NCBI RefSeq assembly: GCF_000215085.1
Contig: NC_015589.1
Coordinates: forward strand, 868,001 to 932,000
From: Desulforamulus ruminis DSM 2154
GTDB taxonomy: Bacteria > Bacillota > Desulfotomaculia > Desulfotomaculales > Desulfotomaculaceae
Length of the DNA: 64,000 nt
Direction of reading: 5' to 3'
The notes below the pieces were generated by a model. That model ran no database searches, was not told the origin of the DNA, and saw only the letters and a list, made by a program, of their open reading frames with translations. A program made the translations under genes and the position numbers. Below are positions 1-64,000 of the stretch, piece by piece (positions within the stretch are counted from its first letter, which is position 1; each line of letters starts with the position of its first letter).

Positions 1-1
1 T

Positions 2-1024
2 ACTTTTCCAAAGTACGAGGAACTGATCATGCGTGGCGTGCTGGTGTATACGGTTGCCGTCATGATGGGCGTGGCAGACGCGCTGATCAATGCTGTCGAT
101 GAGATATACAGAACCTACGAAATTTCTAAAGTGAGGCCCATGCGTGGGCTTCTGCAGATTATTAAGGTGGCTGTGTTTATTATCGGCTTCATTGTAATCA
201 TTGCCGGTCTGATTGGTGAAAGTCCGCTGGTGCTGCTGGGTGGCATCGGTGCCATGACCGCCGTTACCACCCTGGTTTTCAAGGATTCAATCCTTGGCTT
301 TGTGGCGGGGATACAGATGACCTCAAATGATATGATACGCATCGGCGACTGGATTGAGATGCCGAAATATGCGGCGGATGGAATCGTGATCGACTTGTCC
401 CTAAATACCGTCAAGGTGGAAAATTTCGATAAAACCATTACCTTTATCCCGGCTTACGCCCTGGTGTCCGATGCTTTTAAAAACTGGCGGGGGATGCAGG
501 CCTCGGGTGGACGCAGGATCAAGAGGGCGATTTATATTGATGCCGGAAGCGTAAATCTTTGCTCGGACGCCATGATCGAACGCTTTCGCAGAATGGAGCT
601 ATTAAAGGACTACATTGAGGAAAAGCTGCAGGAGGTGGAGGAATACAATCTCAAGGGGAATATTGACCTTTCGGAGCCTGTAAACGGGCGCAGACTGACC
701 AATATCGGTACATTCCGAGAATACATGAGGGCTTATTTGAAGCGGCATCCCGGCATACACAAGGAGATGACGCTGATGGTAAGACAGCTTCCGGCCGAAG
801 GACAGGGAATACCTCTGGAGATTTACGCCTTTGCAAACACCGTTCAATGGGTGGACTACGAGGGAATCCAGTCGGATATATTTGATCACCTCTTTGCCGC
901 TGCCCCAAGATTTGGGCTGAGCGTCTTCCAGCAACCGTCAGGACAGGACATCAGAAGCGCCCTGGAGAATGAAAAGGCAGCCGCTTGGCACAGTAGCATG
1001 GGAAAAAACTCCAATAATCAATAA
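2..1024 (+). CDS. MscS-family mechanosensitive channel, 5' truncated by window edge
   Basis: The frame is open from base 2 with no upstream stop, so the ATG at 29 is probably internal and the true start lies outside the window. The visible part has two hydrophobic segments at about residues 1-30 and 55-90. The second runs into the glycine/alanine-rich pore helix typical of MscS (residues around GGIGAMTAVTTLVFKDSI), followed by the beta domain with GDWIEMP. The long C-terminal region resembles the YbdG/MscM branch, whose members are about 400 residues. The known family role is release of solutes on hypo-osmotic shock in the cytoplasmic membrane. The family is clear; the physiological role is inferred. 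Confidence 0.85.
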   Translation, partial: TFPKYEELIMRGVLVYTVAVMMGVADALINAVDEIYRTYEISKVRPMRGLLQIIKVAVFIIGFIVIIAGLIGESPLVLLGGIGAMTAVTTLVFKDSILGFVAGIQMTSNDMIRIGDWIEMPKYAADGIVIDLSLNTVKVENFDKTITFIPAYALVSDAFKNWRGMQASGGRRIKRAIYIDAGSVNLCSDAMIERFRRMELLKDYIEEKLQEVEEYNLKGNIDLSEPVNGRRLTNIGTFREYMRAYLKRHPGIHKEMTLMVRQLPAEGQGIPLEIYAFANTVQWVDYEGIQSDIFDHLFAAAPRFGLSVFQQPSGQDIRSALENEKAAAWHSSMGKNSNNQ

Positions 1025-1035
1025 AGGATTTAAAT

Positions 1036-1074
1036 CAGCGGTTAAGCCGGGAAATGGCTTAACCGCTGACTTTT
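1036..1074 (+). terminator. Rho-independent terminator after the MscS-type gene
   Basis: A perfect 13-bp stem (1036-1048 with 1056-1068) and a 7-nt loop lie 11 bases after the stop codon and are followed by a short T tract. Confidence 0.8.
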
Positions 1075-1145
1075 AGTAACTAAATAAGCTCCTCAGGTCC
1101 GTTTCCGGGGTTTTTAACCTTACCCTTTCAATTATAGGGATAAGT

Positions 1146-1316
1146 TTAACCCTTGTCTACTATAGTGCCAAGTTCACCATCGATCTGCATAAAATGTGCC
1201 AGGGTTCTCCTTTGAATCGGTTCATAAACTTGACTTAAGGCTTCTATTAAATTTGAAATCAGATGTTCCTTTTCAAGAGCAGACATGAGCGAGTAAAACT
1301 CATGTAGTTTATAATC
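1146..1316 (-). pseudogene. Catalase C-terminal remnant
   Basis: Translating the minus strand gives a 56-residue open stretch from 1316 to a TAA at 1146-1148. It contains EFYSLMSALEKEHLISNLI and then IQRRTLAHFMQIDGELG. This is the pattern of the catalase-related C-terminal domain (PF06628): an EKE-L-x-N-I/L helix followed by Q-R-x-L-x-HF-x-x-x-D-x-x-x-G. The body of the enzyme, including the heme-binding core, is absent. Upstream in the same frame is directly the stop codon of the ABC permease gene (TAA at 1317-1319), so the stub abuts the transporter cassette. It is best read as the tail of a catalase gene whose 5' part was replaced when the cassette arrived. The assignment is by eye only. 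Confidence 0.65.
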
Positions 1317-2051
1317 TTATCCGGTATTGACATCTCGACGTTTCATCCAGAAGACAGCGAATAGCACGCAGGCCAGAAGATACAGTGCGCAACTGAGAAG
1401 GAACTGCTCCAGGCTGCACTGCATCGGGCCGCCGGGCTGATTGGCACGCATTCCGAGGCTTAACAGCGAGTAAGGAAACAAGACTCCGTAACCTTTCGCA
1501 AGCATCGCAAGCCCGACAATACCGCCAATCAGGGCAATCCCCACCGGTACGGCAAAGCTTCGGATGACAAGAGAAAGGCAAAGCTGCACGGAACAGATTA
1601 CGATGGCTCCGGCTGAGCCGGTCAGCAGCCATTCAAGCAATTCCGGCGGAACCGGAGAGGACAGCCCGGCGAGCTTGCCGGACAGCACAAATAGGATTCC
1701 GATCCAAACTTGTGTAAGAACCACCATAACCGAGGCGGTCAAAAGCTTTGCAAGAAACAGACCGCTTACCGGTACCGGCGCTGTCATAATCGTGTTCCAG
1801 TTATAGTTCATGTGTTCCAACCTGTACAGATAGGAGCAGTATACGCCGATAATAGCGGGAAGAAAGAAATAGCAGGAAAACAGGGTGTGCTGTGTCCACA
1901 GGCTGTACCATTCCTCCTGTAAAATCCCGATATTTTGTACGTAATTAAAAGTTCCGATAAATGCGGGCAGAACCGGCAGGAGAACAAACGCAAACCAAAC
2001 AGGGCTGTGCCGCAGCTTCATCCATTCCGCCTTCAGAGTACGGTAAAACAT
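1317..2051 (-). CDS. Lantibiotic-type ABC transporter permease (MutG/CprC-like)
   Basis: This 244-residue protein has six predicted membrane segments (about residues 17-40, 50-73, 100-130, 140-165, 172-195, 218-237) and belongs to the ABC-2 group of permeases. The start ATG follows an AAGGAGATG ribosome binding site. It is the last gene of an ATPase-permease-permease operon. This organisation matches the LanFEG/CprABC family, which expels lantibiotics or host cationic peptides from the membrane. The adjacent divergent sensor kinase and regulator fit a CprRK-type peptide-sensing module. Substrate is inferred. The stop codon touches a catalase remnant, suggesting the cassette is an insertion. 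Confidence 0.75.
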   Translation of the reverse strand: MFYRTLKAEWMKLRHSPVWFAFVLLPVLPAFIGTFNYVQNIGILQEEWYSLWTQHTLFSCYFFLPAIIGVYCSYLYRLEHMNYNWNTIMTAPVPVSGLFLAKLLTASVMVVLTQVWIGILFVLSGKLAGLSSPVPPELLEWLLTGSAGAIVICSVQLCLSLVIRSFAVPVGIALIGGIVGLAMLAKGYGVLFPYSLLSLGMRANQPGGPMQCSLEQFLLSCALYLLACVLFAVFWMKRRDVNTG

Positions 2052-2054
2052 GGC

Positions 2055-2807
2055 TCACATCTCCTTTCGGGTAAACAGGGTGCGCCCAATGATATAAATT
2101 ACAAAGAACGCCGCGACAAGAAGAAAAAATCCCGCCCAGTCAATCTCGACCCAGTAATAATTGGTAATCCGTGTTGCACGATCCCAATCCATGCCGACCA
2201 CCATGAGCACGCCGTAGTAGCTCCATAGAACCAGCTTGGAAAATTGCTGCGGCAAATACATGGTAAAAAGTCCCGCAAAACCTCCGATCAACCCCACACT
2301 GAGCGATACCATTTGATTGACAAACAACAAGGATAAAACCTGCTGAAGCAATAAGAGCGTGATGCTCACACAAAATGTAAAAAAAAGATGATAACCCATT
2401 TGAGCCAACGGTACAGGGCCGGTAAAGCCTGCGAAATAGCCCAACAGAAGAATAGTCGCAAGTTGCAGCAGGGTTACGGACAGTATATAAAAAGCACCGC
2501 ACAAAAATTTCGCATTAAACAGCCTTCCAGCGGGTATGAGGGTCTCCAGAAGTCTGAAAGTCTGGCCTTTATGCTCCACATCGCTGAGCTTTGAGGCAAT
2601 TACGGCCGTGATCACCGGCATCATGATGGCGTTGAGAACAGGGAACTGGTACAGGCATGTCATCCAACCCTGCTGTAAGTCATGTACGTCCATATCCCAA
2701 AATCCCCAAAAGGCCCACAAAAATTGAAATCCAATCAGCGCGGCAACAATCATCCAGATTTTTCTGTACCGGGTCTTTCGGAATTCAACAGACAGCGCTC
2801 TGATCAT
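2055..2807 (-). CDS. Lantibiotic-type ABC transporter permease (MutE/CprB-like)
   Basis: This 250-residue ABC-2 permease has a basic N-terminus (MIRALSVEFRKTRYRKI), then a membrane segment at about 17-35 and five further hydrophobic stretches, ending in a basic tail. Such a start is common in MutE/EpiE-like subunits. Its ATG overlaps the ATPase stop codon as ATGA, and the next permease starts 3 bases after its own stop, so the three genes are translationally coupled. Together with the ATPase it would form a heterodimeric exporter acting on membrane-active peptides. The family is well supported by layout; the actual peptide is unknown. Confidence 0.75.
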   Translation of the reverse strand: MIRALSVEFRKTRYRKIWMIVAALIGFQFLWAFWGFWDMDVHDLQQGWMTCLYQFPVLNAIMMPVITAVIASKLSDVEHKGQTFRLLETLIPAGRLFNAKFLCGAFYILSVTLLQLATILLLGYFAGFTGPVPLAQMGYHLFFTFCVSITLLLLQQVLSLLFVNQMVSLSVGLIGGFAGLFTMYLPQQFSKLVLWSYYGVLMVVGMDWDRATRITNYYWVEIDWAGFFLLVAAFFVIYIIGRTLFTRKEM

Positions 2808-3718
2808 AAACTTACCGCCCTTCCGGTCAGTTCGAGAAAAATGTCCTCCAGGCTTTTTTCACGCTGTTCGATGCGCACAATCTGAACATTGCGTTCAAAT
2901 AGCCGCATAGTATGCCGTGCCAGTTCCGGATCGTCAAGCTCCGGCAGCAGCAAATAATTCTGTTGCATCTCAACGCCAATCCCCTGCTCCTGTAAAACGG
3001 ATGCAGCCCGGGCGTTATCCAGCGTGCGGATGGCGATGCGGCGGCTGCTTTTTTGGTGCAGGGCGGCTAAACTGCTTTGGAAAATCAACTCGCCTTTGCT
3101 GATGATTCCCACATTGGTGGCCATTTGATCGATCTCGCTGAGTAAATGGCTGGAAACCAGCACTGTCATGCCGTATTCCTTTGGCAAGGAGCAGATCAGC
3201 TCTCGCATCTCCTGAATACCGGCCGGGTCAAGGCCGTTGGTCGGCTCGTCCAGAATTAAAAGCTTCGGGCTGCCCAAAAGGGCGCAGGCAAGCCCCAGAC
3301 GCTGCTTCATTCCCAAAGAGTACTGGCTTACCTTTTTGTCCTTCTGCTTTTCCAGACGGACAATCTGAAGCACCCGCTCGATTTCTTTTTCCGGGACACT
3401 TTTCAAGGTACAGATGATTTGCAGGTTTTCATGCCCGCTTAAATGCCCATAATAACTGGGGGACTCTATCAGTGAACCTACGTTTTTTAAAATAGACATC
3501 CGGTTTTTGCTATTCACCGTTTTCTCAAAAACGGTAATACTTCCGGCCGTCGGCTTTGCCAGACCCAGTATCATTTTCAACGTCGTTGATTTCCCTGCTC
3601 CGTTAGGGCCGAGAAAGCCGTATACGGCTCCTTCCGGGACGGATAAATCCAAATCCTTTACACGCAGAATCTTTCCGTACTGCTTACATAAGCCGTTTGT
3701 TTGGATGATCGCAGCCAT
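2804..3718 (-). CDS. ABC transporter ATP-binding protein, lantibiotic protection type (CprA/MutF-like)
   Basis: The 304-residue ATPase shows Walker A GPNGAGKST at residues 37-45, a signature YSLGMKQRLGLA near 130, Walker B LLILDEP near 150 and a switch His in VSSHLLSE. A C-terminal extension of about 80 residues follows, typical of the BcrA/MutF type. I chose the ATG at 3718 because AAAGGTGG lies 7 bases upstream; an in-frame ATG at 3760 lacks a convincing site. It heads the operon with the two permeases. The role, export of lantibiotic or other cationic peptides, comes from family and context, especially the adjoining two-component genes. Confidence 0.85.
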   Translation of the reverse strand: MAAIIQTNGLCKQYGKILRVKDLDLSVPEGAVYGFLGPNGAGKSTTLKMILGLAKPTAGSITVFEKTVNSKNRMSILKNVGSLIESPSYYGHLSGHENLQIICTLKSVPEKEIERVLQIVRLEKQKDKKVSQYSLGMKQRLGLACALLGSPKLLILDEPTNGLDPAGIQEMRELICSLPKEYGMTVLVSSHLLSEIDQMATNVGIISKGELIFQSSLAALHQKSSRRIAIRTLDNARAASVLQEQGIGVEMQQNYLLLPELDDPELARHTMRLFERNVQIVRIEQREKSLEDIFLELTGRAVSL

Positions 3719-3782
3719 GCCCATACCACCTTTCATAGATTGCAGGAAACAGCATAGCATGGCTCGCTTACATCAGCCTGTA

Positions 3783-3847
3783 GGCAACCTTACGGTTACC
3801 TTAAATGTTGTATAAACCATACAAATTCTTTTTTAATCCTTTATAAT
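3783..3847. promoter_or_regulatory. Divergent regulatory region between the ABC cassette and the two-component genes
   Basis: The 136-base gap between the ATPase start and the regulator start holds two dyads: an imperfect one (GGCAACC then GGTTACC, about 3783-3800) and a perfect TTGTAT-N5-ATACAA at 3808-3824. A TATAAT at 3842-3847 lies 18 bases after the second dyad, so the dyad covers the expected -35 region. These are good candidates for binding sites of the adjacent OmpR-type regulator. The TATAAT is only 8 bases before the first start codon, so the regulator mRNA could be almost leaderless. Confidence 0.5.
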
Positions 3848-3855
3848 AAAAGCCG

Positions 3856-4584
3856 GTGATGAAGATGGATAACCTATTTGATTGCAAAATTTTGCTGGTG
3901 GATGATGAGCCAGCTTTATGTAAGATGCTTAAAGAAATTCTTCAAAAGGAAGGATTTCAGAAGATCGTAACGGCAGCCGACTGTAAACAGGCAAGAGAGC
4001 TGTTTCAAAGACAAAAGCCTGACGGCGTAATTCTGGATGTCTCTCTGCCCGATGGCGACGGTTTTGCCCTAATGAGTGAATTTAGAAGCATATCGGCAGT
4101 ACCGGTATTGTTCCTGTCGGCCAGGGATGAGGATGAAAATCGCCTGCTTGGGTTGGGGCTTGGTGCGGACGACTACATTACAAAACCTTTTCTGCCGCGG
4201 GAGCTGCTGCTGCGACTTAAAGCGGTATTAAACCGCACCTACTTCCCTGCTCCGGTACGGCAGCCGAAAAAACCTGTTTTTTGGCTTGGCGCCGCCGAGG
4301 TGGATTTAAACAGCGCCACCGTGACGTTTCCAAAGGGTCAGTTGGTACTGACCGCCAAAGAGTTTGTCCTGCTCGAAAAGTTACACGAGAACAAAGGAAA
4401 TATTGTCACCGGCGACAGTCTGTGCCGGGCAGCATGGGGGGATGATTTGTATGGATATGAAAACACGCTGATGGTGCACATCCGCCGTCTGCGGGAAAAA
4501 ATTGAGCCTAATCCTTCGTCCCCATGCTATCTTCTGACTGTGCGTGGATTGGGATATAAGCTGATCGGGGTGACGGAAGCATGA
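3856..4584 (+). CDS. OmpR/PhoB-family response regulator (CprR-like)
   Basis: This 242-residue protein has an N-terminal receiver domain with the acidic pair in LLVDDEP (about 14-20), the phosphoacceptor Asp in GVILDVSLPDGDG (about 57) and the conserved Lys in ITKPF (about 108). A C-terminal winged-helix domain follows, ending in the RRLREKI and VRGLGYKL signatures. The first start is GTG at 3856, with ATG at 3859 and 3865 also in frame; no strong ribosome binding site discriminates them. Its stop overlaps the kinase ATG, so the two are co-translated. It probably controls the divergent ABC operon in response to peptides. Confidence 0.88.
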   Translation: MMKMDNLFDCKILLVDDEPALCKMLKEILQKEGFQKIVTAADCKQARELFQRQKPDGVILDVSLPDGDGFALMSEFRSISAVPVLFLSARDEDENRLLGLGLGADDYITKPFLPRELLLRLKAVLNRTYFPAPVRQPKKPVFWLGAAEVDLNSATVTFPKGQLVLTAKEFVLLEKLHENKGNIVTGDSLCRAAWGDDLYGYENTLMVHIRRLREKIEPNPSSPCYLLTVRGLGYKLIGVTEA

Positions 4585-5942
4585 AAGGCATGATAAAGAT
4601 TTTCGTCCGCTATGTGGGGAGCGCCGCAGCCATCACGCTGGTTTTGCTGGCGCTGAATATCGCCTTGCTTTTCTTTTGGCTGGCTGAAATGCAGCAGGAA
4701 GACGGATATGCTTACCGGATTTCCAGAATTGCGGACGGGCTGCAAAAGCAGGAGGATGGATACATGCTGTCCGAAGCTGCACAGGAAGCAATGAATGCTC
4801 GCTATGAATGGGCCATGCTGCTGAATGACCAGGGTGATATACTCTGGAGCCGGCACCTGCCGAAAGCGCTTTTCAAAAACTATACTGTGCCGGAAGTGGC
4901 AAGCTTCACTCGGTGGTACCTCCAGGATTATCCGGTGTATGTCTGGCGGCATGCGGACGGGCTTTTAGTCATGGGCTGCCCGAAGGGAAGCATCTGGAAA
5001 ATGGGTATGGAGTTGCCGCAAAACGTTATGGACAAAACGCTTTTGTGGATTCCTTTTGGGTTGGCGATAAACGGGATTGCCGCTGTGCTCCTTGCGCTGC
5101 TGCTGGGGTGGCGCCTGTTCCGTTCCCTTCGTTTGCTGGCGGACGGAATTGAAAGAATGGCGGAAAAACAACGGGTAGAGCTTCCGAAAAAAGGTGTTTT
5201 AGGCGACCTTGCAATGCAGCTTAATGAAACCTCCCGACAATTGCAAAGGCAGGAAGCCGACTTACAGAAAAGAGACTACGCCCGGACCGCCTGGATTGCC
5301 GGCGTATCGCACGATATTCGAACACCGCTTTCCATGGCGATGGGATATGCCAGCCAATTGGAGGAGAATTCCGAGCTTCCCTTATCCGTCAGAGAGCAGG
5401 CGGGCATCGTACGCAAGCAAAGCGAACGGATCAAAACGCTGGTGAATGACTTAAATCTTGCATCAAAGCTGGAGTATGATATGCAACCGATACGCAAAAA
5501 GGGGGTTCCGCTGGCCGCCCTTTTGCGCAGTGTTTGCGCCGATTTTTTGAATGGAGGACTTTGCGAGCATCATATCATTGACTTAGCTATCAGCGAAGCC
5601 GCTCAAAATGCAAGAATTTTAGGAGATGAGGAACTGCTGCGGCGCTCTGTTGCCAATTTGATTCAAAACAGCGTACAGCATAATCCCAAAGGCTGTGCGA
5701 TTTGGGTTGCACTGGACAAAAACTTATCTTACTGCGAAGTTGTTGTTTCGGACAATGGTATTGGATTTTCCGAAGAGTTTTTGAAGCAAATGAAGAAGCG
5801 GGAGGAAGAAAAAGCCCATATCCCGAGCCGCGGGCTGGGCCTTACGATTGTCCGGCAAATCGCCAAGGTGCATGGCGGGACGGCGGACTTTACCAATTTA
5901 CCTGAAGGAGGCTGTGAGGTGCGGTTGCGCCTGCCTTGCTGA
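4581..5942 (+). CDS. Sensor histidine kinase (CprK-like)
   Basis: This 453-residue membrane kinase has a first membrane segment at about residues 12-34, a short extracytoplasmic loop of about 120 residues, a second segment at about 155-178 and a HAMP-like linker. The H box is VSHDIRTPL (phospho-His near residue 242), the N box LIQNSVQHN, the G1 box DNGIGFS, and G2 is within SRGLGLTIVRQIA. The loop (DYPVYVW then DGLLVMG) resembles kinases that sense cationic peptides next to CprABC-type transporters. It starts with ATGA overlap on the regulator. The ligand is inferred from context only. Confidence 0.85.
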   Translation: MKGMIKIFVRYVGSAAAITLVLLALNIALLFFWLAEMQQEDGYAYRISRIADGLQKQEDGYMLSEAAQEAMNARYEWAMLLNDQGDILWSRHLPKALFKNYTVPEVASFTRWYLQDYPVYVWRHADGLLVMGCPKGSIWKMGMELPQNVMDKTLLWIPFGLAINGIAAVLLALLLGWRLFRSLRLLADGIERMAEKQRVELPKKGVLGDLAMQLNETSRQLQRQEADLQKRDYARTAWIAGVSHDIRTPLSMAMGYASQLEENSELPLSVREQAGIVRKQSERIKTLVNDLNLASKLEYDMQPIRKKGVPLAALLRSVCADFLNGGLCEHHIIDLAISEAAQNARILGDEELLRRSVANLIQNSVQHNPKGCAIWVALDKNLSYCEVVVSDNGIGFSEEFLKQMKKREEEKAHIPSRGLGLTIVRQIAKVHGGTADFTNLPEGGCEVRLRLPC

Positions 5943-6002
5943 CGATGGCATATTGGTTTGAACGAAGACGAGCAGGCTGCAACAACGTAAAAAATGTAGA
6001 TC

Positions 6003-6032
6003 AATGCTGCAAAATCTGGCAGCATTTGTCTT
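6003..6032 (+). terminator. Terminator after the kinase gene
   Basis: An 8-bp perfect stem (AATGCTGC at 6003-6010 with GCAGCATT at 6019-6026) is followed by TGTCTT. It lies 60 bases after the kinase stop. A second small hairpin (6059-6079, CTAAGC/GCTTAG) may serve the convergent gene. Confidence 0.55.
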
Positions 6033-6086
6033 ATATAATACCGAATCATCGTTTTATCCTAAGCTCTCAATTGGCTTAGAGCATAG

Positions 6087-6911
6087 TTAATGCATTAAAT
6101 ACAGCAGGACCCTTTCCCTGATAATCACGCATAACCCATGATTATTTTTTTTCACAAAACCCAGCAATTTTTTCAGCTTTTGAAATGCGTCGTTGTATTT
6201 AAAAGACCGCATATTAGGGAATGCCCTAATGATCCTTGTGTTCTGAATGCGATCCAAATGAAACAGCGTTCTAATTTGATCGTTATAAAACTCGCTTTCT
6301 TCAAACTTGTCTAGTACAGCACCTTTTAGCTCTCCCACACGTTTTGTATATTGGCTCAAAAAGAAGTTGATTGCCGTTTGTATATCTTTCAGCCGGTTGT
6401 TTAAACGCAAAAGATGGCGCACAGTAACATACAAATCCAGCAAAACAAGGCTCAACAGAATTAACGATAATACAACCTGCATCCGGTCCGACAGTTGAGC
6501 AATCAAAGTTGCAACGGGCGGGTGAATGTAGAGAATAAGAAGCACCGACAGCGTCCCGAAAACAATCGCGCCTAAAAGGGAAACATGCCCGTGAAGATTG
6601 AAACGGTAAGTTGAATAATCCCACCATCTAGCATGAAATAGTTTTTCAAGTAAGACGGCGGTAATGTATTCCACGGTACAAGTTAAAAATATTCCTGCCA
6701 AAAACAAAACAAAGACATTCTCTATTCTTTGGTATAGGAACAGAATGCAGACCAATGCTCCAAAGCCATACACCGGGCAGATCGGCCCATTTAGAAAACG
6801 GCGATTGACTAATTTTTTCTCGTCCACGGAGCACACCAGCGACTCATATACCCATCCCATAAAGCTATAAGTAAAAAAACATAGAAACCATTCCAATAAA
6901 GTCATTATCAC
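6087..6911 (-). CDS. CmpB-like putative ABC transporter type IV membrane protein (PF06541)
   Basis: This 274-residue protein has an N-terminal membrane bundle of five or six segments within residues 1-160. Family signature stretches are FMGWVYESL near 18, NRRFLNGPICPVYGFGAL near 36-54, and ARWWDYS with HGHVSLLGA near 93-114. A basic, soluble tail of about 100 residues follows. This matches the PF06541 family, which is called an ABC transporter component but whose function is not established. The first start is GTG at 6911 and an ATG two codons later is equally possible after GGGAAGAGG. It is convergent with the kinase gene and has no obvious partner ATPase beside it. Confidence 0.7.
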   Translation of the reverse strand: MIMTLLEWFLCFFTYSFMGWVYESLVCSVDEKKLVNRRFLNGPICPVYGFGALVCILFLYQRIENVFVLFLAGIFLTCTVEYITAVLLEKLFHARWWDYSTYRFNLHGHVSLLGAIVFGTLSVLLILYIHPPVATLIAQLSDRMQVVLSLILLSLVLLDLYVTVRHLLRLNNRLKDIQTAINFFLSQYTKRVGELKGAVLDKFEESEFYNDQIRTLFHLDRIQNTRIIRAFPNMRSFKYNDAFQKLKKLLGFVKKNNHGLCVIIRERVLLYLMH

Positions 6912-7513
6912 AGCCTCTTCCCATTCTATTGTTTCAAATAGTCATGAGCAGCCCAGGTTGTCTGGTAAAACGCCTTGGACTGTATCACTTCGTACCTTAT
7001 TTCGCTTGGCTGCCACTTTCTATGGCTGCGTTTCTACCGCATTTATCGCACATCCTGTGCAACAACTGCAGCCTTGATTTTCACTCCAGATGCAGTCTGC
7101 GGCCACAGCCCATTTTTCCAACGTGTTTACACACTTGACACGCAGTATTTGAAAATTTCTCGTTGATTAGGTAGCGTCTGTAAGAGGTAAAGAAATAATG
7201 GTTATGTTTTTCGCAAAGAACAATGATTACCATTACCTTTATTCATTTTTCTACCATGCAATCTAACATATGGAATATTTCCGGTAATTAGATAAAAACG
7301 GCGTTTGTCAAAAGATTGAAAAAACGTCGTTTTTGTCAATAGAGGACTTTGTGTTTTAGAATAAAATCAGTTTTTGCTGCTGCTCCAAAATGATTCCAAT
7401 CCTAGGAATCCCTATTATTTGCCGGCCACAATCTCAAATACAATTAAAAAGCGTTCTATATCTGTGCCGGAATTAATGCTGATTTTCTCCCGCTCCGTCT
7501 TCCGGAAAACACG
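6912..7513. other. Intergenic region with no supported gene
   Basis: No frame here has both a plausible start site and recognisable protein features. The only structure I see is a direct near-repeat of AAAACGGCGTTTGTCAA around 7295-7310 and 7321-7339. The stretch near 6990-7110 is cysteine-codon rich on the minus strand but interrupted by stops, so it may be gene debris. Confidence 0.5.
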
Positions 7514-8034
7514 TTAACAAAATAATGTGCTTTCAAGTCTGCGCACGTTTTTTCGTTCTCCAAAGTTAAAAGTTTCCATGGTTGCACAATATTTATCTAC
7601 CATAGAGATAACATAGGTTTCCCTATACTTCGGCAGTTTAATTGTCAGAGGCCACATGTGTTTGAGAATAATATCCTGTTCCAGTTGGTTTAAAAAAAAT
7701 GTTGCTTTGCATTCTGCAAAGCGATACGGGGATGCGCAAAGCCATGCAGGCCTCGATGTGGCGTTGCAACATGCCAGTCGTATAGGAAAAAATCGTGCAG
7801 GAACCCGCCCCTGGCCGCAGATCGGTAGTCAAGGTTTATTTTCCTGCATATAAGGTAACTGTTGTAGGATACATAAAGGCTATGCTGTAAACAATCAATG
7901 TTTCCGTGATGAATATAATTTTTCATCGATCTGACCATTGGATGGTCAATCAAGTCGCTTATACAGCCAATGTATTCAGCATCAACAGAAGAATCCGGTT
8001 CTAGTTTTAATTTGGATATAATCCAGCCGATCAT
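7514..8034 (-). pseudogene. HD-domain phosphohydrolase, frameshifted in a homopolymer run
   Basis: The frame from the ATG at 8034 carries CLQHSLYVSYNSYLICRK and AARGGFLHDFFLYDW, an HD domain with the metal-binding His-Asp pair, then GLHGFAHPRIALQNAK. It stops prematurely at 7690. The minus strand has a run of eight T at 7692-7699. One extra T restores the expected continuation with LEQDIILKHMWPLTI and TYVISMVDKYCATMETF, ending at TAA 7514-7516. The intact product would be about 173 residues, a normal length for this clostridial HD family. The break is a true one-base deletion, a slippage-tolerant gene or a sequencing error. The gene follows a TetR regulator by 12 bases. Confidence 0.8.
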
Positions 8035-8046
8035 GATACTCTCCTT

Positions 8047-8628
8047 TTAATTTAATAAGCTTTCCGCCAAATATAAGGATTCGAGAGAGTCATCCCTGCT
8101 GGAACCGAGTATGATTTGAATGGAGGTTCCGAACAAAGCGCCCAATATTAATTTGGATACACTCTGAGCAGAATATCCCGGATACCGATTGGCGGTTTCT
8201 GTGTCAGTCAAAAGATTTCTTTCGATCAGTTCCGCTAAGCGGTGAAAAAGGTTATCCAGGTGTTCTCTGAAGGATGGAATCCACAACGCCTGGGCGGTAA
8301 AATCGATAAATAACTTAAGCAGCTTGGGATTATCTCTCAGCAAATCCTTAAAAAATTCAATGAGGGAGGCTAATTTTTGCTTTGTGTCTGCGGCAGTTTC
8401 CAGCTTTTTCTCAATTTCTCTTAAATATTGCAGCATCATCAGATGGATCACTTCAAGAAACAGTGTTTCCTTATTGCGATAGTAGTAGGTTAATTGGCTC
8501 AACGCTACTCCGGCCTCATCGGCGATGTTGCGCATGGATACATTTGCATATCCCCTTGCAGAAAGGCATTCAAAGGCTGTATGCAGGATTTTTTCCGATG
8601 GGCTCATTTTGTTGGTCTTTCTTCCCAT
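8047..8628 (-). CDS. TetR/AcrR-family transcriptional regulator
   Basis: This 193-residue protein has an N-terminal TetR helix-turn-helix (about residues 10-56): ILHTAFECLSARGYANVSM, then RNIADEAGVALSQLTYYYRNKETLF. The C-terminal ligand domain is all-alpha and not assignable. It precedes the broken HD-domain gene in the same direction. A palindromic CGTACGTACG lies about 25 bases upstream of the start, consistent with autoregulation. The effector is unknown. Confidence 0.88.
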   Translation of the reverse strand: MGRKTNKMSPSEKILHTAFECLSARGYANVSMRNIADEAGVALSQLTYYYRNKETLFLEVIHLMMLQYLREIEKKLETAADTKQKLASLIEFFKDLLRDNPKLLKLFIDFTAQALWIPSFREHLDNLFHRLAELIERNLLTDTETANRYPGYSAQSVSKLILGALFGTSIQIILGSSRDDSLESLYLAESLLN

Positions 8629-8644
8629 AGTGCACCTCTATCAA

Positions 8645-8668
8645 AATAATTCGTACGTACGTCCTAAT
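8645..8668. promoter_or_regulatory. Candidate TetR operator
   Basis: A perfect palindrome CGTACGTACG at 8652-8661 is flanked by AATT on one side and near-symmetrical AATTT on the other. It lies just upstream of the TetR gene start (8628). ACGTACGT cores are common in TetR-family operators, so autoregulation is likely. Confidence 0.55.
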
Positions 8669-8669
8669 T

Positions 8670-9138
8670 TTATCACTGTGCTTTGCTTTTGTCAAGCTAC
8701 AAGGCCTTTGCACGTCTCAAAATATCATAGTCACTACGTCTGTCATTTTTTATCATAAATAACTCAAAATTGTTTTACCTTATATAAAAACGTAAAAAGG
8801 CGTAAATTTTAATAAAAAAGTCCCCATCTTATATTTTAGAAGAGAGAGTACAATTGCACCATCAGATAGGCAAATTTTCTGCGGTCAACATTGAATCAAT
8901 ATTAGCGTGATAAATGTCTAATGACGGTAATATTGATTCGATTTCACATTGCTCCCTATTAGGACAAAGCAGTTTTCCGCTTGACGTCAAAACGCCACGG
9001 GAGAAGCAATATAGGCCGCGTCTCCAAATACCGCCCTGCGCTCTTTTGGCAGCTTCGTCTCCGCGGGGCGGCACAGCGGTAAAAGACTTCCTTGGAGGCC
9101 CACTGCCTTGCGCATCTAAAATACTTTGCAGTCCTTTT
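8670..9138. other. Intergenic region, partly GC-rich, no supported gene
   Basis: The left part is AT-rich and holds the TetR promoter. The right part (about 8985-9120) is clearly richer in GC than its surroundings and is open in several frames, including a 103-codon minus frame. It has no ribosome binding site and a composition (Arg/Pro/Ser-rich) typical of a spurious frame. It could be a repeated or transferred element, but I cannot show a second copy in the window. Confidence 0.4.
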
Positions 9139-9168
9139 AAAAACACACCGGCGGGCCGCACCGGTGTG
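9139..9168 (-). terminator. Terminator of hsp20
   Basis: Read on the minus strand, CACACCGG and CCGGTGTG (9161-9168 and 9144-9151) form a stem of at least 8 bp followed by TTTTT. It lies 13 bases after the hsp20 stop. Confidence 0.8.
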
Positions 9169-9180
9169 TACATATTTAAG

Positions 9181-9627
9181 TTATTCGATTGTAATTTTGA
9201 CGAAATTATCGGGTTTTACCACTTTAGGAACCGTAATGGTCAGCAGTCCCTCCTCAAGCTTCGCTTTAATACCCTCGGAATCCGAATCCCTTAAGAATAT
9301 ATTGCGGGTCATCGAGGAAAGCCGTCTTTCTCTATGGATATAATTCTTATACTTTTTATCGACGTTTTCCTTTTTGCTAACCGTAATATTGAGCCTTCCC
9401 TCGTTCAGTGAGACGTCCACTTCTTCCTTCTTAACTCCGGGCAGCTCCGCCTCGACAATATATTCTTTCTCATTTTCCTGTACATCAATTTTAAAAGTGT
9501 CACCGGCAAGGCTTCTTGTAAACGGCCAGGCGTCTGCAAAAAAGTCGTCAAGCATGTTTTGGAAGCCTTCAAAGCCGGTACTAAGTAGACTGTTTTCCCT
9601 TTTGTTAAAAGGAACTAATCCTGCCAT
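9181..9627 (-). CDS. Hsp20/alpha-crystallin small heat shock protein
   Basis: This protein of 148 residues has the alpha-crystallin domain at about residues 40-135. It shows the family pattern YIVEAELPGVKKEEVDVSL, the middle ERRLSSMTRNIFL and the A-x-L-x-x-GLLTI-x-V-P-K motif near the C-terminus. It is an ATP-independent holdase that binds unfolding proteins in the cytoplasm. I chose the ATG at 9627 (MAGLVPF), a common N-terminus in clostridial Hsp20/Hsp18, over the TTG three codons upstream. A CIRCE element lies 455 bases upstream, farther than usual. A strong terminator follows. Confidence 0.92.
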   Translation of the reverse strand: MAGLVPFNKRENSLLSTGFEGFQNMLDDFFADAWPFTRSLAGDTFKIDVQENEKEYIVEAELPGVKKEEVDVSLNEGRLNITVSKKENVDKKYKNYIHRERRLSSMTRNIFLRDSDSEGIKAKLEEGLLTITVPKVVKPDNFVKITIE

Positions 9628-9639
9628 GATCAACAACTT

Positions 9640-10081
9640 TCTTACATTATATTTTATATATTAACGCTTGGCCCAATCAGCGTTAATAACCAAGCAATTT
9701 TAAAAGATAATAGGCGTGCGATTTGCCGTAGCTCGGGGCCAGCGCAGGACTTCGACCGTCGGCAGCTCGCGCGGTGTACGGTTGGTATTGGAAAGCATGC
9801 GAGGCAACCGCGCGGCGGTATAGACCCGCGTTACCGGAAACATCGCCAGAATACACCTGGACGGAAAGCATTTATAGAACAGGGGAAAAGCATTCCCGTG
9901 TTTTTTCCATAAATTTCAGTGCCATAAAGCCTACCATGAAACTGATCAATCAAGTCCAGTAATGTTTTCCCCTGGAATTTTCCCATCGGCGACATGTACT
10001 GGTTTAAATTTCAATGATACGGCACCCCACGGTTCTCCTTTCTCTGATTGAACATAAGCCCGGGACTTGGAAAACTCTTTG
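9640..10081. other. Region between hsp20 and CIRCE, no supported gene
   Basis: The GC-rich part (about 9720-9850) is open in several frames but none has a start site or recognisable domain. On the minus strand immediately downstream of CIRCE there is a short open stretch (including EPWGAVSLKFKPVHVADGK) that stops near 9950. It may be the debris of a heat-shock gene, but it is not identifiable. Confidence 0.4.
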
Positions 10082-10108
10082 TTAGCACTCTCCATAATCG
10101 AGTGCTAA
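10082..10108. promoter_or_regulatory. CIRCE operator (HrcA binding site)
   Basis: The sequence is TTAGCACTC-N9-GAGTGCTAA, an exact match to the CIRCE consensus bound by the heat-shock repressor HrcA. CIRCE normally sits just before groESL or hrcA-dnaK. Here the only heat-shock gene nearby is hsp20 on the minus strand, 455 bases away. Confidence 0.95.
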
Positions 10109-10520
10109 CGATTATTATAATATTTATTTTTAATGGTATTTCAAGTAGCAAAAAAGAGGAAGGAAGAAGAGATTTTCGTTTTTATCGGAATTAAATCTGG
10201 AATACCTGAATGAATCATTTATTTTCGTTAAATTTCTTGGTTTTAAATGAATTATCAGGCATGTGGCTGTTTTGTTTTTCCAAATAATGTTTGATCACAT
10301 ACGGCTCATAAGCGTATCCCCATGCCAGGGACAATTTGAAAGGCCAGCCTGTTGAAGCTATCTAGCCGTGATAGGATTATTGCGCTTCACCGACCGGAGA
10401 AATCAACGACTGTGCGTAGGATGCCGTTTTGACCCCAGGAGATTCTGCTGGTTGGACGCTGACCCCTGGAACCCCGCGATGGGGTTGCGCGGTAGCCGAA
10501 GTTAATATTCACTTAGAAAA
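10109..10520. other. Intergenic region between CIRCE and the tRNA terminator
   Basis: No gene is supported. A small hairpin AACCCC-N5-GGGGTT occurs at 10470-10486, and two related TGACCCC words lie at about 10433 and 10460. No promoter or reading frame stands out. Confidence 0.4.
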
Positions 10521-10521
10521 T

Positions 10522-10560
10522 AAAAAAACCGGTAGGGAGATTATCCCTAGCGGTTTTTTT
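10522..10560 (-). terminator. Terminator of tRNA-Arg
   Basis: An interrupted stem pairs ACCG/TAGGGA with TCCCTA/CGGT and is flanked by A7 on one side and T7 on the other, so it can work in both directions. On the minus strand it follows the tRNA end by 4 bases. Confidence 0.8.
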
Positions 10561-10564
10561 ATTA

Positions 10565-10639
<75 letters not shown>

Positions 10640-10658
10640 AAACTTACTACGCTATTAA

Positions 10659-10686
10659 ATTATAGCAGCATTTTTGCAAATTGCAA
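10659..10686 (-). promoter_or_regulatory. Promoter of tRNA-Arg
   Basis: On the minus strand TTGCAA (10681-10686) and TATAAT (10659-10664) are separated by 16 bases, about 20 bases before the mature tRNA end. Confidence 0.75.
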
Positions 10687-10861
10687 GGGAAGAGCGTAAA
10701 AACTTATGAACAAGTAGGTGTTTTCACGGGTTGCGCCGCAATTCAACGGGAACCTATAATTTTAAAAAACATTTATATTATAAATCGTATGGTTAAGCAA
10801 ATGTAAGCGGAAAAAAGGGTTTTTTAAGGTAAGTCCAAACCCAAAGAAAGACCTTGATAAT

Positions 10862-10927
10862 ATGAATATTTCATACTAATTGACTGTCTAGCATTTAGCA
10901 ATTATAATAAAAAATGAATTAATTCAT
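10862..10927 (+). promoter_or_regulatory. Promoter with ATGAA/TTCAT dyads before the C_GCAxxG_C_C gene
   Basis: TTGACT (10880-10885) and TATAAT (10903-10908) have ideal 17-base spacing. Two dyads of the same half-site flank them: ATGAA-N3-TTCAT at 10862-10874 and the perfect 14-bp palindrome ATGAATTAATTCAT at 10914-10927. This placement suggests a repressor or activator site, protein unknown. The rest of the region from 10687 to 10861 holds nothing I recognise. Confidence 0.6.
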
Positions 10928-10963
10928 ATTTGATTATATTCATAATTAATCAGGAGGGATACG

Positions 10964-11404
10964 ATGTCTGCTTCTTCTGACAAGGCTGTAGCATTAATGA
11001 AAAGTGGGTTTTTATGTAGTCAGTCTGTATTTTCTACCCTGGGTGAAGAACTTGGCTTAGAACCGAAATTGGCCTTAAAGATGACTACCGGTTTAGGTGC
11101 CGGAATAGCAGGTCAAGGGGATATTTGCGGGGCTGTTAGTGGGGCAATTTTGGCTATCGGATTAAAACATGGAAATCATGAGGGGCGTTCCGGCATGGAT
11201 GGTCAACATAAAACCTTCTTTCTTACCCAGGAGCTAATCCATAGAATTAAAATAAAGCATGGCTGCTACACCTGCAAAGAACTTACGGGTATTGATTTTA
11301 CAAAACCGGAAGGTATGAAACGGGCCCAAGAGTTAGGAATAGGTGAAAAAGTATGTTTCCATGTAATTAGGGATGCTGTAGAGATCGTAAAAGAAATTTG
11401 GTAA
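10964..11404 (+). CDS. C_GCAxxG_C_C family redox protein
   Basis: This 146-residue protein carries the spaced cysteines that define the family: Cys in GFLCSQSVF near residue 19, Cys in GDICGAVSGAILAIGL near 52, Cys-x-x-Cys in HGCYTCKEL near 102-105, and Cys in KVCFHVI near 129. The family (PF09719) is widespread in anaerobes and is thought to bind a metal or act in redox, but the reaction is not established. The ATG follows CAGGAGGGATACG. A promoter with palindromic sites precedes it, and it appears to be transcribed alone. Confidence 0.85.
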   Translation: MSASSDKAVALMKSGFLCSQSVFSTLGEELGLEPKLALKMTTGLGAGIAGQGDICGAVSGAILAIGLKHGNHEGRSGMDGQHKTFFLTQELIHRIKIKHGCYTCKELTGIDFTKPEGMKRAQELGIGEKVCFHVIRDAVEIVKEIW

Positions 11405-11492
11405 ACACATTGATTTCCTTGATATTATAGAGCAAGCTTAAAAACTTTATTAAAATCTGTCCTCTGGGGCATCAAAGTTAAGAGATATGGCG

Positions 11493-12041
11493 TCATGTCG
11501 TTGACTCTACAGACCACCAGATTTCCGGTTTGTCAATTTCACTGATCTTTGCCGGCTCTTTTCCTGCCATAAGATCGGGCAGCAGGTCTTTCACTTCAGA
11601 GACCAACCTGGCGATTTGAGGATAAGCCTTTAAGGTTCCCTTTACCACAATGGGACGCCCAAAACCAACCCAGCCCAGACGTCGGGAAGAAAAACCGCCA
11701 ATTTTCATTAGAAGATTAATGGTTCCCAGGGTACTAATCAGGAGGAGTTGCCGGGGGTTGCCTCCTTGAATCCTGTGCATATCCCGCAGGGACGGTACAA
11801 CAATAGGGCTGGCATACTGACAGCTAAGGGTATAAACAGGGTTTCCGTAGTTGTCTGTGCCGGCAAAAAGAATCCTTCCATAATCATCCTTGGTGGTATT
11901 ATCAAATTTCTTCATTTTAAACAGGTCTGCTGATGAGGGAACTCTGTCAACAGGAAGAATATCAAGGTGGATCCCTGCGGCCACTTGTACCGAGTGGGCT
12001 CCACCGACGTCATAATATATGATGATCATAGCCGTTTTCAC
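11493..12041 (-). CDS. DUF3189 family protein
   Basis: This 182-residue protein has the N-terminal pattern IIIYYDVGGAHSVQVAAGIH and a later stretch GNPVYTLSCQYASPIVVPSL, matching the DUF3189 family (PF11385) of Firmicutes. The function is not known. It has no signal peptide or membrane segment. It stands alone between convergent and co-directional neighbours. Confidence 0.65.
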   Translation of the reverse strand: MKTAMIIIYYDVGGAHSVQVAAGIHLDILPVDRVPSSADLFKMKKFDNTTKDDYGRILFAGTDNYGNPVYTLSCQYASPIVVPSLRDMHRIQGGNPRQLLLISTLGTINLLMKIGGFSSRRLGWVGFGRPIVVKGTLKAYPQIARLVSEVKDLLPDLMAGKEPAKISEIDKPEIWWSVESTT

Positions 12042-12161
12042 CTTATTAGGAGTTAAAATTTCTCTTTTAAAGAGTGTCCTTATACTGTTTTTTTATGCCC
12101 CAATCGTTTAACGTAATAGTAAATGCATTTCGAAGGCAGTGTCAAAGAATTTAAGGAGAAA

Positions 12162-12187
12162 TAAAAAAGGGATGAATAATCATCCCA
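12162..12187 (-). terminator. Terminator of the soluble MCP
   Basis: On the minus strand GGGATGA-N4-TCATCCC is followed directly by TTTTTT, 5 bases past the MCP stop codon. Confidence 0.85.
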
Positions 12188-12191
12188 ATTC

Positions 12192-13025
12192 TTAAAGAAT
12201 TTTAGCTAGCGAGACTAATTGCTCAGTGACTGAGGTATTTTCTTCAATTGCTGCCGAGATTTCTTGGCTGGCAGCGGCTTGATTCTCACCAATTTGTTCA
12301 GTTTTTTCTATGTGCTTGGCTATTTGTTCAATATGATTGGATATAAGTTTTAGGGTTCCGGCAATTTCCTTAGTGGAGGAGGCGGTTCTATCCGAAAGTT
12401 TTCTGATTTCCTGAGCCACCACCGTAAAGCCTTTGCCGAGTTCTCCGGCCCGGGCGGCTTCAATAGCAGCGTTTAGACCTAGAAGTTTTGTTTGAGATGC
12501 TACACCATTAATGAGGCTAAGGATTTCGTCCGTGTGCTTCAAATCTTCCTTTGCTTTCTGTGAAAGGGTAATTAAATCTTTTTGGGATGAATTTAATTCA
12601 TCGGCAGATGAAGCTAATCCTTGAGAGCTTGCCGCAATTTGCTGAAATGAAGCCGCCAGTTGTTCCGCTATCATCGTAAGCTCTTGCTGGGAAGACATAT
12701 CAATACCCAGATTAAAGGTTCCAATGGTCTTACCTTCACCATCCTTAATGGGCATAACAATTCCCTTGAATGGAACTCCATAAGCCTCTTTTGGTATTTC
12801 TCCTTCAAACTTTTGCCCCGTTTTAAAGGCTTGGTGAATAACGAAATCATCCTCAGGAATAAGGGCGCCGGTTTTAGCTCCAACATCAACTTTTCTTCCA
12901 GGATAATAGGCAACAAACTTTACGCCATCTGTGACTGCCACCATACAGTCTAGGGGCAGCATCTCCCGAAGGTATTGTCCTGTATATGCTAAGGCTTTTA
13001 GTATTTCATCTCTAGTTTCATACAT
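12192..13025 (-). CDS. Soluble methyl-accepting chemotaxis protein with small N-terminal sensor domain
   Basis: This 277-residue protein has no membrane segment. Residues 1-115 form an alpha/beta sensor-like region ([35 protein letters not shown]) similar to the short sensor found in other clostridial soluble receptors. Residues 120-277 are a shortened MCP signalling domain with the hairpin tip [19 protein letters not shown] near 185-203. It would interact with CheA/CheW in a cytoplasmic cluster. The ligand is unknown. It is transcribed alone and ends in a strong terminator. Confidence 0.85.
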
Positions 13026-13184
13026 TTTGCAAGCACCTCGATGATATGATCATTTTTTATATCTTTCGACAACGAAAGGGCCAGTCTTTTAGAAACGAGT
13101 AACATGGATTAAAACTAACGCTATTGGTGAAGCTTCCAGGTATCATGTTGGCTGGATCGTTATATCACGATATTTATTATCGCT

Positions 13185-13427
13185 TCAATGACATGCTGTC
13201 GGTTTCTGAATTCCTAACAAGTCCTCTATTCGATCGTTTATATAATTGTATGAATCATAAACACCTTGGTTATAGAATTCAGGCGCTAATTTTTCTAAAA
13301 AGAAATCTAAGATAAGTCCTGAGGCCAAATCTCCTAAATCTTCATCTCTTTCTTTCAAAAAATAGGTTTGAATTTCAGAAATCATATATTGTCTCTTTTC
13401 TTTGTCCAGTTTAATGATCTGGCTCAT
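13185..13427 (-). CDS. DUF2164 family protein
   Basis: This 80-residue protein matches the DUF2164 pattern: IIKLDKEKRQYMISEIQTYF, then ERDEDLGDLASGLILDFFLE and YNQGVYDSYNYINDRIEDL. The start at 13427 is preferred because AAAGAGGTG lies 9 bases upstream; the in-frame ATG 18 codons earlier lacks one. The function is not established. No partner genes adjoin it. Confidence 0.75.
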   Translation of the reverse strand: MSQIIKLDKEKRQYMISEIQTYFLKERDEDLGDLASGLILDFFLEKLAPEFYNQGVYDSYNYINDRIEDLLGIQKPTACH

Positions 13428-13551
13428 TTTTGTATGCACCTCTTTGTAATTGTATCTTACATCAATAGCCAATGTTAACATATATTATAAACAAGGGACA
13501 ATTATAAAGAATAAAATTATTTACGCACAAGCAATGCTAAAAGTAAAATAT

Positions 13552-13577
13552 AAAAACCCCTTAAAGGGTTTTTATAT
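13552..13577 (-). terminator. Terminator downstream of the ABC importer operon
   Basis: AAAAACCC-N5-AGGGTTTTT gives a stem of 8 bp with T/A flanks on both strands. It lies 23 bases past the ATPase stop and can end transcription from the minus strand. Confidence 0.7.
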
Positions 13578-13599
13578 GTAAAAAGTATTTTTGAAAAAT

Positions 13600-14379
13600 T
13601 TATTTTTGCATGGCTGCGGCCTGACTTTCTTCCCATAACATTTCCATGACATCTTTTTTAATGGTGGAAAATTGGGCCGATAAGGTTGAACGATGGTCCC
13701 GGGGACGAGGAATGTCGATTTTAATTTTAGCCCGGATGCGGCCGGGACGCCGGGACATGACATAAAGATTATCTGCCAATAATATGGCTTCATCGATGTC
13801 GTGGGTAATAAACAATATGGTTGTCCGTTCCTTTTCCCAGACGGAAAGCAGCAGTTCCTGCATAACTAATCTGGTTTGAGCGTCCAAGGCGCCGAAGGGT
13901 TCGTCCATTAACAGCATTTCCGGTTTATTGGCCAGAGCCCTGGCAATGGCCACGCGCTGTTTCATTCCTCCGGAAAGAGCTTTCGGCAGTGTCTTTTCGA
14001 AGCCCCTCAGCCCCACCAACTCCAGGTAATGATGGGCTATTTCCCGGCGTTCCCGGTCAGGAACGCCTTTAATCTTTAAGCCGAACTCTACATTTTCTTG
14101 CACCGAAAGCCAGGGAAAGAGTGTATAGGATTGAAATACCATCCCCCGGTCGGACCCTGGACCACAGATTTCTTGACCATTCATGACTGCAGAACCGGTT
14201 GTGGATTTTTCCAGCCCGGCTACAATATTTAACAGGGTGGATTTACCGCAGCCGCTGGGGCCTACAATTACGGCCAGTTCGTTGCTGGCAAGGGTCAGAT
14301 TGATATCTTGAAGGGCTTCCACGGACTGGTTGCCGATATTGAAGACCTTGGCTAATTGATTCAATACCAGTTTATTCAT
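13600..14379 (-). CDS. Nitrate/sulfonate/taurine-type ABC transporter ATP-binding protein
   Basis: This 259-residue ATPase has Walker A GPSGCGKST, Q-loop, signature LSGGMKQRVAIARAL and Walker B LLMDEPFGALD, the combination typical of the SsuB/TauB/NrtD group. The ATG at 14379 follows AAAGGTGGG; an upstream in-frame start at 14400 is less likely. It overlaps the permease gene by 8 bases and is last in the operon. It powers uptake of an anionic small molecule, with sulfonates or related compounds as the default guess. The substrate cannot be read from the sequence. Confidence 0.88.
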   Translation of the reverse strand: MNKLVLNQLAKVFNIGNQSVEALQDINLTLASNELAVIVGPSGCGKSTLLNIVAGLEKSTTGSAVMNGQEICGPGSDRGMVFQSYTLFPWLSVQENVEFGLKIKGVPDRERREIAHHYLELVGLRGFEKTLPKALSGGMKQRVAIARALANKPEMLLMDEPFGALDAQTRLVMQELLLSVWEKERTTILFITHDIDEAILLADNLYVMSRRPGRIRAKIKIDIPRPRDHRSTLSAQFSTIKKDVMEMLWEESQAAAMQK

Positions 14380-15175
14380 GTCTTGCACCCACCTTTTCAC
14401 TCCAGGGCACCATCACTCTGGTTAACCACTTGAAAAAGTAATCTGTGGCTAAACCCAGAAGTCCAATAATAATCAGGCCGGCAAAAATACGGTCAAGGGC
14501 AAGGAAACGCTGGGATTTTAAGATTAGATAGCCCAGACCGGAATTGGCGGCAACCAACTCCGCCACCACCAAATAGGTCCAAGCCCAGCCAATAGTAATC
14601 CGCAGGCTGTCCATGATGCCCGGCAGGGCTGCGGGCATTAATACCAGGCGGTAAATTTGCCATTGGCTGGCTCCCAAGGTGGCGGCTGCCCGGAGTAAAT
14701 TGCGGGATACATTGGCCACTACGTCACTAACCATTAGCACCAGTTGAAAGAAGGTGCCCAGAAAAATAATGACAAACTTTTGGATGTCCCCGATACCAAA
14801 ATAAAGAAGGGTTAAGGGAACCAGAGCTACTACCGGCAGGTAGCGGGCAAAGTCAATCACCGGTTCCAAGAGGGCCTCTGCTTTTTTTAATGTGGCAATC
14901 ATCATGCCCATAGGTACCGCTACCAGGACCGCCAGTATCCAGCCCACCAGAACCCGGTATAAACTGACGGCGGTATAGGAAATTAAAATACCTTCTTGCT
15001 GCATGTCCATAAAGGCCTGGATGACAGCGCCGGGCGTGGGTAGAAAAATTTTGTTATCCACAGCCCCGCTGTAAGAAAGGCCGCACCAAGCCGCTAAGAT
15101 CAACGAGAAAGAAAAAAGTGTTAATAGGCCGGAGGCATTGTTTTTGTAACGGAGTTTTATTTTATACAGTGGCAT
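14372..15175 (-). CDS. ABC transporter permease, SsuC/TauC type
   Basis: This 267-residue protein has six predicted membrane segments and the BPD-type EAA motif ATLGASQWQIYRLVLMPAALPGI near residues 165-190. This is the usual permease for NMT1/SsuA-like binding proteins. The gene begins directly after the binding-protein stop (15176) and overlaps the ATPase gene, so the three form one operon. Confidence 0.87.
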   Translation of the reverse strand: MPLYKIKLRYKNNASGLLTLFSFSLILAAWCGLSYSGAVDNKIFLPTPGAVIQAFMDMQQEGILISYTAVSLYRVLVGWILAVLVAVPMGMMIATLKKAEALLEPVIDFARYLPVVALVPLTLLYFGIGDIQKFVIIFLGTFFQLVLMVSDVVANVSRNLLRAAATLGASQWQIYRLVLMPAALPGIMDSLRITIGWAWTYLVVAELVAANSGLGYLILKSQRFLALDRIFAGLIIIGLLGLATDYFFKWLTRVMVPWSEKVGARHE

Positions 15176-16198
15176 TTATTTGGCAGCCTCTTTTACGTAA
15201 TCCGGGCTAATTAATTCTGCAATCTTTAATTCCTGATCAATAATTCCCTTTTCCTGCCAGAATGCTCCGGCCTGTTCTGCCACTGTAAAGATATTATTTT
15301 CAGCCTTTTGATCAAAGAAGGCAAGATTCTCCTCTTGACCAAAGAAGGACACGCCCTGGGCCATTTCAGCAATTTCTTCCTTTTTTAATCCCAGGGCCTT
15401 AGCCATAATCTCATTGCCCTGATCCGGATTCTGGCGGTAGAATTGGATGGCCTCAAACCAGGCTTTGGTTAGGCCCACTACGGCTTCAGGGTGTTCCTTA
15501 ACAAAATCCTGCCGGAGCGTAATGACGTCCACAATGGTTTTGGGGAAGTCTTTGCTGCTTACCAGGACATGGCCTCCTTGGCGCTGGGAGGCGTTGGACA
15601 GCCAGGGCTCCCAGGATACGGCGGCATCCAGTTTGCCTGCCACAAAAGCCGCGCCGGCATCTCCGGCCCCCATCTCCTGAACGGTAACATCCGATTCATT
15701 TAAACCGTATTTTTTCAATACCGTGAGAAAGAAGAAGTAAGAGGTGGAGGATTTATCCAGTCCAATGGTTGCTCCTTTTAAATCATCCACTTTGCTAATT
15801 TCTTTTTTGGCAATGATGCCGTCGCCTCCACTGGATTCGTCCATGGCCAGAACAAAGGTTTCAGGCGTTCCCTTGGCATAGTGAATTACTTCCCGGTCCA
15901 AAACATTGCATAAGGCCTGAATTTGACCGGAAGCCAGGGCGCCGGCATATTGGGATTCATCTTCAATAATCTGAAGTTCCGGTGCAATATTATATTTTTT
16001 AAAGAAACCCTGATCCTGGGCGATGTATAAAGGACCGTAGCCGATCCAGGTGGCATGGGCCATTTTAAATTTCACCGGTTCGGCGCCGCCGGTGTTGGTA
16101 TCACCGGTGTTCTTACTGTCTCCGCCGCCACAACCCGTAACCACTGACACAAGGAGCATCAGCAACAGCGTGAATGCTACAAACGATTTTTTATACAT
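15176..16198 (-). CDS. ABC transporter substrate-binding lipoprotein (SsuA/NMT1-like)
   Basis: This 340-residue protein begins with a lipoprotein signal (MYKKSFVAFTLLLML) and the lipobox VVTGC. A Gly/Asn/Thr-rich linker follows, then a periplasmic-binding-like fold with GYGPLYIAQDQGFFKKYNI, the common opening of the NMT1/SsuA/ThiY family. The start at 16198 follows GGGGAGAG with 6-base spacing; the in-frame ATG 14 codons upstream has no site. Lipid-anchored on the outer face of the membrane, it would deliver its ligand to the SsuC-like permease. Ligand unknown. Confidence 0.87.
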   Translation of the reverse strand: MYKKSFVAFTLLLMLLVSVVTGCGGGDSKNTGDTNTGGAEPVKFKMAHATWIGYGPLYIAQDQGFFKKYNIAPELQIIEDESQYAGALASGQIQALCNVLDREVIHYAKGTPETFVLAMDESSGGDGIIAKKEISKVDDLKGATIGLDKSSTSYFFFLTVLKKYGLNESDVTVQEMGAGDAGAAFVAGKLDAAVSWEPWLSNASQRQGGHVLVSSKDFPKTIVDVITLRQDFVKEHPEAVVGLTKAWFEAIQFYRQNPDQGNEIMAKALGLKKEEIAEMAQGVSFFGQEENLAFFDQKAENNIFTVAEQAGAFWQEKGIIDQELKIAELISPDYVKEAAK

Positions 16199-16418
16199 GT
16201 TCGTCTCTCCCCTCAGAAATATAATACTTTTTTTCGACATTTATCTTGTTAACACCTGCCTATGCTAATGTTTTAATTTATTAAAGTTATAAAAGACAAA
16301 AATAACTACAAAGTAGATTATTAAACCTGAAATGTGGGGAAAGAACAGAAGTTTGCAAGGAATAGCAGATAATAATAATTTAACCGGAAATAACATTGCA
16401 GGCTTGATTTTTGTTTGT
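16199..16418. other. Divergent intergenic region, no gene seen
   Basis: AT-rich spacer between the binding-protein gene and the phosphate cotransporter promoter. I see no conserved riboswitch elements and no frame with a start site. Confidence 0.5.
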
Positions 16419-16447
16419 TTGACAGTATTTATGGGATGTTTTACAAT
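16419..16447 (+). promoter_or_regulatory. Sigma-A promoter of the Na/Pi cotransporter gene
   Basis: TTGACA (16419-16424) and TACAAT (16442-16447) are spaced by 17 bases. The transcript would carry a leader of about 105 bases before the ATG at 16561. Confidence 0.75.
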
Positions 16448-16560
16448 GAAGTCATTCCATTTATGTTAATTAAATATTAAAAGATGATTAAGTATTTTTT
16501 TAGATTTAATTAGTTCAATTTTTCACTTTTTATAAGCATGAGCAGAAAGAGGGTGAGGAG

Positions 16561-18258
16561 ATGTCGTGGCAATCCGTTGTTTTAAATATGATTGGTGGTA
16601 TGGGACTATTATTATATGGAATGTATGTGCTTAGCGAGGGTTTACAAAAAGTTGCCGGAAAAAAACTCCGGGAAGCCTTGAGCCGTCTGACCAATAATCG
16701 CATGGTGGCCATGGGGCTGGGAGCCTTTTTAACGGTTTTATTTCAAAGCAGTACCGCCACCACGGTGATTTTGGTGGGTTTGACCAGCGCCTCCATTATT
16801 AGCTTAAGGCAAACTCTGGCGGTAATCCTGGGAGCGGATATCGGCACAACCATCACTGCTCAACTAATTGCATTAAAAGTAACGGAAATCGCCCTGCCCA
16901 TCGTAGGAATTGGAGCAACCATTATCTTCTTTAGTAAAAAGAATAAATACAAGCGCATTGGTCAGGTGCTTATCGGTTTTGGCTTGTTGTTCTTTGGACT
17001 TAAACTGATGTCCGATACCATGTATCCCTTAAGGAATGACCCCATGTTTGGCAAAATGCTGTTCCAAATGAGTGACAATCCCCTGCTGGCCATGGCAGTG
17101 GCAGCGGTTTTCACTTTTCTGGTGCACAGCAGTGCGGCCACCATCGGGATTATTATGTTATTGGCCATGCAGAATATGATTGCCCTGGAACCGGCCATTT
17201 ATATGTTGTTTGGCGCCAATGTGGGTACCGCGTTTACCGCCATATTATCCAGCCTCGGGTCATCCAGGGAATCCCAGCGTGTAGCTACCGCACACCTGCT
17301 GTTTAAAGTGGTGGGCGTAATCCTGTTCCTGCCCTTTGTGGGACCGCTGAGCAGTTTAATGGCGCAAATTACCTCTTCACCGGGTTTCCAGGTGGCCAAC
17401 GTTCACACTCTTTTTAATATTGTTATTGCCTTATTGTTTGTCCCCTTTGTAGCGCATTTTGCCCGGTTATTGGAGATCATTGTACCGGAGAAGAAGGATC
17501 CGGTTAACGATATTTGCCCCAAATACCTGGATGAAAGCTTATTTGCCAGTCCGGAATTAGCCATCGGGATGGCTACCAAGGAAATTATGCATGTTTCCGA
17601 TCATGTAACAGATATGGCAAAGCAGACCTATCCACTGCTTATAAACTATGACTCCGACATGGCGGATCAATTAAGGCAGAAGGAAAATCATATTGATGTG
17701 CTGACCAATGCCACCAACAAATATTTAACCCATCTTTTAAGGCAGACATTAACCAAAGATGAATTTAACCGGGCCATGGGACTGGTGCATATTGTCCGGG
17801 AATACGAGTATATGGGCGATATCCTGGAAAAGAACATTTTGTACAAAGCCGAGAGCAAATATGTCAATAATCTGGAGTTTTCCTCAGACGGACAAAAAGA
17901 GATTACCACCATGCATAATAAGGTCACCAGTTTGCTGCACGTGGTGAATACCGCCTTTGCCACCAACAGTTGTATGATGGCGGAGAAGGCAAAGACGCTG
18001 CAGGAGGAAATCGTAGACCTGGAGTTCCGGCTGCGCATGAGCCATATTGCCCGGTTGCAAAGGGGCGCCCAGGAAACCGAGAACACCACCTTTATTCATA
18101 TGGATGTGATTAACTCTTACTTGAGAATGAGTGAGCATATGAAAAATATTGCTCTGGCCCTTACCGACGAAATTTCCTGTACCTGGCACGATGAGGCGCA
18201 GATTCTTACGTCACCCAATGACCTGTGGGAAGGAAATGGACATAAGCAGGCGCAATAA
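16561..18258 (+). CDS. Na/Pi cotransporter family protein with PhoU-like domain
   Basis: This 565-residue protein has two repeated membrane halves in residues 1-310. Each carries the QSSTATT/HSSAATI motif (FQSSTATTVILVGL near 62, LVHSSAATIGIIML near 187) typical of NptA/YjbB-like transporters. Residues 340-550 form a helical PhoU-like domain. Known homologues couple sodium to phosphate transport, some acting in export. The ATG follows GAGGGTGAGGAG. It has its own promoter and terminator. The PhoU-like domain suggests regulation by phosphate status. Confidence 0.88.
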   Translation: MSWQSVVLNMIGGMGLLLYGMYVLSEGLQKVAGKKLREALSRLTNNRMVAMGLGAFLTVLFQSSTATTVILVGLTSASIISLRQTLAVILGADIGTTITAQLIALKVTEIALPIVGIGATIIFFSKKNKYKRIGQVLIGFGLLFFGLKLMSDTMYPLRNDPMFGKMLFQMSDNPLLAMAVAAVFTFLVHSSAATIGIIMLLAMQNMIALEPAIYMLFGANVGTAFTAILSSLGSSRESQRVATAHLLFKVVGVILFLPFVGPLSSLMAQITSSPGFQVANVHTLFNIVIALLFVPFVAHFARLLEIIVPEKKDPVNDICPKYLDESLFASPELAIGMATKEIMHVSDHVTDMAKQTYPLLINYDSDMADQLRQKENHIDVLTNATNKYLTHLLRQTLTKDEFNRAMGLVHIVREYEYMGDILEKNILYKAESKYVNNLEFSSDGQKEITTMHNKVTSLLHVVNTAFATNSCMMAEKAKTLQEEIVDLEFRLRMSHIARLQRGAQETENTTFIHMDVINSYLRMSEHMKNIALALTDEISCTWHDEAQILTSPNDLWEGNGHKQAQ

Positions 18259-18262
18259 GAGA

Positions 18263-18296
18263 AATAACCTCCCGTTTCCGGGGAGGTTATTTTTTA
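18263..18296 (+). terminator. Terminator of the Na/Pi cotransporter gene
   Basis: AATAACCTCCC (18263-18273) pairs with GGGAGGTTATT (18281-18291) and is followed by TTTT, 5 bases after the stop. Confidence 0.92.
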
Positions 18297-18364
18297 TATT
18301 AACAATTTTAATGGTAAAATAGTAATATTGGGAAAAAAGCAAGTACCGAAGTGGGGGCGGTCTT

Positions 18365-19039
18365 ATTAAAAAGCTGGGTGGGTTAAGAAATACGGAATTA
18401 TTTAGTGGTGTTCAGTTGGAGAAACTGAAGGAATATCAGGATTTCTTTACGGAATACTCTTTTACCCGCAAGGAAATGGTATTTTTCCCAGGAAAGTTCC
18501 CCAGTTCCATTCTTTTAATATTGAAAGGAAAGGTTCGGGTTTACTTAAGTTACCCTCATGGCAAGGAATTTACCTTAACCATTCTTTCGCCGGGAGATGT
18601 CTACAGCGGTCATACCCGCACCTTCGGACAGGCATTGGAACCTGTAAGCATGGCCTCCATTCCCATGGAGGTTTTTAAGGAGATGCTGCAAAAGATGCCC
18701 AATCTGGTTTTTGGCCTGGTGGGAGTGCTGGGGGATGCTCTGCGAGGGTCCATGGATGTCATCGAAAGCCTGGTTTTTGAAGAAGCGGATGTCCGTTTGA
18801 TTTCTCTTTTGCTGGAATGGGCCCGGCATAACGGAAAGCCTGTACCAAGGGGCGTTGAGATTAAACTGGATTTTACCAGGGAGGAAATTGCCAGCATGAT
18901 TGGCAGTAGCCGCCAGACCCTGAACAATTTATTCAGGAATTTAATGAACGAGCAGTTGATCGAAGTGCAAAATAAAAGTATCCTTATCAAGGATTTAGAT
19001 AGAATGCGGCATATTCTTAGGGAAAGAAAAGGAGAATGA
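18365..19039 (+). CDS. cooA: CooA-like heme CO-sensing transcription factor (Crp/Fnr family), start uncertain
   Basis: The first canonical start is TTG at 18416 (207 residues). The frame stays open upstream to about 18325, and the extra 17 codons from an ATT at 18365 read KKLGGLRNTELFSGVQ, matching Crp-type N-termini. With that start the His in DVYSGHTRTF is residue 83, aligning with the heme-ligand His82 that I recall for Carboxydothermus CooA, which has a similar GDIFCTHTRAF stretch. The C-terminal helix-turn-helix contains EEIASMIGSSRQTLNN. The gene lies 90 bases before cooS, so CO-dependent activation of cooS is the likely role. In CooA the protein N-terminus itself ligates heme, so the start matters. 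Confidence 0.72.
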   Translation: MKKLGGLRNTELFSGVQLEKLKEYQDFFTEYSFTRKEMVFFPGKFPSSILLILKGKVRVYLSYPHGKEFTLTILSPGDVYSGHTRTFGQALEPVSMASIPMEVFKEMLQKMPNLVFGLVGVLGDALRGSMDVIESLVFEEADVRLISLLLEWARHNGKPVPRGVEIKLDFTREEIASMIGSSRQTLNNLFRNLMNEQLIEVQNKSILIKDLDRMRHILRERKGE

Positions 19040-19061
19040 GTATTTAAAAAATTCGAAATAT

Positions 19062-19077
19062 TGTAAAGTATTTTACA
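19062..19077 (+). promoter_or_regulatory. Perfect Crp/Fnr-type palindrome upstream of cooS
   Basis: TGTAAA-GTAT-TTTACA is a perfect dyad in the 90-base gap between the CooA-like gene and cooS. Spacing and symmetry fit an operator of the Crp/Fnr/CooA family, so it is the best candidate target of the neighbouring regulator. Confidence 0.65.
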
Positions 19078-19079
19078 GA

Positions 19080-19128
19080 AATCCCCCCGGCAATCCTTTA
19101 GGATTAAATTAAAAACAACGGGGGGATT
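19080..19128 (+). promoter_or_regulatory. Leader hairpin that would sequester the cooS ribosome binding site
   Basis: AATCCCCCCG (19080-19089) is the exact reverse complement of CGGGGGGATT (19119-19128), which contains the ribosome binding site ending one base before the ATG at 19130. A smaller perfect hairpin AATCC-TTTA-GGATT (19092-19105) sits inside the loop. If transcribed, the outer stem would hide the ribosome binding site. Confidence 0.6.
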
Positions 19129-19129
19129 T

Positions 19130-21061
19130 ATGATGAAAGATTTACCCGATGTAAAAGATCTGTCGCTGGATACCGGGGTTCAGGAACTGCTGGTCAAGGC
19201 AAGGAATGAAGGCATTGCAACTGCTTTTGACCGGGCGGTAAAAATGAGCCAGTGTGGCTTTGGTTCTGCCGGAGTTTGCTGTAAGCAGTGCCTGGAGGGA
19301 CCCTGCCGCATCGCTCCCAACGGAAAAGGGCCTCGAGCCGGGGTTTGCGGCGCCAATGTGGATACCATCGTGGCCAGGAATTTTTTAAATACCGTTACCC
19401 AGGGGACGGCCAGCCACGCTGAACACGCCCGGGAGGTTGCCCATGCGATTTTAGAGGCGGTGGAAGGGAAGGCCCCCTATACCATTCAGGATACCGGAAA
19501 ATTAAAAGCTTTAGCCCAGGGGCTGGGTATCACCGTGGAAGGCAAAGGGATCAACCAATTGGCCAAAGAGGTGGCTCATAAGGCTCTGGAGGATTTCCAA
19601 AAACAGCAGGGTCCCCTTCACTGGCTAAAGCTAAAGGGACAGACCAAAGAGGTGGAGAATTGGGAAAAACTAGGACTGCTACCGGTGAATGCGCACCTGG
19701 AAGTGGCCAAGTCCATGGCCAGACAGGTTATGGGGGGCGATGCGGACCCGGCCAATCTGCTGCTGGGCGCCATTACCATGAGTCTGGTGGATGGATTTGC
19801 GGGTTTGCACATGTCCACCGATCTCCAGGATGTCTTATTGGGTACCCCCAAGGCGGTTAAAGCCCAATATCGTTTGGGTGTAATCAAGGAAGAGATGGTG
19901 AACATTTCAGTGCACGGCCACATTCCCCTGCTGGCGGAAAAAGTAGTGGAATGGGCGGGGAAATTAAAGGAAGAGGCCCGGAAAGTAGGGGCCGAAGGAA
20001 TTAATGTGGTGGGCGTGTGCTGCAGCGGCAATGAAATACTGATGCGCAAGGGAGTCAATGTGGCCACCAACTATGCCAGCCAGGAGCTGCCCATTGTGAC
20101 CGGGGCGCTGGAGGCCATGGTGGTGGATATTCAATGCATTATGCCCGGGCTGCAAACGGTGGCCAGTTGCTATCATACCGAAATCATTACCACCTTACCC
20201 TATGCTAAAATTTCCGGTGCCAGCCATGTGGAGTTTAGCGCCGAGCGGGCGGATGAAGCGGCCCGTGAGATTGTGATGAGAGCTGTGGCCAACTTTAAGA
20301 AACGAGATCCGAGAAAAATAGCCATACCCAATGAAGTAACCGAGGCTTACGCCGGCTTTTCGGTGGAACAGATTGTTGAAGCTTTGAAAGCCGTTAATCC
20401 GGACGATCCTCTGAAGCCGCTGGTGGATGCCATTGCCGGGGGACAAATCCTGGGGGCAGTGGCCATCGTAGGCTGTACCAATCCAAGAAAGAAGCAGGAT
20501 TATGACAATTTAACGCTGGCCATGGAACTAATTAAGAATAATGTTCTGGTGGTGGCTACGGGATGTTCGGCTCACAGTCTGGGGAAATTCGGACTTTTGT
20601 CGCCGGAGGGATTAAAATATTGCGGCGAGGAATTACGCAGCGTTTTGACGGCCATCGGTCAGGCCAACGGATTGCCCGCCCTGCCCCCGGCTCTGCATAT
20701 GGGAAGCTGTGTGGATAATTCAAGGGTGGCGGATCTTTTGACCGCTCTGGCCGATTACCTGGGAGTGGGCATAAAGGATTTGCCGGCAGCCGGTTCCTGT
20801 CCCGAAACCCACCATCCAAAAGCCATCGCCATTGGTACCTACTTTATTGCCAATGGTGTGGATGTCCATGTGGGCGTGAATCCTCAGGTCAGCGGTTCGG
20901 AACTGGTAGTCAACGTTCTTACCGCAAATAAAGAAGACTTTCCCGTAACTACGGACGGGTTGTTTGGGGGTAAACTAATTTATGAGGAAGACCCCGTTAA
21001 AGCAGCCGCACTGATTATTGAGCGAATTAAGCAGAAGCGGAAAGCGCTGGGACTAAATTAA
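19130..21061 (+). CDS. cooS: Anaerobic carbon monoxide dehydrogenase catalytic subunit
   Basis: This 643-residue enzyme is of typical CooS length. Near residues 41-60 it has the cysteine array for the D and B clusters (SQCGFGSAGVCCKQCLEGPC, then GVCG near 75). Further Cys residues of the Ni-Fe-S C cluster are in VVGVCCSGNE, VDIQCIMPG, VAIVGCTNPRKK, VATGCSAHSLG and HMGSCVDNSR, followed by GSCPETHHPK. It oxidises CO with water to CO2, two electrons and two protons. cooC follows 19 bases downstream, with no hydrogenase or acetyl-CoA synthase genes beside it, so the electron acceptor is not indicated. A leader hairpin covers its ribosome binding site. Confidence 0.96.
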   Translation: MMKDLPDVKDLSLDTGVQELLVKARNEGIATAFDRAVKMSQCGFGSAGVCCKQCLEGPCRIAPNGKGPRAGVCGANVDTIVARNFLNTVTQGTASHAEHAREVAHAILEAVEGKAPYTIQDTGKLKALAQGLGITVEGKGINQLAKEVAHKALEDFQKQQGPLHWLKLKGQTKEVENWEKLGLLPVNAHLEVAKSMARQVMGGDADPANLLLGAITMSLVDGFAGLHMSTDLQDVLLGTPKAVKAQYRLGVIKEEMVNISVHGHIPLLAEKVVEWAGKLKEEARKVGAEGINVVGVCCSGNEILMRKGVNVATNYASQELPIVTGALEAMVVDIQCIMPGLQTVASCYHTEIITTLPYAKISGASHVEFSAERADEAAREIVMRAVANFKKRDPRKIAIPNEVTEAYAGFSVEQIVEALKAVNPDDPLKPLVDAIAGGQILGAVAIVGCTNPRKKQDYDNLTLAMELIKNNVLVVATGCSAHSLGKFGLLSPEGLKYCGEELRSVLTAIGQANGLPALPPALHMGSCVDNSRVADLLTALADYLGVGIKDLPAAGSCPETHHPKAIAIGTYFIANGVDVHVGVNPQVSGSELVVNVLTANKEDFPVTTDGLFGGKLIYEEDPVKAAALIIERIKQKRKALGLN

Positions 21062-21080
21062 ACCCTGAGGGGGTAAGCGA

Positions 21081-21878
21081 ATGACTTTTCATAACGGCAT
21101 AAAAATCGCTGTTTCCGGTAAGGGTGGCGTGGGCAAAACGACTTTATCGGCTATGTTATGTCACTTGTATGCCGGAGAGGGCAAAAGGGTGCTGGCGGTG
21201 GATGCGGACCCGGATGCCAATCTGGGGATGGCCTTGGGATTTACGCCTCAGGAATTGGAACAGGGAACAACCATCGCCCAGGACCGGAAATTGATTAAAG
21301 AGCGAACCGGCGCCGAACCCGGCTCCAGCGGACAGTGGTTTAGCCTAAATCCTAAAGTGGATGATATTCCACAAAAATACGTTTTACAAAAATCCGGCGT
21401 TAAGCTGCTTCAGTTGGGCGTAACCTCCACCGGGGGAAGCGGTTGCTATTGCCCCGAGAATAGCTTTATCAAACATCTGCTCAATCATCTGGTATTGGAA
21501 GAAAAGGATACCGTGATTGTTGATATGGAAGCCGGACTGGAACACATGAGCCGGGGAACCGCCAGGAGTGTAGATGCTTTTCTGGTGGTGGTGGAACCGG
21601 GACAGAGAAGCTTCCAGACCGCCAGGGCAACGGTAAAACTGGCCCGGGATCTAGGGGTTGAAAGGGTCTTTGCCGTAGTAAATAAAGTGCGGGAAGGCCA
21701 GGAGCAGGCCATTAAGGAAGCCCTGGATTTTATGCCCCTTTTGGGCATGCTTCCCTACCAGCCGGAAGCGGTTCTGGCGGATTTATACGGCAAGACTGTT
21801 TTTGAGACCTGCCCCTCCCTGGTAGCAAGGGGAAAGGAAATTAAGGAGCGGCTGGAGCAGCAACTGCAACACGCTTAA
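21081..21878 (+). CDS. cooC: CO dehydrogenase nickel-insertion ATPase
   Basis: This 265-residue MinD/ParA-type P-loop ATPase has the deviant Walker A SGKGGVGKTTLSAML near residues 13-27, AVDADPDANLGMAL near 42-55, and a Cys-x-Cys pair in GGSGCYCPENSFI (about 118-120). That pair binds nickel at the CooC dimer interface in characterised homologues. It matures the CooS C cluster at the expense of ATP. The gene follows cooS by 19 bases with a GAGGGGGT ribosome binding site, so the two are co-transcribed. Confidence 0.93.
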   Translation: MTFHNGIKIAVSGKGGVGKTTLSAMLCHLYAGEGKRVLAVDADPDANLGMALGFTPQELEQGTTIAQDRKLIKERTGAEPGSSGQWFSLNPKVDDIPQKYVLQKSGVKLLQLGVTSTGGSGCYCPENSFIKHLLNHLVLEEKDTVIVDMEAGLEHMSRGTARSVDAFLVVVEPGQRSFQTARATVKLARDLGVERVFAVVNKVREGQEQAIKEALDFMPLLGMLPYQPEAVLADLYGKTVFETCPSLVARGKEIKERLEQQLQHA

Positions 21879-21888
21879 TAAAAGGCGT

Positions 21889-21919
21889 AAAGGCGCACAA
21901 TAAGTGCGTCTTTGCTTTT
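21889..21919 (+). terminator. Probable terminator of cooSC
   Basis: AAAGGCGCAC-N5-GTGCGTCTTT forms an imperfect 10-bp stem followed by a T-rich stretch, about 12 bases past the cooC stop. Confidence 0.6.
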
Positions 21920-21994
21920 GCAAAGTTTTATTTGGAAAGCTTTCTGTTTTTTTGCCATAATAGAATTACCAAATCATTTTAAGGAGGTATTGGC

Positions 21995-22591
21995 ATGGAA
22001 GTCCTTGAAGCCATCCAGGCACGCCGAAGTATAAGAAAGTTTAAAAGCGAGGCACTATCCGACGACCTGATTAGGGAACTGCTGGAGGCGGGGAGACTGG
22101 CCCCTTCGGGAATGAATATTCAACCCTGGCGTTTTGTGGTGGTTAAAAGTCCCGAAGCAAGGGAGAAATTACGTTCAGCCACCCCGCTGGCCTTTGTGGC
22201 CCAGGCACCGGTGGTTCTAGCCGTGTGTGTGGATAAACAATCTTTTTCCCAGGTGGGGGACCGGGCCAGGGAATTACAGGAGGCAGGGAGTCTGGGTAAA
22301 TCCTTTAATGCGGAGGAGTATGCCCAAAGGCGCAATCGGGACCCTCAGGCAGCCTTGTCCTATCTGGTATTAAATGCTGCCATCACCATCGATCATATTA
22401 CTTTGCGGGCTGTGGATCTGGGACTGGGATCCTGCTGGGTGATGATGTTTGATCAGGAGCTGGCGAAACTGGCCTTAGGACTTGAAGATCAATACCATAT
22501 TGTGGCTTTGCTGCCGGTAGGTTATCCGGACCAGAGCCCGGGTTTAAGGCCCAGACTGCCCCTGGAGAAGCTGGTGCTCAAGGAAGTTTAA
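21995..22591 (+). CDS. Nitroreductase family protein
   Basis: This 198-residue flavoprotein begins with the family signature AIQARRSIRKFKSEALSDD, then LEAGRLAPSGMNIQPWRFVV with the Ser-Gly-x-N-x-Q-P-W FMN site. Near residue 147 GLGSCWVMMF contains the second FMN-contact region, and LLPVGYPDQSP lies toward the C-terminus. Members reduce nitro groups, quinones or flavins with NAD(P)H; the substrate cannot be named. The ATG follows AAGGAGGTATTGGC. It sits just after cooC but is separated by a probable terminator. Confidence 0.9.
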   Translation: MEVLEAIQARRSIRKFKSEALSDDLIRELLEAGRLAPSGMNIQPWRFVVVKSPEAREKLRSATPLAFVAQAPVVLAVCVDKQSFSQVGDRARELQEAGSLGKSFNAEEYAQRRNRDPQAALSYLVLNAAITIDHITLRAVDLGLGSCWVMMFDQELAKLALGLEDQYHIVALLPVGYPDQSPGLRPRLPLEKLVLKEV

Positions 22592-22667
22592 GTTTATTAA
22601 TAAATCATGACCTGTGAAAAAGGATAATTAAAAAAAACCTAGAATAGGAATTGAAAATATTGGTAAT

Positions 22668-23450
22668 TTGTTGCCGGTAGGGAAAGGTGGGTGTGTTAAA
22701 ATAAACTTGAACAAAAATACACCTGGACCGATTTTATCTGGACCCCATTCTGTTGAACTGGGGGGCAGAAAAATTCCCTATGGCTTGAGGGAGAGCCAAA
22801 AGGCAAAAAATCTACAGATTAAAATTACTGAAGGAATCGGGCTGGAAGTTGTTATACCTAAAAATTATCCGCTCTCCCATGTGGAAGTGTTATTAAAAAG
22901 CAAAGAAGACTGGATTCTTAACAAAATGGCCGAGGTTTCCGGGGTAGAGCAACGTAGAAAGAAAAAGGCGTTTGAAGATAGGCAACTGGTTTATTTTTTG
23001 GGTCAACCCTACCGCCTGGTGGTGGTATTCCAGCAAAGTCCGCCCTCGGTGGAGCTGATGGGAGACAGAATCATTGTTATGCTGCCCCAGCATTATGGTC
23101 ACAAAGTGAGGGACCTTTTGGAATTATGGTTTAGAACAAAGGCCAAGGAAATCCTCAGTCAGCGGTTAGATATTTTAAAAAGAAAGATGAACGTGGAATA
23201 TAACCAGTTCTTTATTAAGGACCAGAAAACCCGGTGGGGCAGTTGTTCCGGCCAGGGCAATTTAAATTTTAACTACCGTCTGGTTATGGCTCCTTTAGCC
23301 GTTGTTGATTATTTGGTGGCCCATGAACTGGCCCATCTGATAGAAATGAACCACTCCAAAAAATTCTGGGATCTGGTGCAGAGTGTATGTCCCGAATACA
23401 AAAAATACCGGCAGTGGCTAAAGGAACATGGCTGGCGGCTGGAATTGTAA
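22668..23450 (+). CDS. YgjP/SprT-like zinc metallopeptidase (DUF45)
   Basis: The 260-residue frame contains the zinc-binding motif VAHELAHLIEMNHSKKFW near residues 223-240 and the upstream stretch KTRWGSCSGQGNLNFNYRL, together diagnostic of the YgjP-type DUF45 family. Homologues are predicted metal-dependent peptidases of unclear substrate. The first start is TTG at 22668; an AAAGGTGGG site lies 12 bases further on, so initiation may be at a rare codon slightly downstream. It shares a bidirectional terminator with the convergent lipoprotein gene. Confidence 0.85.
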   Translation: MLPVGKGGCVKINLNKNTPGPILSGPHSVELGGRKIPYGLRESQKAKNLQIKITEGIGLEVVIPKNYPLSHVEVLLKSKEDWILNKMAEVSGVEQRRKKKAFEDRQLVYFLGQPYRLVVVFQQSPPSVELMGDRIIVMLPQHYGHKVRDLLELWFRTKAKEILSQRLDILKRKMNVEYNQFFIKDQKTRWGSCSGQGNLNFNYRLVMAPLAVVDYLVAHELAHLIEMNHSKKFWDLVQSVCPEYKKYRQWLKEHGWRLEL

Positions 23451-23489
23451 AAGCAAAGGAGCGGGCTGTTGGCCTGCTCCTTTGCTTTT
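23450..23489. terminator. Bidirectional terminator
   Basis: AAAAGCAAAGGAGC and GCTCCTTTGCTTTT form a long, nearly perfect stem ending in T-rich tracts on both strands. It lies between two convergent genes and overlaps both ends. Confidence 0.88.
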
Positions 23490-24315
23490 ACAATTTAACC
23501 TCAGCCAAGGGCTTATCATTGACGTCCGTAAGGGATAAGGTGACGGCCTTATAGCGGCCTTGTTCCAATTTATAAGTGGTTTTCAAAAAGGCCAGGGTAT
23601 CTGCATGGGCGATACCAATAACCCTTTGAATAGTGATAATTTCTTTTACACCGTTCCCGTCATAATCCACCAAACTATATTCGGCAATGGGATCTACCCA
23701 GGTGGAAATTTCTTTTAACATATCCTCCAGCCCTTGGTATTCTTCCGCATCCAGGGCAATGGTGGTTTTCAGCCCGGTTTGCCGATCTTCGAAACGAACA
23801 TAATAGTCACCCAGGTATTTGACCTCGTACCTTTTACCTTCCATATCATCAAAATCAAAGGGATCGTTTACGGAAAAAAGTTGCTGCCAGTCCTTTCCGC
23901 CGGTTTTATAAATGGTTAATCCTCTAGCCCCGGCGCTTCCGGTGGACTGGCGGTAAAATAAAACTTCCTTTATATCGTCCCCGTCCACATCCTCAAATTT
24001 TACTTCCGCAAAGCCATAAAGGCCCTCTTCCGGGGAGAGTTTAATTTTTTCAATGTCATCCACCACCAGGGACCAGGATTGGGGCATGCCGTTAGGGGAT
24101 TGTTCACTGTATAAAATAATTTGTTCCGTTTTACCGTCGCTGCCGAGTGTTTCCCTGGTGGACTGTAGAATTTGCATGTTGGCAGTGGCCTGAAATTTTT
24201 CCAGCCCGGTTGACTCTGCTTCCTTTTTTTGAAGGGTTGTTTTATTGGCAGCACACCCGCTTAAAAGGGAGATGAATAGAATAAAAGCAATTAGGGATGC
24301 AAGGATTTTCTTCAT
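23488..24315 (-). CDS. Lipoprotein with EF-hand-like acidic repeats, function unknown
   Basis: This 275-residue protein starts with a lipoprotein signal (MKKILASLIAFILFIS) and the lipobox LLSGC. The mature part has two acidic loops, VDGDDIKEVLF near 108 and DYDGNGVKEIITI near 222, of the D-x-D-G-x-x-x-E type seen in VCBS/FG-GAP-like calcium loops. I do not recognise a family beyond that. The ATG at 24315 is chosen over upstream starts because GGAAAGG lies about 12 bases before it and the signal peptide begins there. An IS110 element lies immediately upstream, so its native promoter has probably been displaced. Confidence 0.65.
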   Translation of the reverse strand: MKKILASLIAFILFISLLSGCAANKTTLQKKEAESTGLEKFQATANMQILQSTRETLGSDGKTEQIILYSEQSPNGMPQSWSLVVDDIEKIKLSPEEGLYGFAEVKFEDVDGDDIKEVLFYRQSTGSAGARGLTIYKTGGKDWQQLFSVNDPFDFDDMEGKRYEVKYLGDYYVRFEDRQTGLKTTIALDAEEYQGLEDMLKEISTWVDPIAEYSLVDYDGNGVKEIITIQRVIGIAHADTLAFLKTTYKLEQGRYKAVTLSLTDVNDKPLAEVKL

Positions 24316-24355
24316 ATTTATGACCATACCTTTCCGCTGCGCTGCAAGGCACAAA

Positions 24356-24618
24356 AGAGAAATGAAACCGATGCCTCTAACGCAGCTGGTCGTAATTTGT
24401 TAGAATGTGCTTGAGGAAACAGGCACACTACAGAGCACGTGGAGGTGAGTGTGCACAGCCGAAGGCTAGACCGTATATTTATGTGTGCCGGGAGCTCTTT
24501 CAAGCACAAATGAGTAGGGCTTTGAACCCTGTAAACTTATCTTTGGAGAGACGGACTACTTCAATCTTTCAGTGAGCGCCCAGTCCCTGCTTGTTCCCTT
24601 AAATACTGTTTCGAGGGG
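24356..24618 (+). ncRNA. Candidate IS110 left-end noncoding region with bridge RNA
   Basis: IS110-group elements encode their bridge RNA in the noncoding segment before the transposase. This 263-base stretch is that segment by position. It has no reading frame of its own and contains short hairpins, such as AGGG-N6-CCCT near 24515-24530 and paired GTGCTTGAGG/GGCAC words near 24411-24430. I cannot define the RNA ends or the target and donor loops by eye. Confidence 0.4.
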
Positions 24619-25869
24619 ATGTGTTATGCTCAAAATCGTTTACCCTATCTGCTGTGGGATGTGGATGTCCACAAGTCCTTTCTTGTAGCTTGTATCGCCT
24701 CCACCAATGGCCAAGGCGTTACCGCCTATAAGAGCAAACGGTTCTCTACCTTTACAGGGGACCTGCGACGTTGTGCCGTATGGCTTTCCGAAAACGGCTG
24801 CTGTGATGTTTGTATGGAATCCACCGGAAAGTATTGGATACCCATTTACAACATACTGGAGCCAACATGCAAAATCGTCCTTGCCCATCCCAAATACGTT
24901 AAGGCCATTCGGGGGAAGAAGACCGACAAGAAAGATGCCAAGTGGATTGCCGACATCTTCAAGCACGACTTGGTTTCCGGCAGCTTCATTCCACCTGCCG
25001 ACATACGCCAGCTCCGGGACTTGGTGCGATACCGCTGGAAGCTCACCAGTTTCACCAGCGGAGAGAAAAACCGGGCGCAGAATTGTCTGACCGTCTCGAA
25101 CATCAAGCTGGATGATGTATTCTCCGATGTGTTCGGTAAAGCCGCCTCTGCGATTACCTCTCGGCTTTTGGAAAAGCCATCCGAGAAAATGACAGACGTA
25201 TCCGCTTTTCGTACCAAGGGAATGAAGGCTACCGATGAGCAAGTCCTCGCTGCTGTGGACGGAGAGATGTGCGCTGAGCAAGCTGAAAAGCTACGCATCA
25301 TCCGTTCCCACATGGACAATCTCGAACGGTGCAAGTTGAATCTGGAATCCCTCATCCTTTCCATTGCTGAAAAGTATCTCCCTCAACTCAACCTTGTCCT
25401 GACGGTCCCGGGTATCCAATCCTTTGCCGCCATCGGCATTATCTCGGAAATCGGAGTGGATATGTCCGTGTTCCCCAGCTCCAAGCATTTATGCTCTTGG
25501 GCCGGGCTTACGCCGCAGAACAACGAGAGCCCCGCTAAGAAGAAAACCACCAGAATCAACCGGGCTGGGGCTTACATCAAGCCGCTACTCGTACAATGTG
25601 CACTCTGTGCGATTCGCGCCAAGCAGAACCCGGAAATCCGGAACCGTTACATTTCTCTAAAAAAGCGCCGCGGTCACAAAAAAGCGATTATCGCTATTGC
25701 CAGAATGCTGCTGACTGCCATCTACAACATTTTAAAAAAGAGCGAGCCGTACAACCAGGAACTTTACCACAAAGAGGATAGACCCCCGGTTCACCGCGAA
25801 GTTTCTGTTGATCAGGCGATTTTTATCTTGCAGCGACAAGGTTACCTTGTTTCAGTTCCTACACAATAG
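24619..25869 (+). CDS. IS110-family transposase (DEDD recombinase)
   Basis: This 416-residue protein has the N-terminal RuvC-like DEDD domain: [16 protein letters not shown] near 11-26, [16 protein letters not shown] near 65-80 and [14 protein letters not shown] near 99-112. The C-terminal transposase_20 domain contains [17 protein letters not shown] and the catalytic-Ser region [18 protein letters not shown] near 293-310. It appears intact. IS110 enzymes act with a bridge RNA and leave no target duplication, so the element ends cannot be fixed from repeats. Confidence 0.93.
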
Positions 25870-25960
25870 CCGTTCCCTCTAATTTTTCGCCGCCTTTGGA
25901 CGCTTAGTTTGTTGCGCCCTTTTTCCGGTGGCTGCTTATACTACAATGTTTCAAACTTCC

Positions 25961-26249
25961 TCCTAATAAAAATAGGCTATCAAGCATATTTCATCCAATA
26001 AGACGGATGCAATTTAAAAGTGTTTCAGGTTTTAAAATAAAATATTTTGCCAAAAAGAGTAAAGATTATGTAAGATTGGTACTGGTTCTTACATTAAATC
26101 TATATTAAAATAAGGCTTGTCTATAAAATGTCATATTTGGTCATACTGCAGTGTTTTAAATAGTCAATAACTTAAACAGTTTAAAATGACTAACCCATTG
26201 CAGATGCCGAAACAAGCAGGTTAAGTTAAAAGAAAGAAAGGATAGGAAG
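25961..26249 (+). promoter_or_regulatory. Leader of the NSS transporter gene with an operator-like dyad
   Basis: AT-rich region after the IS element. The clearest structure is TGTAAGA-N11-TCTTACA at 26069-26093, a perfect 7-bp dyad of the spacing used by helix-turn-helix regulators. No gene is seen between 25870 and 26249. Confidence 0.4.
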
Positions 26250-27629
26250 ATGAGAGAAGCAAGTCGAACTCAAACACAGTTTTCCAGCAGAGAAGGTTTT
26301 GGTTCTACCTTGGGGGTTATTGCCGCGACCTTGGGATCTGCGGTGGGGTTGGGGAATATTTGGAAATTTCCTACCATTACCGGTCAAAATGGCGGTGCCG
26401 CATTTATTCTTATTTATTTATTATGTGTCTGTTTAATTGGATTGCCCGTTATGATTTCCGAATTTGTCATTGGCCGCCGTTCCAATGCCGCAGCAGTAGG
26501 GTCCTTTAAAAGATTGGCTCCGTCCACCCCCTGGTTTTTTGCCGGACTTTCCGGTGCAGTGGCTGCTTTTTTGATTATGGCTTTTTATACCTCGGTGGCC
26601 GGCTGGGTATATGCTTATATTTTTAAAGCCATTGGCGGGGGGTTAATGACTGCGGATCCAAAGGTATCCGAGCAGGCCTTTAACACCTTTGTCAGCAGTG
26701 TTTGGTCCCCTTTAATCTGGCAGTGGATTGTTTTGATTGTAACCGGTGCCGTAATTTTGGCAGGAGTTAAGAACGGCATTGAACGGATGACCAAAACCCT
26801 GCTGCCTATTTTGTTTGTTTTATTGCTGATCTGCGATATCCGGGCCCTGACTTTACCCGGAGCCAGTGAAGGACTGGCCTTTCTCTTTAAACCCGACTTT
26901 GCCCAAATTACCGGGGCTACGGTTTTAGCGGCCATGGGTCTGGCCTTCTTTAAACTGTCTGTAGGTATGGGTGCCATGATTACTTACGGCAGTTATATTG
27001 GCAAAGGGGAAAACCTGATCGGCACCGGGGTAAAGGTTGCCTTGGCCGATACTGTGGTTTCCATGATGGCCGGCATGGCTATTTTCCCGGCGGTCTTTGC
27101 CTTTGGTTTTAGTCCTACAGATGGTGCTAAATTGCTCTTTATGACCATTCCCATGGTATTTAATTCCATGCCCTTCGGACAGGTGTTCCTGACGCTTTTC
27201 TTTATCTTAAGTTCCATCGCCGCCACCGGTGCCATGATCTCGCTTTTTGAAGTGCCGGTTGCTTACTTGCGTGAGGAAAGAAATTGGTCCAGAAAAAGAG
27301 CCACGGTGGTTACCGCCCTGGGGATGGCCCTGATTGGAAGTACGGCTACTCTTTCCAACAGCCTGTTGGCAGATTTCCACCTGTTTGGTAAGACCTTGTT
27401 TGATCTTTATGATTATACCAGTTCCAACTTGTTGCTTCCCATTACCGGTCTAGCCATTGCTCTTTTTGCCGGCTGGAAGCTAAGCCGGTGGGATATAGCC
27501 GATGAAATATCCAACTCCGGGAGCTTGAATAACAAGAGGCTGATTCAAGGATATTGGTTAGTCGTCCGGTTTGTGGTGCCGGTGGCCATCGTGATTGTGT
27601 TGCTGAGCGGCCTGGGTTTGTTTGATTAA
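26250..27629 (+). CDS. Sodium-dependent transporter, NSS (SNF) family
   Basis: This 459-residue membrane protein opens with the NSS signature FGSTLGVIAATLGSAVGLGN then IWKFPTITGQNGGAAF, which form the Na+ and substrate sites in TM1, followed by PVMISEFVIGRRS in TM2. About eleven membrane segments are visible, the number usual for bacterial NSS proteins. Members import amino acids or amines with Na+. The exact substrate cannot be assigned. The ATG follows AAAGGATAGGAAG, and a strong terminator ends the gene. Confidence 0.92.
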   Translation: MREASRTQTQFSSREGFGSTLGVIAATLGSAVGLGNIWKFPTITGQNGGAAFILIYLLCVCLIGLPVMISEFVIGRRSNAAAVGSFKRLAPSTPWFFAGLSGAVAAFLIMAFYTSVAGWVYAYIFKAIGGGLMTADPKVSEQAFNTFVSSVWSPLIWQWIVLIVTGAVILAGVKNGIERMTKTLLPILFVLLLICDIRALTLPGASEGLAFLFKPDFAQITGATVLAAMGLAFFKLSVGMGAMITYGSYIGKGENLIGTGVKVALADTVVSMMAGMAIFPAVFAFGFSPTDGAKLLFMTIPMVFNSMPFGQVFLTLFFILSSIAATGAMISLFEVPVAYLREERNWSRKRATVVTALGMALIGSTATLSNSLLADFHLFGKTLFDLYDYTSSNLLLPITGLAIALFAGWKLSRWDIADEISNSGSLNNKRLIQGYWLVVRFVVPVAIVIVLLSGLGLFD

Positions 27630-27635
27630 ACTGTA

Positions 27636-27676
27636 ATATAAGTAAACCCCGCTGTGGCGGGGTTTTACTTATATCT
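27636..27676. terminator. Bidirectional terminator between the NSS and phospholipase-like genes
   Basis: AAGTAAACCCCGC-N4-GCGGGGTTTTACTT is a long stem with A/T tracts on both sides, lying between convergent genes. Confidence 0.9.
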
Positions 27677-28358
27677 TCATATGATGAATAGAAAATTGCA
27701 GGAACCCGGCAGTGGTTCTCTGGGCCCTTTTTAATAAAATTTGAATGGTCTCATCGATGACGGATAGAGGTCTGTTATCCGTCACTTGCGAAAGAAAGTC
27801 CGAGGAAAAGGAAGCATTTTTTCTGACCCAGTCCTCCGGGCGGTCTGACAAATGATAAATTCCACCGGAATAAAGGGAGTAATTCTCGTATTGATCTCTG
27901 GCCCGATCTTCAAAAAATTTGTGACCTCCTAAAACCTGTCCCCTGGCGTGATGAGGCACGCATAAATCCTGAACGATATGGCAGGCTGCGCCCAGATAAA
28001 AAAAGGCTTCCTTATAATAACCCCGCTGCCACTTTTTAAGTGCGCGGTTAAAATATTGCAGGCATTCCGTTGATGCGTCGGGACCGCGCCAAAGGCCGGT
28101 TCCCTCCCGCGAATCATAATAATGGCTGATATTTTTAAATCCCCTGTCACACCAGACCGAACCACGATCCATGGCATATAGATAGGAATGAGCGAGCTTT
28201 GCTTCTTTGTGAAAACCGTCCTGCTTAAGGATTTCAATGGCCTGCCGGTTGCAAAAATGGTGCGTATCTCTCTGCTGATTGGGGATAACCGCCTGAAAGG
28301 GCAGGGTCAGAGCCAACATTACTTTGGCGCAGTTCCATGTAGCATGGGTTAAGGTCAT
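27669..28358 (-). CDS. Zinc-dependent phospholipase C/P1-nuclease-like protein
   Basis: This 229-residue protein carries the His/Asp/Trp pattern of the bacterial zinc-dependent phospholipase C fold: DTHHFCNRQAIE near 31-42, SHYYDSREGTG near 78, and LGAACHIVQDLCVPHHARG near 120-138, the H-x-x-x-D-x-x-x-P-H-H zinc site. A classical signal peptide is not obvious; only a short hydrophobic stretch (VMLALTLPF) occurs at residues 13-21, so it may stay in the cell or be a spore-compartment protein. Activity on phospholipids is inferred from family. Confidence 0.75.
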   Translation of the reverse strand: MTLTHATWNCAKVMLALTLPFQAVIPNQQRDTHHFCNRQAIEILKQDGFHKEAKLAHSYLYAMDRGSVWCDRGFKNISHYYDSREGTGLWRGPDASTECLQYFNRALKKWQRGYYKEAFFYLGAACHIVQDLCVPHHARGQVLGGHKFFEDRARDQYENYSLYSGGIYHLSDRPEDWVRKNASFSSDFLSQVTDNRPLSVIDETIQILLKRAQRTTAGFLQFSIHHMKI

Positions 28359-28519
28359 TTAAGCACTCTCCTAGGATGATTGTTTCCAAAATCAGGGGAA
28401 AATATGAATAACCTTCTTTTATAGGAAAAAGGACCTATTTTAGAGAAAAAAGAATAAATCTCATTTTTTAAGCAGGAAACTGGAAACAAATGGCGAAATA
28501 GCTAATAAAATATAAAATG

Positions 28520-28646
28520 GGCGCCTAATTTCTATTTTGAGGAAACGGGGGAACCGTTATTTTGGGGGTGAACTACCTGTTGGTAGCGGGCTATCTTTCG
28601 GTCCGAACCCGTCAGCTAACCCCGTAGGAGTAGAAAGTGGGGGAAA
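28520..28646 (+). promoter_or_regulatory. Cyclic di-AMP riboswitch (ydaO/yuaA leader)
   Basis: The conserved blocks occur in order: GGGGGAACC, then GGGGGTGAA, then a variable stem GTAGCGGGC, then TCCGAACCCGTCAGCTAACC followed by CCGTAGG. These match the ydaO/yuaA consensus closely. The RNA lies immediately before a LysM-NlpC/P60 wall hydrolase gene. That is a classic target class in which c-di-AMP binding turns expression off. Confidence 0.92.
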
Positions 28647-28652
28647 GAGCGT

Positions 28653-29303
28653 TTGTCAATAAGGAGGAAACTTTCCTTACTGGTTGCTTCCGTATGTCTG
28701 GCAACGGTTCTAGGAACGGGTTCCGCCTACGCGGCACAAGTTACCGTAGCCCAGGGAGATAGCCTGTGGGCTATTGCCAACCGGAATGGAACTACTGTAG
28801 AGGCTTTAAAGCAAATCAATCAATTAACTAGCGACAATCTTAGCGTTGGCCAGGTTTTAAACCTGCCGGACTCAGTAAATCAGTCTGTTCGTTCGTCTGC
28901 CAATCAATCCCAACAGCAGGTTTCCAGAGGGGGCGGCAGAATTACCGCTGTACTGGATTTTGCCAAGACACTGATCGGGTCCAAATATCGTTCAGGTGGA
29001 GAGAGCCCCGCAGGTTTTGACTGCTCCGGTTACGTACGTTATGTCTTTAAAAATTTTAATATTGATTTGGTCCATACTGCTGCCGGGCAATACAACGCCG
29101 GTACTGTCATTAAGAAGGAACAATTGGAACCCGCAGACCTGGTGTTCTTTAATACTGGAGGAAGCGGAATTAACCATTCCGGTATTTATATCGGTAATAA
29201 TCAATTTATTCACTCTTCCAGTTCCAGGGGTGTCCGGATTGATTCCCTCGCCGACAGCTACTGGTCTAAAAATTACCGCGGAGCCAACAGAATTATTCCC
29301 TAG
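28653..29303 (+). CDS. LysM-NlpC/P60 cell wall endopeptidase
   Basis: This 216-residue secreted protein has a signal peptide (residues 1-27, ending GSAYA), one LysM domain (QVTVAQGDSLWAIANRNG to VGQVLNLP, about 28-72) and a C-terminal NlpC/P60 domain. Its catalytic Cys is in FDCSGYVRYVF near 124 and the His in INHSGIYIGNN near 172, with a second His in FIHSSSS. It cleaves peptide stems of peptidoglycan outside the membrane. The start is TTG at 28653 after GGGGGAAAGAG. The upstream c-di-AMP riboswitch couples it to osmotic and wall homeostasis. Confidence 0.93.
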   Translation: MSIRRKLSLLVASVCLATVLGTGSAYAAQVTVAQGDSLWAIANRNGTTVEALKQINQLTSDNLSVGQVLNLPDSVNQSVRSSANQSQQQVSRGGGRITAVLDFAKTLIGSKYRSGGESPAGFDCSGYVRYVFKNFNIDLVHTAAGQYNAGTVIKKEQLEPADLVFFNTGGSGINHSGIYIGNNQFIHSSSSRGVRIDSLADSYWSKNYRGANRIIP

Positions 29304-29309
29304 CTTATA

Positions 29310-29338
29310 AAACCCCGGAGAGATTTCCGGGGTTTAAG
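29310..29338 (+). terminator. Terminator of the LysM-NlpC/P60 gene
   Basis: AAACCCCGGA (29310-29319) pairs with TCCGGGGTTT (29326-29335) 7 bases after the stop codon. The T tract is short. Confidence 0.8.
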
Positions 29339-29377
29339 TATGAAAAACTTCCTGAAAATACAGACCTGCTTCAGGAA

Positions 29378-29413
29378 TAAATAAACGGCACCGTAAAGGT
29401 GCCGTTTATTTAT
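29378..29413 (-). terminator. Terminator of the SLH-domain gene
   Basis: AAATAAACGGCACC-N5-GGTGCCGTTTATTT is a long perfect stem flanked by A/T tracts. It overlaps the end of the minus-strand SLH gene and also serves as a barrier to the convergent gene. Confidence 0.9.
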
Positions 29414-30801
29414 TCTTGGTACTCAAAGGTTAAAGCGTCATCTTCGTTCATTGCAAAGTAATCAATCACACCCTCGCCGATCCATACCTTATAGTCTTCA
29501 CCGTCTTCAAGGCTGTCGTCTGCATCCAAGGTAACGGTCAGCTTATTCTTGGAGATCCCCGCTGCGTCGATATCCAGTTCCTTATGCCCCTTCAAAATGT
29601 GAATTCCGGCCCCGCTGGAACTAAAGTCTTCACCTTTCTGAAGAGTTTCATTGAACTGAAGTACAACCGTATTTTTGCTGCTGGCTGTCGCCTTTTCCAG
29701 GGCTAACTCATTTTCTCCGGTAGCAAAGGTCCATTCCCCTTTAGCAATAGCTGTAAAAGTTTTAGCATCGTCGGAGTCATCTGCTACGGTTTCCAGCATA
29801 TTATCAGCCAAGGTAATGCAATATTTGGTGTTGCCGGCCAGCTTTTCATCACGGTCTAGCTTGATCACCAGATCATCATCATTTTCGCTGAAGACAATGG
29901 TAAAGTCCAGATTGGTATTGGCCCAGGCACCTTTTTCATAGCGAAGTATTCTTACGGCCTCAAGCAAATCTTCCCTATCCTTACCCTCTGCTAAAGTCAA
30001 TTCTTCCGAAAAGCGGATTTTAAATTCCCTGGTATCCACATCGATTTTAGCCTTGTTAGCGGGGACTAACTGTTTAATAACAACGGTGGAAGAATCCTCA
30101 TCGTCCGGATCCTGGTCATCAAGACCTTCACTGTTCATAAACCGGGAGATCATTACGGCAAACTCACCCCTGGAAATGGCTTTATAGGGGTTTAGGTAGC
30201 CGTTGGCAGAGCCTTTCATAATCCCTTTGTTATACATGACCGCTGCGTATACAAGTTCATCTTTGCTAAGCTGCTTTACATCCTTGGCGTAGGACAACAT
30301 TTCCTCCAGAGAAACATCTTTATCCTCGGAGGCACGGCTCAGCCACATGGCCACTTCAATCCGTGTAGCCGGCTGGTTGCCATTCCAGTTGACTAGTTCC
30401 CAGTCTGCGATAATCCCTGCATCGTAGGCTTGAACAGGTGCCAAACCCATCCAACTGGGAAAGATATTCTTAAAGGCGTCAACCTTATTGAAAGAAATCT
30501 CCTCATGGTTAACCACTCTCATAATGATGGCGATGGCTTCGTTTTTAGTCACAGAACGTTCGGGCATGAACTGCTGGTTTTCATAACCCTTCATGATCCC
30601 TTTAAATTGGAGTTTTTCAATGTCATTTTTCGCCCAGTGGTTATTAACATCCACAAAAACCGTGGATTTCCCCTGGTATCCCCTCATTCCTTGGTTGCCC
30701 TTATTCTTCTTCCCAGAATCGGCCCAAACAGAACCGGCAAACAAGGTGGAAAGCAGACATATGGACAGCAGAACCATCAACAGCTTGCTAATTTTCCTCA
30801 T
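29410..30801 (-). CDS. S-layer homology (SLH) domain surface protein with SbsA-type Ig-like repeats
   Basis: This 463-residue exported protein has a signal peptide (1-27, ending GSVWA), then SLH motifs: VFVDVNNHWAKNDIEKL followed by GIMKGYENQQFMPERSVTKN, and a later GIMKGSANGYLNPYKAISRG near 195-214. Residues 240-463 form two beta-rich, acidic modules with FKIRFSEELTLAEG and VVLQFNETLQKGEDF, resembling SbsA Ig-like domains. SLH domains anchor proteins to pyruvylated wall polymers. It is transcribed alone behind a long leader. The role is structural or adhesive by inference. Confidence 0.85.
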   Translation of the reverse strand: MRKISKLLMVLLSICLLSTLFAGSVWADSGKKNKGNQGMRGYQGKSTVFVDVNNHWAKNDIEKLQFKGIMKGYENQQFMPERSVTKNEAIAIIMRVVNHEEISFNKVDAFKNIFPSWMGLAPVQAYDAGIIADWELVNWNGNQPATRIEVAMWLSRASEDKDVSLEEMLSYAKDVKQLSKDELVYAAVMYNKGIMKGSANGYLNPYKAISRGEFAVMISRFMNSEGLDDQDPDDEDSSTVVIKQLVPANKAKIDVDTREFKIRFSEELTLAEGKDREDLLEAVRILRYEKGAWANTNLDFTIVFSENDDDLVIKLDRDEKLAGNTKYCITLADNMLETVADDSDDAKTFTAIAKGEWTFATGENELALEKATASSKNTVVLQFNETLQKGEDFSSSGAGIHILKGHKELDIDAAGISKNKLTVTLDADDSLEDGEDYKVWIGEGVIDYFAMNEDDALTFEYQE

Positions 30802-30920
30802 CTTTTTCTCCTTTCAAAGAACAAAGTCTAAATTCCCAGTGGGTGAGACCCGTCAACCGGGGCGCCTGCCGGAGAGGGATCTCTACTCTCTTTTATTTAC
30901 GCCAACGGAATTTTAAATGG
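30802..30920 (-). other. Structured leader candidate upstream of the SLH gene
   Basis: On the minus strand the 5' region is GC-rich and full of short dyads: GAGAG/CTCTC around 30874-30894, CCGG-N8-CCGG, and GGGT-CTC-ACCC near 30840-30850. This contrasts with its AT-rich surroundings. It does not match a riboswitch class I know. The remaining gap to 31040 is AT-rich and empty. Confidence 0.3.
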
Positions 30921-31040
30921 CAGGGTGCATACTAAAATATATTCCTGTTCCAGTAGGGAGATCATATTAAAGCAATAATCATCGGAATAAATTAAATTAT
31001 CATTATATGCAGAATTATTTATTTATTTTTAGTCAACCAA

Positions 31041-31069
31041 TTGACATTTTATGTCAAAAAAATTATATT
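31041..31069 (+). promoter_or_regulatory. Promoter with overlapping palindrome before the two-CW MCP
   Basis: TTGACA (31041-31046) and TATATT (31064-31069) have 17-base spacing. The -35 hexamer is the left arm of a perfect dyad TTGACAT-TTT-ATGTCAA (31041-31057), so a bound protein would directly block or alter polymerase contact. Confidence 0.65.
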
Positions 31070-31158
31070 TAGGATTAGCAGAATATAGTTAGACTAAAGT
31101 TTTTTAAAATTAAGACCGTTTAATGATAAAAGCTAAAAAACGTGTGGGAGGATTGATT

Positions 31159-32517
31159 ATGGCGAATCATCTTATCAACTGCTGGGAACATTTAAAATGC
31201 CCGGAGGATAGAAAGAACCAATGTCCCGCCTTCATAGAAAAAAGAGGCAGTGAATGCTGGAAGGTATCCAAAACCCTTTGTAAGGGACAACTCCAGGGAA
31301 CCATGGCTCAGAAAATTGGTAACTGTAGAAAATGCGACTTTTATGCTACTTTCCATAAAATGAAATGTTCTATTAAAGTAAAAATTATGAGTGGTTTCGC
31401 CTGTATGATTTTTCTCTTTCTGGTGATGAATCTTTTTGCCCTATATCATATGAAGCAATTGGCTGCCCTCAGCCATCAAGACCTTTCGGGTGTACAAACC
31501 TTTTTTATCAGCGCCATGGTATTTGTGGCGGTAATTGCCGGGGCGGTTGCCTGGTTTGCCACCGGTGCTGTTACCAATCCCATTAGGCAGATGGAGCAGG
31601 TTGCCGGAAGAGTAGCCGGAGGGGATTTGACGGTTGAAGAAATTCAGGTAAAAAGCTGTGATGAAATTGGCTTACTGGCCACTGCTTTTAATCAAATGGT
31701 GGTCAGTTTAAAGGATATTGCCGGTCAACTGCGCCACAAGTCCGAGCAGGTTGCTTCTGCGGCTCAGCAGTTGTCTTCCAGTTCACAGCAAATTACCGCC
31801 AGCACCAATGAAGCAGCCTCTACCATGTCGGAACTGGCCTCCACCGTAGAGCGGGTAACGGAAAATACCCAGGTGGTTGCTTTTGCTTCGGAACAGGCTT
31901 CCCAGTATGCAGAGGGCGGAAGTGAAGGCATCTACAGAGTAACCTCTCAGATGAAAAGCATTGGCAGTTCCACGGACCTTGTGGGGCGCAGTATTCATAA
32001 TCTGAGCGAAAGATCCAATGAAATTTCCCAGATTGTAGAATTGATAACCCAAATTGCCGACCAGACCAACCTCCTGGCATTAAATGCGGCCATCGAAGCG
32101 GCCAGAGCAGGGGATCAAGGAAAGGGCTTTGCCGTGGTGGCTGAGGAGGTTCGCAAGCTGGCTGAACGTTCGGCCAGTGCAGCGAAAGAAATTAAAACCC
32201 TGATTGTCACCATTCAGGAGGAGGCCGGGGTTGGAGTGGAAACCATGACAGCCAGTACTCAGGAAGTTGAGGCCGGCAATCTGGTTGTCAACGAAGTGGG
32301 AGAATCCTTTAACAGTATCATTACCACAGTCCAACAGTTAAGCCATCAGATTCAAGACGTTGCCGCCGCCACCGAGCAAATGTCCTCAGGGATTCAAAAT
32401 GTGGCCGCCGCCTCCCAGGAGCAAACAGCCACCATGGAGGAGGTCAGTGCATCGGCGGAGGCCCTTACCAGGATGGCTGCGGATTTAGAGGAGCTTTCCG
32501 AGAGGTTTAAATTATAA
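31159..32517 (+). CDS. Methyl-accepting chemotaxis protein with N-terminal cysteine-rich (two-CW-like) domain
   Basis: This 452-residue receptor has an unusual start: residues 1-65 contain seven Cys, with CWEHLKC near 8-14, QCPAF at 22, ECWKV at 32, LCKG at 40 and CRKC at 54-57. Two membrane segments follow (about 74-94 and 108-132) with only a short loop between, then a HAMP domain and a full MCP signalling domain with [20 protein letters not shown] near 310. The cysteine module precedes the first membrane segment and should be cytoplasmic, so it may sense metal or redox from inside. ATG 31159 follows GGGAGG; an ATG at 31123 is in frame. Confidence 0.87.
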
Positions 32518-32538
32518 TCTTCAAATTTTAGAGTAACA

Positions 32539-32583
32539 AAACAAAAGCCTGTAACGTCTTAATAGATGGTAGGGCTTTTGTTG
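32539..32583 (+). terminator. Terminator of the two-CW MCP gene
   Basis: ACAAAAGCC (32541-32549) pairs with GGCTTTTGT (32573-32581); the stem ends in a T-rich tract. Confidence 0.65.
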
Positions 32584-32718
32584 CTTTATACCGGGTCGGT
32601 ATGAATTTGTAAGAATGGACGGTATGGCATATACTAAGAATGAAAAATTAAACACAATGATTTCTTTTTGTAGTATAAATTATAGTGTTACTGAAAAATT
32701 ATTAGTGGAGGTTGAATA

Positions 32719-33234
32719 ATGAAAATGAAGCGAATTGCTGTATTTCTTCTCTTGCTTTTGTCCCTGTCATTAACAGCCTGTGGAGAAAAAGCCCCTACCC
32801 TGAAGGAACAGCCTAAACCCCAGGTTCAGGAGACGGCGGAGGACAAGGTGAAAGTAACCCTGTACTTTGGTAATGAGCAGGCGGATGGTTTAGTGTCTGA
32901 GGTGCGGGAAATTGATAAACCCGGAGATATGGTGGTAGCCTTGATCAGCGAATTGACCAAACCCGGCAAGCATGCTGCCGTACTGCCCGAAGGAACGGAA
33001 TTGGTTTATTATCAGAAGGAAGGCGACACTATTATCCTGAATTTTAATAAAGCCTTTGCTAATCTGCAGGGCTCCACCGGTGAGTTTATTGCCATAAATG
33101 CGGTGGTGAACACCATTACGGAACTGCCTGAGTTTAATAAAGTGATGCTGCAGGTAGACCGCCAGCCTCTGTCAACGGGGCATGCCATTTACGACAAACC
33201 CCTGACCCGGGATGAAAGTATGATAAAAAAATAA
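32719..33234 (+). CDS. GerMN-domain lipoprotein
   Basis: This 171-residue lipoprotein has a signal (MKMKRIAVFLLLLLS) and lipobox SLTACG. The mature part is a single GerMN (PF10646) domain: VKVTLYFGNEQADGLVSEVR, then VALISELTKPG and FNKAFANLQGSTGEFIAINAVVNTI. In spore formers the domain occurs in germination/sporulation proteins such as GerM and in lipoproteins such as LpqB. The ATG follows GTGGAGGTTGAATA. The cellular role here is not clear beyond envelope location. Confidence 0.85.
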   Translation: MKMKRIAVFLLLLLSLSLTACGEKAPTLKEQPKPQVQETAEDKVKVTLYFGNEQADGLVSEVREIDKPGDMVVALISELTKPGKHAAVLPEGTELVYYQKEGDTIILNFNKAFANLQGSTGEFIAINAVVNTITELPEFNKVMLQVDRQPLSTGHAIYDKPLTRDESMIKK

Positions 33235-33263
33235 GTTTAGGACTTTGCAAGGATCCTGTTTTT

Positions 33264-33303
33264 AAACCTCCAAGCCTGGTGTATCGCAGCTTGGGGGTTT
33301 TAA
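33264..33303 (+). terminator. Terminator of the GerMN lipoprotein gene
   Basis: AAACCTCCAAGC (33264-33275) pairs with GCTTGGGGGTTT (33289-33300), with T-rich sequence after it. Confidence 0.8.
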
Positions 33304-33342
33304 CGTTTAAAGGAATAAAGCGTTACTTTATATTGATAGAAT

Positions 33343-33420
33343 AGAACACGGATTGAACGGATGATAGGAATTGGCACGGATATTAAAGAAAATCAAAGAG
33401 TTCGTAACAATCCGTGTTCT
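33343..33420. repeat. Small MITE-like element with 13-bp terminal inverted repeats
   Basis: AGAACACGGATTG (33343-33355) is the exact reverse complement of CAATCCGTGTTCT (33408-33420). The 52-base interior contains further ACGGAT words and no gene. The layout resembles short dispersed elements with ACGGAT/ATCCGTG ends found in many bacterial genomes. No second copy occurs in this window. Confidence 0.5.
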
Positions 33421-33511
33421 AGCGTTTTTTCCTTTATTTTGGTCGGCATCTTTTTTAATATAATTTTAGTCTTTACGAGTCATTAGAATGGTTGGACTAC
33501 CATAATTTTAC

Positions 33512-33540
33512 TTGACGATGAAAAAGATTATCATTATCAT
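33512..33540 (+). promoter_or_regulatory. Promoter with Fur-like box before the GAF-HD-GYP gene
   Basis: TTGACG (33512-33517) and TATCAT (33535-33540) are spaced by 17 bases. GATTATCATTATCAT (33526-33540), a good 7-1-7 Fur match on the minus strand, covers the -10 element, as expected for iron repression. Confidence 0.65.
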
Positions 33541-33597
33541 ATATTTAAGACGATCTATTCATAATTGCAAATTCATAGTAAAGAAGAGGGTGTTTAA

Positions 33598-34764
33598 ATG
33601 TCCTCGCAAGAAGAAATTTTTTCCACAGTCAGTACCAAGATTTGTTCCGGGCTAAGCAAGCGCGAATTGGAAAAAAGGCTCGGGGAAATCCAGTTTATTA
33701 ATGATGTTTTAATTACTTTAATAAAAAACACGGATATGGACAGTACGCTGGCGGCAATTCTGGATTTGGCCATCAAAATTACCAAAAGTGAGGCCGGTGG
33801 AATTTTGCTGGCAGACCGTTTTTTCAACGAAGCAAGAATTATGCTGGCACGGGGGGAACTAACAGAAGCACAATTGCAAAATATTTTAACCAGGGCTAAT
33901 TTTATCCGAAACTCGGCGGTGGCCAAAGAAGTGGTATGCCTGACCAAGAGTTCCCCGTGCTTTAGAGAAATGCTTAAGGTGGATCCGGCCCTGCTTTCCT
34001 TTATTTCTGTGCCTCTGATTGTGGAAAGAAAAACCATGGGCATTCTGGTGTTAATGCACCGGCAATACCATGGGGGTGAGGACCATCTGGCCAGTTATTT
34101 GCCTCAGGATATCGGAACCATTTCTGTTTTTGCCAGTCAGGCGGCTTTGGTGCTTCATAATACTCTCTTAAAATTAGAAAACGGTAAAAAGGAAGTCTAT
34201 TTGGAGACCATCGCCGCGCTGGTTACGGCCATTGATGCGAAGGATAAGTATACCCGTAATCATTCTAAAAATGTGGCCCGGATAGCGCTGGCTTTAGCCC
34301 AGGGACTTAAGCTTAGTGACTCGGAAATTCAAACCCTGGAGTATGGTGCTTTATTGCATGATATAGGCAAAATTGGTATCCCCGAAGCGATTTTAAATAA
34401 GAATGGCAAACTGGAGTATGAGGAATATGAAACAATTAAAAGTCATCCTGTTATTGGCGTAACCATTCTACAGCCGGTAGACTTTCTGCAAAATACCAGT
34501 GCCATTATACACTATCATCATGAAAGGATCGACGGTAAGGGTTATCCCAGTGGGCTCAAGGGTGAAAATATTCCTTTTGAGGCTCGCGTTGTTTCCATTG
34601 CCGATGCCTGGGATGCCATGACCTCGGACCGCTCCTACCGAAAAGGAATGTCCACGGAACAGGCACTACGAGAATTGCAAAATCATGCCGGAAGTCAATT
34701 TGACAGCTATATGGTAAAGGCTTTTCTGGCCATGATTAAACAAAATCCAATCTTGTCCGCCTAA
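33598..34764 (+). CDS. GAF and HD-GYP domain protein, probable cyclic-di-GMP phosphodiesterase
   Basis: This 388-residue cytoplasmic protein has a GAF-like domain at about residues 35-195 (SEAGGILLADRFF, SFISVPLIVERKTMGILVLM). The HD-GYP domain follows from about 200: TRNHSKNVARIALALA, LLHDIGKIGIPEAIL with the HD pair, HPVIGVTIL, and HYHHERIDGKGYPSGLKGENIP with the intact GYP triad. It should hydrolyse c-di-GMP, with the GAF domain as sensor. The ATG follows GAGGGTG. A Fur-like box covers the promoter, suggesting induction when iron is scarce. It lies just upstream of the MCP-feo operon. Confidence 0.9.
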   Translation: MSSQEEIFSTVSTKICSGLSKRELEKRLGEIQFINDVLITLIKNTDMDSTLAAILDLAIKITKSEAGGILLADRFFNEARIMLARGELTEAQLQNILTRANFIRNSAVAKEVVCLTKSSPCFREMLKVDPALLSFISVPLIVERKTMGILVLMHRQYHGGEDHLASYLPQDIGTISVFASQAALVLHNTLLKLENGKKEVYLETIAALVTAIDAKDKYTRNHSKNVARIALALAQGLKLSDSEIQTLEYGALLHDIGKIGIPEAILNKNGKLEYEEYETIKSHPVIGVTILQPVDFLQNTSAIIHYHHERIDGKGYPSGLKGENIPFEARVVSIADAWDAMTSDRSYRKGMSTEQALRELQNHAGSQFDSYMVKAFLAMIKQNPILSA

Positions 34765-34833
34765 ATTCTTTATCCCCGAGGTGAATCCTGGGGGTTAAAC
34801 ATTGAAAGAATATTAAAAAATTATTGTTGGTTA

Positions 34834-34863
34834 TTGACAACGATAATCGTTTTCAAATATAGT
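34834..34863 (+). promoter_or_regulatory. Promoter with Fur-like box for the MCP-feo operon
   Basis: TTGACA (34834-34839) and TATAGT (34858-34863) are spaced by 18 bases, and ACGATAATCGTTTTC between them resembles the GATAATGATTATC core of Fur sites. Confidence 0.6.
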
Positions 34864-34973
34864 TAAGATAATACATGCTGTATTTGCACGATTTATGTTA
34901 GAAATAAAGTTTCACAATCAGAAATAATCCTAATTTTAGAGAACCATTTGCAAAATGATTTTTAACTAATTGG

Positions 34974-34994
34974 TGATAATGAATTTAGTTATCA
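34974..34994 (+). promoter_or_regulatory. Second Fur-like dyad before the soluble MCP
   Basis: TGATAA-N9-TTATCA, with TGATAATGA continuing from the left arm, ends 4 bases before the AAGGAGG ribosome binding site at 34999. It could be a downstream operator or block translation. Confidence 0.5.
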
Positions 34995-35011
34995 TTAATT
35001 AAGGAGGAAAA

Positions 35012-35935
35012 ATGTTATCGTTTTTTGGAAAAGGGAAAAGTCAGGTTAAAAAACAAAGCCTAGCCGGAACATTGCTTTCAACGGAAGCAGTGGAATTGGA
35101 TGTATTAACCCGGGAACTGCTTGATTTAAACCACAACTTGATTAACTCCGGTCAGGAGATCCACGGCTTGGTTTCCGAGGCCACCGAAACCGCCCTTTGC
35201 AGTCAGGGGATGGTGGAAGAGCTAAGCAAACATGTAACGGAAGTCATGAAGCAGGTGGGGGACACCGGTTTGTCGGTAAAAATTGCCAAGGAGTTTGCCG
35301 AGCAGGGGGCTGTCCGCCTGCAGTCGGCCCGTATCGAGATGGAAGAGATCCAGGAGCAGGTTTCGGCCTCTATTGAAATGACTTCCCGCCTGCAAGAGGA
35401 TATCAAAACCCTGGGAGAGATGCTGCAAGCCATTAAATCCATAGCGGATCAAACCAAATTGCTGGCTTTTAACGCTTCCATCGAGGCGGCCCGGGCCGGA
35501 GAGGCCGGACGGGGATTTTCAGTGGTGGCCCAGGAGGTCAGTAATTTGGCGGTAAAAAGCAAGGAGACGGTGGATTATGTGTCGGCTACCCTGGGGCAGG
35601 TAAGGAACGTTGCCACCATGGCGGTGCAGGGGATGCACCAGGGATCTAAGGGAGTTCAAAACGGCATGCATTTAATTATTCAGGTCAATGATCTTTGCCA
35701 AACCATCGTGGAACACATGGGCAAGGGCGTGGTTGCTGTGGAAAGTGCTTATAGCAGTGCGGAAGCTTTAGATTTGGGAATGGGAGGGGTGCAGTGCATC
35801 GCTCAGGAAATAAAAGAAGTCATAGACAAATGTTCCGATATTAGTGGCCAGAGCGCAGGCGTTTTGACGACCCAAGCAAATTGTATGGAGCAATTGGCAA
35901 CCAAGCTGGCCGGATTACAGAGGCAAGTAAGCTAG
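35012..35935 (+). CDS. Soluble methyl-accepting chemotaxis protein heading the feo operon
   Basis: This 307-residue cytoplasmic protein consists almost entirely of an MCP signalling coiled coil. The hairpin tip reads [19 protein letters not shown] near residues 146-164, and [20 protein letters not shown] follows. It has no membrane segment and no recognisable ligand domain in residues 1-60 beyond a basic N-terminus ([12 protein letters not shown]). The stop is 29 bases before feoA with no terminator, so it is transcribed with the ferrous iron transporter from Fur-box promoters. An iron-linked taxis or signalling role is inferred from context. Confidence 0.87.
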
Positions 35936-35964
35936 TGATATTTTTGTTAGAGGAGGTGCCTAGG

Positions 35965-36186
35965 ATGAAATCTTTAAGCTGCGTTAAGCAAGGAAGGGTT
36001 GTTGTTATCCAGGATATTGAAGGTTGTCCTCAGCGCAAACGTCATTTAGAGGAAATGGGCTTTATTCCCGGTACTCCTCTGGAGGTTTGCCGTTGCTGTC
36101 AGCAAGGTCCCCTTGTTGTATCCATTCGCGGTGGTAAAGTTATGCTTGGCCAGGAAATGGCTCAGCATATCATGGTAAGGCCATAA
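35965..36186 (+). CDS. feoA: FeoA family protein, first copy
   Basis: This 73-residue SH3-like protein has the FeoA pattern RKRHLEEMGFIPGTPLEVCRCCQ then VVSIRGGKVMLGQEMAQHIMV. The ATG at 35965 follows AGAGGAGGTGCC. A Cys-Cys pair replaces the usual A-P-x-G-D region, which distinguishes it from the second copy. FeoA proteins bind the cytoplasmic part of FeoB and modulate ferrous iron uptake. Two feoA genes in tandem before feoB are common in clostridia. Confidence 0.9.
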   Translation: MKSLSCVKQGRVVVIQDIEGCPQRKRHLEEMGFIPGTPLEVCRCCQQGPLVVSIRGGKVMLGQEMAQHIMVRP

Positions 36187-36208
36187 AAAATTAAAAGGGG
36201 GCTCTAGA

Positions 36209-36436
36209 ATGATCACGTTAAAGGATGTTAAACCAGGCCAAACGGCTGTTGTGGACAGTGTTAAAGTGACTGGCCAGGCCAGAGGGCGGTTTATGGCCAT
36301 GGGAATTATGAAAGGGGCTAGGTTAAAGGTTATTAAAGTTGCACCTTTGGGTGACCCCATAGAGGTATTGGTCAAGTCTTATAATCTGTCCTTTCGTAAG
36401 GCTGAAGCGGAACAGATTATTGTATCTTTGGGATAA
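36209..36436 (+). CDS. feoA: FeoA family protein, second copy
   Basis: This 75-residue protein has the canonical FeoA features: AVVDSVKVTGQARGRFMAMGI then KVAPLGDPIEVLVKSYNLSFRKAEAEQI. The ATG follows AAAAGGGGGCT and the gene is 22 bases after the first copy and 15 bases before feoB. It is the standard FeoB partner in Fe(II) uptake. Confidence 0.93.
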   Translation: MITLKDVKPGQTAVVDSVKVTGQARGRFMAMGIMKGARLKVIKVAPLGDPIEVLVKSYNLSFRKAEAEQIIVSLG

Positions 36437-36451
36437 GGAGGGATTTGCTAA

Positions 36452-38347
36452 ATGTCAGCACTTAATGTAGCTTTAACAGGTAACCCCAACACCGGTAAGT
36501 CCACCATTTTTAACGCTTTAACCGGTGCCAGACAGCACATTGGCAACTGGCCGGGTGTTACAGTAGATAAAAAAGTAGGGCAACTGAACAAAGGCAATCA
36601 GAAAATTAATATTATTGATTTGCCGGGCACCTACAGCCTCAGCGCTTATTCAATTGAAGAAAGAATTGTTAAAGACTATCTGACCGCTGAAAAACCGGAT
36701 GTGGTAGTCAATGTAGTGGATGCCTCCAATATCGAGCGTAACCTATACCTGACGGTCCAATTATTGGAGATGGGCGTGCCCACCCTGGTCAATCTGAACA
36801 TGATGGATGAGGCCAAAAGCAAAGGCTATGAGATTAATCTGGGGGTTTTGAGTCAGCAACTGGGAGCACCGGTTATTTCCTCGGTAGCCACCAGCAGAAG
36901 TGGTCTGCAGCAGCTCATTGATTCTTTGGATCCCTCTTTTCTGGCACAGACCAAGGCGGCTGACAGTTCTCTGCTGACCGAACATCTGGCACAAATAGAA
37001 GCCATTAAAAAATCCGGCAAGGGCGCCGACTTGATTGAGGAAGAAATTATTGAAGCCCGCTATGAATTTATTAATAAGGTTTTAGATCAGGCTTTAGTAG
37101 CTAAAGAAGGCGTTCAGTCCTGGAGTGATAAACTGGATAACTTAATAACCAACCGGGTGCTGGGAATTCCTATTTTTATTGCTATTATGTATTTAATGTT
37201 TCAGATAACCTTTAGCTGGGTTGGTCAGCCCCTGGCCGATCTGGTGGACGGATTTATTGGAGAGACTTTGACCGGCTGGGTTGACGGAGGGCTGGCAGCG
37301 GCCGGAGCGGCTGAATGGCTGCATTCCCTGGTAATCGACGGTATTATTGCCGGGGTTGGTGGTGTACTGGTCTTTGTACCCTTAATTTTTACTCTGTTTT
37401 TAGTAATCAGCTTTTTGGATGGAACCGGCTACATGGCCAGGGTTGCCTTTATTATGGACCGGGCCATGCGTAGAATTGGCTTATCCGGAAAGGCGTTTCT
37501 GCCTATGTTGATTGGCTTTGGTTGCGGTGTGCCGGCTGTTATGGGTGCCAGGGCGCTGGATACCGATAGGGACCGCAAAATGGCCGTTTTATTGACTCCC
37601 TTCATGTCCTGCGGCGCCAGACTTCCGGTATACGCCTTATTTGCCGCTTTGTTCTTCCCGGGTCGGGAAAGTGTGGTTGTTCTTTCTCTTTATTTGCTTG
37701 GCATCGCCATGGCCATCATCATGGGCCTGATCTTTAAAAACACCTATTTCAAGGGAGACGCCGAGCCCTTTTTGATGGAACTACCGCCTTACCGTATACC
37801 TACCTTAAAAACGGTCTTGCTGCAAACCTGGGAAAAAGGAAAGGGTTTTCTGGTTAAAGCAGGTACCATTATTTTCAGTATGTCGGTGGTCATTTGGATT
37901 CTGAGCAGTTATAACTTTTCCGGCGCGGCTGAAATTCAAGACAGTTTGCTGGCTAGCATCGGCCACGTCATTGCTCCGCTCTTTGCCTTCCATGGTTTTG
38001 GTTCCTGGGAGACCGGAGTGGCTGTACTGACCGGTATTTTAGCGAAGGAAGCCGTGGTTTCCACCCTGGGTGTAATTTACGGAGTCGCTGAACTGGCGGA
38101 AGAAGCGGTGGATGCCGCATCACAATTGCAGGCTGCTTTGGGCGCAAGCTTTACCAGCCTTTCCGCCTATGCTTTTCTGGTATTCACTTTGTTGTACACT
38201 CCTTGCGCCGCTGCCCTGGGAACCATTAAAAAAGAACTGAACTCATGGAAATGGACTTTATTTGCGGCGGGTTATACCTTTGCACTGGCCTGGATTGTTT
38301 CTCTGCTGGTTTACCGGGTCGGCCTGTTACTGGGATTGGGTGGTTAG
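36452..38347 (+). CDS. feoB: Ferrous iron transporter FeoB
   Basis: This full-length 631-residue protein has the N-terminal G domain: G1 GNPNTGKST at 10-18, G3 DLPGTYSLSAYS near 55-66 and G4 NMMDEA near 115. A helical spacer follows, then the membrane part with Gate motifs (FGCGVPAVMGARAL near 353-366, and CGARLPVYALF near 387-397). It imports Fe(II) across the cytoplasmic membrane. The ATG follows AAGGAGGG. It belongs to the Fur-box operon begun by the soluble MCP. Confidence 0.96.
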   Translation: MSALNVALTGNPNTGKSTIFNALTGARQHIGNWPGVTVDKKVGQLNKGNQKINIIDLPGTYSLSAYSIEERIVKDYLTAEKPDVVVNVVDASNIERNLYLTVQLLEMGVPTLVNLNMMDEAKSKGYEINLGVLSQQLGAPVISSVATSRSGLQQLIDSLDPSFLAQTKAADSSLLTEHLAQIEAIKKSGKGADLIEEEIIEARYEFINKVLDQALVAKEGVQSWSDKLDNLITNRVLGIPIFIAIMYLMFQITFSWVGQPLADLVDGFIGETLTGWVDGGLAAAGAAEWLHSLVIDGIIAGVGGVLVFVPLIFTLFLVISFLDGTGYMARVAFIMDRAMRRIGLSGKAFLPMLIGFGCGVPAVMGARALDTDRDRKMAVLLTPFMSCGARLPVYALFAALFFPGRESVVVLSLYLLGIAMAIIMGLIFKNTYFKGDAEPFLMELPPYRIPTLKTVLLQTWEKGKGFLVKAGTIIFSMSVVIWILSSYNFSGAAEIQDSLLASIGHVIAPLFAFHGFGSWETGVAVLTGILAKEAVVSTLGVIYGVAELAEEAVDAASQLQAALGASFTSLSAYAFLVFTLLYTPCAAALGTIKKELNSWKWTLFAAGYTFALAWIVSLLVYRVGLLLGLGG

Positions 38348-38380
38348 GTTTGCCAAGAGCTTGAGTTGGGAGGGATGAAT

Positions 38381-38587
38381 ATGGAAAACATTACCGGATT
38401 GGTCGTCACCGCTGTCCTGGCTGCCGGGATTGGTTTCCTAACCCTGCGGGGATTTCGCCGGGAAGTATCCAGCATAAAAAATGGCAGTTGTTGTGGTTCC
38501 GATAGTTGTGGTTGCGGTGGCAGTTGCAGCAGTCAATGCAGCCACGATGAAACCCGGCAGGACCGCACAAAAACGCAAGAATCCTAA
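38381..38587 (+). CDS. FeoB-associated Cys-rich membrane protein
   Basis: This 68-residue protein has one N-terminal membrane segment (GLVVTAVLAAGIGFLTL) and a Cys-rich tail (GSCCGSDSCGCGGSCSSQC) of the kind described for FeoB-associated Cys-rich proteins (PF12669). The tail has seven closely spaced Cys in total and may bind iron at the exit of FeoB. I prefer the ATG at 38381 because GGGAGGG lies 8 bases upstream; the ATG at 38375 is an alternative. It is the last gene of the feo operon. Confidence 0.85.
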   Translation: MENITGLVVTAVLAAGIGFLTLRGFRREVSSIKNGSCCGSDSCGCGGSCSSQCSHDETRQDRTKTQES

Positions 38588-38604
38588 AAACCTAAGCCTG
38601 CTAA

Positions 38605-38665
38605 GTCTGAAGAAAGTTGAGGCCAGCTTTGGCCAGCACTTTCTTCAGACAAGGGGGCTTTTTGT
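38605..38665 (+). terminator. Terminator of the MCP-feo operon
   Basis: GTCTGAAGAAAGT (38605-38617) pairs with ACTTTCTTCAGAC (38638-38650), enclosing a second stem GGCCA/TGGCC, with a CTTTTT tract shortly after. Confidence 0.8.
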
Positions 38666-38692
38666 TATCTAAGAAAGATTAGAGCGAGGACC

Positions 38693-38709
38693 AATCATAA
38701 TTAATGATT
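38693..38709 (+). promoter_or_regulatory. Fur-like dyad before the small ORF and fez-like operon
   Basis: AATCAT-N5-ATGATT is a perfect dyad with GATTATAATGA overlapping its right side, 18 bases before the ATG of a 44-codon gene. It matches the NAT-rich Fur pattern seen at the other iron genes here. Confidence 0.5.
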
Positions 38710-38727
38710 ATAATGAGGTGAGAAAGA

Positions 38728-38862
38728 ATGGCGGATCTTAAGGAGGCGGTGGCTAGACTATTATTAATTAATCATCATATAAATTCTCAACTGCAATCAT
38801 TTAATCATGTCTTGGAAAAATATATTCATTACCTTGAGGACAAAAGCAAAAATTGGTATTAA
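38728..38862 (+). CDS. Small protein of unknown function, iron-island context
   Basis: This 44-residue frame starts with ATG after GAGGTGAGAAAGA, a good ribosome binding site. It encodes a probably helical, soluble peptide (ADLKEAVARLLLINHHINSQ, then FNHVLEKYIHYLEDKSKNWY). It has a Fur-like dyad upstream and ends 47 bases before the next Fur box. I do not recognise a family. It may be the first gene of the membrane operon that follows or a short regulatory peptide. Confidence 0.55.
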   Translation: MADLKEAVARLLLINHHINSQLQSFNHVLEKYIHYLEDKSKNWY

Positions 38863-38908
38863 AATATAAAAAAGTCTTTCCAGTTTGCCTTACAGTTGGA
38901 TAATAAGA

Positions 38909-38933
38909 AATGATAATGGTAATTATTATCATT
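38909..38933 (+). promoter_or_regulatory. Fur box before the fez-like operon
   Basis: AATGATAAT-N7-ATTATCATT is a perfect 9-bp dyad. It lies where an apparent ATG start (38910) would be, so that start is not used; translation begins at TTG 38958. Confidence 0.75.
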
Positions 38934-38957
38934 ATTGGTGAAGGGGTGGTTACTCCA

Positions 38958-39452
38958 TTGTTTAAACCTTCAAAATCTAAACTGGCTCTTGGACTGCTGG
39001 GGTCCCTGTTTTTTTGCCTGGCCTCCCTGCCTTTCAGCAGCAAAGGGCACCGGGCAGCAGGTTTGATTTTCTCCGGGTTTTCTTTTATGCACATGCATCA
39101 GTACAGAAAAGGTTTGTATCATCATCTGGGGAGGGAGCGTGACGGTATCAAAAATTTCCTGGAAGAGATCGGTGGAACCGTAAAGAAGAAAATGTTCCGG
39201 CACCTTACCGGTGTTCAAGTTTTGCATTATATTCCTGGCCGGGTAAGAATTTATTCCCGGCAAATCCACAATAACCAGACCAAAGCTCAGGATTTGAGCA
39301 ACTATCTAGCGGATATCAAGGAAATACAGAATTTTACGGTAAATCATCAAACAGGTTCCGTTCTCATTGAATATTCTCCCGAAGCTGTGCTTGGTAATAA
39401 ATTTCTGCAGGAAATAGAGGGACTTATTGCAAGTAAATATGACAGGAGGTAA
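38958..39452 (+). CDS. HMA-like membrane-associated protein with Pro-Gly-Arg motif, fez-like operon gene 1
   Basis: This 164-residue protein starts with TTG, 8 bases after AAGGGGTGG. Residues 8-45 form a hydrophobic hairpin (LALGLLGSLFFCLASLPF, then AAGLIFSGFSFMHMH). The second half is a degenerate heavy-metal-associated fold: LHYIPGRVRIYSRQIHNNQT near 93-112, then IQNFTVNHQTGSVLIEYSPE. No Cys-x-x-Cys metal site is present. An I/L-P-G-R-x-R motif before an HMA-like fold recurs in the last large gene of this operon. Such proteins accompany the P1B-6 ATPase in ferrosome gene clusters, so a role in an iron-storing membrane compartment is inferred. Confidence 0.6.
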   Translation: MFKPSKSKLALGLLGSLFFCLASLPFSSKGHRAAGLIFSGFSFMHMHQYRKGLYHHLGRERDGIKNFLEEIGGTVKKKMFRHLTGVQVLHYIPGRVRIYSRQIHNNQTKAQDLSNYLADIKEIQNFTVNHQTGSVLIEYSPEAVLGNKFLQEIEGLIASKYDRR

Positions 39453-39455
39453 TCT

Positions 39456-39959
39456 ATGAGTTATATGGCAGGCTTAGCGGTTGGCACTTTGATGGCCGAG
39501 CAACTGCGTAAGGCTGGCGGCAACGGAGGTATAAAGCTGGTTCATCGTACTGCCGGCCGCAGGCGTTATCATGATCCCAGGCTCAAGTGGGACGATCAAT
39601 ATGCTAAAAAGGTAGAGGGTTATTTTAAAACGGTACAAGGGGTTAACCGTTTCACCATCAATCGGATTACCGGTTCTCTGGTAATCAATTATCATTGTTC
39701 AGAGGAATTCGTAAACCACTTGATGAAAGACAAGATCTTTTTTCCGCGGGCAGGTAAACTAAGGAAAAGAATCCAGGGCATGTTTGGCCATATGAATGTC
39801 GGTGTATATAAAAGAACGGATGGATTTCTGGATTTTCCTACTTCCTTGGCGGGAGTTTTTTTAATCCTGGGTTTAAGGAAAGCCTTGCGGTTAAAACAGT
39901 GGCCCAGCGGTCCACAAATGATGTGGTGGTCTTATAATCTGATGAAAAAGGCACATTAA
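39456..39959 (+). CDS. HMA-like protein with C-terminal hydrophobic segment, fez-like operon gene 2
   Basis: This 167-residue protein starts 3 bases after the previous stop. Residues 25-90 repeat the fold of its neighbour: IKLVHRTAGRRRYHDPRLKW, with AGRRR in place of PGRVR, then FTINRITGSLVINYHCSEE, again without a Cys-x-x-Cys. Residues 125-145 contain a hydrophobic stretch (FPTSLAGVFLILGL), and the protein ends with basic and aromatic residues. The shared module with genes 1 and 4 suggests an assembly of related membrane-shaping or iron-handling proteins. Confidence 0.6.
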   Translation: MSYMAGLAVGTLMAEQLRKAGGNGGIKLVHRTAGRRRYHDPRLKWDDQYAKKVEGYFKTVQGVNRFTINRITGSLVINYHCSEEFVNHLMKDKIFFPRAGKLRKRIQGMFGHMNVGVYKRTDGFLDFPTSLAGVFLILGLRKALRLKQWPSGPQMMWWSYNLMKKAH

Positions 39960-39978
39960 AATGGTGGAAGGGAATTAC

Positions 39979-42081
39979 ATGAGGCACAGCAAACTCTGCT
40001 TTAGGCTAAGTAAGCCCATGTCCAACCGGCAAAAAGCTTTGTTGGAAGCCCGACTGAGATCTTTTCAGGGAGTGTCCAGCGCTTACATTGATGAGCAAGG
40101 AAATTTACGGGTGGTATGTTCTCCGGCGGCCGGTGGACAAGTTAGCAATTTTATTAAAAGGCATAGGCAGGATCAAAGGGGTCCCATTACTTACCAATCA
40201 GAGCTAAAAGAAGAAATTTCCAGAAATAGAAACGGCTTGATCACCTCCGCCGTTAGTCTAGTGGGTTTGGAGTTGGTCAAAAGAATTCATCCTGCAGCTT
40301 ATGGCGGAATGTATCTAGCCAGAAGCCTTTTGGTGCTGTTTATTTCCAGGTCCTTTCTTAAAAGCGGCCTAAAGAGTTTGGTTACCGATTTACAGCCTAA
40401 CGCAGATACCTTGACGGCTACTGCCGTAGCTGCCTCGGTGCTGGGGGGAAGACCGGAATCCAGTCTGACCATTATTTTGCTTTCCAATGCAGCAGAACTT
40501 CTGACCGGCTATACCGCTGAAAAAACCCGCAGCCATATCTCAAGAATGTTAAATCTGGATCAGCAACTGGCCTGGCGGGTTGATGCCGAAGGCCGCGAGG
40601 AAAAGGTTCCTGTGGAGTCACTGCGATCCGGAGACACTGTGTGTGTACATACAGGAGAGAAAATTTCTGTAGACGGCAGGGTTACCGATGGCCGGGCGGC
40701 TGTAGACCAATCTTCTATCACCGGTGAATATATGCCGGTGGAAAAGGTGGCAGGGGACGGGGTCTATGCCGGGACCATTGTTAAAAACGGTTTTTTAGAA
40801 ATTACAGTGGAAAAGGTCGGGGACCAGACGGCTCTGGCCCGAATTGTTCATTTAGTGGAAGAGGCCCATACCCGGAAAGCACCGGTACAAAATTTTGCCG
40901 ATAAGATTTCCACCATGTTGGTCCCCTTGTCTTTTGTAACCGCTGCTTTGGTATACGGGGTAACCAAAAACTGGCAGCGGGTGCTCAACATGTTGTTTAT
41001 TGATTATTCCTGCGGTTTAAAACTATCCACTTCCACTGCCATTTCTGCTGCCATTGGACGGGCAGCCAGCCGTGGGGTGCTTATTAAAGGCGGCAACTAT
41101 GTGGAGTCCCTGGCCAACATTGACACCGTGGTGCTGGATAAAACCGGTACGATAACCGCAGGGAGACCGGTGGTTATGGCGGTGGATACCACCGGGGAGG
41201 TCAGTGAGCAGGAAGTCCTGCTTCTGGCAGCTGCGGCTGAGTATCATTCGACCCATCCTCTGGCAACGGCTATTCTGGCCCGGGTCAAGGAGGCCGGCTG
41301 GCCTATTCCTCAGCACAACAGTACCGAAACGGTGGTTGGCAGGGGAATTAAAGCGTCTCTGCCGGGCGATGACACGGTGGGCGGCGGCTGGGTATTGGTA
41401 GGCAGCAGGACCTTCATGGCCGAAAATAAGATTGACTGTGCATCTTTTCATTTTGCGGAGACCCGACACCGGGAACTGGGGCATAACGTGGTTTATGTGG
41501 CCAGAGAAAACCAGACCCTGGGGGTTTTAGCCATCAGCGATCCCATTCGTCCTAAAATGAAAAAGGCCATTAATCGGTTAAGACGTTTGGGCATTGACGA
41601 AGTGGTTATGCTCACCGGGGACAGTAAGAATGTTGCCATGCAAACGGCAACCCATCTGGGAATTGATTCCTATCAAGCGGAGGTTATGCCTCAGGACAAG
41701 GCCCTGCTGGTGGCTAAAATGCAGCGGGGTTCCCAGGTGATGATGATTGGTGACGGCATTAACGATGCTCCGGCTCTGGCTTTTGCCGATGTAGGGGTGG
41801 CGATGGGGGGCAGCCGGACCGATGTGGCGGTGGAGGCAGCGGATATCACCATTAATATCGACGATCCTCTGGCGGTGCCGGAAACCTTGGGCCTGGCCAA
41901 GCAGACCATGGGCATTATCCGCCAGAATTTTGCCGCGACCATCACCATCAATACGGTTGCTATTTTGCTGGGGGCCATGGGAAGAATTAACCCGGTAGTA
42001 TCTGCCTTAATTCACAACACAGCCACCATCGGGGTGGTATTAAACAGTGCCAGGATATTGATAAAGGGGAGTAGCAGATGA
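39979..42081 (+). CDS. fezB: P1B-type metal ATPase with Ser-Cys-Gly membrane motif (FezB/P1B-6-like)
   Basis: This 700-residue P-type ATPase has a degenerate HMA-like N-terminus, membrane segments near 80-135, the TGEYMPVEK actuator motif near 245, phosphorylation site DKTGTIT (Asp387), HP motif STHPLA, and GDGINDAPAL near 590. Before Asp387, the metal-site helix reads DYSCGLKLSTSTAI (Cys345), lacking the usual Cys-Pro-Cys or Ser-Pro-Cys. One Cys without Pro and a Fur-box operon fit the P1B-6 group that loads iron into ferrosomes. ATG 39979 follows GGAAGGG; ATG 39961 is possible. The gene name is provisional. Confidence 0.7.
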   Translation: MRHSKLCFRLSKPMSNRQKALLEARLRSFQGVSSAYIDEQGNLRVVCSPAAGGQVSNFIKRHRQDQRGPITYQSELKEEISRNRNGLITSAVSLVGLELVKRIHPAAYGGMYLARSLLVLFISRSFLKSGLKSLVTDLQPNADTLTATAVAASVLGGRPESSLTIILLSNAAELLTGYTAEKTRSHISRMLNLDQQLAWRVDAEGREEKVPVESLRSGDTVCVHTGEKISVDGRVTDGRAAVDQSSITGEYMPVEKVAGDGVYAGTIVKNGFLEITVEKVGDQTALARIVHLVEEAHTRKAPVQNFADKISTMLVPLSFVTAALVYGVTKNWQRVLNMLFIDYSCGLKLSTSTAISAAIGRAASRGVLIKGGNYVESLANIDTVVLDKTGTITAGRPVVMAVDTTGEVSEQEVLLLAAAAEYHSTHPLATAILARVKEAGWPIPQHNSTETVVGRGIKASLPGDDTVGGGWVLVGSRTFMAENKIDCASFHFAETRHRELGHNVVYVARENQTLGVLAISDPIRPKMKKAINRLRRLGIDEVVMLTGDSKNVAMQTATHLGIDSYQAEVMPQDKALLVAKMQRGSQVMMIGDGINDAPALAFADVGVAMGGSRTDVAVEAADITINIDDPLAVPETLGLAKQTMGIIRQNFAATITINTVAILLGAMGRINPVVSALIHNTATIGVVLNSARILIKGSSR

Positions 42082-42680
42082 GCGGTAAAGGTTACGAAAT
42101 CAGGCATTCCTTACCCGGCAGATTAAGATTGGAGTTCCAAGGGACTTTCAGATTGAACAGCATCGGTGAAAAGCTGGGAAAATTGCCGGGGGTTGCTCTA
42201 GTGAGGATAAACCCTGTTATTAAAACGCTGCTGATCTGTTATGATCCTCAACAAATCGATCAAAACACCATTTTGAGGAATATTCCTGCACAGCCACCGG
42301 TACTGAACCATGGTTTCGGATCGGGCATGGATGTTAATAAAAAAGATCTCTTCTGGTCCCTGCTGGCCGGGGCTTCACTGCTGGTGGCTCATGCCTCCAG
42401 AAGAGCGGTAACCCAGGCGGGGACTGCTGGAAATGGGGTTCATTATTTGGAATATCTGGCGGCTGGTATTACCGGATATGCTGTTTTAACCCACCGGGAT
42501 GTGGTCAGCTGCGGCAATCGATCCCTGCACCTGGATACCTTAGCCGGGTTGTTCAGTATTCTTTCTTTAGAAAGTGACCGGGCGTTGATGGGCATGTTTG
42601 TTACCTGGCTGCTCAACTTTATTGAGATTGTTTTTGGTTGGCCTCAATATAACACCAAGTGTGCAACATTAACAAACTAA
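42078..42680 (+). CDS. HMA-like/Pro-Gly-Arg membrane protein, fez-like operon gene 4
   Basis: This 200-residue protein overlaps the ATPase gene by ATGA. Residues 7-72 are an HMA-like domain with IRHSLPGRLRLEFQG at the start, LGKLPGVALVRINPVIKTLL, and no Cys-x-x-Cys. Residues 90-190 hold three or four hydrophobic segments (DLFWSLLAGASLLVAHASRR; LEYLAAGITGYAVLT; LMGMFVTWLLNFIEIVFGW). The combination of a PGR-HMA domain with a membrane bundle parallels ATPase-associated proteins of fez clusters. The function is inferred from context. Confidence 0.6.
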   Translation: MSGKGYEIRHSLPGRLRLEFQGTFRLNSIGEKLGKLPGVALVRINPVIKTLLICYDPQQIDQNTILRNIPAQPPVLNHGFGSGMDVNKKDLFWSLLAGASLLVAHASRRAVTQAGTAGNGVHYLEYLAAGITGYAVLTHRDVVSCGNRSLHLDTLAGLFSILSLESDRALMGMFVTWLLNFIEIVFGWPQYNTKCATLTN

Positions 42681-42698
42681 TTTAAGGGGGTGAAAAAT

Positions 42699-42914
42699 AT
42701 GTTTACGAGAACAGATTTCTGGATTGGCCTGGGGGTTGGTTTGGTAGCTGGGATACTAGGATATAAGACTTTTACTGAAAACAAGGAAAAGTTCAGCAAC
42801 CTCGTACCAGTACCAAAGGAAGAGGCTGGGGATATTCAACTGGAAGAGTTGATGAAACAGAAAGAACGCCTGGAGGATTTAATTGCTGAAAAACAAGTTG
42901 CTGCTGCCTCCTAA
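42699..42914 (+). CDS. Small single-span membrane protein, last gene of the fez-like operon
   Basis: This 71-residue protein has a membrane segment at residues 6-24 (FWIGLGVGLVAGILGYKTF) followed by an acidic, helical tail (EELMKQKERLEDLIAEKQ), like YtxH-type small proteins. The ATG at 42699 follows AAGGGGGTGA; a GTG at 42690 is in frame. It ends 25 bases before the operon terminator. I do not recognise a specific family. Confidence 0.6.
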   Translation: MFTRTDFWIGLGVGLVAGILGYKTFTENKEKFSNLVPVPKEEAGDIQLEELMKQKERLEDLIAEKQVAAAS

Positions 42915-42939
42915 AGGATGATAGCAGTGGATACTGTAG

Positions 42940-42979
42940 TCCCGGTTTCGTCTGTAATGGACCTGCCGGGAATTTTTTA
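42940..42979 (+). terminator. Terminator of the fez-like operon
   Basis: TCCCGG (42940-42945) pairs with CCGGGA (42966-42971) and is followed by ATTTTTTAT. Confidence 0.65.
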
Positions 42980-43085
42980 TTTACAAGATGAACGAAGCAG
43001 GATCGAATAGCATAAAGGGGAAAATATCGTGACCGGAAGAAATCATGAACCAGTAGGGATTGACCAACATCACCTCATCGATTAC

Positions 43086-43128
43086 AATAATATCAATAAT
43101 GATAATCATTATCATTATTGATATTATT
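43086..43128. promoter_or_regulatory. 43-bp perfect palindrome made of overlapping Fur boxes
   Basis: The left arm (43086-43105) and right arm (43109-43128) are exact reverse complements of 20 bases around a 3-base centre. It is built from TGATAAT/ATTATCA words, so several 7-1-7 Fur motifs overlap. It lies 87 bases before a coiled-coil protein gene. Confidence 0.85.
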
Positions 43129-43214
43129 AATAATTGGGTTTTAAAAGTGAAACAATACGGATTGTTCAGAGATGATGTTACTTATCGGTTATAAATGGTA
43201 AGGGGATGAAATCA

Positions 43215-43484
43215 ATGCCATTACAGACAGCAATAACCCAATCCTTTGCCAGCCAAAGGGATGGAAAGGGCGATTCTTTTAATCCCTTTGCTGAACAGGA
43301 GCGGCAGAAATTACAACGGGAGAATAAAAAATTAAGAGATCTCCTGAATATAGTCAAGGATGATCTTGCTTTTTTTGAAGCCAACATCAAACTTTTGGAA
43401 GAGGAGAGGGTAACTTTACTGCTTAGAATTGACGAGTTGCAGACCAGATTAAGGAATTTTGAGGCGGAATGGATATTGGTTTAG
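43215..43484 (+). CDS. Small coiled-coil protein, paralogue of the DUF2325 protein N-terminus
   Basis: This 89-residue protein is mostly one coiled coil: QERQKLQRENKKLRDLLNIV, then LAFFEANIKLLEEERVTLLL and RIDELQTRLRNFE. The last part is closely similar to the coiled coil of the DUF2325 protein at 57434 (KRLEDENLTLLARIDELQTS). It lacks the C-terminal DUF2325 domain. I chose ATG 43215 because AAGGGGATG lies 7 bases upstream; ATG 43206 overlaps that site. A giant Fur-type palindrome precedes it. It may form hetero-oligomers with its longer paralogue. Confidence 0.65.
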   Translation: MPLQTAITQSFASQRDGKGDSFNPFAEQERQKLQRENKKLRDLLNIVKDDLAFFEANIKLLEEERVTLLLRIDELQTRLRNFEAEWILV

Positions 43485-43508
43485 ACTCTTTTAAAAGTTA
43501 TTTAAGAC

Positions 43509-43537
43509 TTGACAGTGCTAAAGTTTTAAAATAAAAT
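43509..43537 (+). promoter_or_regulatory. Promoter of metE
   Basis: TTGACA (43509-43514) and TAAAAT (43532-43537) are separated by 17 bases, just before the cobalamin riboswitch. Confidence 0.75.
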
Positions 43538-43552
43538 CATACGATGATAATG

Positions 43553-43720
43553 CTTTAAGGTGCCCTTTTATAATCAAAAGGGATAATAGGGAATCGGGTT
43601 GAAATCCCGAGCAGCACCCACTACTGTAACTCAGACGAAATCCGGTATGGCCACTGCCGTGCATACGGTGGGAAGGTAAGGAGAGTAGGATGATGGGAAG
43701 CCAGGAGACCTGCCTTAAAA
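43553..43720 (+). promoter_or_regulatory. Cobalamin riboswitch controlling metE
   Basis: The outer stem pairs CTTTAAGG with CCTTAAAAG. Conserved blocks appear in order: AAGGTGCCC, GGGAATCGGGTTGAAATCCC, GAGCAGCACCC, ACTACTGTAACT and GAAGCCAGGAGACCTGCCTT, which includes the B12 box. MetE is the B12-independent methionine synthase, so repression by cobalamin is expected. Confidence 0.95.
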
Positions 43721-43810
43721 GCAAAAATCTCAATCTTTGGGAATGGGGATAGAGACGATTTGTGTATAATTGTGTCTATTTCCTCCATTAATACTGAGGA
43801 GGAAGGGAAA

Positions 43811-46105
43811 GTGCAACTTTTATCAACCGTGGGATACCCGAGAATAGGAGCTCAGAGGGAATTAAAAAAGTGGGTTGAGAGTTATTTTAATGGAAAACTC
43901 TCCAAGGAAGAACTTTTGCAAAAGGCTGCAGAAATTCGCAAGCAGCACTGGTCATTGCAGGCGGAAAAAGGTGTTTATTTTATTCCGTCCAATGATTTTT
44001 CTTTTTATGACACCTTTTTGGATACCGCCTTTTTATTAAATGTTATTCCTGACAGCTATCGAAGATTAGGGCTTGATGATTTGGGAACCTATTTTGCCAT
44101 GGCCAAGGGGTATCAAGATGCCCAAAACGATGCCAAGGCCCTGCCCATGAAAAAATGGTTCAATACCAATTATCATTACATGGTTCCCATGATCAGTGAC
44201 AGTACCAAGTTCATGCTCAATAGTAGGAAGCCCTTTGCGGAATATGTTGAGGCACTGGGCCTGGGCATAAAAACCAAGCCGGTTCTGATTGGACCCTTTA
44301 CCTTTTTAAAATTGTCTAAAATAAACCACGGTACAAAAACCTACCGGGATTATATCGAAGATATTTTGCCTGTATATGAACAAATTCTGAATGAATTCAA
44401 CGAATTAAAAGCGGACTATCTCCAAGTGGATGAACCCATTCTGGTAACAGATTTAACAGCAGAGGATATTGAGATTTTCCAGTTCATGTACAAAAAGCTG
44501 TTAAGCAAGAAAAAGAATGTAAAAATCCTGCTGCAGACTTATTTTGGGGATGTCCGGGATGTATACGAAAAATTGATTTCCCTTGATTTTGATGCTTTAG
44601 GACTTGATTTTGTTGAAGGACCCAGGAATTTAGAGCTCATTAAGCAATATGGGTTTCCCAAGGACAAAGTGCTTTTTGTCGGCGTTGTGAACGGTAAAAA
44701 CATATGGAAAAATCATTACAGCGATACCCTAAAAAAATTAGACTTCATAGCAGGCTCCATTGAAAAAAACCGGATTGTTTTAAATACTTCATGTTCCTTG
44801 CTTCATGTTCCTTATACGGTTAAAAATGAAACTCAATTAGCTGAAAAATATAAAATTCATTTTGCCTTTGCCGAGGAGAAATTGGACGAACTTATGGAAT
44901 TAGCAGAACTGTTCCATGAGCAAGCCTTTGAACAAAATGAAAGATATATAAGAAATCAACGGATCATTAAAGAAAAATTGGAGAACAAAGAATATTGGTA
45001 TGAGGACGTAAGGAAGGAAATCAGCAGTCTTACAGAAAGTGATTTTCAAAGAATGCCTTCTTTTGCAGAAAGAATAAAGCTGCAGAAAAATGCCTTGAAT
45101 TTACCCCTGCTTCCTACCACCACCATTGGTTCTTTCCCCCAAACCTCCGAGATAAGGGAATTAAGGAAGCAATATAAGAACCAAGGGATTTCTCATGAAC
45201 AGTACCAGGAAACCATAAAGCAAAAAATTACGGAGTTAATTCAACTGCAGGAGAAAATCGGGCTGGATGTTCTTGTACACGGTGAATTTGAAAGAAACGA
45301 TATGGTTGAATATTTTGGGGAAAATCTTGCGGGCTTTTTATTTACCCGAAATGCCTGGGTGCAATCTTACGGCACCCGGTGTGTAAAGCCCCCCATCATT
45401 TTTGGAGATGTCAGAAGGAATAAGGCCATCACGGTAGACTATATTGACTATGCCCAAAGTCTTACCAGCAAGCCGATCAAAGGAATGCTTACAGGACCTG
45501 TAACCATATTGAACTGGTCCTTCCCCAGGGAGGATCTTTGCCTGGAAAATATTGCCTACCAAATTGCTCTGGCGATTAAAGCGGAGGTCATGGACCTTGA
45601 AGCCAAGGGCATAAAAATTATACAGATTGATGAAGCGGCGTTAAGAGAAAAGCTGCCCCTTAGGAAAAAGGACTGGTACGATGAATATCTGTGCTGGGCC
45701 ATCAAGGCTTTCAGACTGGTTCATGCAAGTGTTAAACCCCATACGCAAATTCATACCCATATGTGCTATAGTGAATTTGAAGATATCATAAAAGAAATCG
45801 ATGATATGGATGCAGATGTCATTACTTTTGAAGCAGCAAGGTCCGATTTGTCCATTATTGATGTGTTGAACGCAAACCATTTCAGAACCGAGGTTGGTCC
45901 CGGGGTTTATGATATTCATTCTCCGAGGGTGCCGGGCAAGGAAGAGATCGAAGAGATATTAATGAAAATGATTCATAAGCTGGACCTAAAGAAACTATGG
46001 GTTAACCCGGATTGTGGACTTAAAACAAGGGGTATGGAGGAAACGGTGCCCAGTCTGCAGCATATGGTTGCTGCGGCCAAAGATTTAAGAAAAAAACTCC
46101 TATAA
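43811..46105 (+). CDS. metE: Cobalamin-independent methionine synthase
   Basis: This 764-residue protein, usual for MetE, starts with GTG after GAGGAGGAAGGGAAA: STVGYPRIGAQRELKKWVE is the N-terminal signature. The C-terminal half has TTTIGSFPQTSEIRELR, GEFERNDMVEYFGE, IQIDEAALREKLP and the zinc ligands in IHTHMCYSEF and NPDCGLKTRG. It transfers a methyl group from methyltetrahydropteroyl-glutamate to homocysteine. The upstream frame to 43760 lies inside the leader and is rejected as start. The riboswitch links it to B12 shortage. Confidence 0.96.
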   Translation: MQLLSTVGYPRIGAQRELKKWVESYFNGKLSKEELLQKAAEIRKQHWSLQAEKGVYFIPSNDFSFYDTFLDTAFLLNVIPDSYRRLGLDDLGTYFAMAKGYQDAQNDAKALPMKKWFNTNYHYMVPMISDSTKFMLNSRKPFAEYVEALGLGIKTKPVLIGPFTFLKLSKINHGTKTYRDYIEDILPVYEQILNEFNELKADYLQVDEPILVTDLTAEDIEIFQFMYKKLLSKKKNVKILLQTYFGDVRDVYEKLISLDFDALGLDFVEGPRNLELIKQYGFPKDKVLFVGVVNGKNIWKNHYSDTLKKLDFIAGSIEKNRIVLNTSCSLLHVPYTVKNETQLAEKYKIHFAFAEEKLDELMELAELFHEQAFEQNERYIRNQRIIKEKLENKEYWYEDVRKEISSLTESDFQRMPSFAERIKLQKNALNLPLLPTTTIGSFPQTSEIRELRKQYKNQGISHEQYQETIKQKITELIQLQEKIGLDVLVHGEFERNDMVEYFGENLAGFLFTRNAWVQSYGTRCVKPPIIFGDVRRNKAITVDYIDYAQSLTSKPIKGMLTGPVTILNWSFPREDLCLENIAYQIALAIKAEVMDLEAKGIKIIQIDEAALREKLPLRKKDWYDEYLCWAIKAFRLVHASVKPHTQIHTHMCYSEFEDIIKEIDDMDADVITFEAARSDLSIIDVLNANHFRTEVGPGVYDIHSPRVPGKEEIEEILMKMIHKLDLKKLWVNPDCGLKTRGMEETVPSLQHMVAAAKDLRKKLL

Positions 46106-46111
46106 TCATGA

Positions 46112-46152
46112 TGCGGGGTTCAAGAGCTTAACCGGCTTGAACCTCGCTTTTT
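46112..46152 (+). terminator. Terminator of metE
   Basis: GCGGGGTTCAAG (46112-46123) pairs with CTTGAACCTCGC (46134-46145), with T6 following. Confidence 0.95.
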
Positions 46153-46255
46153 TAATGAACCAAGGCGAAAGCAGGAATGTTTGTGGAAAGAAATGATTTA
46201 TATTATATTTAATAACAAAAGGAAAATATTGAACAGTGAGAGGATTGTCGGATTG

Positions 46256-46990
46256 ATGAAAAAAACCGTCCTTATTACCGGAAGTTCCAGGGGGATTGGC
46301 CGTGCAACCGCAGAAGTGTTTGCCAAGAATCATTATAATATTATTATCAATTATTTACATTCTGAAAAGGACGCCTTCTCTCTGGCCTCTTCCCTTGAGG
46401 AGCAGGGACACCGGGTGATGGTTTATAGAGCGGACATCGCTAAGCGTGATCAAGTGGAGGCAATGGTTGAAAAAAGCCTGTCAACCTTTCAAACCATTGA
46501 TGTTTTAATTAATAATGCCGGTATTGCGCAGCAAAAACTCTTTATGGATATTACGGAGGATGACTGGAATCGCATGCTGAACATTCACGTTAAAGGAATG
46601 TTTTACTGCTGCCAGTGTGTTTTACCGGGGATGATTCGCAGAAAGGAAGGAAAGATCATTAACGTATCTTCCATATGGGGAATGACCGGGGCCTCCTGTG
46701 AAGTCCACTATTCCACCGCCAAGGCAGCGGTCATTGGTTTTACCAAGGCTTTAGCCAAGGAGCTAGGCCCGTCCAACATTCAGGTGAACTGTGTGGCGCC
46801 TGGAATTATTGAGACAGATATGAATGATTTGCTAAATGAAAAGGAAAGAAGTAGCTTGTTGGAGGAGACTCCTTTATTAAGGTTTGGAACGCCAACGGAT
46901 GTGGCCAATGCTGTTTTTTTTCTGGCCTCTACAAAGGCTGATTTTTTAACGGGGCAGGTTTTAAGCCCCAATGGCGGATTTGTTATTTAG
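46256..46990 (+). CDS. Short-chain dehydrogenase/reductase, FabG-like
   Basis: This 244-residue Rossmann enzyme has the cofactor motif TGSSRGIGRA near residues 8-17, NNAGIA near 83-88, catalytic Ser in NVSSIWGMTG near 136, and Tyr/Lys in HYSTAKAAVIGF near 151-155, followed by VAPGIIETDM. These match classical SDRs closest to 3-oxoacyl-ACP reductases. Whether it serves fatty acid synthesis or another alcohol/ketone cannot be told, since no fab genes adjoin. ATG 46256 is chosen because the Rossmann fold begins there. Confidence 0.85.
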   Translation: MKKTVLITGSSRGIGRATAEVFAKNHYNIIINYLHSEKDAFSLASSLEEQGHRVMVYRADIAKRDQVEAMVEKSLSTFQTIDVLINNAGIAQQKLFMDITEDDWNRMLNIHVKGMFYCCQCVLPGMIRRKEGKIINVSSIWGMTGASCEVHYSTAKAAVIGFTKALAKELGPSNIQVNCVAPGIIETDMNDLLNEKERSSLLEETPLLRFGTPTDVANAVFFLASTKADFLTGQVLSPNGGFVI

Positions 46991-47134
46991 AAAATCCATT
47001 CTATTGCTAGTAAGACCTTCTTAACCGTGACAAAATAGGTAAAGCATTGCTGTGTTTGAGAGAAAGATTCACAGGTAAGTTCAAAATAAAAGGTTGACCG
47101 GCACACCTTGTCCATGTAAAGTATAACCAGTAAT

Positions 47135-47149
47135 TGATAATGATTATTA
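47135..47149 (+). promoter_or_regulatory. Fur box before the decayed feoAB genes
   Basis: TGATAAT-G-ATTATTA matches the 7-1-7 Fur pattern with one mismatch. It lies 31 bases before the remnant feoA start site. Confidence 0.65.
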
Positions 47150-47179
47150 TTATTGGTTATGCGGAGGGGGGGATACGCC

Positions 47180-47363
47180 ATAGCCAAGACCTTAAGTCAG
47201 ATGTGTCATGGTGAAAAAGAAACGGCATTAGAAATTAATGAAAAAGGACAAGTTTATCGCAGGATCATTGATATGGGCCGTGGTGCCGGGGGTGACCTTG
47301 GAAGTAAAAAAGTATGCACCTCTGGGAGATCCCATGGAAGTTAAATTAAAGAGCTTTCATTTA
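47180..47363 (+). pseudogene. feoA remnant (start codon lost, frameshifted)
   Basis: After GGAGGGGGG the expected start is ATA instead of ATG. The frame then reads AKTLSQMCHGEKETALEINE and KGQVYRRIIDMG, where a one-base insertion near 47278 shifts the frame. In the next frame VVPGVTLEVKKYAPLGDPME and VKLKSFHL continue the FeoA pattern. The gene then breaks off into feoB sequence. The Fur box upstream shows it was once part of an iron-uptake operon. Confidence 0.75.
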
Positions 47364-47535
47364 AGACCACTATTTTTAATAATCTTACCGGGGCTCGCCA
47401 GCATGTTGGGAACTATCCTGGAGTAACCGTTGAAAAAAAGAAGGCTTTCTAAGATTTCAAAACCGTGACCCGGTAATCATTGACATGCCGGGTATTTATG
47501 GTTTTACGGCTTATATCTCTCTTTCTCTACATTGA
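47363..47535 (+). pseudogene. feoB remnant (G-domain fragments)
   Basis: Directly joined to the feoA remnant is [20 protein letters not shown] then VTVEKK, the FeoB G1-to-switch region without its first Gly-Asn-Pro residues. It is frameshifted into RDPVIIDMPGIYGFTAY, the G3 region. The remaining 550 or so residues of FeoB are missing. At least one internal deletion fused feoA to feoB and a frameshift lies near 47450. Confidence 0.75.
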
Positions 47536-47593
47536 CGCGATCTATCCGCGCTCGGTTTAATTCTTAAAAAGAAGATTAACAAATGATAAAAAA

Positions 47594-47621
47594 TTGATAA
47601 CGTTTATTGCCAAATTATACT
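47594..47621 (+). promoter_or_regulatory. Promoter of the Cache-domain MCP
   Basis: TTGATA (47594-47599) and TATACT (47616-47621) are spaced by 16 bases, 85 bases before the start codon. Confidence 0.55.
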
Positions 47622-47705
47622 ATGAAGACTATGATTATAGAATAGTGCGGATGCGAAGGATTAACAAGCGTTCATTTATTTGGATTGAAAAGGAGAGCGG
47701 ACATA

Positions 47706-49292
47706 TTGAGATTACAAAATAAGTTAATGTTAATCGGAGTAATCCCCATCAGCTTTTTGGTCATCATTACCTTTTTCTACGTAATTCCAAATTTTAAAGA
47801 CCAGATGTATTCCAGGGCAGATATCCAGAGTAGAAATGCAGTGGATAATGCCTATTCGATTGCCAAGTATTACTATGCCTTGGAAGAAAAAGGAGAGCTG
47901 TCTGCGGAAGAGGCACAAAACAGGGCGAAGGATGAAATTAAAGAGATGCGTTATGGTGAAGACGGGTATTTTTGGATTGACAATACCGATTACATCAACG
48001 TAATGCACCCGATGAAACCGGAACTGCTGGGAAAAAGCAGACTGAACGAACAGGATGCCAAAGGAAAGTATCTGTGCAAGGAATACATAGAAGGAGCCCA
48101 AAAGAATAAGGAGGAAGGGTATTATTCCGACTTTTGGTTCCCCAAGCCGGGAGCTACCGAGGCCTCTCCCAAGCGGGGCTATTCCAAACTTTTTGAACCC
48201 TGGAATTGGGTTATTTGTACCGGGGCTTATATTGATGACATTGATAAATTTGTTCAGCAAGAAAGCTATAAGATGGTTTTGGTCATCGGAATTATTGTTT
48301 TGGTGACTATGACCTTTGTCTATCGTTTCAGCAAAGCCAGTATTGTTTTGCCGTTAAATCATTCCATTGCCAAGATTAATGAAATGGCGGAAAATGGCGG
48401 AGATTTGACCCAAAAGATTGAGGTAACCAAAAAGGATGAATTTGGCCAATTAGCCACGGCCGTAAATAAAATGGTGGATAATATAAGACTTATTATGCTT
48501 CAACTGATTGATAATGCCAAAAAAGTAACTTCTGCTACCCAGCAGTTAGTTTCTAACTCGCAACAGACCGCTGCCAGCGCCAATGAAACAGCGGCTACCA
48601 TGAGTGAAATTTCCGGTACGGTTGATAACGTAGCCATGAATATTCAGGATATCAGCAAAACCGCTGAGTATAATTCGAAACTAGCAGATGCGGGAAGTGA
48701 AGGAATTTCTAACGTAGTTGGCCAAATGCAGAAAATTACCGACACCGCCAACGAAGTCGGCATCAGCTTTGAGGGGGTAAACAAGAAGTCCCAGGAGATT
48801 AATAAAATTATCGAGCTAATTACCTCTGTGGCGGATCAGACCAATTTACTGGCACTGAATGCAGCCATTGAGGCAGCCAGAGCCGGTGAACACGGACGGG
48901 GTTTTGCCGTGGTTGCTGAAGAAGTTCGCAAGCTGGCTGAACAGTCTGCCAGTGCAACCACGGAGATCAGAGAGTTAATTCATGACATTCAGTTGGAAAC
49001 ACAAAAGGCTGCCGTTAGTTTAGACGCTGCCAATAAAGAAATTGAAATGGGCACCCTTCTTTTTAGAGAAGGCGGAAAAAGTTTTGATACCATTGCCCAG
49101 GGAACAAAAGAGTTAACCACTCAACTTTATGAAATCGTATCGGCGACGGAGCAAATGTCTTCCGGGGTACAAAGTGTCGCCGCCTCCACCGAAGAGCAAA
49201 CCGCTGCTACCGAAGAAATTTTAGCTTCTTCCGAGGCCTTAGAGAGAGTTGCAGAGGAATTAGATCGATTGGCCGGTGGTTTTAAAATTTAA
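47706..49292 (+). CDS. Methyl-accepting chemotaxis protein with sCache_2-type sensor
   Basis: This 528-residue receptor has a first membrane segment at about 8-27 and an extracytoplasmic single Cache domain. The latter includes [20 protein letters not shown] near 85-104 and [20 protein letters not shown] near 160-179. A second segment lies near 195-215, then HAMP and the MCP domain with [20 protein letters not shown] near 385. Cache domains of this type bind small organic acids or similar metabolites. TTG 47706 follows AAAAGGAGAGC; a TTG at 47685 is upstream of that site. Confidence 0.9.
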
Positions 49293-49322
49293 ATCATCAC
49301 AGTGAAAACAAAATAATAAAGG

Positions 49323-49376
49323 AAAACCTCTGGACAGCGCGGGTTCATAACCCTGGCTGCTTCAGAGGTTTTTTTA
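49323..49376 (+). terminator. Terminator of the Cache-domain MCP
   Basis: AAAACCTCTG (49323-49332) pairs with CAGAGGTTTTTTT (from 49363), with a long interior loop. Confidence 0.75.
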
Positions 49377-49390
49377 TCGCTTGGGAGGAT

Positions 49391-50101
49391 TTATCTTCCG
49401 GGAGGCTGCCTTCTGGCTAAAATGGTTGAAAGATAAGTTGGCTTTAGGTTTGCCGCATTGCGAATATCCTGGTGAATTGCTTCGTCCGGATGACCGCATT
49501 TGCTGATCATTACGGCATGTTCCGCCAAGCTGTGGTTGTTCAGCTGTTCAATGACTTCAGGGGTATTTTTATAGACTTTCATGACCACCACGTTATCCGA
49601 CGCCTCCAGTATCCGGGAAAATTTTTCCCTGCTGCATGTTGCGGGAACAATGGAGAGAACATCATTTCCTTCGGCCAGGGGGAAGTCAAGGCGGCTCCCG
49701 GCGGCGCAAAAGGAAGTGATGCCGGGAATGGTTTGAAGATTAACCCCGTGCTTGGATAAAAGACGGTGTACATAAATATAGGTGCTGTAGAGCATTGGGT
49801 CTCCCAGGGTTAAAAAGGCTGCTTGTTTGCCCTGCCTCAGAAGCTCCAAAATGGTGTTTTGGCATTTCACCCAGGCTTCGCTAAGGCGGGTTTCATCGTA
49901 AACCATGGGAAATACCAGCTCCAAAATCTCCGTCCTTTCCCCCAGGTGGGGAAGGGCGATGCTCAGAGCGGTGCTTTTTTCACTTTTATCCCTGCGAGGG
50001 GCGATTACCACATCCACCGATCTTAGAATGTTCACTGCTTTTAAAGTGATCAGTTCCGGGTCTCCGGGTCCAACACCGATACCATATAAAGTTCCTTTCA
50101 C
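49391..50101 (-). CDS. cbiL: Cobalt-precorrin-2 C20-methyltransferase
   Basis: This 236-residue tetrapyrrole methylase has the N-terminal SAM motif LYGIGVGPGDPELITLKAV (about 5-23), the GDP motif in FLTLGDPMLYSTYIY near 95-109 and IPGITSFCAAGSRL near 124. The GVGPGDPELIT form and the TLGDPM-Y-ST-Y motif are typical of CbiL/CobI. It methylates C20 of cobalt-factor II in the anaerobic cobalamin pathway. It follows cbiK by 18 bases in one riboswitch-controlled minus-strand transcript. Confidence 0.9.
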   Translation of the reverse strand: MKGTLYGIGVGPGDPELITLKAVNILRSVDVVIAPRRDKSEKSTALSIALPHLGERTEILELVFPMVYDETRLSEAWVKCQNTILELLRQGKQAAFLTLGDPMLYSTYIYVHRLLSKHGVNLQTIPGITSFCAAGSRLDFPLAEGNDVLSIVPATCSREKFSRILEASDNVVVMKVYKNTPEVIEQLNNHSLAEHAVMISKCGHPDEAIHQDIRNAANLKPTYLSTILARRQPPGR

Positions 50102-50119
50102 AGCGCCCTCCTAGTATTT

Positions 50120-50944
50120 TTAATCAATCTTATTATAAGCCTCCCGCAGGTGTTTTACATAGATATTTAAAATGTCTTCAATATCCAGAAGACCGGCCAG
50201 GTTGACGGAAACTTCGTAGTCCTGCTGCAGCTGGCTTTTCCAGGAGGCGGGTTGGCCGCCGGCCAGATCGCTGACGGCATGCTCCCCGGCGATGTTCATG
50301 AGGGGCATCACGGTTACCTGCTTTATACCGGCCCGGGATAAATCCTGTTTTACCTCCCTTGGGGAAGGATAACCTTCCACCGTTCCCAGAAAGACATTGG
50401 GATAACGATGACGGAGTAAATCATTGAGGCAGCCGTAAGTGCTAAAGGCATGGTGCCCGCTGCCGTGTCCCACCAAGACCAGGGCGTGTTCCGGATTTTC
50501 CGGTACAAAGGACCGAATCCCTTCGGCCACCTCCTGATAATCTTCAAAGTTATAAAGGAGGGGGGTTCCCAGGGTTAAGCGATGGAAACCGAATTTGCCA
50601 ATTTTGCTCTGGAAATGTTTACCTGAGGATCCGTGAAAGCGGGCCATATTGTCCACCACGTTGACTAAATCATAATACTCCTGCCCGGCCAGCACATGCA
50701 CCGATTGTACGGCTACCCGGGTAAAACCTTCATCCTGGAGTTTAGACAGGGCGGTAATGGGGCTGTCCACAGCATAGCCCTGCCGGGCTAGGTTATTACG
50801 GATGGATTTGGCGGTATAGGACCAGCGCACTTCCACTCCGGGGAACGCTTTACGGATTTTGTTTTCCAGATGTTTAAAGGAATTTGCCGCTTCCGCAACA
50901 TTGGTGCCGAAGGTTACCAGGAGGACGGCCTTGTTATCGCTCAT
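50120..50944 (-). CDS. cbiK: Sirohydrochlorin cobaltochelatase
   Basis: This 274-residue class II chelatase has VLLVTFGTNVAEAA at the N-terminus, AVQSVHVLAGQEYYDL with a metal-ligand His near 90, LVGHGSGHHAFSTYGCLNDL with metal-binding His residues near 160, and VMPLMNIAGEHAVSDLAG. It inserts Co(II) into sirohydrochlorin, the entry step of the anaerobic B12 route. I chose ATG 50944 (MSDNK); a GTG three codons upstream is in frame. It is the first gene after the minus-strand cobalamin riboswitch. Confidence 0.93.
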   Translation of the reverse strand: MSDNKAVLLVTFGTNVAEAANSFKHLENKIRKAFPGVEVRWSYTAKSIRNNLARQGYAVDSPITALSKLQDEGFTRVAVQSVHVLAGQEYYDLVNVVDNMARFHGSSGKHFQSKIGKFGFHRLTLGTPLLYNFEDYQEVAEGIRSFVPENPEHALVLVGHGSGHHAFSTYGCLNDLLRHRYPNVFLGTVEGYPSPREVKQDLSRAGIKQVTVMPLMNIAGEHAVSDLAGGQPASWKSQLQQDYEVSVNLAGLLDIEDILNIYVKHLREAYNKID

Positions 50945-50963
50945 TTCTTTCACCAGCCTTAAA

Positions 50964-50996
50964 CAAAATAAGCCTTAACTCCAATAAGTTAAGGCG
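50964..50996 (-). terminator. Riboswitch-linked terminator before cbiK
   Basis: On the minus strand GCCTTAACT-N6-AGTTAAGGC is a perfect 9-bp stem followed by TTATTTTG. It lies between the cobalamin riboswitch and cbiK, so it should be the expression platform that stops transcription when B12 is bound. Confidence 0.85.
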
Positions 50997-51068
50997 AAGG
51001 GTAAAAAGGGGCAGAATGGATCAACCCTCTTAACCGCCTACCTCTCTTCGGGAGGAACAGTGGATTTT

Positions 51069-51223
51069 CCAAGGCAGGTCTCCTGACTTGCGGGTCGTGG
51101 CCGATTTCAACCTTCCCGGATGATTCCAGTGGTGTTTCAGAAATCTGCTCTCCGCATACAGTGGCCGGACCGTTCGGGATTTGCACCCGATTCCCTATTA
51201 AACCCCCTCCGGGGGTGCCCTGG
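51069..51223 (-). promoter_or_regulatory. Cobalamin riboswitch controlling cbiK-cbiL
   Basis: Read on the minus strand: AGGGCACCCCCGGAGGGGG, TAGGGAATCGGGTGCAAATC, CGGTCCGGCCACTGTATGCG, and AAGTCAGGAGACCTGCCTTG with the B12 box. All conserved blocks are in order. It is followed by an intrinsic terminator before cbiK. Confidence 0.95.
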
Positions 51224-51338
51224 AAGAAAATATGATTTAATTTACTATAAAATAGTATCATCTTTAGGGGAGGGTGTCCATAAAAATCCAGCCTGCGGTG
51301 CCTTTGTGCCTGGAACACAAGAATATAAGCGGAGGGTA
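51224..51338. promoter_or_regulatory. Divergent promoter region between two cobalamin riboswitches
   Basis: A perfect dyad TACTAT-AAA-ATAGTA (51243-51257) lies where the -10 region of the minus-strand riboswitch transcript would be. No gene is present. Confidence 0.4.
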
Positions 51339-51368
51339 TTGCCAGGCAGCGGTTTTTCTGGTTACAAT
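51339..51368 (+). promoter_or_regulatory. Promoter of the cobT riboswitch transcript
   Basis: TTGCCA (51339-51344) and TACAAT (51363-51368) are spaced by 18 bases, about 25 bases before the riboswitch. Confidence 0.6.
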
Positions 51369-51392
51369 ATGGATGAACAATCAAACATCTTC

Positions 51393-51546
51393 TGCAGGTG
51401 CCCTTTGGGGAGAATAGGGAATCAGGTGCAAATCCTGAGCGGTCCCGCCACTGTAAACGGAGAGTCTGCATCAGTAAGCCACTGGCCCGGAGGCTGGGAA
51501 GGTGGATGCAAGACCATGACCCGTGAGTCAGGAGACCTGCCTGTGG
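51393..51546 (+). promoter_or_regulatory. Cobalamin riboswitch controlling cobT
   Basis: Conserved blocks in order: GCAGGTGCCC, GAATAGGGAATCAGGTGCAA, CGGTCCCGCCACTGTAAACG, AAGCCACTGG, GGCTGGGAAGG and GAGTCAGGAGACCTGCCTGT. The order and spacing match the B12 riboswitch, here on the plus strand and divergent from the cbiK copy. Confidence 0.96.
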
Positions 51547-51572
51547 AAGTCCGCCGGGGATGATGGTAAAAT

Positions 51573-51603
51573 TCTCAGCCTTTTTTAAGGCTGGGATTTT
51601 TTA
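51573..51603 (+). terminator. Riboswitch-linked terminator before cobT
   Basis: CTCAGCC (51574-51580) pairs with GGCTGGG (51589-51595) and is followed by ATTTTTTATTTTT. It ends 24 bases before the cobT ATG and is the likely OFF structure. Confidence 0.85.
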
Positions 51604-51626
51604 TTTTTAAATGAGGAGGAATCCAT

Positions 51627-52685
51627 ATGCAGCTGTTAAATAAAACCCTGGCCAATATCCAAGCTCCTTGTGCAGCCAGTCAAAAGGCGGCCAAAGAAAG
51701 GCTGGATAATCTGACGAAACCTCCTGGGAGTCTTGGGTTGCTGGAGGAAATTGCTTACCGTATGGCAGGCATGCAAGGAAACAGCCTGCCCCAATTGCCC
51801 CAGGAGAAGCTGGTTGCCGTGTTTGCCGGTGATCACGGGGTGGTGGCGGAGGGAGTCAGTGCTTTTCCCCAGGAAGTAACACCCCAGATGGTATTGAATT
51901 TTCTCAGAGGTGGTGCGGCCATCAATGTTCTGGCGCGCCAGGCAGGGGCCCGGGTTGTGGTGGCAGACATCGGGGTAGCCGGGGCTCCCATGGAACATCC
52001 GGAGCTGATAAACTGCCGGATTAAAGCCGGCACGGCAAACTTTACCGAGGGCCCTGCCATGAGCCGGGAGGAGGCTGTCCGGGCGATTGAAACAGGAATT
52101 GGCCTGGTGCGGCAGCAGGTAAAAGAGCGGCCGGCCCTGGTGGGGCTGGGTGAAATGGGCATTGGCAACACAACCGCCAGCAGCGCCGTTCTGGCAGCCT
52201 TCAGCGGTCTTCAGGCCGACCGGATTACCGGCAGGGGAACCGGGATTGACGAACACAGGCTTCAGCATAAGATTTCTGTGATTCAGCGGGCTTTGGAAGT
52301 AAACCGGCCGGATCCCGGAGACGGGCTGGATGTGCTGGCCAAGGTAGGGGGATTGGAAATTGCCGGACTGGCCGGCGTTATTCTGGGGTGTGCCGCGGAA
52401 AAAATACCGGTCGTCATCGACGGGTTCATCTCCGGGGCTGCGGCCCTGGTGGCCTGCGCCCTGTCACCCCTTAGCCGGGAGTACTTGTTTGCTTCCCATG
52501 TTTCTGCCGAACCAGGTCATAACCATGTACTGGAAATATTAAATTTAAAGCCCCTCCTGCATATGGATATGAGATTGGGAGAAGGGACCGGGGCGGTTCT
52601 GGCCTTCCCCATTATTGAGTCGGCAATTCATATCCTTCATGAAATGGCAACCTTTGCGGAGGCGGGAGTCAGCCAAGGCAAATAA
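51627..52685 (+). CDS. cobT: Nicotinate-nucleotide--dimethylbenzimidazole phosphoribosyltransferase
   Basis: This 352-residue protein has the CobT signatures LDNLTKPPGSLGLLEEIAYR (about 28-47), FAGDHGVVAEGVSAFPQEVT near 72-91, GEMGIGNTTASSAVLAAF near 174, GRGTGID near 200, and the catalytic Glu in LGEGTGAVLAFPI near 318. It activates the lower ligand of cobalamin as alpha-ribazole phosphate. It has its own cobalamin riboswitch and a ribosome binding site ATGAGGAGGAATCC. It is transcribed alone, with a terminator just after. Confidence 0.96.
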   Translation: MQLLNKTLANIQAPCAASQKAAKERLDNLTKPPGSLGLLEEIAYRMAGMQGNSLPQLPQEKLVAVFAGDHGVVAEGVSAFPQEVTPQMVLNFLRGGAAINVLARQAGARVVVADIGVAGAPMEHPELINCRIKAGTANFTEGPAMSREEAVRAIETGIGLVRQQVKERPALVGLGEMGIGNTTASSAVLAAFSGLQADRITGRGTGIDEHRLQHKISVIQRALEVNRPDPGDGLDVLAKVGGLEIAGLAGVILGCAAEKIPVVIDGFISGAAALVACALSPLSREYLFASHVSAEPGHNHVLEILNLKPLLHMDMRLGEGTGAVLAFPIIESAIHILHEMATFAEAGVSQGK

Positions 52686-52689
52686 GTAT

Positions 52690-52727
52690 AAAACCCTGGT
52701 CCGGACGTTAAAGGGACCAGGGTTTTA
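52690..52727 (+). terminator. Terminator of cobT
   Basis: AAACCCTGGTCC pairs with GGGACCAGGGTTT across a 10-base loop, 5 bases past the stop. Confidence 0.92.
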
Positions 52728-52749
52728 TCGATGAAGCAGAACTTGTGCT

Positions 52750-52860
52750 CTAATTCTTTGGGTCTGTTCCAACCAATTGCTTTCTCAGTATTTTCTTCAC
52801 TACTGTCGTCAGAATGAAGATACCTGTTGCTATCAGGAAGCCTAAAAGATAAGCTTTCAT
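52750..52860 (-). CDS. Possible 36-residue single-span membrane protein
   Basis: The minus strand encodes MKAYLLGFLIATGIFILTTV then VKKILRKQLVGTDPKN, a membrane helix followed by a basic tail, consistent with a small membrane protein. The site upstream (AAAGGCTGGGC, 8 bases from ATG) is only fair. It lies between cobT and the DtxR gene, transcribed away from the latter. Family unknown. Confidence 0.4.
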   Translation of the reverse strand: MKAYLLGFLIATGIFILTTVVKKILRKQLVGTDPKN

Positions 52861-52974
52861 GATTTTGCCCAGCCTTTGTTTTAGAGTCGGGATGCCGATA
52901 TCCAATTTGCTGGAGAAAAAATGGTAATAAAAATGACCGCTGTTGATATGTTTACTTTAAGGGGGGGGATTACC

Positions 52975-53409
52975 ATGCTGACTCCCAGTTTAGAAGATTA
53001 TTTGGAAGAGATTTACCGACTGAATCAAAGTGGTGAAGCCGTGCGGGTAACGGATATTGCCGCCTGCCTTAGGGTAAGCCTGCCTTCCGTTACCAGGGCG
53101 CTGCAAAAACTAAATGAAAACGAATATATCCTATACCGCCGTTATAAGGATGTAGTGCTTACAGACAAAGGCAAACAATTGGGCCATTTTCTGGTGGAAA
53201 GAAACCGGATCATCCGGGAATTTTTGCATCTCATTGGTTCAAAATGTGATGTGGCTGCGGAGGCCGAGGCCATGGAGCACTACCTTTCGCTGCCCACCCT
53301 TTCATCCATCATTAATTTTGTAAAGTTTACCCAGCAATATCCGGCTTGGCTTAATGAATTTAAACGGTTCTGTCAGCAGGTGGAGATTGCCCAAGACCAG
53401 CAGGGCTAA
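52975..53409 (+). CDS. DtxR/MntR-family metal-dependent regulator
   Basis: This 144-residue protein has the DtxR winged helix at the N-terminus: TPSLEDYLEEIYRLNQSGEA, VRVTDIAACLRVSLPSVTRA, then LQKLNENEYILYRRYKDVVL. A dimerisation/metal-binding domain follows (LVERNRIIREFLHLIG, AAEAEAMEHYLS with E-x-x-x-H metal ligands). I chose ATG 52975 because of the adjacent GGGGGGGG-rich ribosome binding site; the in-frame ATG at 52921 has none. Its end overlaps the convergent split-feoB gene by 4 bases. It probably regulates that feo operon, which carries DtxR-like boxes. Confidence 0.85.
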   Translation: MLTPSLEDYLEEIYRLNQSGEAVRVTDIAACLRVSLPSVTRALQKLNENEYILYRRYKDVVLTDKGKQLGHFLVERNRIIREFLHLIGSKCDVAAEAEAMEHYLSLPTLSSIINFVKFTQQYPAWLNEFKRFCQQVEIAQDQQG

Positions 53410-54788
53410 ACTAAGCCCAGCAGCCTTACGGTCTGGTTTACGATGAAACAAACGATACAGGCAACGCTTAAGGGAAGAAGGCCGGCCAGAAGGGTCCACT
53501 TCATACTTCCGGATTCCTTTTTAATGGTCCAGAGGGTGGTGCCGCAGGGATAATGTAAAAGGGAGAAAAGCATCATGCAAAGAGCGGTCAACCAGGTCCA
53601 ACCCTGTTGAACCACAAAGAGATTGTATAAATCCTCCAGACTATTCAGTTCAGTCATAGAACCGGTGGCCAAATAACTCATAATCAGGATGGGAAGGACA
53701 ATTTCATTGGCCGGAAGACCCAGTATAAAGGCCATCAAAATAAAACCATCCAGACCGATCCATTGGGCCAAGGGGTTTAACCACTGGGCGCAAAGGGTCA
53801 AAACGCTTAAATCACCTACATAGATATTGGCCAGCAGCCAGGTAATGGCACCTGCCGGAATAGCAACAATAATGGCTCGTCTCAATACGAAGAGGGTCCG
53901 GTCGAAAAGGGAACGTACGATAACACGCCCTATCTGGGGTTTACGATAGGGAGGGAGTTCCAGGGTAAAGGAGGAAGGAACGCCCTTTAACAAGGTTTTG
54001 GAAAGAATCCATGAAACCGCCAGGGTTACGGCAATTCCCAAAAGGATGGCACCGACCACAATGGCCGTGCTGCCAAAGCTGCCGCCCATACTCAGAACCA
54101 TAATACCGGCCAGGGCGATTAGGGTTGGGTAACGGCCGTTGCAGGGGACAAAGTTGTTGGTCAGCATGGCGATCATGCGCTCCCGGGGAGAATCGATGAT
54201 TCTGCAGGCGATGATACCGGCAGCATTACAACCAAAGCCCATGCTCATGGTAAGGGACTGCTTGCCGTGGGCTCCCGCCTTCTTAAACAAGCGGTCCAGG
54301 TTAAAGGCAACCCTGGGCAGATATCCGAAATCTTCCAATAAAGTAAAGCACGGAAAAAAGATGGCCATTGGCGGCAGCATAACCGAGACAACCCACGCCA
54401 AGCAGCGGTAAATTCCTTCCACAAAAAAACCGTGAACCCAAACCGGTGTGTGGAGCCAGTGGCATAGATCCGTAAGGCGATCCTGCCCCCAGAAAAGTAC
54501 TGAAGCGAGCATTGCCGAGAGAACATTGGCCCCGGACACGGTGAACCAAAAGATCACACTTAATAAAATTAACATGGAAGCGAAGCCATAAACCTTGGAA
54601 GTTAGAATATCATCCAATTTTTTATCCCAATCGATGCCGGGTTTTTCTTTTTGAGTGACTACCTGGCCGGCAATGTCTTCGGCTGTACGGTAAAGATGGC
54701 CGACAATGACGTCGTTCATATTTTGGGTATCCAGGGTATCGACTTCCTTTAGAATGGCTTTCAGGCAGGCGGAGCAGGACTGACTCAT
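53406..54788 (-). CDS. feoB: FeoB membrane permease part (split FeoB, C-terminal gene)
   Basis: This 460-residue protein corresponds to the helical spacer and membrane half of FeoB. An N-terminal Cys-rich stretch (SQSCSACLK) and HLYRTAEDIAGQVV precede KKLDDILTSKVYGFASMLIL. Gate-type motifs are MGFGCNAAGIIACRIIDSPR near 210-229 and FVPCNGRYPTLIAL near 241. A second module follows with LELPPYRKPQIGRVI. There is no G domain. The ATG overlaps the stop of the G-domain gene as ATGA. The two together equal one FeoB of about 700 residues. It imports Fe(II), or possibly Mn(II), given the DtxR neighbour. Confidence 0.88.
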   Translation of the reverse strand: MSQSCSACLKAILKEVDTLDTQNMNDVIVGHLYRTAEDIAGQVVTQKEKPGIDWDKKLDDILTSKVYGFASMLILLSVIFWFTVSGANVLSAMLASVLFWGQDRLTDLCHWLHTPVWVHGFFVEGIYRCLAWVVSVMLPPMAIFFPCFTLLEDFGYLPRVAFNLDRLFKKAGAHGKQSLTMSMGFGCNAAGIIACRIIDSPRERMIAMLTNNFVPCNGRYPTLIALAGIMVLSMGGSFGSTAIVVGAILLGIAVTLAVSWILSKTLLKGVPSSFTLELPPYRKPQIGRVIVRSLFDRTLFVLRRAIIVAIPAGAITWLLANIYVGDLSVLTLCAQWLNPLAQWIGLDGFILMAFILGLPANEIVLPILIMSYLATGSMTELNSLEDLYNLFVVQQGWTWLTALCMMLFSLLHYPCGTTLWTIKKESGSMKWTLLAGLLPLSVACIVCFIVNQTVRLLGLV

Positions 54789-55525
54789 GCCCAGAGTTCA
54801 CCTCCAACTTTCATTTTTGAGTCTTGCTGGCCGGGCAGGCATTTTTCCAGGGCAGCAATCACAATGGGGTCTTTATCCAGCAGTCTTAAAGCTAACCAGC
54901 GGCTGTTATAGGCATCTCCCACCAATTTCTGGATTTGGGGTTGAATCTTTTGAATGGCTTCCTCCACCCGGGAGTCATATTGCACCAGGCGGGGGGTAGG
55001 CTTAAGCTGTCCGCCGGCCACGTCGGAAACTGTTTTAACTAATTGATCAAGGCCTGCGCCTGCTCTGGCGGAGGTTGGAACCACCGGGACACCCAACTGG
55101 ACGGCTAATTCCTTAATATTGATAATAATATTTTTTCTTTTGGCCTCATCCATTAAATTTACACAAACAACAACCTTGGAAGTAATCTCCAGGACCTGTA
55201 ATACCAGGTTGAGATTTCTTTCCAGACAAGTGGCATCCACCACCACCACGGTGGTATCCGGTTTGCCAAAACACAGGTAGTCCCTGGCCACCTGTTCTTC
55301 AACGGAATTGGCCAGAAGAGAGTAGGTACCCGGAAGGTCAACGAGGTTGTAAACCTGCCCTTGGTTGATATATTTCCCTTCAGCCCGCAACACGGTTTTG
55401 CCGGGCCAGTTGCCGGTGTGTTGGTTCAGGCCGGTTAAGGCATTAAACACCGTACTTTTTCCCGTGTTGGGATTTCCTGCCAGTGCAATCACCGTTTCTG
55501 TTCTGGATAAATGATTTCCCTCCAT
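54785..55525 (-). CDS. feoB: FeoB G-protein part (split FeoB, N-terminal gene)
   Basis: This 246-residue GTPase has G1 GNPNTGKST near residues 17-25, TGNWPGKTV (switch I) near 38-46, G3 DLPGTYSLLANSVEEQVARD near 60-79 and G4 NLMDEAKRK near 119. A helical spacer follows to the end, with no membrane segment. In usual FeoB this domain is fused to the permease; here a separate start follows GAGGGGG. No frameshift is needed to explain the split, and homologous split pairs are known in Firmicutes. It follows feoA by 3 bases. Confidence 0.9.
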   Translation of the reverse strand: MEGNHLSRTETVIALAGNPNTGKSTVFNALTGLNQHTGNWPGKTVLRAEGKYINQGQVYNLVDLPGTYSLLANSVEEQVARDYLCFGKPDTTVVVVDATCLERNLNLVLQVLEITSKVVVCVNLMDEAKRKNIIINIKELAVQLGVPVVPTSARAGAGLDQLVKTVSDVAGGQLKPTPRLVQYDSRVEEAIQKIQPQIQKLVGDAYNSRWLALRLLDKDPIVIAALEKCLPGQQDSKMKVGGELWA

Positions 55526-55527
55526 TT

Positions 55528-55791
55528 TTAATCCCCCTCGTAGCTTACCAATATTTGGCTGCCTTCTTCCTCCCGAAAGGCGATAACGGTTCCCCGTATT
55601 TTATAGGCTTTAGGATCTCCGGCCGGACTAATCCTAAGGGTCTCTACCCGGGTTCCCGGAACCAATCCCAGATCCATTAGCCTTCGTCGAACCATTCCCT
55701 GGGCTTGAATGGAACTGACAGTGGCGGATTGGCCAACCGGCAGTTCATAAAGAGTCATCATGCTTTCCGGCATGAAACCATATTTTTTCAT
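55528..55791 (-). CDS. feoA: FeoA family protein of the split-feoB operon
   Basis: This 87-residue protein has MTLYELPVGQSATVSSIQAQ then RRRLMDLGLVPGTRVETLRI and SPAGDPKAYKIRGTVIAFRE, all canonical FeoA elements. The ATG follows AAGGAGG. It is the first gene of a feoA-feoB(G)-feoB(membrane) operon on the minus strand. Upstream are dyads similar to DtxR/IdeR boxes rather than Fur boxes, unlike the plus-strand feo operon. Confidence 0.92.
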   Translation of the reverse strand: MKKYGFMPESMMTLYELPVGQSATVSSIQAQGMVRRRLMDLGLVPGTRVETLRISPAGDPKAYKIRGTVIAFREEEGSQILVSYEGD

Positions 55792-55813
55792 AGCACTTCC
55801 TCCTTGAATTGAG

Positions 55814-55846
55814 TTAGATTGGTTTAACTAAATTAGCCTCGGCTAA
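55814..55846 (-). promoter_or_regulatory. DtxR-like boxes before feoA
   Basis: TTAGATT-N4-TAACTAA (55814-55831) and the perfect TTAGCC-TC-GGCTAA (55833-55846) are adjacent dyads made of TTAG/CTAA words, the half-site of DtxR/IdeR operators. They lie 23 bases upstream of feoA. Confidence 0.6.
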
Positions 55847-55913
55847 CAATGGGCCGTAAAAATGGGCAGATTTCTCCACAATCGCCTCCTTTACAGTAAG
55901 GGATGATGGTCTA

Positions 55914-55931
55914 AGTTAGATCAAACTAACT
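55914..55931 (-). promoter_or_regulatory. Distal DtxR-like box before feoA
   Basis: AGTTAG-ATCAAA-CTAACT is a perfect dyad of the same TTAG/CTAA type, about 120 bases upstream of feoA. The stretch between 55932 and 56157 has no gene that I can support. Confidence 0.55.
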
Positions 55932-56157
55932 ATATCTTCAGCTAACACCAATCTATGAAAAATAGGCAGTACTTGTTACAAAACAAAAAGTGGAAATATA
56001 ACCAGTCGAAAAGGTGGAGGAGTTTGCCCGGAGGGGAGAAAAGTGTTCTTACAGCATCCTTTGGGAGGAATTAGAGGGCGCTTTTAGGGTTGCCTGTTAT
56101 CATTGGTTAACGTAAAATAAAAAACATGGAAAAATTGTTCAATAAGGGGCGGGATTT

Positions 56158-57318
56158 ATGAGAAAGTTCATGGCCATATATATCATTGTAATTCTATCTT
56201 TTTTTATTTTTTCAGGACAAGCCTGTCTGGCCGGTGAAGCAGACCCCCAGGCTGAAGTTAAACCGGAGCAGGAAATTGTGGTCCGGGCGAAAGTTTTAAA
56301 CGTGTCGGAGGGTCAGGAACTTCCCGAGGCCATGGATGGTTGGACCCAGGGAAAAGAACAACTGCTTACGGTCAAAGTGCTCAGCGGAACCTTTAAAGGA
56401 GAGGAAATAAAACTCTCCCATGTGATACCCGATCAGCCTGGCTTGGGAGTAATTGTTAAGCCCGGTGATGAAGTGGTTTTATCCATACAGGTGGAGGGAA
56501 ATACCATCACCAGCGCTTTTGTTTCAGACCACGCCAGGGATAAAAAGTTATATTATCTGGCGGGATTGTTTGCCCTGCTGATGGTGCTAATTGGCAGGAT
56601 GAAGGGGTTAAAGTCGGTTTTTTCCCTGGTATTAACCGGTGTGGGAATCTTTTATGTGCTTCTCCCCATGCTGTTTAAGGGACACAGCCCCATTTTAGCC
56701 ACCGTGCTGCTGGCCGCGGTGATGACGACCATTACCATGACGCTGGTCCACGGGGTGAATTATAAAACTCTGGCAGGCATCATTGGTACCACCAGCGGGG
56801 TGCTGGTGGCCGGCCTGTTGGCCCTGCTAATCGGTAAGGCGGCCCACCTCACCGGTTTTAGCAGTGAAGAGATGCAAATGCTGTTATATATTCCTCAAAA
56901 AATTGCTTTTGATTACCAGGGGCTGCTGTTTGCGGGGATGATTATTGGTGCTCTGGGGGCGGTTATGGATGTAAGCATATCCATTGCCTCCGCCATTGAA
57001 GAAATAAAAAGGGTCAATCCCTTACTGGGCACAAAGGATCTGTTCCGGTCCGGCATGAATGTGGGAGGGGATATCATGGGCACCATGGCCAACACGCTGA
57101 TTTTGGCCTATACTGGCGGAGCCATACCCCTTATCTTGATTTTTATGGCTTATGAAATGCCTTACTTAAAGATGATTAACCTGGATTTAATTGCCACTGA
57201 AATTGTCCGGGCCCTAACCGGCAGCATTGGGCTGATTATGGCCATACCTATTACTTCCATGGTGGCGGGCTTGTTGTTTAACCGGGTTAAAAGAAAGTCG
57301 GCCGTTGATTCGGAGTAA
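56158..57318 (+). CDS. YibE/F family membrane protein
   Basis: This 386-residue protein has a signal or first membrane segment (residues 3-20), an extracytoplasmic beta-rich domain to about 130, then seven or eight membrane segments. Diagnostic YibE/F (PF07907) stretches are DVSISIASAIEEIKRVNP near 275-292 and GGDIMGTMANTLILAYTGGA near 303-322. The family function is not firmly established. It stands alone after the divergent feo operon, with AAGGGGCGGGATTT before ATG. A link to metal homeostasis would be only by location. Confidence 0.85.
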   Translation: MRKFMAIYIIVILSFFIFSGQACLAGEADPQAEVKPEQEIVVRAKVLNVSEGQELPEAMDGWTQGKEQLLTVKVLSGTFKGEEIKLSHVIPDQPGLGVIVKPGDEVVLSIQVEGNTITSAFVSDHARDKKLYYLAGLFALLMVLIGRMKGLKSVFSLVLTGVGIFYVLLPMLFKGHSPILATVLLAAVMTTITMTLVHGVNYKTLAGIIGTTSGVLVAGLLALLIGKAAHLTGFSSEEMQMLLYIPQKIAFDYQGLLFAGMIIGALGAVMDVSISIASAIEEIKRVNPLLGTKDLFRSGMNVGGDIMGTMANTLILAYTGGAIPLILIFMAYEMPYLKMINLDLIATEIVRALTGSIGLIMAIPITSMVAGLLFNRVKRKSAVDSE

Positions 57319-57367
57319 ATCAAGGGCAACAACTGTAAAAAAAGTTGTACCAAATAATAGTTGAAAT

Positions 57368-57382
57368 TGATAATCATTTTCA
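57368..57382 (+). promoter_or_regulatory. Fur box before the DUF2325 gene
   Basis: TGATAAT-C-ATTTTCA matches the 7-1-7 Fur pattern at 13 of 14 arm positions. It lies 51 bases before the ATG at 57434. Confidence 0.65.
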
Positions 57383-57433
57383 TTATAATAATAGACAAGT
57401 ATTTTTGTATGTTATTGTAAGGGAGATGAGATC

Positions 57434-58006
57434 ATGTCTTTAGAAACAGTTAAGTCCACGGCTTCCGGTAGACAGACGGTAAAAAAATTACAGCAGGAGA
57501 ATGAGGAACTGCTGGCGGTCCTTGCCGCTGTTGATGAAGAATTGAGAGAATATCAGGACAGGATTAAACGGCTGGAAGATGAAAACCTCACCTTATTGGC
57601 CCGCATTGACGAACTGCAGACCTCCATCCGGCACTTGAAAATCCAACGATACTGCGGTTGCAACGACCGGGTGGAACCGGTGGAAACCTGTGATGAAAAC
57701 TGCTGTCACTATGATCTCTGCGCTAAAAGGATATTAATTGTGGGCGGCATCACCAAAATTAAGGCTACCTATAAAAGTCTCATTGAACAATGGGGCGGAG
57801 AGTTTGATTATCTGGATGGTTACATGAAGGGCGGCGAAAGGGTTTTGGACAATAAGATCAGAAAAAGCGATCTGGTGCTTTGCCCGGTGGATTGCAACAG
57901 TCACAATGCCTGTTTAAGTGTTAAGAAGCTCTGTAAAAAACACGGCAAGCCCTTTAAAATGCTAACCTCCTCCAGCATTTCCGGTATCACTCAGGCCATT
58001 CGTTAG
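57434..58006 (+). CDS. Coiled-coil DUF2325 protein with cysteine cluster
   Basis: This 190-residue protein has a coiled coil at about residues 12-72 (QENEELLAVLAAVDEELREY; LEDENLTLLARIDELQTS), then a Cys cluster near 74-97 (YCGCNDR, ETCDENCCHYDLCAK), then a DUF2325 domain: RILIVGGITKIKATYKSLIE, DLVLCPVDCNSHNACLSVKK, and KPFKMLTSSSISGITQAI. The reaction is unknown. Eleven or so Cys suggest metal or Fe-S binding. A Fur box precedes it, and its coiled coil is shared with the small protein at 43215. The ATG follows AAGGGAGATGAGATC. Confidence 0.8.
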   Translation: MSLETVKSTASGRQTVKKLQQENEELLAVLAAVDEELREYQDRIKRLEDENLTLLARIDELQTSIRHLKIQRYCGCNDRVEPVETCDENCCHYDLCAKRILIVGGITKIKATYKSLIEQWGGEFDYLDGYMKGGERVLDNKIRKSDLVLCPVDCNSHNACLSVKKLCKKHGKPFKMLTSSSISGITQAIR

Positions 58007-58029
58007 TGCCTAGCCAGAAAAAAATACAT

Positions 58030-58068
58030 AAACCCTGCAACCACCTGTTTGGTTGCAGGGTTTTTCCG
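58030..58068. terminator. Terminator after the DUF2325 gene
   Basis: AACCCTGCAACCA pairs with TGGTTGCAGGGTT, followed by TTTTT. It can also stop the convergent lgt transcript. Confidence 0.92.
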
Positions 58069-58128
58069 TGGTACTTATCCTTGAAGGCTCCCTCCCAGCA
58101 GGGGAAACTCTCGGAAAGGTAACGTTGC

Positions 58129-58872
58129 TTATGGTTCCGGGACCTTTTTGCGGCCCAGATAAGCATATCCCGCAACGGCTGTTACCAAGAGCAGAAGACT
58201 GACCACCTGGGCCGCCCGCAGGGGACCCAGCATCAGACTGTCTGTGCGTAAGCCCTCAATAAAGAATCTGCCGATGGAATAGAACCCCAGGTAGATCATA
58301 AATAGCTGGCCGTCCACCTTCTTTTTGCCCCGGTAAAGCATCAAGATGATAAATACCAGTATATTCCACAGGGATTCATATAGAAAAGTGGGGTGGCGGT
58401 AAGCCCCGTCGATATACATGGCCCAGGGGAGGTCTGTAGGGTAACCGTAAGCCTCCTGATTAAAAAAATTGCCCCAACGGCCAATGGCTTGTCCCAAAGG
58501 AAAACTGGGAGCCACAATGTCGGCAATTTGCCAAAACCTCAGTTTGCGAATCCGGGTAAAAATATATCCAGTTAGTACCGCCGTAAGAAGCCCGCCGTGG
58601 ATAGCCAGTCCTCCGTGCCAGATCATGGGTATTTCAATGAGATTTTGACTGTAATAATCCCAGCGCAGGACTACATAGTATAACCGCGCGCCAATCCAGG
58701 AAAGAGGAGCGCAGATGAGCACCAGATCAATGATGTCATCCCCCTTGACTCCCACCCTCCGGGCCTCACGGAGGGCCAACCAGGTTCCCAGCACTACGGC
58801 CACCATCATTAAAACGCCGTACCAGCGCAGGGCGATGGGGCCCCAGACAAATAGATAAGGGCTTACCTGCAA
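58129..58872 (-). CDS. lgt: Prolipoprotein diacylglyceryl transferase
   Basis: This 247-residue membrane enzyme has the Lgt signatures WHGGLAIHGGLLTAVLTGYI near 83-102, containing the catalytic His region, and GQAIGRWGNFFNQEAYG near 127-143, with further membrane segments on either side and RFFIEGLRTDSL near 200. It attaches diacylglyceryl to the lipobox Cys, the first step in maturing lipoproteins such as those at 15176, 23488 and 32719. The start is TTG at 58872 after AAAGGATG. It is monocistronic here. Confidence 0.96.
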   Translation of the reverse strand: MQVSPYLFVWGPIALRWYGVLMMVAVVLGTWLALREARRVGVKGDDIIDLVLICAPLSWIGARLYYVVLRWDYYSQNLIEIPMIWHGGLAIHGGLLTAVLTGYIFTRIRKLRFWQIADIVAPSFPLGQAIGRWGNFFNQEAYGYPTDLPWAMYIDGAYRHPTFLYESLWNILVFIILMLYRGKKKVDGQLFMIYLGFYSIGRFFIEGLRTDSLMLGPLRAAQVVSLLLLVTAVAGYAYLGRKKVPEP

Positions 58873-58991
58873 GATGCTTCATCCTTTCCCGGTGATATGA
58901 AATGCTTCACTGATGATCATTACTATTTATTTTAACCTCCTATCAAGAGATTCCTTCTTAAATTTTAAGAATTCATTGATTCATCCCTTCC

Positions 58992-59009
58992 GATCCCCGA
59001 GCGGGGGAT
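58992..59009. other. Small hairpin in the lgt-cbiA gap
   Basis: ATCCCC-GAGC-GGGGGAT forms a perfect short stem about 110 bases before cbiA. The rest of the 248-base gap is AT-rich, with no cobalamin riboswitch visible before cbiA. Confidence 0.4.
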
Positions 59010-59120
59010 ATTCTTCCTTGTGTTTTTCGGGGGTTGTAAAGTATAATTTCTCTGACTGGCAGCGTGAATACGCTTTATAAAAGAGAATGACCACCAAAAT
59101 AATAAAAGCAGGAGTCAACC

Positions 59121-60509
59121 ATGAAAATACCCAGACTGGTATTGGCCGGAACCCATAGCGGGGTTGGCAAAACCACTCTAACCCTGGGGATTTTAGCTGC
59201 CCTGCGGCAGAGAGGTTTAAAGATTCAGCCTTTCAAGGTAGGGCCCGATTATATTGATCCGGGGCTGCATCAGGTGGCCGCAGGAGAGGTTTCCCATAAT
59301 CTGGACAGTTGGATGGGTTCCCCGGCAGCCCTCCGAAGACTTTTCCGAAAACATGCGGGAACTGCGGAATTCTCCCTGGTAGAGGGTGTTATGGGGTTGT
59401 TTGACGGGGCCAAAGGGGAAGGGGAGGCGGGAAGTACCGCTCAGGTGGCCAAGATTTTAAAGGCCCCGGTGGTGCTGGTCTTTTCCGCCGGCGGATTAGC
59501 CCGGAGTGCAGCGGCCCTGATCAGCGGTTACCGCAATTTTGACCCGGACCTGCAGTTGGCCGGAGTCATTGCCAATGGAATCGGCAGCAGCCGGCACCGT
59601 GAATTCATTCGGGATGTGGTGGAAGGGGAATTGGGGCTTCCCTGGCTGGGAGCCCTGCACCGGGATGCGGATCTAACCATACCCGGCCGGCATTTGGGCT
59701 TATTGCCGGCAGCCGAGAATAAGGACCTGGGACAGGTATTAGAGCGGTTGGGCCAAAGCATGGAGCAGCAGTTGGATCTCGATGGACTTTTGCTCCTGGC
59801 CCGTCAGGCTCCGTTTCTTGAGAAGGATCCGGCCCAGACTCTGCCGCCGGCTTCCCCGGTCCGCCTGGCTGTGGCCAGGGATGAAGCCTTTCATTTTTAT
59901 TATCAGGACAGTCTGGATTATTTAGAGGAGTTAGGGGCTGATTTGCATTACTTCAGCCCTTTGAAGGACCGGTCGTTACCCCGGGAAGCGGACGGTATTT
60001 ATATTGGGGGAGGATTTCCCGAGGAGTTTTTGCCCCTGTTAACCTCCAATCAGCCCATGAAATCCCAAATTCAAAGGGCCTGGAGTGAGGGGATGCCCAT
60101 TTATGCCGAGTGCGGCGGCCTGATGTACCTGTGCCGGCAAATTGCAGCCGCGGGGCAGGAATTTCCCGGAGTGGGTTTGGTCCCGTCCAGGGTCCAAATG
60201 GGTAAAAAGCTGGCTGCCCTGGGCTATGTGCGGGCCCGGCTGCGGAAGCCCAGCCTCCTGGGCGGTGAAGGTACCGAATTAAAGGGCCATGAATTTCACT
60301 GGTCCACCATGGAGGAACTGCCTCAAGAAGATAGCGCCTACTGCCTTAAAGGAGGCCGGGGTGGGGATGGGCGTCTGGAAGGATATGCCCGGGAGAACCT
60401 GCTGGCTTCTTATGTACATCTGCACTTCCGATATCATCCCGGAGCCGCCCAAAAATTTTTAGCCTGTTGTGCGGCTTACCGAAAGGCTCGGTGGCAAAAA
60501 GATGGGTAG
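59121..60509 (+). CDS. cbiA: Cobyrinate a,c-diamide synthase
   Basis: This 462-residue protein has an N-terminal P-loop, AGTHSGVGKTTLTLGILAAL near residues 8-27, FKVGPDYIDPGLHQ near 40-53 and VEGVMGLFDGAKGE near 88-101. It has a C-terminal glutamine amidotransferase domain with the nucleophile in PIYAECGGLMYLC near 331 and His in HEFHWS near 391. It amidates the a and c side chains of cobyrinate using glutamine and ATP. It is the first gene of the cbiADETFG run. Unlike the other cobalamin transcripts here, no riboswitch is visible upstream. Confidence 0.95.
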   Translation: MKIPRLVLAGTHSGVGKTTLTLGILAALRQRGLKIQPFKVGPDYIDPGLHQVAAGEVSHNLDSWMGSPAALRRLFRKHAGTAEFSLVEGVMGLFDGAKGEGEAGSTAQVAKILKAPVVLVFSAGGLARSAAALISGYRNFDPDLQLAGVIANGIGSSRHREFIRDVVEGELGLPWLGALHRDADLTIPGRHLGLLPAAENKDLGQVLERLGQSMEQQLDLDGLLLLARQAPFLEKDPAQTLPPASPVRLAVARDEAFHFYYQDSLDYLEELGADLHYFSPLKDRSLPREADGIYIGGGFPEEFLPLLTSNQPMKSQIQRAWSEGMPIYAECGGLMYLCRQIAAAGQEFPGVGLVPSRVQMGKKLAALGYVRARLRKPSLLGGEGTELKGHEFHWSTMEELPQEDSAYCLKGGRGGDGRLEGYARENLLASYVHLHFRYHPGAAQKFLACCAAYRKARWQKDG

Positions 60510-61620
60510 CAGTCAGGAGAAAAAGGAATTGAAAACCGGCTATACCACAGGAAGCTGCGCCGCCGCTGCGGCCAAAGCAGCAGCGATGGCCTTAATCCAA
60601 GGAGAAACGGTTTCTCAAGTAACCATCTCCCTGCCCGGCGGCGGCCAGTTGACCCTGCCTGTGTCCGGGGTGGAAGCGGCTTGCGGCCGGGGGCGGGCGG
60701 AAGTGGTCAAAGACGCCGGAGATGATCCCGATGTGACCCACGGTCTGACGGTGGTGGCGGAGGTTACCCTAGAAAATAAGGGGGTTCACATTGCCGGAGG
60801 GCAGGGGATTGGAACGGTGACCCTGCCGGGGTTGGCCATACCGGTGGGAGAGGCGGCCATTAACCCCGTTCCCCGGCAGATGATTGAGCGGGAGGTCAAA
60901 ACGGTGCTGCCGCCGGGCCAGGGAGCCAGGGTCATCATTAGCGTACCCGGGGGAGAGGAAGTGGCGAACCAGACCATGAATCCCCGTTTGGGAATTGTGG
61001 GAGGAATCTCCATTTTAGGAACCGGAGGGATCGTGCGTCCCATGTCCGAAGAGGCTTACCGACGGTCCCTGGTGCCCCAGATCGATCAAGCCCTGGCCCT
61101 GGGCTACCGCCTGCTGGTATTAACACCGGGTCGAATGGGCGTCAGAAAGGCTGAAGAACTGGGTTTGCCCCGGTCCTGTGTGGCGGAAACCAGCAATTTT
61201 ATCGGTGCTATGCTGGAGGAGTGTGCGCAAAGGCCGGTGGAAGGGGTACTGCTACTGGGGCACTTAGGAAAGCTGGTAAAGGTGGCGGCGGGAATTTTTC
61301 ATACCCTGGGCAAACTGGCCGATGGACGGAGGGAAACCCTGTCGGCTTATGCGGCTCTGGAAGGGGCCTCCCGGGAGGTTATCGAACGGTTGATGAATAT
61401 AAATACCGCTGAAGAAGCGGTGGAAATACTGAGGCAGGAAGGGTTGAGTCAGGTGTTCCACAGGCTGGCGGCTGCCTCCAGCCGGCGGGCGGCCGATTAC
61501 AGCGGCCGGCGGTTTAAAGTGGGGACCCTGATGTACTCCCTAAAGGGTGAGATTGTAGGCTATGATGAGCAGGCCAAGCAAATTGGGGGTGAGTTGGCAT
61601 GGAAAGCATCATTAAAGTGA
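60502..61620 (+). CDS. cbiD: Cobalt-precorrin-5B C1-methyltransferase
   Basis: This 372-residue protein opens with KELKTGYTTGSCAAAAAKAA, the CbiD signature, then VVKDAGDDPDVTHGLTVVAE near 75-94 and GVGI-like GGQGIGTVTLPGLAIPVGEA near 106-125. A later stretch reads GRMGVRKAEELGLPRSCVAE. It methylates C1 in the anaerobic corrin pathway. I chose ATG 60502, overlapping the cbiA stop, after GGTGG. The frame extends upstream to 60469 inside cbiA, which I regard as read-through. Confidence 0.95.
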   Translation: MGSSQEKKELKTGYTTGSCAAAAAKAAAMALIQGETVSQVTISLPGGGQLTLPVSGVEAACGRGRAEVVKDAGDDPDVTHGLTVVAEVTLENKGVHIAGGQGIGTVTLPGLAIPVGEAAINPVPRQMIEREVKTVLPPGQGARVIISVPGGEEVANQTMNPRLGIVGGISILGTGGIVRPMSEEAYRRSLVPQIDQALALGYRLLVLTPGRMGVRKAEELGLPRSCVAETSNFIGAMLEECAQRPVEGVLLLGHLGKLVKVAAGIFHTLGKLADGRRETLSAYAALEGASREVIERLMNINTAEEAVEILRQEGLSQVFHRLAAASSRRAADYSGRRFKVGTLMYSLKGEIVGYDEQAKQIGGELAWKASLK

Positions 61621-62225
61621 TCGGTGCAGGACCGGGCGACCCTGAATTTTTAACCGCAGCCGGAGCCGCCGCCTTGGGACAGGCCGAAACCATTTTTGCG
61701 GCGGGGCGTTTATTAAAAACCTTTGGCCGGGAAGATCAGGAATTGATTGCCCTGGAGTCTGACCTGAAGGCAGCGGTTAGGCGCATTCTGGAGAGGTCCC
61801 AAGACAAAAGGGTGGCGGTTCTGGTGTCCGGAGACACGGGAATATTCAGCTTTGCTGCCACTCTGGCGGATCATCTGCCTCCCCACCGGTTGGAATTTAT
61901 CCCGGGCATTAGTTCGGTGCAACTGATGTTTGCCCGGTTGAAACAGCCCTACCAGGATGTGGCGGTGATCAGCCGGCACGGTCGGGAAGACCCTCGCTTG
62001 ACAGCCATGGTGCGGTCCGGATTGACGGTGGCGGTCCTGACCGACAGCCAAAATTCTCCCCAAACACTGGCCTGTGAGTTGCTGGAATCCGGCTGCGGAG
62101 ACAGGCCGGTGTCCGTTGGCAGCAACCTTTCTTATGATGATGAGAGGATTTACCGGGGCACCCTGACCGGCCTGCGGGGGTATCCGGAAAAATTACCGAA
62201 CAGTGTGGTGGTTGTTGGTGTCTAA
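61599..62225 (+). CDS. cbiE: Cobalt-precorrin-7 C5-methyltransferase
   Basis: This 208-residue tetrapyrrole methylase has IKVIGAGPGDPEFLTAAGAA near residues 4-23, VLVSGDTGIFSFAATLADHL near 74-93 and FIPGISSVQLMFARL near 99. It methylates C5 and works with CbiT, which is encoded next and which in aerobic organisms is fused to it as CobL. The gene starts 22 bases inside cbiD after GGGGGTGAG, showing tight coupling. Confidence 0.93.
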   Translation: MESIIKVIGAGPGDPEFLTAAGAAALGQAETIFAAGRLLKTFGREDQELIALESDLKAAVRRILERSQDKRVAVLVSGDTGIFSFAATLADHLPPHRLEFIPGISSVQLMFARLKQPYQDVAVISRHGREDPRLTAMVRSGLTVAVLTDSQNSPQTLACELLESGCGDRPVSVGSNLSYDDERIYRGTLTGLRGYPEKLPNSVVVVGV

Positions 62226-62817
62226 AGTGGAATGGTCCTATGCAACACCAGGTATTCCCGATCATCTTTTTAGAAGAGTCCATGGCATTCCCATGACCAA
62301 GCAGGAAATTCGCCTGATTTCCATCTGTAAGCTCCGGATTTTTCCCGGGGCTACGGTTTATGACATTGGCGCCGGCACCGGCAGTGTTACGGTGGAATGC
62401 GCCCTGCTGGCCGCGCCCGGGACCGTTTACGCCCTGGAAAAGGATAGTATTGCCGATGAACTGGTGGAGACCAATGTGCGGAGATTTGGCTTGAATAACG
62501 TGAAACTGGTGCCCGGTTATGCTCCGGATACCCTGGACAAACTGCCTCCGGCGGACCGGATATTTATTGGCGGCAGTGCCGGTGCACTGGCGGAGATTTT
62601 ACAGGCGGCGGATGAAAAATTAAAATCCGGGGGCTGGCTGGTAGCCAACGCCGTTACTCTGGAAACCGGCCCGCAGGTGCTTAAATTTCTGGAGGAAAAA
62701 GGGTACCAGCAGGTGGACGCGGTCAGTATCAGTATCGCCCGGGCGAAAGCCTTGGGGCGTTCTCACCTGTGGGAGGCTCAGAACCCGGTACAAATCATTT
62801 CCGGTCAAAAGAGTTAA
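62218..62817 (+). CDS. cbiT: Cobalt-precorrin-6B C15-methyltransferase (decarboxylating)
   Basis: This protein of about 199 residues has the CbiT N-terminus TPGIPDHLFRRVHGIPMTKQEIR and a SAM-binding Rossmann motif TVYDIGAGTGSVTVECALLA near 44-63, then GTVYALEKDS near 67. It methylates C15 and decarboxylates the acetate side chain at C12. It overlaps cbiE. The start is uncertain: TTG 62215, GTG 62218 and GTG 62227 are in frame, none with a strong ribosome binding site. I chose 62218. Confidence 0.92.
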   Translation: MSKVEWSYATPGIPDHLFRRVHGIPMTKQEIRLISICKLRIFPGATVYDIGAGTGSVTVECALLAAPGTVYALEKDSIADELVETNVRRFGLNNVKLVPGYAPDTLDKLPPADRIFIGGSAGALAEILQAADEKLKSGGWLVANAVTLETGPQVLKFLEEKGYQQVDAVSISIARAKALGRSHLWEAQNPVQIISGQKS

Positions 62818-62926
62818 TTAGTCTATGGGGTACTGCTTAAGGGTCCTGTACAAGACCCAAAAGGAATCCGGTATGAGGCTAGACCTGAAGGAAAGACCTA
62901 TAAGGCTAGGAAGGATTTGATCAAAA

Positions 62927-63670
62927 ATGATTTATTTTGTAGGGGCCGGACCGGGAGATCCGGAGCTTTTAACGGTCAAGGGGCAGGGGCTGCTGCAGGA
63001 AGCGGATCTGGTGGTCTACGCCGGATCTCTGGTTCCCGAAGCGGTGCTGGGCTGCTGCCGGCATGATGCTGAAAAGATTGACAGCGCCAAGTTGGCATTG
63101 GAGGAAATTGTCTCTTTAATGATCGGAGCTTACCGGCAGGGGAAAAAGATTGTGCGTCTGCATACCGGGGATCCCGGTTTATACGGAGCCATTGGTGAAC
63201 AAATGAAGGAATTGGATCAGCAGGGGATACCCTATGAAGTCATTCCCGGAGTCAGTTCCTTTTTAGCCGCCGCTGCCGCTTTAAAACGGGAGTACACCGT
63301 TCCTGGAGGCTCCCAAACCCTCATTGTCACCCGTTTGGCCGGCCGTACTCCGGTGCCCCCGGAACAGGCCCTGGACAAATTGGCTGCACACAAGGGTTCC
63401 ATGGCTATTTTTTTGTCCGTGGGCATGGCGGACCGGGTTCAGGAGGAATTGCTCCGGCAATATCCGCCTAAAACACCGGTGGCTGTGGTGGAACGGGTCT
63501 CCTGGCCGGAACAGAGAATCATTGAAGGAGAACTGCGGCAGTTGACCCGGATGGTTCAGGAGGCCGGCATCACCCGAACGGCTTTAATCCTGGTGGGCGA
63601 TTTCCTGAAAGAAAACGGCAAGTCTTTGCTCTATGACGGGGAGTTCCAGCATGGATACCGCCAGGACTAA
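62927..63670 (+). CDS. cbiF: Cobalt-precorrin-4 C11-methyltransferase
   Basis: This 247-residue tetrapyrrole methylase has IYFVGAGPGDPELLTVKGQG near 2-21, VVYAGSLVPEAVL near 32, VRLHTGDPGLYGAIGEQM near 77-94 and VIPGVSSFLAAAAALKREYT near 104-123. The VHFVGAGPGDPELIT and YAGSLV motifs are characteristic of CbiF/CobM. It methylates C11. A 109-base gap separates it from cbiT, containing GGGTC-N8-GACCC and two GGCTAG words, with no terminator-like T tract, so the operon probably continues. Confidence 0.95.
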   Translation: MIYFVGAGPGDPELLTVKGQGLLQEADLVVYAGSLVPEAVLGCCRHDAEKIDSAKLALEEIVSLMIGAYRQGKKIVRLHTGDPGLYGAIGEQMKELDQQGIPYEVIPGVSSFLAAAAALKREYTVPGGSQTLIVTRLAGRTPVPPEQALDKLAAHKGSMAIFLSVGMADRVQEELLRQYPPKTPVAVVERVSWPEQRIIEGELRQLTRMVQEAGITRTALILVGDFLKENGKSLLYDGEFQHGYRQD

Positions 63671-64000
63671 CGCCATTGCGGTACTGGCTTTGACCCGGGG
63701 AGGAGCGCGCCTGGCCGGGAGGCTGGGGCATTTGCTGCCGGATCAGGTCCACCTGTATTTGCCCCGGCGCCTCTGCGAGGGAGAGCTGCCGGGGCAGGCC
63801 TTTCCTTTTGACCGTTGGCAGCAGGCTGCCGGAAAAGTGTTTGCCGGTTACCGGCGGATTCTTTTTATCATGGCTTCGGGGATTGTGGTGCGAACGCTGG
63901 CGCCCTTGCTGGATTCTAAGCAGACCGATCCGGCCGTAGTGGTCCTGGATGAAAAAGGGCGGTTTGCCATCAGCCTGCTCTCGGGTCATCTGGGGGGAGC
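63651..64000 (+). CDS. cbiG: Cobalt-precorrin 5A hydrolase, 3' end cut by window
   Basis: The frame starts with ATG 63651 inside the end of cbiF, after GACGGGGAG. It reads NAIAVLALTRGGARLAGRLG, then FIMASGIVVRTLAPLLDSKQ and DPAVVVLDEKGRFAISLLSG followed by HLGG at the window edge. These are the CbiG N- and central-domain signatures. The enzyme opens the delta-lactone of cobalt-precorrin-5A and releases acetaldehyde. About 116 codons are visible of an expected 330 or more. Confidence 0.92.
   Translation, partial: MDTARTNAIAVLALTRGGARLAGRLGHLLPDQVHLYLPRRLCEGELPGQAFPFDRWQQAAGKVFAGYRRILFIMASGIVVRTLAPLLDSKQTDPAVVVLDEKGRFAISLLSGHLGG

Follow-up and report, generated by a model that had tools for sequence, protein, structure and literature searches.

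Within the 64,000-nucleotide stretch of genome analysed here (the window), the rumen sulfate-reducing bacterium Desulfotomaculum (Desulforamulus) ruminis DL-T carries a five-gene operon which, on balance, probably specifies a variant ferrosome-type iron-sequestration system, repressed by Fur, made in low iron and presumably forming an organelle. The genes encode, in order, two HMA_2 proteins, a P1B ATPase, a third HMA_2 protein and a small membrane protein (Table 1), so that a P1B-6 pump and small membrane proteins stand in one operon, the gene context expected of fez loci. Ferrosomes are among the few known bacterial organelles, and the genetic evidence for them comes from a handful of species. 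Literature searches, outside which the two founding ferrosome papers lay, found no work combining ferrosomes with Desulfotomaculum or HMA2, and only other topics when ferrosomes were combined with Fusobacterium.

Organization of the operon and predicted iron regulation

A previous reading of this DNA, made from sequence only, had described an operon downstream of the feo genes, tightly packed and ending in a terminator, and this layout was recovered throughout. The genes feoA, feoA, feoB and a Cys-rich gene occupy 35.9-38.6 kb (ORFs, Pfam), a strong hairpin (38605-38665, z -3.6) marks the boundary between feo and the operon, and a further hairpin followed by AUUUUUU lies behind the last gene. 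Three bases separate the stop of ORF2 (39452) from the start of ORF3 (39456), and the ATPase and ORF5 genes overlap in an ATGA (42078-42081). A start of ORF2 at 38910 was rejected because this position falls within the Fur box; comparison with relatives favours TTG 38958. The 44-aa ORF, previously considered a possible part of the system, is outside the conserved core, has no Pfam match, and its positional counterpart, in the same-genus genome G007 only, is 28% identical.

Table 1. Features of the feo region and the adjoining operon, with positions in the window.
Feature	Position	Strand	Basis and remarks
feoA and feoB (ferrous iron uptake)	36209..38347	+	ORFs, Pfam; neighbours alike in G007 (L043)
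FeoB-associated Cys-rich protein	38366-38587	+	After feoB; ORFs, Pfam; neighbours alike in G007 (L043)
Probable feo operon terminator	38605..38672	+	Strong hairpin with T-rich tail; RNA fold -30.1 kcal/mol, z -3.6
44-aa ORF	38728..38862	+	Predicted helical; good ribosome site
Predicted Fur box of the operon	38911..38931	+	1 mismatch to TGATAATNATTATCA; TGGTAATTATTATCA at 38917-38931, just before ORF2
ORF2	38958..39452	+	N-terminal transmembrane hairpin and HMA_2 with IPGRVR; PF19991, E 4e-14
ORF3	39456..39959	+	HMA_2 and C-terminal hydrophobic stretch ending PSGPQMMWWSY; PF19991, E 1e-24
FezB-like P1B-6 ATPase, 700 aa	39979..42081	+	ATPase domains, motifs, trees; longest ORF starts 39961
ORF5	42078..42680	+	HMA_2 and about four helices; PF19991, E 2e-9
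Small one-helix membrane protein	42699..42914	+	C-terminal LEELxxQKERLEDLIAEK motif; family model
Probable intrinsic terminator of the operon	42940..42977	+	7-bp outer stem, then AUUUUUU; z -1.9
Perfect Fur box	43100..43114	+	0 mismatches; before next gene, a separate transcription unit

Four Fur-box sites with at most one mismatch were observed in the window, against 0.02 expected. Two relatives keep the one preceding ORF2: in G007 it recurs without mismatch at the corresponding position (L043:4321), and in G009 with one mismatch (L042:7805). The operon is predicted to be under Fur control; the genome holds four Fur-family genes. Of the Fur-like boxes proposed earlier, the predicted box before ORF2 is strong and that upstream of the 44-aa ORF is weak, with more than three mismatches. 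Beyond the operon, a gene preceded by the perfect Fur box (43206-43484) encodes a coiled coil.

The ATPase

Comparison with relatives makes ATG 39979 the more likely start of the ATPase. Its TM4 reads IDYSCGLKLST instead of containing CPC, in agreement with the earlier remark that the usual metal motif is missing, and TM6 contains IHNTAT near residue 685 (H-N-x-T). The HN motif in TM6 is a published mark of P1B6 pumps (PMC9374683), a source whose criteria also include the lack of CPC in TM4, and the protein shows both features. The TM4 Asp is present in every FezB-like row (100%) and absent from the remaining rows (0%); for the TM6 Thr the corresponding values are 100% and 29%.

In the tree, the group bearing the FezB signature, which includes the window pump, the Clostridioides FezB candidate and the six-gene relative, falls on one side of a branch (99/96), and the ATPase is set off from the classic P1B pumps (100/99). 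The clade that holds the window pump ('SCG') is itself separate (100/99). When the TM4 and TM6 motif columns were removed, however, the window clade and FezB were joined in 24% of bootstraps (AU p = 0.42). Their grouping rests on these columns and is otherwise neither supported nor rejected, and since the tree lost it we have reduced the claim of FezB membership accordingly. A plain Cu, Zn or Cd exporter is ruled out by motifs and tree, and assignment of the ATPase to the P1B-6/FezB kind is supported by motif. The earlier expectation that it would cluster with FezB rather than with metal exporters was thus borne out in part: it falls clear of the Cu, Zn and Cd exporters, but its clade forms a separate deep lineage, not nested in the clade of Clostridioides FezB and the six-gene proteobacterial type, and its sister position is motif-dependent.

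Partner proteins

ORF2, ORF3 and ORF5 had been described as HMA-like proteins devoid of Cys-x-x-Cys. Indeed, all three exceed the Pfam HMA_2 cut-off of 30 bits (53, 88 and 38 bits, respectively) and CxxC is absent from each. Homologues of ORF2 occur in nearly all complete loci and those of ORF3 in all. The further claim that two of the proteins start with I/L-P-G-R-x-R applies to ORF5, where PGRxR lies near the N-terminus, whereas in ORF2 the motif follows the transmembrane hairpin; the counterpart in ORF3 is AGRRR.

Judged from its sequence and a predicted model, ORF5 is similar to the front half of a P1B-6-like pump, with the cytoplasmic catalytic domains missing. Its match to pump N-halves is collinear; the ORF5 family models were built with ATPases removed, as including ATPase sequences would be circular. 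The best alignments are with HMA_2 pumps that contain CPC, one of them CtpV-like. The AlphaFold model is of low confidence (mean pLDDT 65) and its best PDB matches, none of which passes E 0.001, are copper P1B pumps, including a weak match to ATP7B; for these reasons the structural match is taken as no more than supportive.

The small protein more likely starts at ATG 42699 (71 aa), and with the family model it is recovered from all uncut loci of the clade. Its description as YtxH-like is consistent with a profile match (92.5%, E 5e-7) to the YtxH-like protein that the six-gene P1B-6 operons encode. Its identification as DUF6110 FezA was considered and rejected, the direct profile comparison being negligible (3.8%) and the links indirect only.

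The mycobacterial PacL-CtpC system combines similar parts: CtpC, an HMA_2-type pump with the HN motif, is described as P1B6-like, and PacL1, its partner, has one helix and a tail rich in Glu (PMC9374683), a build shared by the small protein of the operon. The operon could encode a plasma-membrane efflux platform of this kind, in which the small protein clusters the pump and Fe(II) or another divalent metal is expelled without any organelle, and the best alignments of ORF5 favour such a platform. We nevertheless judge it distinctly unlikely. CtpC has CPC in TM4, and the system includes DUF1490 with a metal-binding tail and confers zinc resistance (PMC9374683), whereas the window pump lacks CPC, its small protein has no His/Asp metal-binding tail (no DLHDHDH-like motif in tails), and no DUF1490 match was found in the operon by Pfam. 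Moreover, a Fur box beside iron uptake genes predicts production in low iron, which would be the wrong timing for detoxification.

Distribution of the operon family

The operon represents a conserved family: its two upstream HMA_2 proteins and its small protein reappear, often beside feo, in some 40 loci from four phyla (Bacillota, Fusobacteriota, Bacteroidota and Pseudomonadota). The hosts are gut, oral and rumen anaerobes (Fusobacterium, Peptostreptococcus, Megasphaera, Selenomonas, Turicibacter, Bacteroidales and Succinivibrionaceae), and the operon is also present on plasmid pBM400 of Priestia megaterium, an aerobic soil bacillus. Genes feoA/B lie within 5 kb in 10 of 49 loci; among control pump loci the count is 2 of 57 (p = 0.011, the loci not being independent); the linkage concerns several lineages and a minority of loci.

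On pBM400 the operon is near a permease and a TIGR03943 protein, and such pairs may be Zur-regulated. This neighbourhood would suit a pump for another metal (Mn, Co, Zn or Ni) that iron-starved cells use in place of Fe or to balance it, and whose only link to iron is its regulation, an explanation that we consider very improbable: feo genes, Fur boxes and FezB-like motifs all point to iron, and the ATPase falls outside the Zn/Cd and Cu clades.

Proposed function

A ferrosome-type system of this sort might operate as follows. When iron is scarce, Fur would leave the box at 38911 and the operon would be transcribed along with the adjacent feo uptake genes, and FeoB would import Fe(II). The P1B-6 pump, with TM4 Asp-x-x-Cys (D348, C351) and TM6 His-Asn as putative ligands, may move Fe(II) across a membrane into a storage compartment, which would fill on iron return; we infer the metal, the direction and the compartment. 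The HMA_2 proteins without CxxC would be membrane-anchored partners rather than Cu-type chaperones, ORF5, as a half-pump without catalytic function, perhaps pairs with the pumps or sets the spacing between them, and the small helix-plus-coil protein may cluster the pumps or shape the membrane, as PacL does for CtpC.

The clade indicates that common gut, mouth and rumen anaerobes have a conserved gene set, which also occurs on the Priestia megaterium plasmid. A P1B-6 pump, HMA_2 partners and a small helix-plus-coil protein are shared by all pump operons of the kind, and DUF6110 and DUF4405 are optional; this distinction shows which proteins to examine first for building the compartment.

Comparison with known ferrosome systems

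The Clostridioides pair FezA-FezB is published, with Fur repression reported (PMC12574912). Among the genomes compared, G450-G457 contain the Clostridioides tpi primer site, and in G450 and G454 the sole P-type ATPase outside the Cu, Zn and Kdp types adjoins a DUF6110 membrane protein. This arrangement matches the published pair, and we infer from this genome content which gene is FezB. The pair resembles the window operon in its pump motifs (D-F-S-C in TM4, HN in TM6) and its one-helix small membrane partner, and its reported Fur repression parallels the Fur control predicted in the window, but its pump is 32% identical, has SCA instead of SCG in TM4 and belongs to a separate clade. It also comprises two genes, with DUF6110 FezA, as opposed to three HMA_2 proteins and the LEDLIAEK protein in the window. 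FezC, a DUF4405 cytochrome, is part of the Desulfovibrio ferrosome gene set (PMC10979944), unlike the window operon, and is not universal, since DUF4405 is also unseen beside the Clostridioides pair. Comparison of the flanking proteins with FezA and FezC, as the sequence-only reading had advised, accordingly returned neither DUF6110 nor DUF4405 in the operon (Pfam); DUF6110 was not found in the genome either, a weak negative as control genomes were silent too.

The six-gene P1B-6 operons of Azospirillum plasmid p3, Vibrio THAF190c and Arcobacter are taken here to be the six-gene fez type described in a 2022 abstract, and named plasmid relatives stand in for the Shewanella, Rhodopseudomonas and D. 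magneticus fez sequences in our comparisons. The six-gene operons share with the window operon an HN-motif P1B-6 pump, HMA_2 partners with PGRxR and a YtxH-like protein with an ELKERLED motif, but they contain other extra proteins, place the YtxH gene ahead of the pump gene, lack ORF3 and ORF5, and have a pump of the other clade.

According to the same abstract, FezB is reportedly spread over diverse bacteria and archaea, so that its survey may include the SCG subtype. The operon would then be an ordinary fez operon, an unlisted member of the type of Grant et al. 2022 or Pi et al. 2023, which we find somewhat unlikely given the separate clade (100/99) and a conserved gene set that differs, as had been anticipated, from both the DUF6110 pair and the six-gene sets. 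Since the cluster occurs in four phyla with a parts list unlike that of the tested ferrosome operons, it may represent a second kind of ferrosome. We tentatively suggest a second class of ferrosome-forming system, defined by an SCG-type pump, the putative, catalytically empty half-pump ORF5 and a further pair of HMA_2 membrane proteins, which would have spread by horizontal transfer across gut, oral and rumen anaerobes of these phyla and onto the plasmid of an aerobic soil bacillus.

Organization of the locus

D. ruminis DL-T, described as a sulfate reducer of the rumen (PMC3569383), has a genome of 3,969,014 bases in a single contig. In the window a feo cluster (two FeoA genes, feoB, and a Cys-rich gene associated with FeoB) is followed by a strong hairpin. 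Beyond it lie a 44-aa ORF, then a Fur box, then the five tightly packed genes of the P1B-6 operon, which a probable terminator closes (Table). This arrangement, proposed in the sequence-only reading, was confirmed from ORFs, a Fur-site scan and RNA hairpins. Fur-box sites with at most one mismatch to TGATAATNATTATCA number four in the 64 kb (0.02 expected), and the position of the operon's box is kept in one genome of the same genus (G007) and one of the same family (G009). The annotated ORF2 start at 38910 would place this box within the gene; relatives favour TTG 38958. ORF2, ORF3 and ORF5 all score above the Pfam cut-off for HMA_2. The 44-aa ORF has no Pfam match; it has two predicted helices, is reminiscent of small Spo0E-like proteins and has a counterpart in G007 only (same place, 28% identity).

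Features of the window (plus strand as far as the Fur box at 43100; minus strand where marked)
Feature	Position	Remark
Hairpin	38605-38665	after feo genes
44-aa ORF	38728-38862	
Predicted Fur box	38917	directly 5' of ORF2; at most one mismatch to TGATAATNATTATCA
ORF2	38958-39452	HMA_2
ORF3	39456-39959	HMA_2
Pump ATPase	39979-42081	
ORF5	42078-42680	HMA_2
Small protein	42699-42914	one-helix membrane protein
Probable terminator	near 42977	
Predicted Fur box	43100	ahead of gene after operon; perfect match to TGATAATNATTATCA
Coiled-coil gene	43206-43484	lacks DUF2325 part
Cobalamin riboswitch	43542-43731	ahead of MetE-like methionine synthase gene at 43760
Fur-box cluster	47135-47155	~0.5 kb ahead of chemoreceptor gene 47685 (dCache-HAMP-MCP)
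Cobalamin riboswitch	51056-51237	divergent pair with next
Cobalamin riboswitch	51379-51558	
Second feoA and FeoB ORF	54788-55791 (minus)	FeoB ORF of 245 aa, N-terminal part only; shortened or split
Fur box	57368	
Coiled-coil gene	57434-58003	coiled coil and DUF2325

The two coiled-coil genes, each after its own Fur box, are related (45% over 58 residues); an Arcobacter plasmid also has DUF2325-like genes close to its P1B-6 operon.

The pump and its relatives

As first proposed, the ATPase lacks the usual metal motif: its TM4 has the motif IDYSCGLKLST in place of the CPC of classic P1B pumps, and its TM6 reads IHNTAT; HN in this helix is the published P1B6 mark (PMC9374683). Among 37 pumps, every FezB-like row has the TM4 Asp (residue 348, long-ORF numbering) and no other row does. 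For comparison with a proven ferrosome pump, an exact tpi primer site identified G450-G457 as Clostridioides genomes. Two of them (G450, G454) each encode a Cu, a Zn-type and a Kdp P-type ATPase and a fourth with TM4 VDFSCALKLS; the gene of this fourth adjoins a DUF6110 membrane protein (E 1.5e-22), and the two match the published FezA-FezB pair of the ferrosome operon (PMC12574912). Plasmid relatives served as further references: Deinococcus, where DUF6110 adjoins a P1B-6 pump, Azospirillum, with six genes including HMA2 and YtxH, Vibrio and Arcobacter. Two proteobacterial P1B-6 pumps (L233 in G534, L236 in G601; TM4 VDFSCGIKIST) had no recognised partner genes next to them; feoA-feoB lies directly upstream in G534.

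In the all-column tree, a branch (99/96; 98% of bootstraps) sets off the pumps with the FezB signature; on their side, the window's SCG clade (100/99) is sister to a clade of the candidate Clostridioides FezB and the six-gene relative (100/99). A second, quick tree with named references agrees. Without the TM4 and TM6 motif columns, each clade keeps 100/100 support, but only 24% of bootstraps unite the two; by the AU test (p 0.42) the union is not rejected. Judged from its sequence, the pump does not belong with the Cu, Zn or Cd exporters and carries the FezB ion-site signature, which partly supports the suggested FezB affinity; the tentative sister placement rests on the motif columns. HMA_2 genes elsewhere on the chromosome, in a CPC-type pump and a CtpI-like protein, belong to different systems. 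A divergent HMA_2 pump pair (L045, genome 1064000-1080000), kept in G004 and G009, comprises a P1B6-like pump with ACPCA and HN motifs and a CtpI-like protein of 1539 aa.

Partner proteins

The small-protein profile matched the YtxH-like protein of six-gene operons at 92.5% (hhalign, E 5e-7), whereas none of ~200 unrelated small membrane ORFs exceeded 12.4%; family members, duplicates and a few ORFs from other pump loci had been set aside by hand from this control. Four YtxH-like proteins scored 55-80% and Clostridioides FezA 22%. On the likeness of flanking proteins to ferrosome partners, these scores are good evidence that this operon and the six-gene type have a kind of partner in common, and they weakly suggest kinship with FezA. 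An ORF5 model built without ATPases could be aligned over its full length to N-terminal halves of HMA_2 pumps; in one case its positions 9-193 pair with residues 5-217 of a CPC pump (E 1e-11). The AlphaFold model, of low confidence, has a ferredoxin-like domain plus some four helices, and its top PDB hit is ATP7B (E 0.003). ORF5 probably represents the front half of a pump, lacking the actuator, phosphorylation and nucleotide domains.

Distribution

The operon is patchy, since among 60 relatives only G007 and G009 (66-68% identity) carry it besides D. ruminis itself. It was found in 16 of 398 genomes of a phylum sample, operon pumps scoring 166-182 bits against 106-124 for other pumps, and in 14/71 genomes from the Peptostreptococcus anaerobius family. 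Named records include Priestia megaterium pBM400, Fusobacterium vincentii, Turicibacter, Megasphaera, Selenomonas, Bacteroidales and Succinivibrionaceae. ORF2 and ORF3 have homologues in nearly every complete locus, ORF5 in all except Selenomonas/Megasphaera-like and Succinivibrionaceae ones, and the small protein is present in every locus uncut by a contig end. On pBM400 the whole five-gene operon adjoins an IS256-type transposase gene, a siting that would offer a route for its spread.

Proposed function and comparison with known systems

Of 49 loci, 10 have feoA or feoB no more than 5 kb from the pump, compared with 2 of 57 loci of control pumps (p = 0.011). These counts include relatives, which lowers the effective number to about 8 lineages. 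The D. ruminis genome has four Fur-family genes. Low iron would induce the operon beside the ferrous uptake genes, and a FezB-like pump with clustering partners would prepare the cell for iron storage in a membrane compartment on iron return. Such preparation for storage is the best explanation of a low-iron-induced operon of this make-up; its strongest competitor is a PacL-like efflux platform, which would sit in the cell membrane. Genes, motifs, Fur boxes, conservation and feo linkage are established here; the metal, its direction of transport and a vesicle are predicted. The subtype may possibly have been listed earlier; the gene set, as originally suggested, differs from that of every P1B-6 operon type examined here, and so does the clade.
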